Of a stretch of DNA of 38,563 nucleotides, positions 1-38,563 are shown in pieces. Every line of letters begins with the position of its first letter. Position 1 is the stretch's first letter. The notes under the pieces were generated by a model, which made no database searches, was not told the DNA's origin, and saw only the letters and a program-made list of their open reading frames with translations. Both the position numbers and the translations under genes were made by a program. Origin of the DNA: an uncultured Clostridia bacterium (GTDB lineage: Bacteria; Bacillota; Clostridia; Christensenellales; CAG-314); assembly GCA_947625185.1 (NCBI GenBank), contig CANQNJ010000013.1, positions 1-38,563 of the forward strand, written 5' to 3'.

Positions 1-1461
1 ATTTCAAAAGTATGGGGAATGTGTAATCCCCTTCGGGACGACGGTGTATCTTACGGCGACTATCTCGAGCAGTTGACATATTTGATTTTTTTGAAGATGT
101 CGGACGAGTATTTCAAACCGCCATATAACCGCAATGTGGGGGTTCCCACGGGTTTTACATGGATAGACATGAATACTCTTACAGGAGCCGATCTGGAAAA
201 TCAATATAAAAAGACGCTCGAAATGTTGGGAAATTGCGGCGGTATCCTCGGAAAGATTTTCAAAGGCGCAATCAATAAAATCAGCAATATCGCCATCCTC
301 TATCGAATTGTACAAATGATCGATAAAGAAAAGTGGGTTTCGATGTCGTCAGATGTCAAGGGCGAAATTTACGAGGGATTGCTCCAAAAGAATGCCGAAG
401 ACGTCAAGAGCGGCGCAGGACAGTATTTCACCCCTCGTCCGTTGATTCGTGCTATGGTAAAATGCTTGCGCCCCGAACCGTTGAAAACAATTGCCGATCC
501 CTGTTGCGGAAGCGGAGGCTTTTTCCTTGCCGCACAAGACTTTCTTGCAGATCCACAAAATTATACTCTTGACAGAGAGCAAAAAGAATTTCTGAAAAAC
601 GAAACTTTCTATGGAAACGAACTTGTTGCTAACACATTCAAGTTGTGTTTGATGAACCTGTATCTACATAATATCGGCGATATTTATGGGAATGTTCCTG
701 TCGCACAAGGAGACTCCCTGCTGACAGACCCCGGTTATCGTGTAGACTATGTTTTGACAAATCCTCCATTCGGCAAGAAATCCTCGCTTACCTTCACCAA
801 CGAAGAAGGCGAACAAGAGGAAGAAGACTTGGTCTACAATCGTTCTGATTTTTGGACGACGAGCTCAAACAAACAGCTTAACTTTATTCAGCATATCAAC
901 ACGATCCTGAAAGCCTCGGGCAAAGCTGCCGTCGTTGTCCCCGACAATGTCTTATTTGAGGGCGGCGCGGGCGAGATTGTCAGAAAAAAGTTGCTTGAAA
1001 CAACCGATTTGCACACCATTCTTCGGTTGCCGACAGGTATCTTTTATAAGCCGGGCGTGAAAGCGAATGTTATATTCTTTGACAAACGCCCCGCAAGCGC
1101 CGAGCGGCAGACAAAAGAGGTGTGGATTTATGACTTGCGCACCAATATGCACTTCACGTTGAAACAACACCCTATGAATGATTGCGATTTGGAGGATTTT
1201 GTACAGTGTTATAATCCGCTGAACCGTCATGAGAGGAAAGAAACTTGGTCTCCCGAAAATCCCGATGGACGGTGGCGTAAATTTAGCATTGATGAAATCT
1301 ATGCACGAGACAAGACCAGCCTCGATATATTCTGGATCAAAGATAAGTCGCTCGCCGATTTGGATAATCTTCCCGATCCCGAAGTTTTGGCGGACGAGAT
1401 ATTAGAAAACCTGCAAAGCGCCTTAGATAGCTTTCAAGAATTAAAGTCGCAACTTAAATAA
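1..1461 (+). CDS. hsdM: Type I restriction-modification DNA methyltransferase subunit (HsdM), 5' end outside window
   Basis: N6-adenine methyltransferase subunit of a type I restriction-modification system; with a specificity subunit it methylates host DNA. The frame is open to base 1 and the residues before the first internal Met (ISKVWG) fit the family's N-terminal region, so the true start is upstream. SAM-binding motif I (DPCCGSGGFF) is at nt 496-525 and the catalytic NPPF motif at nt 760-771. The HsdM N-terminal helical region precedes them. Only a few N-terminal residues should be missing. No hsdS or hsdR follows; a KilA-N gene takes the next place 13 nt away. The partners are either upstream of the window or lost, so activity cannot be judged here. 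Confidence 0.93.
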   Translation: MSKVWGMCNPLRDDGVSYGDYLEQLTYLIFLKMSDEYFKPPYNRNVGVPTGFTWIDMNTLTGADLENQYKKTLEMLGNCGGILGKIFKGAINKISNIAILYRIVQMIDKEKWVSMSSDVKGEIYEGLLQKNAEDVKSGAGQYFTPRPLIRAMVKCLRPEPLKTIADPCCGSGGFFLAAQDFLADPQNYTLDREQKEFLKNETFYGNELVANTFKLCLMNLYLHNIGDIYGNVPVAQGDSLLTDPGYRVDYVLTNPPFGKKSSLTFTNEEGEQEEEDLVYNRSDFWTTSSNKQLNFIQHINTILKASGKAAVVVPDNVLFEGGAGEIVRKKLLETTDLHTILRLPTGIFYKPGVKANVIFFDKRPASAERQTKEVWIYDLRTNMHFTLKQHPMNDCDLEDFVQCYNPLNRHERKETWSPENPDGRWRKFSIDEIYARDKTSLDIFWIKDKSLADLDNLPDPEVLADEILENLQSALDSFQELKSQLK

Positions 1462-1474
1462 CGAAGGAGTGAAT

Positions 1475-2305
1475 ATGTCTAACAAGGAAATTACGGTAAA
1501 AGGACTGAACGTCAAATATAAGAAAGTAGACCAATCGGACTATATTTCGCTTACGGACATTGCAAAGTTCAAAAATCCATCCGATCCGAGGTTTACCGTT
1601 TATACTTGGCTTCGGAGCAAGGAAACTTTGCGCTTTCTTGCCGTGTGGGAAGAACTCAATAATCCCGATTTTAACCGTGTCGAATTCGATACGGTTACAA
1701 AGGACGCTGGCACAAACGCATTCATGATCACTCCTTCCCAATGGATTCAAAAATTGAACGGCATCGGGTTGACGGTCTCTGCGGGCAAATACAATAGCGG
1801 TATCTATGCACATCAGGATATTGCATTTGAGTTCGCGAGCTGGGTGTCCGCAGAGTTCAAATTGTATCTCATCAAAGAATTCCAACGCCTGAAAATATCC
1901 GAGCAGAAGGAACTTGAGTGGACATCGAAGCGCGAACTTGCCAAAGTCAACTATCGCATACATACCGACGCAATTAAAGAAAATATCGTTCCGACGCTTA
2001 CGGAAGAACAACTTAAATATGTTTACGCCGACGAAGCCGATTTGCTTAACGTCGCTTTATTCGGCAAGACTGCCGCTCAGTGGCGCAAAGAAAATCCGAC
2101 TTTGAAGGGCAATATCCGCGATTATGCCACTATCGAGCAACTGCTTGTGATTGCTAATATGGAAAGCTATAACGCTATTTTGATTGAGCAAGGCGTTCCA
2201 CAAACAGAGCGTTTGCAACGCCTCAACGATATGGCTCGCTCTCAACTTCGGGTACTGCAACAAAGCAATTCTCGTCTACTTACGGATGGGAGAAAAGGAA
2301 ACTAA
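1475..2305 (+). CDS. KilA-N domain protein
   Basis: 276-residue protein with a KilA-N-type DNA-binding domain (about residues 10-125): ...DYISLTDIAKF..., then TWLRSKETLRFLAVWEELN and the C-terminal part IYAHQDIAFEFASWVS. KilA-N proteins occur in phages and mobile islands and are often found beside hsdM in Firmicutes. The C-terminal part (about 140-276) is helical and charged with no motif I recognise. ATG 1475 is chosen over an in-frame GTG 6 nt earlier because AAGGAG ends 5 nt before it. It starts 13 nt after hsdM and is probably co-transcribed. Role unknown: it may regulate or modulate the methyltransferase, or be phage-derived cargo. Confidence 0.85.
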   Translation: MSNKEITVKGLNVKYKKVDQSDYISLTDIAKFKNPSDPRFTVYTWLRSKETLRFLAVWEELNNPDFNRVEFDTVTKDAGTNAFMITPSQWIQKLNGIGLTVSAGKYNSGIYAHQDIAFEFASWVSAEFKLYLIKEFQRLKISEQKELEWTSKRELAKVNYRIHTDAIKENIVPTLTEEQLKYVYADEADLLNVALFGKTAAQWRKENPTLKGNIRDYATIEQLLVIANMESYNAILIEQGVPQTERLQRLNDMARSQLRVLQQSNSRLLTDGRKGN

Positions 2306-2330
2306 TTAAAAGGATTGTGACATCATCATT

Positions 2331-2555
2331 ATGAATGAATCGCAAAAAGAAGCTATTAAAATAGCATTAAAGCAACTTATAAAAGAAAATGATCCGCAAG
2401 CATATCTTGCAATTGACTTTATTGATAAATTTTTTGGTTGTGGAGAAGCATTTGGCAGGCTTCGTCCCGACATACAAAACGCTATCATGCAATGTTTTGC
2501 TACAATAACAGCTTGTTCGTTTCCATTTGTGTTTAATCCTAATGGTAGGTATTGA
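2331..2555 (+). CDS. Small hypothetical protein before the HEPN-motif gene
   Basis: 74-residue acidic/helical protein of no family I recognise. It begins NESQKEAIKIALKQLIKE and ends with a Cys/Phe-rich tail. The Shine-Dalgarno is poor (AAGGA about 17 nt upstream). Its stop lies one base before the start of the next gene, a tight coupling often seen in toxin-antitoxin pairs, so it could be a partner of the HEPN protein. That role rests only on position and size. It may instead be a decayed fragment or simply translated as part of the hsdM operon. Confidence 0.45.
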   Translation: MNESQKEAIKIALKQLIKENDPQAYLAIDFIDKFFGCGEAFGRLRPDIQNAIMQCFATITACSFPFVFNPNGRY

Positions 2556-2556
2556 T

Positions 2557-2967
2557 ATGAATTATGAAACGTTTACATATCTCCATAGCGAGACCATTAA
2601 ATATTGTCAGATTATCGAGGGCGATTTAAAGTGGATATACTCCTTTATGCACGTCGGAGATATTTATGAGACAAGAGATTCGCTTGACAGTTTAACCTTT
2701 GGACAAATTGTCAGGAAGCTGAAACAGTTGGATAATTCCGATGGAAATCCAGAACTTAGTGCATCGGATTATAATTTTTTAGGACAAATGGCACAAAAAA
2801 GGAACTATTGGTGTCATGAATGTTATAGGGACTTCGTCTATCAAAGCAATTGGCTGCATTCAACACAATACGCAAAAGTGTGTGATAAACTTCAACGGGA
2901 TCATGACAAACTCGAAGTTGTATGCCGTAATGTTGAGAATCTCAAGCTGAAATTAAATCGCTCATAG
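2557..2967 (+). CDS. HEPN-motif protein, putative RNase/toxin
   Basis: 136 residues, mostly helical. It carries RNYWCH, an exact match to the HEPN signature R-x4-H with Asn after the Arg, inside the context LGQMAQKRNYWCHECY; HEPN proteins with this motif are often metal-independent RNases in defence and toxin systems. Upstream, LTFGQIVRKLKQLD resembles the helix that precedes the motif in small HEPN proteins. The start is ATG 2557, one base after the previous stop, with GGTAGGT 6 nt before it; in-frame ATGs further upstream overlap the previous gene. It is last in the island operon and followed by a terminator. No nucleotidyltransferase antitoxin is present, so the partner, if any, would be the 74-residue protein. 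Activity is inferred. Confidence 0.7.
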   Translation: MNYETFTYLHSETIKYCQIIEGDLKWIYSFMHVGDIYETRDSLDSLTFGQIVRKLKQLDNSDGNPELSASDYNFLGQMAQKRNYWCHECYRDFVYQSNWLHSTQYAKVCDKLQRDHDKLEVVCRNVENLKLKLNRS

Positions 2968-3056
2968 GTTATTCTCAAAAGATCTCTTTTACAACCAAGT
3001 GGTGTCCGCATCTTAACAGTTCAAATTCGGATGCCGACGTGCCGCCAAAGCAGAAT

Positions 3057-3096
3057 AATACGAACCCGACAGCACTTGTTGGGCTCGTATTGTTTT
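3057..3096 (+). terminator. Rho-independent terminator after the island operon
   Basis: AATACGA/TCGTATT continued by CCCGACA/TGTTGGG (one A-C mismatch, one G-T pair), followed by GTTTT. It lies 90 nt after the HEPN gene and ends the plus-strand hsdM operon. Confidence 0.8.
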
Positions 3097-3284
3097 ACGC
3101 CAATAATTGGTTTGTGATTGTTGTATCTTTCAAATAAAATAATTGGAGAATGATTTGAGATTACTTTTGTAATCTATTTGAAAAATTTTCTAACACCTTT
3201 TCCCATTTGTTGCAGATGGATACAATTTCTTGTCGCTTACTAAGTGTTCGGCTTTATTGATCTTGCATAAATCACTGCATTTTT

Positions 3285-3528
3285 CACGTATTCTTTCCAT
3301 CTATTAATAATCTTAAAGTTTTATAAACGATACTTGCAGGCACGTCAAGTTCTGCAATTTTCTTGCCAGATTCATGTTCGGCGGTATTTTTGAAGGCCAA
3401 AACAAATAAACTCTGTTGTTCTTCGACGAAGGGGACGAAAATTTGACGTTAGCATAAAAAGAATGTCGCGTTGTCTTTGTGCAAGTGTAGCGTTAGCGCC
3501 GTCAAATATCAGAACATCGAGGAATAAT
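3285..3528 (-). pseudogene. Decayed ORF with a helix-turn-helix-like segment
   Basis: On the minus strand, a stretch reading LFLDVLIFDGANATLAQ then QRQRDILFML is followed in another frame by FVPFVEEQQSLFVLAF and KKIAELDVPASIVYKTLR before a stop. The last part resembles the recognition-helix region of a winged-helix or resolvase-type HTH (KIAELxVPxSxVYKxL). The frame change near 3,445 and the absence of a start suggest a broken remnant in the 2,968-3,630 interval, which otherwise holds only the terminator at 3,057. The parent family is uncertain. Confidence 0.35.
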
Positions 3529-3623
3529 TAAAAAATTTCGTTGCATTTACGCGAAAAATAAACGATAAAAAAGCGTTACGATTCGGCGGTGGGCGTATCA
3601 CAGATGACGAAAGAAAATTCGCA

Positions 3624-3651
3624 CAAAAAAACAACCGCAGAAAGCGGTTGT
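3624..3651 (-). terminator. Terminator of XRE gene 1 (minus strand)
   Basis: ACAACCGC/GCGGTTGT hairpin at 3631-3651 followed on the minus strand by a run of T (plus-strand A at 3624-3630), 14 nt past the stop of the XRE gene. A near copy sits after the second XRE gene. Confidence 0.85.
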
Positions 3652-3664
3652 GTAAACAAAACGA

Positions 3665-3988
3665 TTAAGAAAGAAATCTCTTCGCCAAGGCAAGCAGTTG
3701 GGACTTGTCTTGCGATGAGAGGCGGTTGTATATCTTCAACATTTCTTCCTGGTCGGCGGTAAGCTCGTGTTGCACCTCGACGATGCCAATATCCGACTGC
3801 CTGCCGAGCAGGTAATCGACGCTCACTTCAAAGAAGTCGGCAAGTCTGCCAAGATATTCGGACGTGGGCAGCGTTCCTTTCTTCCGCCAACCGTCGATCG
3901 CGCCTTCGGTAATACCAGTCGCCCGTATCAGTTGTGCTTTGGTCAAATTTCTTTCTCGCATAAGCGACTCAAACCGTTCCAAAAACAT
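3665..3988 (-). CDS. XRE-family transcriptional regulator, copy 1
   Basis: 107-residue DNA-binding regulator: Cro/C1-type helix-turn-helix in residues 1-60 (ERNLTKAQLIRATGITEGAI), then a short C-terminal dimer-type tail. ATG 3988 is chosen because GAGGTG stands 5 nt upstream; the frame extends another 37 codons without support. From ADFFEVSVDYLLGR to the end it is almost identical to the next gene upstream, while the HTH halves differ. The tail region and its terminator therefore come from a tandem duplication, or were kept alike by gene conversion. An inverted repeat just upstream (4004-4037) is a likely operator. Possible target: the island itself. Confidence 0.88.
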   Translation of the reverse strand: MFLERFESLMRERNLTKAQLIRATGITEGAIDGWRKKGTLPTSEYLGRLADFFEVSVDYLLGRQSDIGIVEVQHELTADQEEMLKIYNRLSSQDKSQLLALAKRFLS

Positions 3989-4003
3989 AATGCACCTCAC
4001 TGA

Positions 4004-4037
4004 CAATAATTTTACAGAATATTCATTAAAATTATTG
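4004..4037. promoter_or_regulatory. Inverted repeat upstream of XRE gene 1, likely operator
   Basis: Perfect 10-bp arms CAATAATTTT (4004-4013) and AAAATTATTG (4028-4037) separated by 14 bp, 16 bp before the start of XRE gene 1. Such a site is typical for autoregulation by a dimeric HTH repressor. Binding is inferred. Confidence 0.55.
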
Positions 4038-4110
4038 ACAATCAATAAAATTAGTGATAAATTATCATTAAAAATAATGAACGGTGCGAGACGACGCATA
4101 ATTAAAAAAA

Positions 4111-4135
4111 TAAAAAAAAACCGCAGAGAGCGGTT
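4111..4135 (-). terminator. Terminator of XRE gene 2 (minus strand)
   Basis: AACCGC/GCGGTT stem (4119-4135) followed on the minus strand by nine T residues. It is the duplicated counterpart of the terminator at 3624-3651. Confidence 0.8.
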
Positions 4136-4151
4136 GCGGAAAACAAAACGA

Positions 4152-4475
4152 TCAAGAGAGGAGTCTCTTCGCTAAGGCAAGCAGTTGGGACTTGTCTTGC
4201 GATGAAAGGCGGTTGTATATCTTCAACATTTCTTCCTGGTCGGCGGTAAGCTCGTGTTGCACCTCGACGATACCAATATCCGACTGCCTGCCGAGCAGGT
4301 AATCGACGCTCACTTCAAAGAAGTCGGCGATCCTGGCAACTTTGTCAACCGAGGGGCAGCTGTTCCTGTTGAACCAATTGCATATGGTTTCCAGCGGGAT
4401 CCCTGTCTTTGCCGCGACGGTTGCCTTGTTGGTATTTGTTTCTTTGAGCAATTCTTCAAAGCGCTGTATAAACAT
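4152..4475 (-). CDS. XRE-family transcriptional regulator, copy 2
   Basis: 107 residues, same layout as copy 1: N-terminal Cro/C1-type HTH (NTNKATVAAKTGIPLETI), then a tail shared almost residue for residue with copy 1 (one F/L difference). The recognition helices differ (GIPLETICNWFNRN here, GITEGAIDGWRKKG in copy 1), so the two should bind different operators but could form mixed dimers through the common tail. ATG 4475 has AGGGGT 5 nt upstream, and a TATATAAT-like -10 lies in the AT-rich DNA before it. The 377-bp gap up to 4,852 holds nothing else I can call. Confidence 0.87.
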   Translation of the reverse strand: MFIQRFEELLKETNTNKATVAAKTGIPLETICNWFNRNSCPSVDKVARIADFFEVSVDYLLGRQSDIGIVEVQHELTADQEEMLKIYNRLSSQDKSQLLALAKRLLS

Positions 4476-4852
4476 ATTTTACCCCTATTTATTATATAGT
4501 CGTTTTTCAATTTGGTACTTGACAACCGTTCAAAATAGCAGTATATTATTGTCACATTGAGCAGTAAACTGTCATAAATGGTTGACTTTTTGCGAACAAA
4601 GTAAACCAAATTGCAATAAAATGGAATCGGCGCTTAATTTATTTGAAAATGAAAGGTATTTATATTAGAACCAACGGGCAGCAATGCCCATTGGCGATAG
4701 CGCGCACCCCCGCCCGCTTCTGTATCATAATACAATTTTCAGCAAAAAATCCATAGGACTGACTTTTGGGCGGGGGTATAATACGAAACAAAGCGTAAGC
4801 AAACAATGTTGTTTGTCTTTGCTTTGAAATAAAATTATTTAGGAGGAAAACA

Positions 4853-7288
4853 ATGAAAACAAAGAGAACGATTGCAATGCTGTTGGTAGTTGCAATGCTG
4901 TTTGCGTTTGTATCGGTGATCGCGGCTTGCGAAAAGAAGCCTGCGCCGACGTCAATCACCGTCGATCCGAGTTCGGTATCGGTGGAAGTCGGCAAGTCGT
5001 CAGCCAAGCCCACGCTTAAATTTCAACCGAGCGACGCAGATCAATCCGTCACCTGGACGTCGGCAGATACTTCCGTTGCCACGGTCAACGACCAAGGAGT
5101 CGTCACGGGCGTCAAGGCAGGCGAAACCACTGTCACAGTCAAGTCCAAAAAAGCAGAATCCGTCCAAGCGACGGTAACGGTCAAGGTAACGGCGCAGTCA
5201 TCGGACATCAAGCCCACTGCCATAACGGTAAGCCCCTCCAACGTAACGTTGGATATCGGAGCCAAGTCGTCCAAGCCTACGCTTACGTTCCAACCGAGCG
5301 ACGCCGTGCAGAGCGTCACCTGGACGTCGGCAACTCCCGCCGTTGCAACGGTAGATGACGACGGCGTTATCACGGCGGTTTCCGCGGGGACGACTACCGT
5401 AACGGCAACAAGCACGGTTGCAAGCACCGTCAAGGCGGAGATCTCCGTCACGGTAAATGCGGCACAGGATAAAAACAAGGGCTTGACGCAAGACAATCCT
5501 CTCACCCCCGACGAAGCAATCGCTCTTATGGAAGAAGCGGGCAGCGGCGTAGTCGTAAACGCTTCCAATAAAGACGGGTATTATGTGCAAGGCGTTGTAA
5601 ACACAGACTCTACGATAAACAACTATAAAGAATGGTCGTTTACGCTCGGCACAGGAGAAAAGAAAGTAACCTGCCAAGCCAAGGTGGACGCGTCCGTTAC
5701 GGACAAGCCGGAGGAGAAAAACGGCGCTCTTGACGGAGCAACAGTAATAATACACGGCTTCCTGGAATTGTATCAAGGCGCATACAAAATTGCGTATCTT
5801 CCCGCAAGCGTAAGCCCCACGGGAGACAAATATACCCCCAACCTTGTAAAAGTAGAGTTTGCCCCCATTCCTCCTGCGGAAGTGGAATCGGTAAAATTAA
5901 GCACAACCGGAACGCGATATCTTCTTCCGATTGAGGGCAATTCTATTTATGTTACGGCGACGGTAGAACCGTCCAATGCTCCGCAAGATATTGTCTGGAC
6001 GGTGGAAAACGGCGATAAGGCAACCGTTACGACGGTAGACGGAACAAGCGAAACAACCGCAAGCGCAAGCGTAAAGTACAAGGATCAGGCGGGTTCGATC
6101 ACCCTTACCGCAACCGCAAAAGGCACCGATATTTCCGCTTCCGTTACGGTCGAGATCAGAGACGTCAAAGGCTCCAAACAAGAGGATCCCTTGACGGTAG
6201 ATGAGGCAATAAGTTTGATGTCGGCGTCGGAAGGCGAGTATTTACAAGCCGACGCGAGTCACGGATTTTATATTCTCGGAACGGTTGCCGCGGGTTCGAC
6301 GGTAAGTGCCAGCGGTACTTGGACATTTGCCCTTGTAGGCAGCAATAATAAGAAGATAGAATGTTCTGTCGAACATAACAAACTCAATGATATAGTAATA
6401 CCTGATATGAACGGCGGTTTGGATAACTGCGAGGTTATTCTTTATGCGCACAGCATTGCGTTTGTTGATGAAACATTTACGGCAAGAGGCAACATGAACG
6501 AATTGAAGAGTTGTACATTCCCCTCGCTGGAATCTATTGTTATCGAGGCGGAAAATACCGAGGTCGTCGTTCCGTATTCTGTTGAAATAAAAGTCAAGAG
6601 TGTAGCCCCTGCCAACGCGATATTCGATGACGTAGTGTGGACATCGTCTGACCAAAACAAAGCCACCGTGGAAGGGGACAAGACGGGAGCAACGCTTACC
6701 GCTGTCGCCGCAGGCGAGGTAAAAGTGTCGGTAAAATGCGGCGATGTCACGTCCAACGAAGTTACGATTACCGTTAGCGAAGAGCAACAGGCAATCAAAG
6801 CCGTTTATGATTGGACGGATAAGTTTACGGCGGACACGGTTTGTAATAACTCATATTATCATTACAATTTACCCAACGACACCGATATACTTGACTCTTA
6901 CATCAATGTTTGGACTCCGGGTCAAACCGAGATAACCGAATTTAAGACAATCAATGCTTTTGAAGCGGGAGAAGAGGGCAAAGGAATTGGTTACTTTGCT
7001 CATCCGAGACGAGACAATTCTTGCACAATAAGCATAACAACGCAACATCAGATAAGTAAACTTACGCTGAAACTTATTCCGTACAGCGATGCGACAACCA
7101 TACAATTTTCTGTTAACAGTCAACCGTATCAAAAAGACAAAACGGACAGTGATAATTGGGACGGTAAGATAGAAAGTGCATTTGAAGTATCTTTCGATTT
7201 TGCCGAAGCCACACAAAACATTGAATTGCTGACAGTATGGACAACGGGTAACAACTTTGCAATAGTCGGAATGACGTTTTATTATTGA
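4853..7288 (+). CDS. Big2/OB-domain surface lipoprotein
   Basis: 811-residue exported lipoprotein: signal peptide 1-25 with lipobox VIAAC (Cys26). Two Ig-like Big2 domains follow (about 32-117 and 118-200; VTWTSADTSVATV and VTWTSATPAVATV are their typical strands). Next is an OB-like module (about 205-345, starting LTQDNPLTPDEAIALM), an Ig-like segment, a second OB-like module (about 440-575, QEDPLTVDEAISLM), a third Big2 domain, and a C-terminal beta-rich domain (650-811) that may bind carbohydrate. Strong AGGAGG 6 nt before ATG 4853. Role: cell-surface adhesion or substrate binding, inferred from domains. No catalytic motif seen. First of several such genes to 16.8 kb. Confidence 0.85.
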   Translation: MKTKRTIAMLLVVAMLFAFVSVIAACEKKPAPTSITVDPSSVSVEVGKSSAKPTLKFQPSDADQSVTWTSADTSVATVNDQGVVTGVKAGETTVTVKSKKAESVQATVTVKVTAQSSDIKPTAITVSPSNVTLDIGAKSSKPTLTFQPSDAVQSVTWTSATPAVATVDDDGVITAVSAGTTTVTATSTVASTVKAEISVTVNAAQDKNKGLTQDNPLTPDEAIALMEEAGSGVVVNASNKDGYYVQGVVNTDSTINNYKEWSFTLGTGEKKVTCQAKVDASVTDKPEEKNGALDGATVIIHGFLELYQGAYKIAYLPASVSPTGDKYTPNLVKVEFAPIPPAEVESVKLSTTGTRYLLPIEGNSIYVTATVEPSNAPQDIVWTVENGDKATVTTVDGTSETTASASVKYKDQAGSITLTATAKGTDISASVTVEIRDVKGSKQEDPLTVDEAISLMSASEGEYLQADASHGFYILGTVAAGSTVSASGTWTFALVGSNNKKIECSVEHNKLNDIVIPDMNGGLDNCEVILYAHSIAFVDETFTARGNMNELKSCTFPSLESIVIEAENTEVVVPYSVEIKVKSVAPANAIFDDVVWTSSDQNKATVEGDKTGATLTAVAAGEVKVSVKCGDVTSNEVTITVSEEQQAIKAVYDWTDKFTADTVCNNSYYHYNLPNDTDILDSYINVWTPGQTEITEFKTINAFEAGEEGKGIGYFAHPRRDNSCTISITTQHQISKLTLKLIPYSDATTIQFSVNSQPYQKDKTDSDNWDGKIESAFEVSFDFAEATQNIELLTVWTTGNNFAIVGMTFYY

Positions 7289-7320
7289 GAGTACAATCAT
7301 CATACAATTAAGTCGAAAAT

Positions 7321-7351
7321 GGGTCGAAAGTGTATTTCGACCCTTTATTTT
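7321..7351 (+). terminator. Rho-independent terminator after the Big2/OB lipoprotein
   Basis: GGGTCGAAA/TTTCGACCC perfect stem with 5-nt loop followed by TTTATTTT, 32 nt after the stop at 7288. Confidence 0.92.
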
Positions 7352-7450
7352 GCGCTGAAAATGTTATATTTGAAAAATTTTTTCAACTTTTTTTGAATTT
7401 TGCTTAAAAAATGCGTGGGTCGAAAGGTATTATCAGTAGAAAAGGAAAAA

Positions 7451-7473
7451 AGGAGGACGGACCGATGCAATAA
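7451..7473 (+). promoter_or_regulatory. Leader motif with a two-codon ORF (ATG-CAA-TAA)
   Basis: AGGAGGACGGACCGATG at 7451-7467 is identical to a block at 27467-27483. It places a consensus AGGAGG 8 nt before an ATG followed by one codon and a stop (Met-Gln-stop). It lies 71 nt upstream of the gene at 7544, which has its own AAGGAG site. The exact identity in two unrelated leaders suggests a regulatory role; mechanism unknown. Confidence 0.6.
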
Positions 7474-7543
7474 TTTACCGAGAAACCACCCAACCAACAA
7501 AAATTTATAAAATACGAGGTCAAATCCTCAAAGGAGAAAAACG

Positions 7544-9805
7544 ATGAAAAAATTATTTACTTTGTTAACTCTGCTTGTCGTTGCAGTGATGACGCTTAAT
7601 TTTGCAAGCGTTGCCGCAGCAGCAAGCGTGCCTATGCAGGATGAACCCGACTACTCGATCGCACAGATCAAGGAGGCAGGCGAAACTTATACCGTGCGCG
7701 GTCGCGTTGTCGCCGAAAATACCCGAAGCGTTATTATTACCGACGGAACGACCAACGTTATGATCTACGGAAACGGTATTGCGGACGCGGTGGATATCAA
7801 TGATTACATTCAGATCTCAGCCGCCGCAAGCGTTTATAACAATATTTTACAACTCAATTACAACAGCGAGTCTCCCGTGGAGAAGATAACCCCCGCCGAG
7901 ACGCCCGACGAGACCCCCGTAACGGCATTGTCGCCGGATAAAGCCAAGGAGTGGCAGACCAAGGCGGCGGCAGGAACGCTTGCTCTCGGAGACGTACAGC
8001 GTTACTCCTGGCAGGCAACAGCGACGAGAGTGGGCAGCTATTGGGCATTGACTCCCGCCGACTACGATATCGATTTCCAAATCGAACCGCTTTATGTCAA
8101 TACGGGCGTTTTCAATTTGCAAGCAGGCGTTAATTATAACGTTACGGCGTATTTTACGGGGTTCAACAACACATCATCCACGCCTTTTGCCGGAGTGATG
8201 ATTCAGACACTGTCCCCTGTTGCGGGACAACTGCAAATACGCGTTGCCAAAGAGTATATAGCCGTAAATGATTTAACATTATCTGTAAATTTAGGTGTGA
8301 CGATAGAAAATGCGTCGACAACCGATGCTTATACGGTTAGCTCATCTGACGAAACCATAGCTAAATGGAACGAAAAGAGCGAAGAAGTGGATATTCTTGA
8401 TGTCGGAACCGTTACCATAACGGTTACGTCTGTTGAGGATACTGCCAAATCAGTAAATGTGGTTTTGGTTATTTATGAGTCGGAAGTAAGCAGAATTGCA
8501 AATATAGCTAATGCAGGTACTTATTTAATACGCGGTACCGTTGTCGCCAAGACCACAAGCTCGGCAATTATCGCGGACGCAAGCGGCGGTATTATGGTAT
8601 ATGACGTCAAGCAAGTTTCCGGTCTGAATGTAGACGATTATGTAAGCGTTGCTGGCACGGTTTCGGAGTACAACGGACTGTGGCAGTTCTCCTACAATCC
8701 CGGCGTTGTCGTAGAGAAGGTAAGCGGCACCGCCTATAAGCCCACAGCAACGCCCCTCACCGAGAGTCTGTTGAGCGGTTGGGTGAGCGCTCGCACACAA
8801 GCCGACGTCAAACTGTACGCCTGGACGGCGGTCGCAAGTCAGCGCAACGGGTTCAATGTTTACAGCCTGACTTATGACGGAGTAGTTGTCGAGTCGGAAG
8901 TGGCTCTTGCGGATATTGTCCTCGGCACGACATACAATCTCGAAGGGTACTTTGCGGGTTACAGCACAAGCAACCAATATGCGTCGTTTGTGATAACCAA
9001 GTGCGAAGCCGCACCCGAAGCGGATCAGATACCGTATCTCGGCTTTAACCGCGACAGCATCAATCTCGGTATCGGCAGCACTTATGAATTGAGTCCCATT
9101 GTCGGTGGCGGTATAGCGTTGGCAGACGTCCATTACGAGATCGGCGGTACCGACCCGAGCGCTATCAGCATAACCGACGGCGTCGTCAAGGGCGAAAAGG
9201 CAGGCTCGGCGACGATCACCGCAACGGCGGGCGGTATAAGCAGAGATATCGCCGTCACAGTAAGCACCGCAATCAGCCAAGTTACGGAAAACAACCAATT
9301 CTACACCGTGATAGGCAAGGTGGTGGCAAAGACAACGCAATCGCTCGTTATCCACGACGGAACCGCAGGCATACTCGTATATGACAGAGACGCCGTAGCC
9401 GAGTACGCGCTCGACGACGTGATACAGGTATCCGGATATGTATCGACGTTCAACAATATGTTGCAATTCTCCTACAACAACAGCTTGTCTACGTCCAAGG
9501 TGGACCAGACGATAACCGTCCCCGCCGCAACGACGTTGACCGTAGCTATCGCAGACGAATGGCCGACGCTGACAAGCCCGATATCCGTAACGAGATGCCG
9601 CGAATACACCTGGACGACAACCGTCGGACAGGACGGCAATTTCCTCACTATCAACGTCTCGGGCAGCGACGTTAAGATCGAACCCGCGTATCTGCCGAGC
9701 AACTTCACTCTCGAAGCGGGCAAGACGTATACCGTCAAGGGATACTTTATCGGTTATTCGACGAATAACAACTATGCGGCTATCGCAATAACCGCCGTGG
9801 GTTGA
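7544..9805 (+). CDS. Secreted protein with three OB-like repeats and Ig-like domains
   Basis: 753 residues with a signal peptide (about 1-27, cleavage near SVAAAAS) and no lipobox. Three repeated pairs of modules: an OB-like unit (YTVRGRVVAENTRSVIITDG; YLIRGTVVAKTTSSAIIADA; YTVIGKVVAKTTQSLVIHDG), each followed by a second beta unit ending in YFTGF, YFAGY or YFIGY. Ig-like spacers lie between pairs (about 245-315 and 500-570). The repeats suggest a scaffold or ligand-binding surface protein rather than an enzyme. ATG 7544 has AAAGGAG 7 nt upstream. The C-terminus shows no LPXTG or membrane anchor, so it is probably released or held non-covalently. A long leader carries the two-codon ORF motif. 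Confidence 0.82.
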   Translation: MKKLFTLLTLLVVAVMTLNFASVAAAASVPMQDEPDYSIAQIKEAGETYTVRGRVVAENTRSVIITDGTTNVMIYGNGIADAVDINDYIQISAAASVYNNILQLNYNSESPVEKITPAETPDETPVTALSPDKAKEWQTKAAAGTLALGDVQRYSWQATATRVGSYWALTPADYDIDFQIEPLYVNTGVFNLQAGVNYNVTAYFTGFNNTSSTPFAGVMIQTLSPVAGQLQIRVAKEYIAVNDLTLSVNLGVTIENASTTDAYTVSSSDETIAKWNEKSEEVDILDVGTVTITVTSVEDTAKSVNVVLVIYESEVSRIANIANAGTYLIRGTVVAKTTSSAIIADASGGIMVYDVKQVSGLNVDDYVSVAGTVSEYNGLWQFSYNPGVVVEKVSGTAYKPTATPLTESLLSGWVSARTQADVKLYAWTAVASQRNGFNVYSLTYDGVVVESEVALADIVLGTTYNLEGYFAGYSTSNQYASFVITKCEAAPEADQIPYLGFNRDSINLGIGSTYELSPIVGGGIALADVHYEIGGTDPSAISITDGVVKGEKAGSATITATAGGISRDIAVTVSTAISQVTENNQFYTVIGKVVAKTTQSLVIHDGTAGILVYDRDAVAEYALDDVIQVSGYVSTFNNMLQFSYNNSLSTSKVDQTITVPAATTLTVAIADEWPTLTSPISVTRCREYTWTTTVGQDGNFLTINVSGSDVKIEPAYLPSNFTLEAGKTYTVKGYFIGYSTNNNYAAIAITAVG

Positions 9806-9909
9806 TTCTCCTGACCTCTGTATGTGTGTAAAAGTCTTACGCCGGCGGCAAAGCAATGGTAACAATTAAATTTTTCCGACCATAGAGCATTGCCGCGGCG
9901 ATTGACGAA

Positions 9910-9944
9910 GGCGCCTTCGAATTTATCGGAGGCGCCGATTTTTG
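9910..9944 (+). terminator. Rho-independent terminator
   Basis: GGCGCCT-t-CGA paired with TCG-g-AGGCGCC around an ATTTA loop, followed by ATTTTTG. About 105 nt after the gene ending at 9805. Confidence 0.85.
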
Positions 9945-9954
9945 TTCCATTCAG

Positions 9955-10050
9955 GTCTGTGCGGTGGACTTGACGGGGACCCCGACGAGGCGACAGACGT
10001 AGGCTTGTTTATTTCATTCACTTCTATATCCCAACATTTGCCATAGAGCC
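9955..10050 (+). repeat. Divergent, truncated copy of the structured dispersed repeat
   Basis: TCTGTGCGGTGGACT resembles TCTGTACGGTTGACT in the copies at 19796 and 30666, closed by ACAGACG. It is followed by the same kind of tail (TTTATTTCATTCACTTCTAT, then CCAACATTTGCCATAGAG) seen near 20,075-20,106. The reverse complement of that last block also occurs at 30,583. It fills the gap between the gene ending at 9805 and the promoter at 10,103. Confidence 0.5.
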
Positions 10051-10102
10051 TGAATTTTTGTAAAAACACGCGCGAAATAGTTTTTTATTTACTCTCAGGG
10101 TA

Positions 10103-10131
10103 TTGCAAAAGGACAGAAAATACTGTATAAT
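10103..10131 (+). promoter_or_regulatory. Sigma-70-type promoter of the nucleotidase lipoprotein gene
   Basis: TTGCAA (10103-10108), 17-bp spacer, TATAAT (10126-10131). The start codon is about 200 nt further on. The leader can fold: AATATCCG near 10,130 pairs with CGGATATT near 10,175 around an inner GTCAAC/GTTGAC hairpin, followed by T-rich stretches. Leader-based control is possible but not shown. Confidence 0.75.
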
Positions 10132-10339
10132 ATCCGTATGATAGAATAGCGTCAACAAATATGGTTGACCGCGGATATTAGTAGTTTCGTTCGTTTTTTG
10201 CGCAACTTTCGCGGCGTTCACCGCCCAAACGAAAGGCTCCGTAGTTTTTTCATCTTTTTTGCCATCTATCAATGTAACCCATTTGCTCTGTCCGCAAGGC
10301 GTTTTTTGCGGAATATATTTAAGTATAGGAAGATTTTTT

Positions 10340-11881
10340 GTGAAAAAGAGAAATTTATCTATCGCTTTACTTTTGGCAATATTTGTGCTTGCGTTGTGTG
10401 TGGCGGCGTGTCATCCGACGGACGGTCCGAACAAGATTACGGGCACGCATACGGTGGACGTGTACGCCGTCAACGACTTTCACGGGGCGGTGGACAAGAT
10501 GCCGCGCATAGCGGGATATCTCGCCGCGCGCAAGGCGGAGGGAGCCATCGTCGTCAACTCGGGAGATATGTTTCAAGGGTCGATGGAGTCCAACAGCAAT
10601 TTCGGCAAGCTGCTGACCGACTGTATGGAGGCGGCGGGCTTTGACGAAATGACATTCGGCAATCACGAGTTCGATTGGGGTTTGGACAATCTGCGCAACC
10701 TGTCCCAGAACAGCGGCATACCGTTCCTCGGAGCCAATATCTACAATTGGAGCCGCGACGCGGGGTGGGGCGAATTTGCCGACGACCTTGCGGACAAGTA
10801 CATAGTCGAGGACGTCAACGGGATCAAAGTGGGCGTTATCGGCGTTATCGGGTCGGATCAGATAACCTCTATCAGCTCTCAATTGGTGCAGGATATCGGC
10901 TTCAAGGATCCGCTGCCCATTATCAAGGAACTCGCCGCCGAATTGCGCGAGGAACAGCATTGCAACGTGGTGGTGGCAAGCGTCCACGCGGGTCCGCAGG
11001 ATATAGTCGGCGAAAAGGAAAATTATCAAAAGCCTTCCACCTCGGCGGGCTTGAACGAGTGCGTCGACGCAGTGTTCTGCGCACACACCCACTCCGAGCA
11101 AAATTACGAAGTGGAGGGCATACCCTTTATTCAGGGCGGACGCTACGGAGAATATGTGTCGCACGTCAGATTTACGTTGAATAACGGCAACGTCGTCGAC
11201 GCAACGTCCGAGAATATCCCCTACGAAAGTCTTACAAACGTAGACGCGTCGGTAAGAAACGAAGTGGAACACCTTATCGACAACTCCAACGACGCTATCG
11301 AGGACGAGCGCAACGAAGTCCTCGCCACGATAAACAGCTCGTTGGGTAGCCGCAATGCCGTGCCGCGCCTGGTTTGCCACGCAATGGCGGAGTACGCAGA
11401 CTCGCAGGGATACGATATAGACCTCGCCATTTGCAACAACGCGCGCAGTGCGTTGGATTCGGGCAAGGTGACGTATTCCGAGCTGTATGAGGCTATCCCC
11501 TTCGACAACGTCGTGTATATCGCCAAGGTATCCGGCAAGGACATAATCAAGGAAATGGAATACGATACGCAAAGCATGTGGCGCGTCAACGGCGAGCCGA
11601 TACAGAACCGCGACGATGTGTACTACACAATAGCCGTCATCGATTATCTGCTGTTCCACCAGAACGCCAATCGCAATTACAACTACTTTGCTTCGGCGTT
11701 CCGAAGCGGCTTCGACCCCGTGCCGCTTACCAAGAGGGGCGTCGAAATGTACAATTACCGACTTATTACCAAAGATTTCCTTTTGAGCAAGAGCGGAACG
11801 TTCAATGTGTCCGTATATGTGCAGAACAACGCTCATACCAATACGTCGCTGCTTGAACAAAAGGTCAACCTCGGCAATTGA
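10340..11881 (+). CDS. 5'-nucleotidase/UshA-like metallophosphoesterase lipoprotein
   Basis: 513-residue exported lipoprotein (lipobox VAAC, Cys24). The calcineurin-type phosphoesterase domain (about 38-290) shows NDFHG (45-49), a conserved SGDMFQG, GNHEFDWG (107-114) and AHTHSE, which together bind two metals. The C-terminal domain (about 320-480) is the 5'-nucleotidase substrate domain, with VTYSELYEAIPFDN, but its usual Gly-Gly-Ile-Arg segment reads NNARS, so the nucleotide specificity may have changed. Likely role: dephosphorylating nucleotides or related phosphates outside the cell. GTG 10340 is chosen because AGGAAG stands just upstream and the signal peptide begins there; an in-frame ATG 81 nt earlier would spoil the signal sequence. 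Confidence 0.9.
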   Translation: MKKRNLSIALLLAIFVLALCVAACHPTDGPNKITGTHTVDVYAVNDFHGAVDKMPRIAGYLAARKAEGAIVVNSGDMFQGSMESNSNFGKLLTDCMEAAGFDEMTFGNHEFDWGLDNLRNLSQNSGIPFLGANIYNWSRDAGWGEFADDLADKYIVEDVNGIKVGVIGVIGSDQITSISSQLVQDIGFKDPLPIIKELAAELREEQHCNVVVASVHAGPQDIVGEKENYQKPSTSAGLNECVDAVFCAHTHSEQNYEVEGIPFIQGGRYGEYVSHVRFTLNNGNVVDATSENIPYESLTNVDASVRNEVEHLIDNSNDAIEDERNEVLATINSSLGSRNAVPRLVCHAMAEYADSQGYDIDLAICNNARSALDSGKVTYSELYEAIPFDNVVYIAKVSGKDIIKEMEYDTQSMWRVNGEPIQNRDDVYYTIAVIDYLLFHQNANRNYNYFASAFRSGFDPVPLTKRGVEMYNYRLITKDFLLSKSGTFNVSVYVQNNAHTNTSLLEQKVNLGN

Positions 11882-11930
11882 TTTAATTTAGGTAATTTAT
11901 TATAAAATTTAATAAAAAATATATTTACAC

Positions 11931-11974
11931 GGGCTGTCGAAAGTTGTAAAATAACAATCGGATAGCCCTTTTTT
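11931..11974 (+). terminator. Rho-independent terminator
   Basis: GGGCTGTC/GATAGCCC outer stem with an inner GTTGT/ACAAT stem, followed by TTTTTT; 50 nt after the nucleotidase gene. Confidence 0.88.
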
Positions 11975-12008
11975 ATTTGGGCGAATAAATATATACAAGG
12001 AGAAGACA

Positions 12009-15000
12009 ATGAAGAGGCGCGCATTTATTTGTTTAGCACTTGTTTTGGCAATTGCGGCTATGGTATTTGTTGCGTGTTCGCCCGATTTCGACGACGATAC
12101 TTTGCTCGGCGAAATAACCAAGTTGGAGAGCGAACTCAAACAAACCGTGCAGACTCCCGCAAGCTACACATTGAAGAAAACCATCGGCAGCTATGACGAG
12201 AAAGGCAACTTACGCGATATCTACATCAAGTGGACCATCGAGGATACCTATCTTATCACTGTGACCGAAGGCGACGGCGAAGTGACGGTCAATATCCCCG
12301 AGACTCGTTCGGCGGATATCAACTACAAACTTCGCGCAACGTTGGTAGACGAGGACGGCAAGGCGTATACCGAGGACGGCAAGAACTTTACCGTGGCGGT
12401 AAGCCGTGTGGCTCCCAAGACGGACGTCGGCGGGGGCGACGACGAGGGAAAGCTGACCGCAGATATCCTGCGCGGCGCCTTGTCCGCGTTGGAGAGCGAA
12501 CTCAAAAAGACCGAGCAGACCCCCGCAAGCTATACGCTTGACAGGACTCTTGCGGTCAAGGACGACAAGAACAACGACGCAACCGTATACGTAAAGTGGA
12601 CTGTCGAGGATACCGACCTCGTCACCGTTACGGAGAGTAACGGTACGGTTACGGTCAATATCCCCGATACGCGTTCGGCAGACATCAACTACAAGCTTCG
12701 CGCAACGTTGGTAGACGAGGACGGCAAGAAATATAACGAGGACGGCAACAACTTTACCGTGGCGGTAAGCCGCGTGGCTCCCAAGACGGACGTCGGCGGG
12801 GGCGACGAACCGACCCCGAGCGACAAGGGAACAAGGGACAATCCGTATACCCCGATAGAAGCCCTCGGCGTCGGAGGTATGTTGTCCGACGACCAATTTA
12901 CCGATGACGCGGTATATGTCAAGGGATATGTAGTTGCGGGATCCACAAGCAATGGGTCTACGCCTTATAAAGGCGGTCAGGGCGATTGGAGTTTCCACCT
13001 GTCCGACACCGAGGACGGCGGTCCCGACTTTTACGTTTTCTTTGCAACGCCCACGGTGGATATAACCGTTCTGCAACCGGGCGACCAAGTGACGGTGTAC
13101 GGCTTCATCGAGAAGTTCAACGGAGAAATTCAGATGTACGGCGGCGGCAGCTCGGACAAAGCCAAGCCGACCATTGTGGAATACGTTGAGGGCGACGGCG
13201 ATCACGGCGGCGGCAGCGTAACTCCCCCGACCCCGGGCGGAGATCTCACGGGCGAAGGAACTTTGGATAATCCCTACACCGTAGCCGACGCATTGACGAT
13301 CATCGGCAGCCTTGCTCAGGGCGGGTATTCCGACAGCGCCGTATATGTACAGGGCACGATTACCGGAGAAATCACAAAGGGCGATGATGACGAACTTAAA
13401 TTTGTCATCATGGATAACGGCAGCGGAAAGGGACTGACGATTTGGTACGCCAAGCCGGCAGAGTGTCAACCGGGCGATACCGTTGTAGTATACGGATACT
13501 TGTGGAACTTCTACAATAACACAACTCAATCGTACACAGCAGAGATGGCAGATTACAAGAACGTCGAGTTGGCGATAGTCAAGGTCAACGGACAAGATCC
13601 CTCGGGCGGCGGAGAAGTTACTCCCCCGACCCCGGGCGGAGACACGTCGGAATGGGAAGAGTACATCGACACATACGAACTCGTCGAGATAGACGACACC
13701 TCGGACGCGCTCACGTTGGAAGTCAAGGCGGATAGCATTGTCATTACGCACGGTTCGGTCTCAACTATTGACGCTGCGTATATAGAGTTCGTCGCCGACG
13801 AGCCGGAAGATGGCATAGATTTGTTATGCTTCTTGTGGGACGATACCCGTTGGTATTTCTTCATTTACCCCGACGATAAGGTACAGTTGACGGATGAAAA
13901 CGGAGAATTTTGTTATTGCTACGAAAGCGACGCCAACTTCGAAGGCAACCCGTCTGACGATTGGTCGAAATACGTCGACAAGTCTTACAAACTGTTTGCT
14001 GCGGATTGGGATACGGAAGAAATCTTCGAAGATGAATTTATCACGGTCAAAGTCAACCGAGACAGCATAGATATTACCAAGGACGGCACCACGGACAAGA
14101 TATCCTCTCTCGAATTCTATACAGACGCCGTTTACTACGGATATGTCTCCGATGACTTTGTTTTCGAGTGGGACGGCGAAGAATATATCCTTTCTTTCTA
14201 TGATGACGGAGAAGTGTATCTTAGCGGCGATATCCATTTATATATCGGCAGCGAGAGCGGAACGGGCGAGGATCCGACCCCGGGCGGAGATCTCACGGGC
14301 GAAGGAACTTTGGATAATCCTTACACCGTAGCCGACGCATTGACGATCATAGGCAGCCTTGCTCAGGGCGAGTATTCCGACAGCGCCGTATATGTACAGG
14401 GCACGATTACCGGAGAAATCACAAAGGGCGATAGTGACGAACTTAAATTTGTCATCACGGATAACGGCAGCGGAAACGGACTGACGATTTGGTATGCCAA
14501 GTCGGCAGAGTGTCAAACGGGCGATACCGTTGTAGTATATGGATACTTGTGGAACTTCTACGATAACAGAAATCAATCTTCCACAGCAGAGATGGCAGAT
14601 TACAAGAACGTCGAGTTGGCGATAGTCAAGGTCAACGGACAGGATCCCTCGGGCGGCGGCGATCACGGCGGCGGAGACACGGGCAATACCGTTACGATAG
14701 ATTTCACTGCGCAAGGCTACACAAACGCACAGGTTATGGATGCTTCTCAAACTATCAACGGATTGAATATTGCCTTTGCCAAGGGTAGTAACAGTTCGAC
14801 TGCGGCAACCTTCTACGAAAATAAAAACGGCAATCATTTGCGTTTGTACGCTGACAATACGATGACGATTTCCGGCGCCACAATGACCAAAATCGTGTTT
14901 GTATTTGCCAAGTATGATGAAACTAACCCGATAACTGTCAACACGGGAACATTTGATACCAATACTTGGACGGGATCTGCGACCAGCGTTTCTTTCCATG

Positions 15001-16796
15001 TCGGAGAAAACGATGAGGGTTGGCACGGTCATCGCAGAATAGTATCCATTACGGTAACGCTTGCAAGCGGTCAGGGCGGAACTACTCCCGGTGGAACTAC
15101 TCCCGGTGGTGGTAGTGGCAGCGACACGGTTGAGTGGCAAAAATACATCGGTGTGTATAATTTGGTCGGTGTCGACCTCGAGACGCTGGAATACACCACG
15201 GACACTGTAAAGATAGAAATCACCAAGAACAGTATTATCATAACATATAACAATGGCACGCCGACCACCATCACCGACTTTGAGTTTAGTGCGGGTGATG
15301 TGGACTCCGAGGACTATGTATATGACGGCTTTTACTTTGAGTGGAGTGGTGCAGATTGTTGCTTTGCCGTGTATGTAGATGATGGCTATACCGATTTCGG
15401 CGATTTGGATGGGGAACAATTTTACTACGTTGTTAGTGAGGACTACGGCGATGATGATCCCGGCACGTCATCGGATGATTGGTCTCAATACGTAGGCAAG
15501 ACATACACTCTCGCAAATATTGAGGATAAATCCGACACTGTCACTGTTAAAGTCACAGCAAACAGCATAGTTATCACCCACAACGGCAATTCGACCACTG
15601 TTACCGAGTTTGACTTCTATATAGATGCGATATATATGGGAGATCACTATGACGATTTCGAGTTCGAGTGGAACGGCGTCGAAACATTCTTCTCTGTTTA
15701 CGAAGACGGTTATGTAGAGCTTGGCGCACGGGACGATTCATTCTACTATTATGCCGAGAGCGGAACGGGCGAGGATCCGACCCCGGGCGGCGGCGGAGAA
15801 GTTACGGGCAATACCGTTACGATAGATTTCACTGCGCAAGGCTACTCGGATCAATCTGTTGCGACAGATATTACGGAGCACGGAATTACCGTTTCCTTTG
15901 CCGCGGGAACCAATCAATCAAATGCTCCCAAATGGTTCGATAACGGCTCGTCGGTAAGAGTATACGGCGGCAATACGATTACTATTTCCGGTGCAACTAT
16001 CGTCAAGGTCGTCATTCACTTTGCGTCAAAAGAATACGATAATAATGCCATTACTACCAATGTCGGCAACTTCTCAAACGACACCTGGACGGGTTCTACG
16101 GACACGTTGATTTTTACGGTGGGAGGTAATTCCGGAAACAGAAGAATAGTTTCAATGGATATAACGGTCAACGGCGAGATCGGCGGCGGCAGCACAACCC
16201 CGGGCGGTGGAGGAACGACACCTACTCCCGGTGGCGGCACAGAACCGGGCGGAGACCAAGAAACTCCGACAGGGACGATAACATATGACTTTGTTACCGC
16301 CTATGGCACTTACGGACCGTCGTGGAGCAATTCCTATACCAACAGAACTTTGACGTCATCCGATTTGGGCATCAAAAGTACGGTAGAATTCGTGTTTTCC
16401 AATGCGGGACAAGGAACGACCATTTCAGACAGACCCGTTTTGGCGAGTAAGTCGGGCGCTGAGCAGTACCTCACGGTCAACGGCGGCGGTGCAAAGATTA
16501 CTTCGGTCACCTTCAATTTGCAAGAGTGGGTGACGGAAGGCGGCGGCGCTCCCAAGAAGTTCTACAAACTTCGTATCGAATACACAACAGACGGCAGCAT
16601 TTGGACCGAGGTGAGCGGCGTCGGTTTCGAAGATAGCAACGGTAAGCAAATAACCGACTATCTGACGTTGTCCTCCGGGACGTTGCCGTCAGGAGTTGTC
16701 TCCGTTAGGCTTGTTTATGCGGGAGCTATGAGCAATTCGAGTGATAAGAGCAACAAGCAATTCGGGCTTAGCAGCATTATATTGACCCTCGCGTAA
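12009..16796 (+). CDS. Giant multidomain surface lipoprotein (1,595 aa)
   Basis: Lipobox VFVAC (Cys23). Built from repeated beta-rich modules joined by Gly/Pro-rich linkers: module A twice (about 30-145 and 150-270, each ending NFTVAVSRVAPKTDVGGG); OB-like modules at about 275-395, 415-535 and 763-885 (LDNPYTVADALTIIGSL); module C four times (about 547, 652, 1040 and 1157; W-x2-YI/V...VKITxxSIxIT); module D twice (about 890 and 1265; TVTIDFTAQGY); and a unique C-terminal domain (1420-1595) resembling exported carbohydrate- or nuclease-associated beta domains. No catalytic motif seen. Start: AAGGAGAAG 5 nt before ATG 12009. OB copies two and three are nearly identical at DNA level. Likely a binding scaffold at the cell surface. 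Confidence 0.85.
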   Translation: MKRRAFICLALVLAIAAMVFVACSPDFDDDTLLGEITKLESELKQTVQTPASYTLKKTIGSYDEKGNLRDIYIKWTIEDTYLITVTEGDGEVTVNIPETRSADINYKLRATLVDEDGKAYTEDGKNFTVAVSRVAPKTDVGGGDDEGKLTADILRGALSALESELKKTEQTPASYTLDRTLAVKDDKNNDATVYVKWTVEDTDLVTVTESNGTVTVNIPDTRSADINYKLRATLVDEDGKKYNEDGNNFTVAVSRVAPKTDVGGGDEPTPSDKGTRDNPYTPIEALGVGGMLSDDQFTDDAVYVKGYVVAGSTSNGSTPYKGGQGDWSFHLSDTEDGGPDFYVFFATPTVDITVLQPGDQVTVYGFIEKFNGEIQMYGGGSSDKAKPTIVEYVEGDGDHGGGSVTPPTPGGDLTGEGTLDNPYTVADALTIIGSLAQGGYSDSAVYVQGTITGEITKGDDDELKFVIMDNGSGKGLTIWYAKPAECQPGDTVVVYGYLWNFYNNTTQSYTAEMADYKNVELAIVKVNGQDPSGGGEVTPPTPGGDTSEWEEYIDTYELVEIDDTSDALTLEVKADSIVITHGSVSTIDAAYIEFVADEPEDGIDLLCFLWDDTRWYFFIYPDDKVQLTDENGEFCYCYESDANFEGNPSDDWSKYVDKSYKLFAADWDTEEIFEDEFITVKVNRDSIDITKDGTTDKISSLEFYTDAVYYGYVSDDFVFEWDGEEYILSFYDDGEVYLSGDIHLYIGSESGTGEDPTPGGDLTGEGTLDNPYTVADALTIIGSLAQGEYSDSAVYVQGTITGEITKGDSDELKFVITDNGSGNGLTIWYAKSAECQTGDTVVVYGYLWNFYDNRNQSSTAEMADYKNVELAIVKVNGQDPSGGGDHGGGDTGNTVTIDFTAQGYTNAQVMDASQTINGLNIAFAKGSNSSTAATFYENKNGNHLRLYADNTMTISGATMTKIVFVFAKYDETNPITVNTGTFDTNTWTGSATSVSFHVGENDEGWHGHRRIVSITVTLASGQGGTTPGGTTPGGGSGSDTVEWQKYIGVYNLVGVDLETLEYTTDTVKIEITKNSIIITYNNGTPTTITDFEFSAGDVDSEDYVYDGFYFEWSGADCCFAVYVDDGYTDFGDLDGEQFYYVVSEDYGDDDPGTSSDDWSQYVGKTYTLANIEDKSDTVTVKVTANSIVITHNGNSTTVTEFDFYIDAIYMGDHYDDFEFEWNGVETFFSVYEDGYVELGARDDSFYYYAESGTGEDPTPGGGGEVTGNTVTIDFTAQGYSDQSVATDITEHGITVSFAAGTNQSNAPKWFDNGSSVRVYGGNTITISGATIVKVVIHFASKEYDNNAITTNVGNFSNDTWTGSTDTLIFTVGGNSGNRRIVSMDITVNGEIGGGSTTPGGGGTTPTPGGGTEPGGDQETPTGTITYDFVTAYGTYGPSWSNSYTNRTLTSSDLGIKSTVEFVFSNAGQGTTISDRPVLASKSGAEQYLTVNGGGAKITSVTFNLQEWVTEGGGAPKKFYKLRIEYTTDGSIWTEVSGVGFEDSNGKQITDYLTLSSGTLPSGVVSVRLVYAGAMSNSSDKSNKQFGLSSIILTLA
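13227..13612 (+). repeat. 386-bp intragenic direct repeat, copy 1
   Basis: Near-identical to 14274-14659, exactly 1,047 bp (349 codons) downstream in the same frame. It encodes the OB-like module and its glycine-rich linker. Recombination between copies would delete or add 349 residues without a frameshift. Confidence 0.9.
14274..14659 (+). repeat. 386-bp intragenic direct repeat, copy 2
   Basis: Second copy of the OB-module repeat at 13227-13612; only scattered base changes, including a few missense ones such as D/S and K/N. Confidence 0.9.
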
Positions 16797-16812
16797 AACA
16801 ATCAAATAAAAA

Positions 16813-16842
16813 AACTCCGACGTTTCCGTCGGAGTTTTTTTA
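16813..16842. terminator. Bidirectional terminator between the giant lipoprotein and surE
   Basis: AACTCCGAC/GTCGGAGTT stem with A-run on the left and T-run on the right, so it can end transcripts from both sides. The plus-strand gene ends at 16796 and minus-strand surE at 16912. Confidence 0.92.
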
Positions 16843-16911
16843 ACCCATATTAGAAAAATTGTCGCTGTGAGGACAATTTTTGCAGTGTTTATTGTGGCGT
16901 TCGGCGGGCGA

Positions 16912-17628
16912 TCAGGGCAACCGCACCTTTCTCCACGCGTCGAGGTCGTCGCGGCGGACGGACAGCGGCGTTACGGAGATAAAGCCGTTCATTACCGAAT
17001 CGGTATCCAATGTGAAGTCCGTTCCGATCTCGTATACGCAGTGTCCTTCCTGGCTGTACAGACCCTCTCCCGTACGGATGAATTCGTCCGTAAAGTACGC
17101 TCCGCCCTGTCTGGTCCACTTGATCCCCTTGCTGTGCAGGGGGATATTTACGTTGAAGTGACCGCAATGGGCAAAGAGATCGTGCTTGAAGATATATTGC
17201 CACACCCCGTCCAATTGTTTCTCCGCCTCTTCGAAACTTGTCGGATCGGTGGAGAATGCAATGCCGCGACATCCGCGCAGGGCGGCTTCGTATATGTTGG
17301 CTACGGTGCCGCTGTACAGTATGTCCTCGCCCATATTGAAGCCCTTGTTGACGCCGGACAGTATCAGATCGTAGTGTTTGTGCAACCCCAGCGTGCCGAA
17401 TCTTACGCAATCGGCGGGGGTGGAGTGTACTATATATGCGTCTATGCCGTCCGTATAAGATACTTTGTACGCTTGTATCGGATCGTGAATGTTTATTGCG
17501 TGGCTCTTGGCGCTTTGTTGTTCGGCGGGAGCGCATACGGTCACATCGCCGAGCTTTTTTGCCCACCGCGCAAGTATCAGCAATCCTTCCGATTGTATTC
17601 CGTCGTCATTTGCAACGAGAATTCTCAT
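16912..17628 (-). CDS. surE: 5'/3'-nucleotidase SurE
   Basis: 238 residues, usual SurE length. The N-terminal MRILVANDDG carries the metal-binding Asp pair, followed by the family segments VCAPAEQQSAKSHAI, DLILSGVNKGFNMGEDILYS and GTVANIYEAALRG. SurE removes phosphate from nucleoside monophosphates in the cytoplasm. ATG 17628 overlaps the stop of the upstream DHH gene (ATGA) and has GGGGTGG just before it; a longer frame reading without a start is not used. The overlap shows translational coupling with two DHH phosphoesterases, so the operon probably handles short oligonucleotides and then mononucleotides. Confidence 0.95.
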   Translation of the reverse strand: MRILVANDDGIQSEGLLILARWAKKLGDVTVCAPAEQQSAKSHAINIHDPIQAYKVSYTDGIDAYIVHSTPADCVRFGTLGLHKHYDLILSGVNKGFNMGEDILYSGTVANIYEAALRGCRGIAFSTDPTSFEEAEKQLDGVWQYIFKHDLFAHCGHFNVNIPLHSKGIKWTRQGGAYFTDEFIRTGEGLYSQEGHCVYEIGTDFTLDTDSVMNGFISVTPLSVRRDDLDAWRKVRLP

Positions 17629-18608
17629 AGCCACCCCTCGTTGTTTGCCTTGTATTTTGCGACCAGGGCGTCTCCGTCGGCGATCATTGCCGCTATATCC
17701 TTCTTGCTGTGAAGCGTCGCGCCGCAGGTGCATTGGTGTCCGCCTCCGCCGTATTTCTCGGCAAGCTCGTTGATGGTCATAAACCTGCTTCTCAGTCTTA
17801 CGCGTATGCTGCCGTCGGGCATATCGATAAACGCCAATTGGGCGATGCACCCCTTGATGAATTTGAGGTAACTTATCGCTTCGCTTGCCTGTTCGGTAGT
17901 GAGGGCAAATTTGCGCTGCATTCTCTTGTCGACGTGCAGATATACCAAGCCGTTTTTGGTCATATTCATATGGTCCAGAACGTACGCCTGAAATTTCAAC
18001 TGCGCGTAATCTTCGAGGTACAGTTGCGCGTACAGCGTCTCTATGTCTATGCCGAAGTCCAACAGCATTCCGCCTATGCGCAGTGTGTCGCCCGTCGTAG
18101 CCTCATAGCGGAAGCGTCCGCTGTCCGTTACCAGACCGCAATAGATGTACGTCGCCGCCTCTTTGTCCAATTTCAGCACGTCGCGGAACGTTTCGTAGAA
18201 GAAAGCTATCATTTCGCAACAGGAAGAACGCCAATCTTCCACCCAACTGACGTCGCCGTACGGCTTGATGTTGATGTGGTGATCTATCTTGATCACTTCC
18301 TTGGCGAGGTCTACCCGACTGTTGCTTATTCTGTCGAGAGTGGCGGTGTCGGTGACTATCAGCAATGCGCCGTCGTATTCGCTGTCGGGGATCATCTCGT
18401 CGTCGGGACCGAGAAACGCCAGGTAGTCGCTTTTGTCCTCCGTCTGAACGTATATTTTCTTATCGGGAAAGCTCAGTCGCAGCATCGCGGCAAGTCCGCG
18501 GGACGAGCCTATGGCGTCCCCGTCGGGGCGCACATGCCGAGTGATGATTATCTTGTCGTACTCGATTATCTTGTCGAGTATTTGCTGCATTGTCTCTTTT
18601 TGCGTCAT
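17625..18608 (-). CDS. DHH/DHHA1 phosphoesterase, NrnA-like (paralog 2)
   Basis: 327 residues. DHH domain: RHVRPDGDAIGSS near the N-terminus, the DxxxxD-type segment VTDTATLD, and KIDHHINI (the DHH motif). The DHHA1 domain at the C-terminus holds YGGGGHQCTCGATL, the GGGH substrate-binding motif. Such proteins degrade very short RNA (nanoRNase) and/or 3'-phosphoadenosine 5'-phosphate. ATG 18608 follows the stop of the first paralog by one base, with GAGGAG inside that gene's end. It is 30-40% like its neighbour by eye, so an old duplication. The pair may split substrates (for example oligonucleotides versus pAp or cyclic dinucleotide products). Not separable from sequence alone. Confidence 0.93.
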   Translation of the reverse strand: MTQKETMQQILDKIIEYDKIIITRHVRPDGDAIGSSRGLAAMLRLSFPDKKIYVQTEDKSDYLAFLGPDDEMIPDSEYDGALLIVTDTATLDRISNSRVDLAKEVIKIDHHINIKPYGDVSWVEDWRSSCCEMIAFFYETFRDVLKLDKEAATYIYCGLVTDSGRFRYEATTGDTLRIGGMLLDFGIDIETLYAQLYLEDYAQLKFQAYVLDHMNMTKNGLVYLHVDKRMQRKFALTTEQASEAISYLKFIKGCIAQLAFIDMPDGSIRVRLRSRFMTINELAEKYGGGGHQCTCGATLHSKKDIAAMIADGDALVAKYKANNEGWL

Positions 18609-18609
18609 T

Positions 18610-19560
18610 CTATTCTCCTCTGTGCAGAGTCTTGATGTCCTCTATCATATTCATAGCCGTTTGTCTGTCCGGTGCGGTTGCGCCGCTTGCTTTTGCGTGT
18701 CCGCCCCCGCCGTATTTTACGGCAATGGGGTTGATATTGTATCTCTTGGAGCGCAGTTCGCACAGCACGCCCCGATCCGTCTCGGTGAAGTTGACCCAGC
18801 TGTCCACGCCGCGTATATCCGCCATAGTGCCCACCATTCCGCGGGATATGGCAAAGCTGTCCGTATCGTACTCTTTGATTATATCGTCCAATTGCTGCCT
18901 GGACGTGTATATGTATGCGACGCCGTCCCCCGCAAAGTTTATTTTGAGCGTGTATTCCGCGCGCAGTTTTACGTTTTTGTAGTCGTCGGCGTACAGCGCG
19001 CAATAGACGTCGTTGGGGTCGAAGTCCTGCTCCGTAAGCGCGGCTGCCAGGCGGAACGTGCGGCTGTTTGCCGAGTCGTACCTGAACCTTCCGCTGTCCG
19101 TTACCATTCCGGTAAAGAGCGATTTCGCCGCAAGTCTGTTGAGGCGAAGCCCCGTATCCAGGGCAAATTGGGTAAGCAAGCCGCAACAACTCTCGAACGT
19201 GCTGTCGATCACGTCTGTATCGCATATATCCTCGCAATAGATGTGGTGGTCGAACCGCAGCGTCGCGGCGGCGGTGGAATAACGCTCGTCGCTTATCATA
19301 AATTTCGCCGATGTATCCAATACCACCGCAAGAGCGTCGCGGTAGGCCTCGTCGTGGATAATGTCCGGCTCCCAACCTTCCATAAAGGCGTATCGTACGG
19401 TTCTGTCCCCTACAATATATACTTTTTTTTCGGGAAAGTTCTCGTTTATCAACGCCCGCAGTCCGATTTGGCTGCCGAGAGCGTCCCCGTCGGGATTGCT
19501 GTGACGGTGGATTATTATCGTTTCGTATTGTTTGATAAGTTCAAGCGCTTTTTCGAACAT
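18610..19560 (-). CDS. DHH/DHHA1 phosphoesterase, NrnA-like (paralog 1)
   Basis: 316 residues and first gene of the operon. Motifs: HRHSNPDGDALGSQIGL, VLDTSAKF, RFDHHIY (DHH) and C-terminal YGGGGHAKASGAT (DHHA1). Start ATG 19560 has GAGGAG 5 nt upstream; the open frame extends 19 codons more without a ribosome site. A clear promoter (19608-19636) drives the three-gene operon. Function as for the neighbouring paralog: end-stage degradation of 2-5-nt RNA or pAp hydrolysis, cytoplasmic. Confidence 0.93.
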   Translation of the reverse strand: MFEKALELIKQYETIIIHRHSNPDGDALGSQIGLRALINENFPEKKVYIVGDRTVRYAFMEGWEPDIIHDEAYRDALAVVLDTSAKFMISDERYSTAAATLRFDHHIYCEDICDTDVIDSTFESCCGLLTQFALDTGLRLNRLAAKSLFTGMVTDSGRFRYDSANSRTFRLAAALTEQDFDPNDVYCALYADDYKNVKLRAEYTLKINFAGDGVAYIYTSRQQLDDIIKEYDTDSFAISRGMVGTMADIRGVDSWVNFTETDRGVLCELRSKRYNINPIAVKYGGGGHAKASGATAPDRQTAMNMIEDIKTLHRGE

Positions 19561-19607
19561 ATTACTCCTCGCTTTTTCGGCTGCGAATTTTTTGCCTCCG
19601 ACTTTAT

Positions 19608-19636
19608 ATTTTAACATATTTTGCTCCGTCCGTCAA
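19608..19636 (-). promoter_or_regulatory. Promoter of the DHH-DHH-surE operon
   Basis: On the minus strand TTGACG, 17-bp spacer, TAAAAT; the first ATG is 48 nt downstream. Confidence 0.75.
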
Positions 19637-19734
19637 TATGGAGATATACACTTCGCCTCATTCGGTTCGAGTGGACGGCTGCGGCAATATTTTGCGGCAA
19701 TGTCGTTGCCGACTGCCGCACGACATTTTGTAGT

Positions 19735-19776
19735 AAAAAAGCGCCCCGTATCGACGCAAAATGCGATATGGGGCGT
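19735..19776 (-). terminator. Terminator between the membrane gene and the DHH operon
   Basis: GCGCCCC-stem (19741-19776, extended by GTATCG/CGATAT) followed on the minus strand by TTTTTT. It should stop transcripts coming through from the membrane gene at 20135-21043; a shorter GTTTTTAT follows on the plus side. Confidence 0.75.
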
Positions 19777-19795
19777 GTTTTTATCAATAGATTCG

Positions 19796-19867
19796 CCGAC
19801 CAAACGCACGTCTGTACGGTTGACTGCGCAACCGACCCCTGAGGGGCGCAAGCGCAGACGTGGTCGG
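19796..19867 (+). repeat. Structured head of dispersed repeat, copy R1
   Basis: Outer stem CCGACCA/TGGTCGG, then CGTCTG/CAGACG after a 6-nt bulge (AACGCA). Inside are a CGGTTG/CAACCG hairpin, a CCCC/GGGG hairpin and a GCGCAAGC mini-hairpin. Copy R2 at 30666-30742 keeps the fold with changed pairs. Confidence 0.7.
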
Positions 19868-20134
19868 ACTACAGAGGAAGCCGAGGACACCTCGGCTTGC
19901 ATTATTTATATTTTCGGCGGGGAGTCGCATACCCCGCCATCCCCCGCAAGGGCTGCAAGCGCCGCGCAGGTCGCCGCTTGCAACGGAATTTTCGCTTTGT
20001 TCGCTACTATGCGCGACACGCGCATCTCCGCGCGCTCAAATTCCGCTTTAATAAAGAAGTTGGTTTCCGTATTTCATTTACTTCAATATCCAAGCATTTT
20101 ACATAGATATATTTTTATTTTGTGGGTGGTAAAT
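19868..20134 (+). repeat. Tail of dispersed repeat R1
   Basis: No gene. A chain of small hairpins (CCGAGG/CCTCGG; GGCGGGG/CCCCGCC; GCAAGC/GCTTGC), then AACGGAATTTTCGCTTTGTT, ATGCGCGACACGCGCAT and an AT-rich tail ending about 20,106. The same order recurs at 30,860-31,165, and part of it is inverted at 32,900-33,040. Confidence 0.7.
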
Positions 20135-21043
20135 TCAACCGATATCGGCTTGGGCGGGGCGCGCTGCCTTTTGTTCCGCCAATGTGCGTACGAGTCTGTC
20201 CGTCGTGACGTCCACGATATTTGCGGAGTAGATCAACAGCGGTATAAGCAGCAATACGGCTATAATTTTGTTTATAAAGAACAATACAACGGCGACTGTG
20301 GCGTTTATCAGCAATATTATCCCCATAGAAGCCAGATGTTGCAGGATATTTTTGCCCGTCAGCACTTCTTTGAGTTGCAGACCGTTGTCGCGATATATCA
20401 GGTAGGAAGAGCATAGCGACAGCAGGCTCGTCAATACGGCAAACGCTACGAACACGAGCAGGCTGTACAAGCGGATCGTCGCGATCAGCACCAACGATAC
20501 CGTCAGCAGCGCAGTTTGCGCCACAGGTACCAACGTGTGCGCTATGACGAATTGTTTTGCGTTGCGTTTTGCCACCTTGCTTCGCAGGATGAACCGCGTG
20601 GCGAAGTTCGCCGACAGCACTCCGAGAGCGCACAGCGATCCCGCTACGGATATGTCGGCAATTATGCCGTCGGCAAGCCGTGCGACGATCGCCGTCAGAT
20701 CCTGCTCGAAGCCTTCGGTGCTTTGGCTCAACGTCTCCATAAAGCCCCTGAAAGTATTGCCTATCCAATTGGTATTTATCACCGTTTTCAGTGTATCCCA
20801 GAAGTTGCCGTTCCAATCTATCTGCGATATCGCGTAGGATACAAATTGCTGTAATGACGCGGACGATTGTTGCAACGAGTCGTCCATCAGCTTTGTCAGC
20901 GCGGCAAATGCCGTTCCGACGTCTCTCATCGCCGCCTCGACGAATACAAATACGGCTATCAGTATAAATAAATATACCAATCCCATCGGCACGAAGAGAT
21001 AAATAAGGTTTTTACCGAAGTTTTTCAGCGAATTTTTTATCAT
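20135..21043 (-). CDS. Membrane protein of unknown function
   Basis: 302 residues with about five or six hydrophobic segments: one near the N-terminus (LIYLFVPMGLVYLFILIAVF), a long soluble stretch (about 40-125), then segments around 130-150, 165-190, 195-215 and 240-275. No motif I recognise; the layout loosely resembles YihY/permease-like or lantibiotic-immunity-type membrane proteins, but I would not assign it. ATG 21043 has GGAAG upstream and a good promoter at 21146-21174. It is transcribed alone and ends in the R1 repeat region. Confidence 0.75.
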   Translation of the reverse strand: MIKNSLKNFGKNLIYLFVPMGLVYLFILIAVFVFVEAAMRDVGTAFAALTKLMDDSLQQSSASLQQFVSYAISQIDWNGNFWDTLKTVINTNWIGNTFRGFMETLSQSTEGFEQDLTAIVARLADGIIADISVAGSLCALGVLSANFATRFILRSKVAKRNAKQFVIAHTLVPVAQTALLTVSLVLIATIRLYSLLVFVAFAVLTSLLSLCSSYLIYRDNGLQLKEVLTGKNILQHLASMGIILLINATVAVVLFFINKIIAVLLLIPLLIYSANIVDVTTDRLVRTLAEQKAARPAQADIG

Positions 21044-21145
21044 ATATTGCTTCCCGATAAGCCCGGATACGGCGTCCTGCCGTGTTTCGTCGCAAGCGTA
21101 TGCCGCGGCAATGGCATCGGACGCTTCTTCCGTAAGACAATTTCT

Positions 21146-21174
21146 ATTCTAACAGATACGCGCGTCTGTGTCAA
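21146..21174 (-). promoter_or_regulatory. Promoter of the minus-strand membrane gene
   Basis: Minus strand TTGACA, 17-bp spacer, TAGAAT, 103 nt before ATG 21043. Otherwise I see nothing in 21,044-21,350. Confidence 0.8.
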
Positions 21175-21358
21175 CGCGTCGACGTCACAATAAAGTCCCG
21201 ACCGCCGTTTTGCGCATAAATGTATGGTAATGTTATTGCTATTTATTATATTGTATTGATAATTTTGACAAATTCGCTCGGCGCAAGACGTTGTAACACA
21301 AGTACGCCTCGACAACCCGTTTTGCAATAATGCCGCGTTGAAATTTTGCGGGCTGACG

Positions 21359-21386
21359 TTGACAACGGCGAGCAAGAGTGTATAAT
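21359..21386 (+). promoter_or_regulatory. Promoter of the cation transporter, giving a near-leaderless mRNA
   Basis: TTGACA (21359-21364), 16-bp spacer, TATAAT (21381-21386). The start ATG is at 21398, only 11 nt after the -10 box, and no Shine-Dalgarno is visible, so the mRNA should begin at or within a few bases of the ATG. Confidence 0.8.
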
Positions 21387-21397
21387 ACAATATAAGT

Positions 21398-22504
21398 ATG
21401 AAAGATAATTTGCGCAACAAGAGGCGCGGCATAGCGGCGGCAGCGACGGGGATCGCTTGCAACGTTATGCTTGCCGCCGTCAAGATCGCCGTCGGTTTTA
21501 CGGCGGGGATGATATCCGTCGTGGCGGACGGCTTCAACAATTTGGGCGACTGCGGCAGCGGTATCGTGTCCCTTATATCCGTAAGCGTCGCCGCCAAGCC
21601 CGCAGATAAGGTGCATCCGTACGGTCATCGCCGCGCGGAGTACATCGCCGCTATGATCACGGGCTTTCTGGTGTTGGTGGTTGCCGCCGAACTTCTCAAT
21701 GGTTCTGTCGTCGGCATAGTGGACGGCGCGCTTAACGCAACAGGATGGGTAGTGTATACGGTTTTGGGCGTATCCGTAGCCGTCAAGGCGGCAATGTTCG
21801 TTTTTTATCGGGTTGCCGCGCGCAGGATAGGATCCGATTCGCTCAAAGCCGCCGCAACGGACAGTCTGTGCGATTGCATATCGACCGCCGCGGTAATTGT
21901 GGGCGCGGTGCTTTCGGAGTTCGGCATTGCCGCAGACGGTTGGGCGGGAGTTGCCGTTTCGCTGTTTGTGGGTTGGCAAGGGATAAATATCGTGCGCGAC
22001 GCCGGCTCCAAATTGCTCGGTCAGGCGCCCGACGAACGTCAGGTCAACCGTATCAAGGCGTTGATCTGGTCCGGTGAGGGCGTGTTGGGATTGCACGATC
22101 TGCATATTTTCTGTTACGGCAACGGGGTGGCTTATGCGACGGTGCACGTCGAGATGGACGCCGACCTTACGTCATCGCAGGCGCACGCGGTAATAGACGA
22201 GATCGAGCGCCGCGTCCTTGCCGAAGAAGGCGTGGAGCTCACCGCGCATCTCGACCCCGTGGATACGCGCGATGAACAGGCGATATTGTTGGAGAAAACT
22301 TTGCGCAATGCCTTGGACGGCATCGTCGACGGCTTGGAAATACACGATTTTCGTTTGATACGCGGAGCCGTGGATAAGATGGTGTTCGACGCGGGCATAC
22401 CTTTTGACTGCAAGCTGTCCGATGCCGACGTTGAGCGCGCGATACTCGCCGCCGTACGGAAAATAGGCGACTACGAGGCGGCAGTAACGGTGGAGAGGGA
22501 GTGA
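21398..22504 (+). CDS. Cation diffusion facilitator (CDF) family transporter
   Basis: 368 residues; exports divalent metal (Mn, Zn or Fe) using the proton gradient. The membrane domain (about 10-205) has VADGFNNLGDCGS in TM2, HPYGHRRAEYIAAM after TM2 (the CDF signature) and AATDSLCDCIST in TM5. The TM2/TM5 metal site is thus N/D and D-x3-D rather than the zinc-type H-x3-D, which points to manganese or iron. The cytoplasmic dimer domain follows (about 210-290), with a further C-terminal extension of about 75 residues. ATG 21398 is the only sensible start and lacks a Shine-Dalgarno (see promoter). Single-gene unit. Confidence 0.92.
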   Translation: MKDNLRNKRRGIAAAATGIACNVMLAAVKIAVGFTAGMISVVADGFNNLGDCGSGIVSLISVSVAAKPADKVHPYGHRRAEYIAAMITGFLVLVVAAELLNGSVVGIVDGALNATGWVVYTVLGVSVAVKAAMFVFYRVAARRIGSDSLKAAATDSLCDCISTAAVIVGAVLSEFGIAADGWAGVAVSLFVGWQGINIVRDAGSKLLGQAPDERQVNRIKALIWSGEGVLGLHDLHIFCYGNGVAYATVHVEMDADLTSSQAHAVIDEIERRVLAEEGVELTAHLDPVDTRDEQAILLEKTLRNALDGIVDGLEIHDFRLIRGAVDKMVFDAGIPFDCKLSDADVERAILAAVRKIGDYEAAVTVERE

Positions 22505-22526
22505 AGCACAAATTTCCTCTCCGTGG

Positions 22527-22555
22527 TTGACTGCGGCGACCTTTTGAGATATAAT
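22527..22555 (+). promoter_or_regulatory. Strong promoter after the CDF gene with no ORF behind it
   Basis: TTGACT, 17-bp spacer, TATAAT. The next terminator-like hairpin is at 22649-22683 and tRNA-Arg starts at 22746, so it drives either a short RNA or the tRNA. Confidence 0.7.
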
Positions 22556-22561
22556 TTATCT

Positions 22562-22685
22562 GCATAGGCGCGTTTATGCGGCATAGCGTTGCGTCGCGAT
22601 CGACTTTCGGGAGGGTTGCTCTTCGCGTCGAACGTGCAAAAACAACAAAAAACAGCCGATTTTGGCAGTAAAACAGCTGTTTTGT
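22562..22685 (+). ncRNA. Candidate small RNA or tRNA leader
   Basis: About 120 nt between the promoter at 22527-22555 and a hairpin AAAACAGC/GCTGTTTT (22649-22683) followed by GT. No ORF fits. It could be an independent small RNA, or simply the leader of the tRNA-Arg transcript. Confidence 0.35.
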
Positions 22686-22745
22686 ACCAAGATTTGCACT
22701 ATTCCAAAAAGTTGGTTAAAATCTTGGTTAAAAATTTTTTAATAC

Positions 22746-22822
22746 GTTCTCGTACCTCAGTAGGATAGAGGATCCGCCTCCTAAGCGGACTGCCGCGCGT
22801 TCGAATCGCGCCGGGAACGCCA
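22746..22822 (+). tRNA. tRNA-Arg (anticodon CCT)
   Basis: Acceptor GTTCTCG/CGGGAAC, D stem CCTC/GAGG, anticodon stem TCCGC/GCGGA with loop CTCCTAA (anticodon CCT, reads AGG), T arm GCGCG-TTCGAAT-CGCGC, and an encoded CCA. 77 nt. Its last 17 nt (from TCGCGC) recur at 22999 and 23192, at a period of 193 bp. Confidence 0.95.
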
Positions 22823-23216
22823 TTTCGGGCGGCTGCGCTATGCGTCGCAACAGGAAAAGGGCTCACGCAAGGTGTGCCCTTTTTCCATTGCTCCCGTTTG
22901 CTTGCCGCCCTTGTCTCTTGCCCCGTTGCGGCAACGAAATATGTAGCACTCCGTTTGCTTTGCTCACTGCGTTTACCCTGCGCTTTGCTCGGGACGAATC
23001 GCGCCGGGAACGCCATTTCGGGCGGCTGCGCTGTGCGTCGCAACAGGAAAAGGGCTCACGCAAGGTGCGCCCTTTTTCCATTGCTCCCGTTTGCTTGCCG
23101 CCCTATGCTCTTGCTCCGTTGCGACAACGAAATAAGTAGCACTCCGTTTGCTTTGCTCACTGCGTTTACCCTGCGCTTTGCTTGGGACGAATCGCGCTGG
23201 GAACGCCAAAACGGAC
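22806..23216 (+). repeat. 193-bp tandem units carrying the 3' end of tRNA-Arg
   Basis: Units start at 22806 (inside the tRNA), 22999 and 23192, exactly 193 bp apart; two full units and a stub. Each begins with the tRNA's T-arm/acceptor 3' half and CCA. A terminator hairpin follows (GGAAAAGGGC/GCCCTTTTTCC, at 22853-22886 and 23046-23079), then a conserved block ACGAAATATGTAGCACTCCG that leads into GGGACGA at the next tRNA end. ORFs across it are shadows. Confidence 0.9.
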
Positions 23217-23861
23217 GAACTTTCGCATATATATTGCAAAGAAAATTGGCACAACAAATTGTGTCCATTTTCTTTGTGGTCGCGGTCACGGACTCGTCTC
23301 CGCAGAGCGGAGTGAGCACATTGGGCGTTAAGCCAATCTGCACGGTGTGCAGTTGGTAGCCAATTGCACAAGGGCGCGGCTCTTGTGCAGCAAATTCCAT
23401 ATGCCCGCCCGCAGTGATAGAAAGCAAAGAATACTCAATCGCAACAACACGGCAAATGGAACAAACACGAAGTGACTGGACTCGTCCCGAGCGTAGCGAG
23501 GGTAAGTGGAGCAACACGGGGTGTTGCGGAACGCTACATATTTCGAACTGACCAGTCACGTAGACCTCAGCAGGCACGCCCCAAAGAAGCGACGAAAAAA
23601 GGGACACAAAGACGTCTTGTCTCATTTTTGCAATAAGCGTGAACGAAGAAGAGTCGAAGTGACGGACTCGTCTCCCACGCAGTGGGAGTAAACGGAGCAA
23701 TGTTCAACATTGCAGAGTGCTACATCATTTCGTTTTCCGGTCACTGAGACCACGTTGCGGCGCACCTATAAGAAGCACAAGAAAAAAGAGGGGCGTTTGC
23801 TCCTCTCTTTCTTGTGCGACCCAAAAGGAAGCCGCAACTATGGTCGAAGTGACTGGACTCG
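23217..23861 (-). repeat. About 190-bp tandem units carrying the 3' end of tRNA-Pro
   Basis: Reading the minus strand away from tRNA-Pro, CGAGTCC...CACTTCG copies start at 23861 (the tRNA itself), 23670, 23484 and 23296: periods 191, 186 and 188 bp. Each unit has the tRNA 3' end, then a different terminator-like hairpin, then a block CGAAAT-x-ATGTAGC, then two hairpins whose stems differ between units, then GACGAGTCC. The last unit meets the tRNA-Arg array near 23,216. Confidence 0.88.
23775..23817 (-). terminator. Terminator of tRNA-Pro
   Basis: GCACAAGAAAAAAGAGGGG pairs with CTCCTCTCTTTCTTGTGC around GCGTTTG, with T-rich flanks on the minus strand; about 25 nt after the tRNA CCA. Confidence 0.7.
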
Positions 23862-23916
23862 AACCAGCGGCCTCTTGGTCCCGAACCAAGCGCGCTACCA
23901 ACTGCGCTACACCTCG
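23841..23916 (-). tRNA. tRNA-Pro (anticodon CGG)
   Basis: Minus strand, 76 nt: acceptor CGAGGTG/CACTTCG (one G-T pair), D arm with AGTTGGTAGC, anticodon stem CTTGG/CCAAG with loop TTCGGGA (anticodon CGG, reads CCG), T arm CTGG-TTCGAGT-CCAG, encoded CCA at 23843-23841. The nearest good promoter (24087-24115) lies beyond a damaged copy of its own 5' end. Confidence 0.95.
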
Positions 23917-23954
23917 ATATAAACTTATTTCTTTTGTATATAACTAAAAGCCAT

Positions 23955-24075
23955 ATAGCAGTTGGTAGCGCCCAAGGCGCTTCCGCACTGCGAGCATAGC
24001 TCTTGTGGGCTTTGGCTACCAACTCCACACTGTGGAGGTTGGCTTAACGCGTCGCCCCAACTGCGCTACACCTCG
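23955..24075 (-). pseudogene. Partial tRNA-Pro 5' copy interrupted by a hairpin element
   Basis: On the minus strand CGAGGTGTAGCGCAGTTGG repeats the first 19 nt of tRNA-Pro, 159 bp upstream of the intact gene. A palindromic insert (CCAAC...GTTGG with CCAC/GTGG core) follows, and then AGTTGGTAGC resumes the D arm, so AGTTGG flanks the insert as a direct repeat. After that the copy degenerates. Confidence 0.75.
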
Positions 24076-24086
24076 ATTGCTATATT

Positions 24087-24115
24087 ATTATACAAGATAC
24101 CGCGTTTTTTTGCAA
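24087..24115 (-). promoter_or_regulatory. Promoter of tRNA-Pro locus
   Basis: Minus strand TTGCAA, 17-bp spacer, TATAAT. The start point would be near 24,080, five bases before the interrupted tRNA-Pro copy, which is therefore in the position of the original gene. Beyond the promoter, 24,118-24,456 holds no convincing gene. Confidence 0.85.
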
Positions 24116-24456
24116 CCGATTATAAAAAGTTTTACCAATCATAATTGCAAAGGCGGTTGTCGTGGCATTTGACACGGAAGTACGCGTCGATGTTTTACAA
24201 GTTCTCGGCGGAGTATTATCTTCGTACAATGGAGTCGTTGCGCATCCGACGCCCGTAGTCCGACTCGGACAAAAACCTTGCCCGGTCAGATCCAATGCGT
24301 TATGCGCCTTATCCGCGGGCGCGATTTTTGCGCAAAAGCGGGCAAAGCGTCGGCAATTTATGCCGCAAAACCCGGCGTTATTGAAGCGGCGGTGCGTTGA
24401 GTGGTCTTTTATTACGGGCGGTTCGGCGCCGATTGACGGTATTTTACGCAAACCGC

Positions 24457-24485
24457 TTGCAAAAGAAGTGTTCAGGTGATATACT
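24457..24485 (+). promoter_or_regulatory. Promoter of mscL
   Basis: TTGCAA (24457-24462), 17-bp spacer, TATACT (24480-24485); 38 nt before the mscL start. Confidence 0.75.
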
Positions 24486-24523
24486 TATGAAGAAAATCAA
24501 AGATTTTACAAAAAGGAGAAACT

Positions 24524-25132
24524 ATGAAGAAATTTTTTGGCGAATTCAAAAAGTTTATCACTCGCGGCAACGTCGTGGATATGGCTGTCGGCGTTATCAT
24601 CGGCGGTGCCTTCACTGCGATAGTAACCGCGCTAACCAATCAGATCCTGATGCCCATCATCAACTTTGTGTTGTTCCGCATTACCGGCGGCAAGGGATTT
24701 GAAAACATTTACACCTTCTTGCAAACAACCTATCAGGTGGGTGAGGACGGCAAGATTCTTGTAGATGCCAACGGTCAAAAAATCATCGACCTCACCAAGT
24801 CCATTTACATTGATTGGGGTGCATTTATCACCGCAATAATCAACTTCCTGCTTATCGCGATAGTGTTGTTCTGCATTGTCAAACTTATCAACAACGTTCA
24901 CGACAACGCCGAGAAGCAAAAGGGCAAGTTTGCTCCCCTCACCAAAGAGGACGTCAAAGCGTTCCGCAGAGAGGGCAAAACCTCCGATGAGATCCTCAAA
25001 ATAGCCGCCGACAAAAAGGCTGCCGACGAGGAAGCGGCTCGCAAAGCAGCGGAAGAGGCGGCAGCCAACGCCCCTAAGACGGAGCAGGAACTGCTCGGCG
25101 AGATAGTGGAACTTCTCAAAGAAAAGAAATAG
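24524..25132 (+). CDS. mscL: Large-conductance mechanosensitive channel MscL
   Basis: 202 residues; homopentameric inner-membrane channel that opens on osmotic downshock. N-terminal [30 protein letters not shown] is the classic amphipathic helix plus TM1 with the constriction segment, with [10 protein letters not shown] after it; TM2 is around 95-115 ([23 protein letters not shown]). The family is usually 130-150 residues. The excess lies in the external loop and in a long charged, Ala-rich C-terminal helix (about 140-202) ending [16 protein letters not shown], which matches the usual C-terminal bundle after an inserted Lys/Ala/Glu-rich stretch. AAAGGAG stands 6 nt before ATG. Confidence 0.95.
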
Positions 25133-25156
25133 CGTCACCATACTGCGATAAATCAA

Positions 25157-25192
25157 GACGGATATCCCAACGGATAGTCCGTCTTTTTTTTG
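25157..25192 (+). terminator. Terminator of mscL
   Basis: GACGGATATCC/GGATAGTCCGTC stem followed by eight T residues. Confidence 0.92.
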
Positions 25193-25271
25193 TAAAATAT
25201 TATAAGTTTATTTCAAATATTTTACAAATCAGGTCGTTTGTATTATTATATTTGCAAGGCAATGCAAGTGT

Positions 25272-25769
25272 ATGAAGTCAGCTCAATTCAATCGGCTTGT
25301 AAAGGATATCGGCAACATCGACAGCTTCAACAAGCTGTACAGTGAGTACTACCCCTTTATAGTCAAGTACACCGATTATATCTACAAGGGTAAAAATATC
25401 GGCAAGGATGTCGCGCAGGAAATCTTTGCTTATTTGCTTACCCACCGGGATATGCCGTACGTCGACAATCCCAACGGGTGGGTTCGTACGCTTTGCAAAA
25501 ATATCGGCGCCAAGCGTCTTAACAAGGAGCTGCCGTTGCCCGAGTACTTCGACAATACGGTGGCAGGCGAAGCTCAACCCGCCGACGGCATTGATGATAT
25601 TGTGTACGTTCTTGCTCATGATGAACGAGAAATAATTCTGTTGAAATATCGCTACAGATTCACCCTCAAGGAGATAGCCGAGATGAAAAATCTTTCCTAC
25701 GTCGCGTTGCTTAAGCAGCACAACAGAATTTTAAAAAAATTAAAAAAATTTTTGTCCAAAAAATCTTAA
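25272..25769 (+). CDS. ECF-type RNA polymerase sigma factor
   Basis: 165 residues, normal for the ECF group. Region 2 is about 10-75 (FNKLYSEYYPFIVKYTDYIY, then DVAQEIFAYLLTHR and NPNGWVRTLCKNIGAKRL). Region 4 is about 108-162 (DEREIILLKYRYRFTLKEIAEMKNLSYVALLKQHNRILKKLKKF), with a recognisable HTH. It would direct RNA polymerase to a specific promoter set. Two candidate target sites lie downstream, one overlapping the end of this gene. Weak Shine-Dalgarno (AAGGCAATG) before ATG 25272. No classical anti-sigma gene is adjacent, but a one-TM protein two genes on has the right topology. Region 4 has diverged enough that the group is uncertain. Confidence 0.85.
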   Translation: MKSAQFNRLVKDIGNIDSFNKLYSEYYPFIVKYTDYIYKGKNIGKDVAQEIFAYLLTHRDMPYVDNPNGWVRTLCKNIGAKRLNKELPLPEYFDNTVAGEAQPADGIDDIVYVLAHDEREIILLKYRYRFTLKEIAEMKNLSYVALLKQHNRILKKLKKFLSKKS

Positions 25770-25784
25770 AATCAGACACTTATT
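25749..25784 (+). promoter_or_regulatory. Candidate ECF-sigma promoter before the cysteine peptidase gene
   Basis: TTTTTGTCC, then 17 bp, then GACACTTATT (25775-25784). The same two boxes with identical spacing stand at 27377-27412 before the subtilase gene. The 5' box overlaps the end of the sigma gene. Confidence 0.65.
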
Positions 25785-25813
25785 ATCAGATGATTTTTAG
25801 AAGGACGAAAAAA

Positions 25814-26629
25814 GTGAAAAAAACAATTGCGATAGTCTTGTTGCTTGTGACGTTTGTACTATTGGGGCTCGTCGGCGCCAACGCCCAAACCGATGAAACA
25901 AAAGAAGCTGCTCAATATTATTCAGTCTATATTAGTGACTTTGAGACAAAACAAGAAACAATTCAATACAGAAGTAAACAAAAATCAAATCATATGCTTG
26001 CCAGTATTCATCCTACCTATTCATTTGAAGGAGAAATATCTTGTGTGCCTATTGCGGGAACCTGTATCTTAGGTTATTACGATAGATTCTATGACAATTT
26101 GATCCCCAATTTTATTGCGGGAAGGCTACTCGGCGAAAGTTATATATACAAGGCGCAGGATTCCAATGTAAAAAACGCCGCTATACAATTGGCTTATGCA
26201 ATGGGTGCGGATGCTTTGGATGATGGTGTGGCTGTTGACGGCTTCAAAAGCGGTATGAAATCCTATTGCCAAAACAAAAATCTGAGCGTAAGCTTGGAGC
26301 AAGGTATGTCGTGGGGTCAATTTGATTTCGACAAAGCCAAGATATATTTGGAACAAAACAAACCATTGATAATCTTTACAAGCAGGTTTAATCTGGTATT
26401 TACCACCGAGACCGATAATGAGGATATTTTGAATATACGCGTATCCGCGGAAAATCATGCAATGGCTGTATTCGGTTACAGTGAGATCACCTACACTATG
26501 AATAACGGGACTGTCCAAACATGTAGATATTTGCGTGTTGCAACAGGGCTTACGGATAATCGTTACGGTTATGTAGATGTCGATAGCAATATAACAATAG
26601 ATGACGCATATGCCGTCGTTATAGATTGA
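25814..26629 (+). CDS. Exported C39-like (papain-fold) cysteine peptidase
   Basis: 271 residues with a signal peptide (1-25, cleavage after GANA). SCVPIAGTCILGYYDRFYDN places Cys77 in the usual active-site helix, and ENHAMAVFGYSE supplies His215; an Asp/Asn further on (IDDAYAVV) could complete the triad. This pattern (C-x-P-T/I-A-G...GYYDR) fits the C39-like_2 group of exported papain-fold proteins. GTG 25814 is preferred to the in-frame ATG 25790: AGAAGGA lies 8 nt before it and the signal peptide then has a normal N-terminus. The ATG has no ribosome site and falls at the expected transcription start. Substrate unknown; neighbours suggest the local exported protein. Confidence 0.75.
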   Translation: MKKTIAIVLLLVTFVLLGLVGANAQTDETKEAAQYYSVYISDFETKQETIQYRSKQKSNHMLASIHPTYSFEGEISCVPIAGTCILGYYDRFYDNLIPNFIAGRLLGESYIYKAQDSNVKNAAIQLAYAMGADALDDGVAVDGFKSGMKSYCQNKNLSVSLEQGMSWGQFDFDKAKIYLEQNKPLIIFTSRFNLVFTTETDNEDILNIRVSAENHAMAVFGYSEITYTMNNGTVQTCRYLRVATGLTDNRYGYVDVDSNITIDDAYAVVID

Positions 26630-26637
26630 GAATTGAT

Positions 26638-27315
26638 ATGAACGTAAAGAAAGAATTGAAAAAAATCGAAAAGCAACAAGATGATCGTATTTTGGAACAG
26701 GGACAAGAGCTACACGACGAGCTTGTGCGGCAATACGGAATCAAACAACAACGTAAGGTAACGTTTACAAGGCGCAATCGGCTCATCGGCGCCGTTGCTT
26801 GCTGCGTGGCGGTAGTATTGATTGCGGTGAGTCTGTTCGTTATATTTTATCCTTCGCAAGATACGAAATATTTTGCTAAGGATGAATTAATCGAAGCGAT
26901 TTCGCTCGAAAGCTTTTATGAAAAAGTTTCCGATTTTCCACAGATTAATACCGAAATGTTTCGTGTGATAAGCATAGACAGAAAATATGACGCTCCAACG
27001 CAGGACACGTTGTTCTATGTAATCCATTTTGTTTCGCAAGACGAGCTGTGCGATGGTGAAATATTTGTTGTAACGAACAGTAATTATCAATTTAACTATA
27101 ACTATGCTCTGCTTCCGCTAAAGGATGATTTCAACGGACATGAGATCGATTATTACGAACAAAAAGAGGTATGCGAGGACAGCACGTCTTACGAATATTA
27201 CGGTACGGTTGATACCGATAATTTTCAAATCGTTTTTTCGGTAATCGGACTCACAACAGGCGAGTTACCTTCTCCGTCTGAGCTTTTACAATCATTATTT
27301 GTGTCAGCTTGGTAG
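26638..27315 (+). CDS. Single-pass membrane protein, possible anti-sigma factor
   Basis: 225 residues: a charged N-terminal cytoplasmic part (1-45, KKELKKIEKQQDDRILEQ), one TM helix (about 50-72, LIGAVACCVAVVLIAVSLFVIFY) and an extracytoplasmic domain of about 150 residues with no motif I recognise. This topology is that of anti-sigma factors that release the sigma factor after proteolysis, and the sigma gene and two exported proteases are neighbours. No zinc-binding (ZAS) motif is visible in the cytoplasmic part, so the role is an inference from topology and place. ATG 26638 is used; an in-frame TTG 12 nt earlier overlaps the stop of the peptidase gene. Coupled to the peptidase gene. Confidence 0.65.
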   Translation: MNVKKELKKIEKQQDDRILEQGQELHDELVRQYGIKQQRKVTFTRRNRLIGAVACCVAVVLIAVSLFVIFYPSQDTKYFAKDELIEAISLESFYEKVSDFPQINTEMFRVISIDRKYDAPTQDTLFYVIHFVSQDELCDGEIFVVTNSNYQFNYNYALLPLKDDFNGHEIDYYEQKEVCEDSTSYEYYGTVDTDNFQIVFSVIGLTTGELPSPSELLQSLFVSAW

Positions 27316-27376
27316 ACGACGCGGATAGAATCTCACTCAAAAGCTTCTCCTCGGAGAAGTTTTTATTTTTTTAAAA

Positions 27377-27412
27377 TTTTTGTCCAAATTTCTCTAAAAA
27401 AAGACACTTATT
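27377..27412 (+). promoter_or_regulatory. Candidate ECF-sigma promoter before the subtilase gene
   Basis: TTTTTGTCC, 17 bp, GACACTTATT; matches the site at 25749-25784 at every position of both boxes. Transcription should start near 27,420, leaving a leader of about 110 nt. Confidence 0.65.
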
Positions 27413-27466
27413 TATAGAAGCAAAAATTCCCGACCGAATTTTTACTGTAAGTTTATATTTGCAACA

Positions 27467-27489
27467 AGGAGGACGGACCGATGGGCTAA
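27467..27489 (+). promoter_or_regulatory. Leader motif with a two-codon ORF (ATG-GGC-TAA)
   Basis: AGGAGGACGGACCGATG at 27467-27483, identical to 7451-7467; here the ORF is Met-Gly-stop. It lies 41 nt before the subtilase start, which has its own GAGG site. Confidence 0.6.
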
Positions 27490-27529
27490 CTAACGGATAA
27501 ACGTAAACCTAAATCATTGAGGAAAACAT

Positions 27530-28408
27530 ATGAAAAAAAGTATCAAAGCAATTATTTGCTTGCTTGCAGTTTTATTCCTTGTGAGCGCGTGCGCTCCAAG
27601 GGTAGACTACGATTGGCAGCTGGAGTACATAAACGCGCCCTCTGCTTGGGCGACTACCAAGGGCGACGGAATCACCGTTGCCATTGTAGATTCCGGCATC
27701 GACTACAATTGGTTGGGCGAATCGTTTGACAAAGAACGTGTTGTGACGCAATACAATTCCTATGCTTGCAACGATGACGTTTCCGACTTTACACATCACG
27801 GTACGAGCATGCTGTATCTGATAGGCGCGTCGGGAGAAAACGGCTTTTACGGAGTAGCGCCCGAGTGTAGCTTTATCATTGTCAAGGCTCTTAACGATCT
27901 GGGCATGACCAATGCGGGAGCGTTGGCGCGGGCAATAGACTTTGCCGTGGACAACGGCGCGGACGTCATCAATATTTCTCTGGGAAGCGACAACGACAGC
28001 GATTTGGTCACGCAAGCCATCGACAGAGCTATCGACAATAATGTTGTGTTGGTTGGCGCAGTGGGGGATCAGCAAATGGATCACGCACTGTTTCCCGCGC
28101 GGTCCGACAACGTTCTGTCGGTAGGCGCCATAGACAATTTGGGAGAATACTACGCACAAGGAAATAATATCGACTCAGCGGATGTGTTGCTCCCGGGAGT
28201 AGATATACGGCTACCGTCCTTCAACCTTTTGAACGAGTTGGTTGTTGTCAACAAGAGCGGCTCGAGTATTGCTGCGGCTGTTATGAGCGGTGTGGTAGCG
28301 TTGTACCTGAGTACATTGCAAGCTTACACCGCTATAAAAATCTACAACTACTTTAAACAATTCAAAACAGACTTAGATCTCAATAAAATTATTAACGGAG
28401 GACAATAA
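27530..28408 (+). CDS. Subtilase (S8) lipoprotein with an altered oxyanion site
   Basis: 292 residues, small for the family. Lipoprotein signal LVSAC (Cys21). Catalytic segments: Asp54 in AIVDSGID, His90 in THHGTSM, Ser246 in KSGSSIAAAVMSG (Gly-Ser-Ser-x-Ala instead of the common Gly-Thr-Ser-Met-Ala). The oxyanion-hole Asn is replaced by Asp180 in VLVGAVGDQQ, a change known from a few subtilase-like proteins such as PC2. No propeptide of the usual size precedes the catalytic domain, so it may fold without one. Anchored outside the membrane, it could cleave the next gene's product or the anti-sigma-like protein. ATG 27530 with GAGG 9 nt before it. Confidence 0.88.
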   Translation: MKKSIKAIICLLAVLFLVSACAPRVDYDWQLEYINAPSAWATTKGDGITVAIVDSGIDYNWLGESFDKERVVTQYNSYACNDDVSDFTHHGTSMLYLIGASGENGFYGVAPECSFIIVKALNDLGMTNAGALARAIDFAVDNGADVINISLGSDNDSDLVTQAIDRAIDNNVVLVGAVGDQQMDHALFPARSDNVLSVGAIDNLGEYYAQGNNIDSADVLLPGVDIRLPSFNLLNELVVVNKSGSSIAAAVMSGVVALYLSTLQAYTAIKIYNYFKQFKTDLDLNKIINGGQ

Positions 28409-28410
28409 CA

Positions 28411-29295
28411 ATGTTAAAGTCAATCAAGAAGAGCAGTATTTGCGCCATTGCAATATTGCTGTGCGCAGTAATGGCTTGTACACTTTGCTTGGTAAGCATT
28501 TCACCAGCAACCGCCAAGGCGGAGACCGTTGACGAACAGGAGCTTCTTGAGTCCTATCTGACCAATTCGGACGTAAGCGAGGAGCAAATCGCGGAGACGG
28601 ATCGTCTTGTGGAGGAAAGGTTCTACGACAAGCTATACAGGGACGAATACGGTCATCTGTATCTGGATACGTCCGATGTGGACGAGACCGATGACTTTGA
28701 TGTGGCAACGGCACAAATGATAGAGCAAAATCTCGCCGCAATGAATGCCATGGTGGATGAGGGCGTTGCTTATATAGACGATTCTTACGAGCTTGTGGTT
28801 ATCGGCGATGACGACTTTTTGCAACAATGGTCCGCCTGGGGCTTCAAGCTAAGCTGGAACAAGGTTACAGTCAATATGGACAAGGACTATGCAATACTGT
28901 TTTCGTCCATTTGCTTGGTTGTAAATGTCGTAACTATCAGCTACAATATTAAAAATTTGGCAAAAAATATCTCTGACAAAAACGGTATGAAGGATGTATT
29001 ATACGCAGCGTTGAATGTTTTGCCCAGTGATATATCTCGCTATATAGTGGCATTTTTTACAAATGACGCCATTGCAACATTGCTGGAAACACTTTGCGCA
29101 GCAGTACAATTACTCATTTCATCCAATCCTATAGTTACAGTGTTGAGCATTGTACTGTCGTATATTGTTCCCGGGTTGGTGGACAGCGTGGTAGTACTTT
29201 ATAACGCATGCAGATACAACAAGGGAATGTATGTCAAGTTCTGCTGGTTGCCTTGGTTCGGCGATCATTGGGGACTCACTATCAAATCGCTTTAA
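28411..29295 (+). CDS. Exported protein with acidic N-terminal and hydrophobic C-terminal half
   Basis: 294 residues of no family I can name. Signal peptide (about 1-38, ending PATAKA). Acidic region 39-145 (many Asp/Glu). A WGFKLSWNKVTVNMDKDYA segment (about 150-165). Then three hydrophobic stretches (about 165-180, 210-235, 245-270) and an aromatic end FCWLPWFGDHWGLTIKSL. The build, an acidic leader part and a C-terminal half rich in membrane-seeking segments, resembles a processed precursor such as a membrane-active toxin or bacteriocin, and the protease before it could remove the acidic part. That is inference. GGAGG lies at the end of the previous gene, two bases apart, so the genes are coupled. 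Confidence 0.65.
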   Translation: MLKSIKKSSICAIAILLCAVMACTLCLVSISPATAKAETVDEQELLESYLTNSDVSEEQIAETDRLVEERFYDKLYRDEYGHLYLDTSDVDETDDFDVATAQMIEQNLAAMNAMVDEGVAYIDDSYELVVIGDDDFLQQWSAWGFKLSWNKVTVNMDKDYAILFSSICLVVNVVTISYNIKNLAKNISDKNGMKDVLYAALNVLPSDISRYIVAFFTNDAIATLLETLCAAVQLLISSNPIVTVLSIVLSYIVPGLVDSVVVLYNACRYNKGMYVKFCWLPWFGDHWGLTIKSL

Positions 29296-29309
29296 GGGAG
29301 TAAGTAAAG

Positions 29310-29903
29310 TTGGAAAAAGATATCTGTGTAAATATTCCGCCAAAAAAATTTAGGATTTTTCTCATAGCACTATTGTTCCTGATTGTTGCGGCAGTATTCA
29401 TTGCGTTGCCGATACTCGTCATGATATTGCCAATCGAGGGAGCAACAGAAGCGCAAAGACTGGAAGGGCGAGCCTATTGCACTATACTGATGCTGTTTGT
29501 AGCTGTTCCGTGTCTGGTGGTAAGCGCCGACTTGTTCATGAGGTTATCGAAAAAATACATCCTGCAAACGGATGAAGAAGGTCTGTCCATCTATACGGGA
29601 TTCTTTTCTTTAGGTAGGCTGCCTTGGAGCTGCATAAGCGAAGTGCAATATCGTAAGGGTTACTTTTTCGGTCTCTACTGTCGAACGCTTATCCTTGTGC
29701 TGAACGATGAAAAAGTATTTTTAAATATATTTTACAAGCTTCACGTTAAAACATCACGCAAGGACTGCCCTCGTCGCATATATGTACCGTTGAGCTTCTG
29801 TCGCGGCAACAGGCAGCAAATTGCCGATTCCATCATTGCCGCTTGGCAGCAAGTCAAGGCACAATCGAATAACAGCAGCGATACGGAGACTACCGCAGCC
29901 TGA
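29310..29903 (+). CDS. Two-TM membrane protein with PH-like domain
   Basis: 197 residues. TMs at about 12-35 (FLIALLFLIVAAVFIALPILV) and 48-72. Then YILQTDEEGLSIYTGFFSLGRLPWSCISEVQYRKG, a pattern typical of bacterial PH-like (DUF304/YcxB-like) membrane proteins: a short beta strand pair, then a positively charged PxxxI turn. TTG 29310 is the start, with GGGAG about 9 nt before; no later Met would keep both TMs. It follows the precursor-like gene by 14 nt. As last gene of the operon and a membrane protein, it is the best guess for immunity or accessory export. Not proven. Confidence 0.65.
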   Translation: MEKDICVNIPPKKFRIFLIALLFLIVAAVFIALPILVMILPIEGATEAQRLEGRAYCTILMLFVAVPCLVVSADLFMRLSKKYILQTDEEGLSIYTGFFSLGRLPWSCISEVQYRKGYFFGLYCRTLILVLNDEKVFLNIFYKLHVKTSRKDCPRRIYVPLSFCRGNRQQIADSIIAAWQQVKAQSNNSSDTETTAA

Positions 29904-30380
29904 ATTTAACACAAGGTCGTCCGCGATATCTTCACGGACGACTTTGTTGTTGAATTAATAGCCTCTTGTCATAGTTGTATGCTGCTTGCAGACAATAATG
30001 GGCTTAATTTGAGCTTGTTTTATAGGATACAATCCGGAGTTGTAGGTTATCGCTCCAAGGTCAGCCTGTTTCTGCTCTTTACCCTTTGCAAGGGAAGTGC
30101 GGAAGTAAACGCAAGATCCATCATTGCCGCCAGGCTTACAAATACACGCTCAGCCGAGCGAAGCGAACGCCACAACGTATTTCGTGTAGCTACAACGGAG
30201 GGTTTTACCCTCCTTTGTAAAGCCACCGGCTATGTCGGTGGATATTTACTCAACGCAATCCGCCGCCCCATCGTCGCGCAAGGGCATTGATTGTGATTTG
30301 GTTGTTCTGTTTTGATGATTTTGATTTCAACGCCCGCAAAAGATCGGAGCGCACTTCGATGTCTGCGGTAATTTTGCGGA
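29904..30380. other. Gene-free stretch with small hairpins
   Basis: No credible ORF. Contains a weak hairpin after the PH-like gene (GTCGTCCG/CGGACGAC, 29,915-29,940, no T-run), and a pair GGAGGG/CCCTCC then CCACCG/CGGTGG near 30,205-30,242. The latter follows CCGAGCGAAGCGAACGCC, which resembles repeats near the tRNA locus. Confidence 0.5.
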
Positions 30381-30399
30381 ACGTCTCGATAAATTTTTG

Positions 30400-30420
30400 A
30401 CCCCTTTCGGGGGCTTTTTT
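30400..30420 (+). terminator. Rho-independent terminator
   Basis: CCCC-TTTCG-GGGG hairpin followed by CTTTTTT. About 500 nt after the PH-like gene and just upstream of the small-RNA promoter. Confidence 0.75.
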
Positions 30421-30442
30421 GCAAACGGCAAGCGCAAAACGT

Positions 30443-30471
30443 TTGCGAAATTGCAAAATCTCGTGTATAAT
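30443..30471 (+). promoter_or_regulatory. Promoter of candidate small RNA
   Basis: TTGCGA (30443-30448), 17-bp spacer, TATAAT (30466-30471). Confidence 0.75.
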
Positions 30472-30477
30472 TGAGTT

Positions 30478-30583
30478 GCAAATTAAATATTACGGAAAAC
30501 GACACACGTCTTGCCTTGCGCATGTAAATCTGATTACGGTACGGACCGTATCGGATTTGTGCAAAAGGCGACGCGTGTTTTTT
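30478..30583 (+). ncRNA. Candidate structured small RNA, about 106 nt
   Basis: Bounded by a good promoter and a T-run. The RNA folds into one long branched rod: ACACG (30504) with CGTGT (30574-30578), GCCTT (30513) with AAGGC (30565-30569), then AAATC...TTACGGT with ACCGTA...GATTT around ACGG (30526-30558), ending TTTTTT at 30578-30583. No ORF. It does not show the AGCAG/GGAA features of SRP RNA nor the size of 6S RNA. Identity unknown. Confidence 0.55.
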
Positions 30584-30662
30584 GCTCTATGGCAAATGTT
30601 GGGGTTAAGGTAAATTATAAAGAAAAAAAAGTCTGCTGTGCCCCAACATTATGCCATTAGAG
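30583..30662. repeat. Long inverted repeat
   Basis: CTCTATGGCAAATGTTGGGG (30585-30604) is matched by CCCCAACATTATGCCATTAGAG near 30,641-30,662; a 20-bp near-perfect stem with a 37-nt loop. The arm also occurs, reversed, near 10,033-10,050. It abuts the R2 repeat. Confidence 0.6.
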
Positions 30663-30665
30663 CCG

Positions 30666-30742
30666 CCGCCCAAACGCAAGTCTGTACGGTTGACTGCGCA
30701 ACCGACCCCCCCCCGACGGGGCGCAAGCGCAGACTTGGGCGG
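30666..30742 (+). repeat. Structured head of dispersed repeat, copy R2
   Basis: Stem CCGCCCA/TGGGCGG plus AGTCTG/CAGACT. Compared with R1 (CCGACCA/TGGTCGG, CGTCTG/CAGACG) both stems changed on both sides and stay paired. The inner GTACGGTTGACTGCGCAACC hairpin is conserved. Confidence 0.7.
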
Positions 30743-31165
30743 ACTTCGTCACAACTCTCGCTTGACGTTACCGCTTGTGCAAGCACAAGCGGTGCCAACG
30801 TCGCTTGGTTGTTCCTCTCCCGCACAAGTTTCGTTTCTCAACTTGTGCGGGTACCCTTGTAGCCGAGGACGCCTCGGCTTGTATTGTTTGTACTTTCGGC
30901 GGGGAGTCGCATGCCCCGCCATCCCCCGCAAGGGTTGCAATCTCGGTACACGCCCGAGATTGCAGGCGGAATTTTCGCTTTGTTCGCTACTATGCGCGAT
31001 ATGCGCATTTCCGATAGTTGTACTCGGGCGCGCATAAATCACAGCGCGCCCCACGTGGTTGCTACCGACACCACACTGTGGTGATTGTGTTAACGCACCA
31101 CGCGCTCAAATTCCGCTTTAATATAGAAGTCGGCTTTTGTAATTTGTTCACTTCTACAATAAAAC
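30743..31165 (+). repeat. Tail of dispersed repeat R2
   Basis: No gene. Hairpins CCGCTTGTG/CACAAGCGG, CCCGCACAAG/CTTGTGCGGG, CCGAGG/CCTCGG, GGCGGGG/CCCCGCC and GCAATCTC/GAGATTGC, then CGGAATTTTCGCTTTGTTCG. A 90-bp insert near 31,015-31,105 (absent from R1) carries the CACCAC/GTGGTG palindrome. It ends in the AT-rich tail. Confidence 0.65.
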
Positions 31166-31198
31166 AATTACTAACAAAACTTTTTTTACGGAGGAGTT

Positions 31199-31840
31199 AT
31201 GCCTAAAAATTTGTTTCAACGTATGATTTTTGCTCTTATCACGGTGGTGATCACGGTACACGAATATGTATTTTACAGTCTGTATGTCATCAACGGCGCC
31301 ACCTTTATGCAGCTTACGGGCGAACCGAGCGTAATCGCCGCCATCAACGCAATGGGCGGAGTGTCCGTTTTCGGCAAACCGGTGCCTATTTGGGCGGTGA
31401 TACTTATCGAGTTTGCTCTTGCTTACACTCTCGAATGCGTATTGGGCAGTCCTTGCAGTTTCCGATTGGTATGCCGTGTTTTCAAGCCGGACAGCGTACA
31501 CCCCGTCATATTCGAGTCGGCAATAATTATTGCGACGGTGGGACTGATGTGTCCGTCGATGAGTTTGCTTGCGGCGATCATGTACTATCCGTACGGCGTT
31601 TCGGCGTTCAGCTTTGCCACGTTGCTCGCCAATTGGTTAAAACTCATTTGTTACAACCTTCCGTTTGCCTTTTTCTCTCAACTTTTGTTTATTCAGCCCT
31701 TTGTGCGCACCGTGTTCAAGGCGATATTCGTGCGCAGACGGACAGCGCTTGCGGCGCAACCCGACAGCACAGAGTCTCCCTCGCAGGAGGCGGCGTCGTC
31801 GATAGCACAGGAGTCCGACGCGTCCGAAGCGGATCGATAA
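31199..31840 (+). CDS. DUF2798-like membrane protein
   Basis: 213 residues, four hydrophobic segments (about 8-30, 60-80, 100-125, 140-165) and a Ser/Ala/Glu-rich cytoplasmic tail (185-213). The opening MPKNLFQRMIFALITVVITVHEY matches the DUF2798 pattern, a family of small membrane proteins of unknown role; here two such units seem fused, giving a longer protein. GGAGG lies right before ATG 31199. It stands alone between two dispersed repeats (R2, and R3 in opposite direction). Confidence 0.75.
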   Translation: MPKNLFQRMIFALITVVITVHEYVFYSLYVINGATFMQLTGEPSVIAAINAMGGVSVFGKPVPIWAVILIEFALAYTLECVLGSPCSFRLVCRVFKPDSVHPVIFESAIIIATVGLMCPSMSLLAAIMYYPYGVSAFSFATLLANWLKLICYNLPFAFFSQLLFIQPFVRTVFKAIFVRRRTALAAQPDSTESPSQEAASSIAQESDASEADR

Positions 31841-32032
31841 CCCCGATAAGAGCTGTCGCGCCATTTTCGGTGCGACGGTCCTTTGCTTTATTATCTCGAC
31901 GCGTTTTTCGACGATTTCCTGCACACATCATAGTTTTCCTTTTGCAAATGGTCTCAGCAAAGAGCCGTGTCCGTCTCGGCAAGCTCGTCGGACGCGGAAG
32001 CGGCGGTGCGGTCCATTATATTCGCGCACATT

Positions 32033-32065
32033 AAAAAAATCCTTATGCTCATTGATGCATAAGGA
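32033..32065 (-). terminator. Terminator of the small HTH pair
   Basis: TCCTTATGC/GCATAAGGA stem (32040-32065), then seven T on the minus strand. Confidence 0.88.
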
Positions 32066-32119
32066 AATGTGACCGCCTATCGGCGGAATTTTGAACGAAT
32101 TCGTTTGTAAATCGACTAT

Positions 32120-32326
32120 TTACAATCCGAACAATTCATTGGGTTCTATACCGAATTTTTCGTACAGCATTTTGATACTATGATAACCGGGTTGTTTTTT
32201 TCCGTGCAACCACTGCCCGATCGTCGTCTGGTGTACGCCGAGGATTTTTGCCAATTGCTCCTGATTTAGTCCTTTTTCTTCCATCAATTGAAGTATTATA
32301 TCCGAATATATAGGTGTATCGTTCAT
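32120..32326 (-). CDS. Small XRE-type HTH regulator (downstream of pair)
   Basis: 68 residues, HTH only: LNQEQLAKILGVHQTTIGQWLHG, with a C-terminal KFGIEPNELFGL. It shares that ending and the overall frame with its neighbour (KFGIEPNEFFGL), so the two arose by tandem duplication. It starts 6 nt after the neighbour's stop. No clear Shine-Dalgarno of its own. Likely a DNA-binding repressor working with or against the neighbour. Confidence 0.8.
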   Translation of the reverse strand: MNDTPIYSDIILQLMEEKGLNQEQLAKILGVHQTTIGQWLHGKKQPGYHSIKMLYEKFGIEPNELFGL

Positions 32327-32332
32327 TTTGTA

Positions 32333-32527
32333 TTACAATCCGAAAAATTCGTTGGGTTCTATGCCGAATTTTTCATAGAATGCCCATATGCTGTCATAGC
32401 TCGGTTTGCGCGTGCCGCGTATCCAAGCGCTTACGGCAGTCTGATTGACGCCGAGAATATTCGCAAGTTGTTCTTGCGTTAAATTCTTTTCCGTCATTAG
32501 CAGTTGTATAAGTTCCATATAGTGCAT
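32333..32527 (-). CDS. Small XRE-type HTH regulator (first of pair)
   Basis: 64 residues: LTQEQLANILGVNQTAVSAWIRGTRKPSYDSI. The recognition helix differs from the second gene (NQTAVSAW versus HQTTIGQW). ATG 32527 has no Shine-Dalgarno; TATACT ends only 8 nt before it, so the message may begin at the start codon. If translation starts at the later Met (32518) the situation is the same. Repeated TAGTACAAA elements upstream (32,540-32,605) are likely operator sites for autoregulation. Confidence 0.8.
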   Translation of the reverse strand: MHYMELIQLLMTEKNLTQEQLANILGVNQTAVSAWIRGTRKPSYDSIWAFYEKFGIEPNEFFGL

Positions 32528-32546
32528 ACAAAAAGTATAGAAAAAT

Positions 32547-32606
32547 TTAGTACAAATGTATTAACGTAGTACAAAACAGCTATTACAATTGCACTAAGGT
32601 TTCACT
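32547..32606. promoter_or_regulatory. Repeated TAGTACAAA elements between the HTH pair and the next ORF
   Basis: TTAGTACAAA near 32,547, GTAGTACAAA near 32,566 and TTACAATTGCACTA near 32,583, then CACTACAAA near 32,601; spaced by roughly one to two helix turns. They look like operators for the small HTH proteins. Confidence 0.5.
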
Positions 32607-32637
32607 ACAAATTATTTTGGATAAAATAAAGAAAACT

Positions 32638-32808
32638 ATGAGAAAAAAGCGTTTACGAACTGCCGCCGAGGAACGCGAGGCGGATAAAAGAATACATCGT
32701 CTAATAGAGGAGTGTCACGCGGAGGATAAGGCGCGGTGGCACGACGACGTGAAGGCGCGGACGGAGGAAATTATCGCTCGCCGCAAGCGCCGCGTCGATA
32801 AGGGATAA
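32638..32808 (+). CDS. Small basic protein, doubtful
   Basis: 56 residues, very rich in Arg/Lys/Glu (KKRLRTAAEEREADKRIHRL), probably one long helix. It diverges from the HTH pair. A TTG 21 nt upstream is also possible; neither start has a good ribosome site. A strong hairpin (ACGGGCTG/CAGCCCGT, 32,812-32,842) follows. It may be real but I recognise no family. Confidence 0.4.
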   Translation: MRKKRLRTAAEEREADKRIHRLIEECHAEDKARWHDDVKARTEEIIARRKRRVDKG

Positions 32809-32899
32809 AAACGGGCTGTCGCATCCTGTTGCGGCAGCCCGTTGCGGTTACAAAACGATTTGCTTTGTTTTTGTGAGAAGCGATTGGTGTTCTGTGAGA

Positions 32900-33040
32900 A
32901 ATGTTGTGGTATAGAAGTAAATTAAATATAGAAGTCGACTTATAAATTAAAGCGGAATTTTCGCGCGCGGAGATGCGCGTGTCGCGCATAGTAGCGGACA
33001 AAGCGAAAATTCCGTTGCAAGCGGCGACCTGCGCGGCGCT
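32900..33040 (-). repeat. Dispersed repeat tail R3, inverted relative to R1/R2
   Basis: Reverse complement matches the R1 tail (19,956-20,075) almost throughout: CTATTTCC-free tail, ATTCCGCTTTAAT, ATGCGCGACACGCGCAT, GCTTTGT, AATTTTCGCTTTGTCCGC and GCCGCGCAGGTCGCCGCTTG. With R2 it forms inverted flanks around 31,166-32,900. Confidence 0.8.
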
Positions 33041-33386
33041 TTCACAAAGTACGAACTTCATTTTCTTTCCGTCAGTCCCTTCCACCTCGTCCTCCCCCGC
33101 ACAAGTTTCGTTCTCAACTTGTGCGGGTCCCCTTTCGTGGTCCCTATGCTGCAGACGTGCCTTAGAAATAGCACGTCCTTGCACTCAGGGCGGGCAACTC
33201 CACACTATGGAGATTGCCTTATTCGCCCTTCGTCCTTAGTCGCAATAGAACTTATTACACAATACAATCTATGCACGACGAAGGGACGGCTTTATTTACG
33301 CAGTTTCCGACTTTGTCCCTGCGGACAGGGGCAGGTGGTCGGTGAGGCAGGTTTATTTCCTCGCCCCCACACTTGATATAAAGCTG
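33041..33386. other. Gene-free stretch with hairpins
   Basis: Contains the CCCGCACAAG/CTTGTGCGGG hairpin also found in R2 (30,822-30,855), and GGCAACTCCA/TGGAGATTGCC near 33,188-33,214. The latter is one of four palindromic inserts of a kind found beside the tRNA locus. No gene. Confidence 0.5.
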
Positions 33387-34718
33387 TTACTTTGCCAAGC
33401 GGTAAATGGCTTCGAGATACAGTTCAGCCATTTTGCGCAGATTGTCCAGACGGATCATTTCGTTGGGCATATGGATGGTCTGTTCTTCGTGCGGAAACAG
33501 CGGACCGAACGCCACGCAGTTAGGCAAGCACCGACTGTAAGTGCCGCCACCTATTGCGATCGGTTGCATATCGGTGTGCATAGCGCGGTTGTACACATCC
33601 ATCAACGTGGTAACGAGGGCGCTGTCCGACGGAACGTGCAGCGGTTCGCTGATGTGGACTTCTTCTATTTCCGCTTGCGCGGGCGTGTTGTCGCGCAGCA
33701 GGCGGTACATCTGTTTGCAATTGTACGTTACGGGGAAGCGTATATCCACGGTCGCGACAAGCGTTCCGTCCTCCGTCGTTTGCAATACGCCGAGGTTGCA
33801 GGTGAGGCTGCCGCTCTCCTTGTCGGAGAGGGCAATGCCCCATTTGCCGCCCGTGGTGTCCGTAACTTTCGTAAGGAATTTCAGCGCGGCGTTATCCGGA
33901 TACGCGGCTGCAAGCGCGGCAATCAGCGGATGTGTGGCGTTGATCCCTTCGTCGGGGGTGCTGCCGTGCGCCGCTTTGCCTACGGACGTGTAGACGTAGC
34001 CGCTGTCTGTACGTTGGACGCCGACATTGGGATATCCCTCCGCGGCGAGGGCTTTCGGAGTAGTCGCCGTACACAGCGACGGAACGACGTTGGCTCTGTC
34101 TCCTGCGGATATCCGCACCCCATTCGGCAATTTGCCGCAAATCACGCGGAATTGATAAATGCCTTTCTCGCGATTGATCACGGGGAAATCTCCGTCGGGA
34201 GAGAATGCCGCGGTGGGGAAGGGCATTTTGTCGAAGTAGTGTTCCACGCATTGCATTCCGCTCTCTTCGTCGCAGCCGAATATGAGGCGCACCGTCTTTG
34301 ACGGCACGAAACCCGCGTCTTTGAGCGCCTTGACCGCATACAGGCAGGCTATCATCGGACCTTTGTCGTCCATTGCTCCTCTGCCGTACAGCTTGCCGTC
34401 GCTGATAACGGCGGCATACGGCGGAAATACCCATTCCTCCGCCTTGGCGGGCACGACGTCCAGATGTCCGAGTATGCCGAGAACTTCGTCGCCCGTCCCC
34501 GTCAGATCGGCGTGTCCGGCATAACCGTCGCAATCGTACGTACGCAAGCCGAATGACGAAGCCGTATTCAGCACATAATCCAGACACGCCTTTACGTTGG
34601 CGCCGAAGGGGGCGTTCTCGCTCGGGGCGGATTTCTCCGTGTTGAAGCGTATCGTCTGTTGCAGCGTACTTACCATTTCGTCAAACAGTTCGTTCAGTAT
34701 CTTTTTTGCATTTTCCAT
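33387..34718 (-). CDS. pepV: M20 dipeptidase, PepV-like
   Basis: 443 residues, usual length. Zinc-dependent exopeptidase of the M20/M28 fold that cleaves dipeptides in the cytoplasm. Seen: GHLDVVP with H85 and D87, GAMDDKG with D117 (metal bridge), CDEESG with catalytic Glu151 and ligand Glu152, FSPDGDFPV (Asp ligand), and near the end IGGGTYSR plus HMPNE with the last His ligand. A lid/dimer domain is inserted (about 190-300). ATG 34718 with GGAG upstream. Divergent from the radC-like gene across about 127 bp. Confidence 0.93.
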   Translation of the reverse strand: MENAKKILNELFDEMVSTLQQTIRFNTEKSAPSENAPFGANVKACLDYVLNTASSFGLRTYDCDGYAGHADLTGTGDEVLGILGHLDVVPAKAEEWVFPPYAAVISDGKLYGRGAMDDKGPMIACLYAVKALKDAGFVPSKTVRLIFGCDEESGMQCVEHYFDKMPFPTAAFSPDGDFPVINREKGIYQFRVICGKLPNGVRISAGDRANVVPSLCTATTPKALAAEGYPNVGVQRTDSGYVYTSVGKAAHGSTPDEGINATHPLIAALAAAYPDNAALKFLTKVTDTTGGKWGIALSDKESGSLTCNLGVLQTTEDGTLVATVDIRFPVTYNCKQMYRLLRDNTPAQAEIEEVHISEPLHVPSDSALVTTLMDVYNRAMHTDMQPIAIGGGTYSRCLPNCVAFGPLFPHEEQTIHMPNEMIRLDNLRKMAELYLEAIYRLAK

Positions 34719-34845
34719 AACAAACTCCGTCAGTTACAACTTTTTGTATCTACATTATACACAAAATCACGATAATGTGCTATCATATAAAAGACCTATT
34801 TCGGGTAAATTTTTTTTGTCGGGTACATTATATCAAGGATTGGCT

Positions 34846-35553
34846 ATGGCTCACGAAAACGACGGACATCGCGCACGGCTTCGCGAACGTATGATGAATG
34901 AAGGATTGGCGGGCTTTCGGGATCACGAAGTATTGGAACTGTTGCTGTTTCAGTATCTGCCCCGAAAGGACACCAACAAGTTGGCGCACAATTTGTTGAA
35001 TAAATTCGGCAGTTTTGCGGGAGTTATCAATGCGTCGCCGCAGCAACTGATGACCGTTGACGGAATAAGCGAAGTTACCGCGTGCAATCTCGGCATACTC
35101 AAAGAGGTTTTCCGCAGGTACAAGCAGAGCGAACAGGGACGGCCCTCTCTCAAAGGCGTCGGTTCCATAGTTATGTTTGCGCAGCAGCTTGTCGCCGAGA
35201 GTTACACCGAAAGGCTTGTTGTCGTCTATGTGGACAACGCCACCGGTTATCTGTACAAAGACGAGTTTGCTTCCGACGATACGCAATTCGTCAACGTCGA
35301 TCCCAAGCGGATAGTCGCCGCGGCAATGCGCACGGGCGCGGCGGGAGTGATGCTCTTTCACTGTCACATCAAGGGAGAGTGCCGACCGAGTCAAGAGGAT
35401 TACCGTTTTACGGAGAGAATGACTTTTGCCCTGGCAAGTATCAACGTGTCGCTTTTGGAACACATCATCTTCAACGATTCGGGCGATTATTACAGCTTTT
35501 TCCTTAATGGCGACATAGACGCGATACAACAAAAATACAAAAAGTTAAATTGA
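34846..35553 (+). CDS. radC: RadC-like JAB-domain protein
   Basis: 235 residues: an N-terminal helical/HhH part (1-85, EVLELLLFQYLPRKDTN and a helix-hairpin-helix near MTVDGISEVTACNL) and a C-terminal JAB/MPN domain (95-225). The metal-site motif reads HCHIKGECRPSQED, keeping the two His and final Asp of the usual H-N-H-P-S-G...P-S-x-E-D, but Asn-His-Pro is changed. Its biochemical role is unsettled in the family; in bacteria it has been linked loosely to DNA repair. ATG 34846 chosen: AAGGA is just upstream and the family begins here. First gene of a radC-gltX-gtrA operon, 13 nt from gltX. Confidence 0.88.
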   Translation: MAHENDGHRARLRERMMNEGLAGFRDHEVLELLLFQYLPRKDTNKLAHNLLNKFGSFAGVINASPQQLMTVDGISEVTACNLGILKEVFRRYKQSEQGRPSLKGVGSIVMFAQQLVAESYTERLVVVYVDNATGYLYKDEFASDDTQFVNVDPKRIVAAAMRTGAAGVMLFHCHIKGECRPSQEDYRFTERMTFALASINVSLLEHIIFNDSGDYYSFFLNGDIDAIQQKYKKLN

Positions 35554-35566
35554 CAACGAGGTAAAT

Positions 35567-37000
35567 ATGACACAATTGAGAACAAGATTTGCGCCGAGTC
35601 CCACGGGATATCTGCACATCGGCGGATTGCGCACGGCGCTGTATTCCTATCTGTATGCCAAGAAGAACAACGGCAAGTTTATCCTGCGTATAGAGGATAC
35701 CGATCAGGGCAGATACGTCGAGGGCGCGGTGGACATCATCTACCGTACGCTGCACGAGACGGGTCTCGATTACGACGAGGGGCCCGACGTGGGCGGCGAT
35801 TACGGACCGTATATTCAGAGTCAACGCGCCAACGAATATATGAAGTATGCCAAGCAGCTGGTGCAGAGCGGACACGCGTATTACTGCTTCTGCACGGAAG
35901 AGCGTCTGGAAAGTCTGCCTTCCGTCAACGGCGCGCGGCGTTACGACAAGCATTGTCTGCACCTGACGGCGGAAGAAGTCGCGGAGCGTCTTTCCCGCGG
36001 CGACAAGTTCGTCATCCGTCAGAATATGCCTACTACGGGCAGCACCACATATCACGACGCGGTGTACGGCGATATAACCATCGACAACAGCGAGTTGGAA
36101 GATCAGATACTCATCAAGTCCGACGGTATGCCCACCTACAACTTCGCCAACGTGATAGACGACCACCTTATGGGTATCAATTGCGTTATGCGCGGTATAG
36201 AGTATCTCAGCAGCACGCCCAAGTACAATCTGCTGTACGACGCGTTTGGTTGGGAGCGTCCGATGTATATCCATATGCCGCCCATTATGAAGGACGCGCA
36301 GCACAAGCTGAGCAAGCGCAACGGCGACGCAAGCTATGAGGACCTTATCGAGAAGGGATTTCTGAAAGACGCCATCATCAATTACATAGCGTTGCTCGGT
36401 TGGTCTCCCAAGGACGACAGCGAGAAGATGAGCTTTGACGAGTTGCTGAAAAAATTCGATATCTCCGGCATCAACAAAAGCCCGTCCATATTCGACCCGA
36501 TGAAACTTGCTTGGCTCAATTCGCTTTATATCAAGGAAATGCCGCCCGAAGAATTTGCCCGTTATGCCGAGCCGTGGCTGGACAAATGCTATCTTAAAGA
36601 TTTCGACAAGGCGCTTGTGTGCAAATTGATACAGAGCCGCATAGAGACGTTTGCGGAGATACAAGACAAATTGCGTTTCTTGGTGGAGTTCGGTCCGTTC
36701 GACAGCGCGTTGTACGACAATCAGAAGCAAAAGACAAATGCGGACACCGCGCGCGAAGTATTGCCGCAGGTGAGAAAAAAGTTTGCCGAGACTGCGCAAT
36801 GGGACAACGAACATCTGTACGGCGCGCTTGTGGAACTTGCGTCGGAACTCGGCGTCAAGAACGGCAAGGTGCTGTGGCCCGCGCGCGTGGCGTTGACGGG
36901 ACTTGCCGCGACACCCGGCGGCGCAAGTGAGATCGCCGAATTGCTCGGACGTCAAGAGACGCTTCGCCGTCTCGACGCGTCTATCGCCGATCTGGGTTGA
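35567..37000 (+). CDS. gltX: Glutamyl-tRNA synthetase
   Basis: 477 residues, normal. Class I synthetase that charges tRNA-Glu (and often tRNA-Gln in bacteria without GlnRS, later converted by GatCAB). HIGH-type motif in APSPTGYLHIGG (9-20), KMSKS counterpart KLSKR (247-251), a zinc-knuckle-like set Cys107, Cys109 and Cys130, and the anticodon-binding C-terminal helices (about 320-477). ATG 35567 with GAGGT upstream, 13 nt after radC. Confidence 0.96.
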   Translation: MTQLRTRFAPSPTGYLHIGGLRTALYSYLYAKKNNGKFILRIEDTDQGRYVEGAVDIIYRTLHETGLDYDEGPDVGGDYGPYIQSQRANEYMKYAKQLVQSGHAYYCFCTEERLESLPSVNGARRYDKHCLHLTAEEVAERLSRGDKFVIRQNMPTTGSTTYHDAVYGDITIDNSELEDQILIKSDGMPTYNFANVIDDHLMGINCVMRGIEYLSSTPKYNLLYDAFGWERPMYIHMPPIMKDAQHKLSKRNGDASYEDLIEKGFLKDAIINYIALLGWSPKDDSEKMSFDELLKKFDISGINKSPSIFDPMKLAWLNSLYIKEMPPEEFARYAEPWLDKCYLKDFDKALVCKLIQSRIETFAEIQDKLRFLVEFGPFDSALYDNQKQKTNADTAREVLPQVRKKFAETAQWDNEHLYGALVELASELGVKNGKVLWPARVALTGLAATPGGASEIAELLGRQETLRRLDASIADLG

Positions 37001-37008
37001 GGCGCCGT

Positions 37009-37581
37009 ATGAAGTTTGACAAAAAGGAGTTGTTGCGGGCGGTAAAATATACGCTTTTTGCAATATCCGCCGGCGTAATACAGATAGTAAGTTCTCTCGC
37101 GTTGAAAGCCATTCTGGGTACTTTTATGGATGAAAGCCGCACAATGGTGTTCATCAACGAGATCGCGGTCAGTTCTTTCATCGCCGAGACGGTGGGGTTG
37201 GCGCTGTCCGTCATCTGGAACTTCACGTTCAATCGCAAGTTTACTTTCAAGGCGGCAAACAACGTACCCGTCGCAATGCTGTTGGCGTTTCTGTTCTATG
37301 TGCCGTTTTATCCGTTTCAGACCTGGTACATAGCGGCGGTGGAGGGCAAACTCGCCGATATCGGATTCTGGGGGTTCGTCATAGCGCAGGGCACGGTTAT
37401 GATAATCAACTTTGTGTTGGAATTTATGTGGCAGCAGTTTGTCGTTTTTCGCGGCAAGGTGGATACCAACGCCCTCGCTCGGAAAGAAGCCGCGCAAGCT
37501 GCCGCTTCGGCTAACGACAACGCCGACCGTGACATCGCCGCGTCGGACTACGTTGAAGGAACCGATGAAGGGGCAAAATAA
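37009..37581 (+). CDS. GtrA family membrane protein
   Basis: 190 residues with four TM segments (about 12-35, 50-70, 82-105, 115-140) and a charged, Ala/Asp-rich C-terminal tail. Pattern ...YTLFAISAGVIQIVSSLAL...WNFTFNRKFTFK... is typical for GtrA, flippase-like proteins in lipid-linked sugar transfer (teichoic acid, LPS O-antigen or cell-wall glycosylation). ATG 37009 with GAGGCG right upstream, 8 nt after gltX; an in-frame TTG 12 nt earlier is possible. Co-transcribed with gltX, without an obvious functional tie. Confidence 0.9.
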   Translation: MKFDKKELLRAVKYTLFAISAGVIQIVSSLALKAILGTFMDESRTMVFINEIAVSSFIAETVGLALSVIWNFTFNRKFTFKAANNVPVAMLLAFLFYVPFYPFQTWYIAAVEGKLADIGFWGFVIAQGTVMIINFVLEFMWQQFVVFRGKVDTNALARKEAAQAAASANDNADRDIAASDYVEGTDEGAK

Positions 37582-37646
37582 CCGCCGCGACCTGACGCCG
37601 TTGCGCGGGATCACTTGTTTTTACATAACTTTGCGGCGGAAACGTA

Positions 37647-37675
37647 TTGTTTTTGTGAAAAAATTGTAGTACAAT
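37647..37675 (+). promoter_or_regulatory. Promoter of the degV gene
   Basis: TTGTTT (37647-37652), 17-bp spacer, TACAAT (37670-37675); about 60 nt before the start. Confidence 0.6.
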
Positions 37676-37736
37676 AAACAAAGCGAACGACGTATCGACC
37701 GCCGCGCAACAATAGAATATACGGGAGGAAAAAAAT

Positions 37737-38563
37737 ATGAGCGTACTTATTTGCGACGCCGACGGAGAACTGTGGTATACGCGCGCAGAGGAATTGGGGC
37801 TGTATTCGATAGCCATGCCGTACAGTTACGGCGGCAATATCTATTACTACGACCTCGGCAAGAACACCGATTTCCGCGCCTTTTACGACGCCGTCAGAGG
37901 CGGCGAAATACCCAAGACGATGGCGCTTAATCCGGAGGAATACATAGGGATCATCGAGCCGTATTTCGCTCGCGGAGAGGACGTCCTTTACGTCAGCTTC
38001 TCGCACGCCATGAGCGGCACGTTCGATCACCTCGATACGGCTCTTGCGCAATTGAAGGAAAAGTACCCCGAGCGCAAGTGTACCGTATTCGACACCAAGT
38101 CCATAAGTCTCGGCGCGGGCATACAAATGGAGTATGCCGCCCAATTGAAGAACGGCGGCGCGACAGACGAGGAGATAATAGACAAACTTACGACGTTTCG
38201 CGACAGAGTCGCCGTATACTTCGTGGTGGACGACCTTATGCACCTCAAACGCGGCGGACGGTTGTCGGGGATAGCCGCTTTTGCGGGAACGCTGCTTAGC
38301 CTCAAACCCGTGCTTACGTTGGACGAGAAGGGCAGCCTCAAAGTTTTCGAGAAGATCACCGGCAAGAAGAAGGCTCTCCGCGAAATGGCGGACAAGGTTG
38401 CCAAGGAGCTTACGGGTACGGAGTTCAGCGTATACGTTCTGGACGCGGACTGCCCCGAAGAGGGCGACGCTTTCGCAAAGATGATCTCCGACGCCCGTCC
38501 CGACGCCAAGATAGTACGTCAGACGGTAGGACCCGTCATAGGCACGCACTGCGGTCCCGGCAC
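37737..38563 (+). CDS. DegV family protein, 3' end outside window
   Basis: At least 275 residues seen; DegV proteins are about 280-290, so only the last few are missing. Fatty-acid-binding protein (FakB type) that presents bound fatty acid to the kinase FakA. Seen: the N-terminal Rossmann-like strand, KTMALNPEEYIGII, YVSFSHAMSGTFDHL (the typical S-x-x-x-SGT), TVFDTKSISLGAG, VVDDLMHLKRGGRLSG and a C-terminal THCGPG. ATG 37737 has GGGAGG 9 nt upstream. It is a single unit with its own promoter. Confidence 0.92.
   Translation, partial: MSVLICDADGELWYTRAEELGLYSIAMPYSYGGNIYYYDLGKNTDFRAFYDAVRGGEIPKTMALNPEEYIGIIEPYFARGEDVLYVSFSHAMSGTFDHLDTALAQLKEKYPERKCTVFDTKSISLGAGIQMEYAAQLKNGGATDEEIIDKLTTFRDRVAVYFVVDDLMHLKRGGRLSGIAAFAGTLLSLKPVLTLDEKGSLKVFEKITGKKKALREMADKVAKELTGTEFSVYVLDADCPEEGDAFAKMISDARPDAKIVRQTVGPVIGTHCGPG

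Follow-up and report, generated by a model that had tools for sequence, protein, structure and literature searches.

Small non-coding modules at tRNA gene 3' ends in an order of Clostridia carry antisense arms that covary with the tRNA tail

Results

Repeat units downstream of tRNA-Arg and tRNA-Pro

What occupies the interval between two convergent tRNA genes when the 3' end of each gene recurs several times downstream of it? In the window, the whole 38,563-nucleotide stretch of clostridial DNA that was analysed (contig CANQNJ010000013.1), tRNA-Arg(CCT), with CCA encoded, lies at 22746–22822 on the forward strand and tRNA-Pro(CGG) at 23841–23916 on the reverse strand, ARAGORN and Rfam agreeing on both. 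Downstream of each stand units of about 190 bp, every one closing with the 3' tail of that tRNA from C56 of the T loop. The Arg tails start at 22802 in the gene itself (C56–A76, 22802–22822) and again at 22995 and 23188, a spacing of 193 bp that was recovered independently by TRF (95% matches). Those of tRNA-Pro start at 23861 in the gene (running down to 23841), 23670, 23484 and 23296, with spacings of 191, 186 and 188 bp. The original prediction for this locus, made from the letters alone, had reported these spacings and the T-loop boundary, and sequence comparison bore both out; its Arg positions (22806, 22999 and 23192) mark the right segment but fall four bases inside the C56 start.

Arg unit 1 opens with H1, a long hairpin conserved across units (22823–22910), whose inner stem GAAAAGGGC..GCCCTTTTTC is terminator-like. 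An antitail follows, recognized by complementarity comparison as an imperfect reverse complement of the tRNA-Arg tail (22918–22937, boundaries approximate), and then a core and the tail copy at 22995–23015; antitail, core and tail copy together (22915–23015) are matched by the covariance model R1 with E = 3.5e-19. Arg unit 2 (23016–23208) has the same H1, antitail, core and tail copy (23188–23208), as judged by an R1 match at 23108–23208 and the 193-bp period. On the reverse strand, Pro unit 1 (23651–23840; R1 match 23651–23751) contains H1, antitail, core and a tail copy from 23670 that has one base deleted and has lost CCA, and Pro unit 2 (23464–23650; R1 match 23464–23566) contains a core and a tail copy from 23484. 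E values for these four matches are 1e-18 to 1e-21, as returned by a model trained in part on the same window copies that it scores.

The final Pro tail copies are degenerate. Pro unit 3 (reverse strand, 23276–23463, or 23297–23483 as the unit behind the tail copy at 23296), which was delimited from the sequence, is degenerate as a whole, carries a nested TTGGCTACCAACTGCACACC..GATTGGCTTAACGCC module and ends in a degenerate tail from 23296, beyond which an H1-like stem lies at about 23230–23290. The fourth Pro copy had been predicted with the right spacing, but R1 gives no match to this unit because its tail is degenerate and a nested repeat lies inside it. The block that had been noticed in both arrays is real and extends over the whole unit; the antitail and the terminator hairpin, both present in every unit, had not been part of that prediction.

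Unit layout and core types

Comparison of the 3' flanks of 26 tRNAs of the 1.73-Mb MAG revealed the same layout behind 11 of them: Val CAC, Val GAC, Gln, Ser GGA, Ser CGA, Arg CCG, Arg CCT, Pro CGG, Pro GGG, Ile and Glu CTC. The order is H1, antitail, conserved core and tail copy (C56..CCA), where H1 is a long hairpin that follows CCA directly and has a terminator-like A/T-rich stem, and the antitail is an imperfect reverse complement of the tail of the unit's own tRNA. No unit has an ORF of its own; these are modules without any gene. Tandem copies within an array are often near-identical.

Cores of type A read YGAAATNATGTAGCGYTCC..CGCTYACYC-hairpin-GRGA. The tail copy is preceded by GGGA or GAGA at the place where the tRNA gene has GGTT, and the hairpin before the tail has a mean stem of 4.1 bp over 64 distinct sequences, compared with 2.1 bp for shuffled letters. 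Type B cores, first seen through weak matches in other genera, read YGAAATNAYGTGACGYTC..CGCTATTCCGTCRC..GYTCCTTAC and lie behind a tRNA, a terminator and a matching antitail; they terminate in CTTAC, which adjoins the tail copy. Behind tRNA-Glu a third, shorter layout was found, consisting of a terminator, degenerate antisense and a tail from C56 (L169, L170, L177). A module of about 170 bp, GACCCGCAAAAGTTGAGT..GGGAGAGCGGCGACG, stands between antitail and GTAGCG in five loci (L164, L167, L165, L002, L083); since it keeps one fixed core position at several tRNAs and in several genomes, the cores themselves carry a nested insert.

Distribution across genomes and tRNA genes

All of the genomes compared are MAGs. 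R1 finds 17 copies in the window genome, and 21 of the 24 other genus members examined have copies as well; type A is absent from three genus genomes. The original prediction had proposed looking for the module at other tRNA genes, and it is present behind many of them in this genome and its relatives; nor did it turn out to lie remote from tRNAs, which would have counted against that prediction. Among the fetched loci, a same-strand upstream tRNA was found for 93 of 122 genus cores, representing 20 tRNA species, and 63 cores start 85–100 nt behind the tRNA. Over 18 nt, the tail is identical to the upstream tRNA in 60 of these 93 and has at most two mismatches in 77, several of the larger mismatch counts being one-base deletions. 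For the other 29 cores the locus contains no tRNA, because they are found at contig ends or have been displaced by prophages or islands; 22 of them fit a known tRNA tail with at most 2 mismatches in 18. The arrays may explain many of the contig ends at tRNA genes in these MAGs.

For type B, the model R2 matches 60 of 297 genomes of the order, in 21 of 125 genera, and gave no match in genomes of other orders among 341 sampled in the class. In the 16 distant loci that were fetched and have an ARAGORN tRNA call, type B lies behind Leu, Ser, Val, Arg and Thr tRNAs, either as a single unit or in arrays whose period is about 132–330 bp. A pattern scan of 85,462 species genomes returned only Clostridia MAGs, mostly with 'Lapin' sample names, together with a record under the title Clostridiales and another under 'Corallococcus', which the whole-genome search assigned to the same genus. 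Rfam, including RtT (RF00391), gave no match at the gathering threshold or at E <= 1, and no earlier description of the modules was found in the literature searched, which takes in a minority of subscription journals. As far as searched, then, the family is new relative to Rfam and that literature.

Complementarity of antitail and tail

Antitail and tail covary strongly. In type A, complementarity over positions 60–69 averages 7.06 with the unit's own tail and 5.69 ± 0.09 with permuted tails, and the base opposite R57 follows the tail (G57-C 50 and A57-T 25, against A57-C 11 and G57-T 6). In type B, a model-fitted alignment gave a covariation score of 0.360, compared with 0.130 ± 0.013 for shuffles, and both partners had changed in 75 cells, compared with 26.6 ± 5.0. 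Neither value was reached in any of 500 shuffles, and sliding the partner abolishes the signal. An anchored test that involves no model fitting gave 7.07 against 5.69 ± 0.17 (z 7.9) for type B, or 7.03 against 5.64 ± 0.20 with one unit per tail. R57 itself is not followed in type B (A57-C 14, G57-C 8, A57-T 7). Kinship among sequences inflates covariation and permutation tests of this kind; its effect is limited here, because the two core types agree and the one-per-tail result holds.

Strong population-level permutations stand against a weak strict ranking of single units, the own tail being strictly best in 26 of 102; many individual antitails are decayed, and their own tail is not their best match. 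Gapped local alignment was dropped as a measure of complementarity, being uninformative because tails share CRANTCC, and was replaced by the per-unit ranking, the permutations and the anchored tests. Among strongly paired type A cases, a subset selected on positions 60–68, positions 70–72 are paired in 10–13% (chance 25%) and position 73 in 71%, which speaks for a defined hairpin with an interruption rather than for a copy in simple decay. Within 70–72 of type B, only position 72 is similarly depleted (11%). A reading of the antitail as a retroviral primer-binding site was set aside, the pairing avoiding 70–72. In three chimeric units (L128, L129, L150) the antitail fits the upstream tRNA and not the downstream copy, so that either the upstream gene or the downstream copy may be its partner in vivo.

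Empty and filled sites and alike units at different tRNA genes

The orthologous tRNA-fMet is empty in genomes G000 and G008 and filled in G004, G005 and G011, with identical boundaries. At the empty site CCA is followed by TT(C/T)GTAGTCTCAACTGAACCG.., that is, by the terminator TTYGTAGTCTCAACTGAACCG.. directly after CCA; at the filled site one complete unit with its tail stands between the same CCA and the same terminator. Upstream flanks match in G000, G004 and G005. The pair supports that part of the original prediction, an element inserting at T loops, which concerns precise insertion leaving the tRNA 3' end intact; the integrase it implied found no such backing, since neither of two candidate families of enzymes co-occurs with the units (see below). 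The tail copy may be rebuilt by the module, as had been suggested, or may be a duplication of the target. Taken alone, the fMet pair would fit precise loss as well as gain. The native-looking terminator is itself repeated in some type B arrays, and the duplicated stretch may thus exceed the tail.

Units at different tRNAs can be alike outside both tail and antitail while these two are exchanged. Similarity in the remainder is 82% between G008 Ser(TGA) and G018 Val, 81% between G018 Val and G000 Val(CAC), and 84% between G014 Ser(CGA) and G003 Ser(TGA). The Ser(GGA), Ser(TGA) and Ser(CGA) units of G012 are 91–93% alike, and their antitails have been re-matched only partly. On a tree of 101 units, built without tails and antitails from a short alignment (157 columns) that leaves many branches open, tRNA identity changes 56 times, compared with 80.2 ± 2.1 for shuffled labels and a minimum of 19; units therefore cluster by tRNA, yet have switched often. 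Two separate, well-supported subfamilies occupy fMet sites, and two subfamilies are mixed within one array at Arg(CCT) of G004 and at Ser(TGA) of G012, a mixture that tandem duplication alone would not be expected to give.

Recombinases and larger elements at the occupied tRNA genes

The units neither encode nor adjoin a recombinase of their own, and the larger recombinase-bearing elements that lie between a tRNA and a unit have their own junctions. The Y1 transposase is absent from the unit-bearing genomes G008, G014, G023 and G024 and is not correlated with the units, and a group of tyrosine recombinases of about 310 amino acids is absent from unit-bearing G002, G017, G013, G009, G070, G178 and G261. 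The window genome encodes seven Phage_integrase proteins and has four copies of the 310-residue group, two of which adjoin prepilin-like genes. On G000 contigs C9 and C21 (L182, L184), related recombinases of about 310 amino acids lie beside prepilin-like genes, possibly as a DNA-inversion system for pilins.

Stretches of 4–11 kb between a tRNA and a tail copy were considered as gene cassettes of the system and rejected: they are ordinary integrative elements with junctions of their own that displaced an existing unit. At tRNA-Met in L173 stands an inovirus-like prophage that carries integrase, Zot-like and Rep genes; its own attR follows, and then an intact unit. Serine-recombinase elements occupy the tRNA in L162 and L166, a CD-NTase-type island in L163 and RM genes in L160. 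Large serine-recombinase elements at the acceptor end of tRNA-Ser or tRNA-Val push units downstream in L162, L166/L005, L090 and L097. At tRNA-Ser(CGA) in L160, positions 5011–8988 between two near-identical units hold two D12-type adenine methyltransferases and an HNH nuclease, and no recombinase.

Discussion

Sequence comparison establishes that the modules are specific to tRNA 3' ends, that their boundary is fixed at C56, that one site exists both empty and filled, that alike modules occur at different tRNAs, that some arrays mix subfamilies and that antitail and tail covary. How they come to be there can be put less firmly. We give about even chances to an order-wide family of small non-coding modules (about 110–200 bp) that insert at tRNA 3' ends by site-specific recombination, with an attC-like fold. 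A module would enter exactly at the 3' end of the tRNA gene, giving in order the tRNA with C56..CCA, a hairpin (H1/T1), antitail, core, a tail copy C56..CCA and the original downstream terminator, a layout that leaves the tRNA gene with its 3' end complete and with a terminator. The insertion step would be site-specific recombination on a folded single-stranded form, in which antitail and tail pair as an interrupted hairpin (56–57 paired, a bulge, 60–69 paired, 70–72 unpaired, 73 paired) topped by a branched core. Such a site would resemble an integron attC, the tRNA tail being the target, and the enzyme is assumed to act in trans. The likeness to attC is structural only; it is drawn from shape, and part of it was seen on pairs that had been chosen for being well matched.

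The main rival to insertion modules is a function at the level of RNA, which as a whole we judge rather unlikely. Here the read-through antitail, core and tail would fold as a second tRNA-like 3' end controlling termination, 3' processing or decay, and the unit would be inherited with its tRNA, unequal crossing-over accounting for its amplification and ordinary recombination for its exchange; it would then be a tRNA-specific 3' regulatory element across many isoacceptors. A terminator-like hairpin right behind CCA in every unit suits such a role, as do pairing kept in two core types, as selection on RNA would do, the above-chance clustering of tRNA identity on the tree (56 against 80 changes) and the near-identity of many tandem copies. 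Precise empty sites fit insertion better, however, and so do independent subfamilies at one site and alike modules at unrelated tRNAs; type A is also wholly lacking from three genomes of the genus, and single-sequence folds are often no better than shuffles (z −0.5 to −5.2).

Two further explanations are improbable to a similar degree. The units might be decayed attR remnants of ordinary prophages or islands that use the tRNA T arm as attB, a reading already weakened: although tyrosine-integrase sites typically have such a boundary in the T loop and real elements do occupy these tRNAs (L173, L162, L166, L160, L163), those elements leave their own junctions and only push an intact unit downstream, an H1 and core common to units of 20 tRNA species would not be expected of unrelated phages, and one exact core pattern had no match in viral contigs. 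Mobilization as IS200/IS605-like or other transposase-dependent MITEs, with the antitail as base-pairing guide, would account for hairpin-rich, non-coding units with a target-complementary stretch and for CTTAC at the end of the type B core, beside the copy. It is difficult to reconcile with the lack of a Y1 transposase in unit-bearing G008, G014, G023 and G024, and duplication of 21 bp of target is, to our knowledge, not a feature of IS200/605 elements.

Under insertion by recombination, the modules may constitute a new class of non-coding mobile DNA for which tRNA genes serve as a platform in the manner of an integron, with a foldable site whose sense and antisense arms match the tail of the host tRNA and are re-matched at each new tRNA, a proposal that we make tentatively. 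As far as Rfam and the searchable literature show, no known family carries antisense tailored to each host tRNA. It is on this per-target antisense that the kind could be regarded as new; if it is attC-like, it could fairly be called a variant of cassette recombination. Were the modules mobile, tRNA genes would be cassette platforms with target-matched foldable sites, and acquisition of a new antitail would imply a new mechanism of copying or selection.

Comparison with known systems

The tandem 178-bp repeats at E. coli tyrT (rtT RNA, RF00391) also lie downstream of a tRNA gene and include its 3' end. They had been offered as a partial precedent for the window arrays, and the layouts are indeed alike, but no RtT covariance match was obtained even at E <= 1. 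The tyrT repeats concern one tRNA in enterobacteria, whereas the modules occur at 20 and more tRNA species within one order of Clostridia, and we know of no antitail described for tyrT.

Like integron cassettes, the modules form head-to-tail arrays in one orientation on a fixed platform. In contrast to cassettes, the platform is a tRNA gene, the arms match that tRNA and the unit has no ORF; no IntI is known for the modules, for which recombination is suggested by shape. attC sites are poorly conserved in sequence but share an imperfect hairpin that is conserved, with a spacer that does not pair, bases that are extra-helical and a branched tip that varies (PMC2727003). The modules fold into a hairpin of this kind, with paired boxes and each of these traits, which makes them attC-shaped as a structural analogy only; the R'/R'' heptamer consensus (RYYYAAC/GTTRRRY) is not apparent in alignments A1 and A3 of the modules.

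With tRNA-targeting prophages, islands and tycheposons the modules share a site at the tRNA 3' end and the duplication of that end. Such integrative elements are kilobases long and encode or borrow a tRNA-specific integrase, unlike the gene-free modules of 110–200 bp, in which one core family serves 20 and more tRNA species. REP, BIME and MITE repeats are likewise small, non-coding, palindromic and multi-copy; they differ from the modules, which lie only at tRNA 3' ends and have a per-target antisense and a 21-nt tail copy.

Further repeats beside tRNA sequences

Upstream of tRNA-Pro in the window, at 23955–24077, a partial copy of the tRNA-Pro 5' end (CGAGGTGTAGCGCAGTTGG) lies beside a hairpin module, TTGGCTACCAACT..GTTGGCTTAACG. 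Pro unit 3 is interrupted by this hairpin module too, as are units in L020 and L165. Partial copies of the tRNA 5' half were found upstream of 3 of 51 tRNAs by script. In L009 (after tRNA-Thr(CGT)), L010 (after tRNA-Gly(CCC)), L171 and L172, a further repeat, CTCAGCCGAG..GAACGCC, is fused to pieces of tRNA that either stop at the T loop or belong to the 5' half, as though an element of another kind were also breaking up tRNA sequence at set positions.
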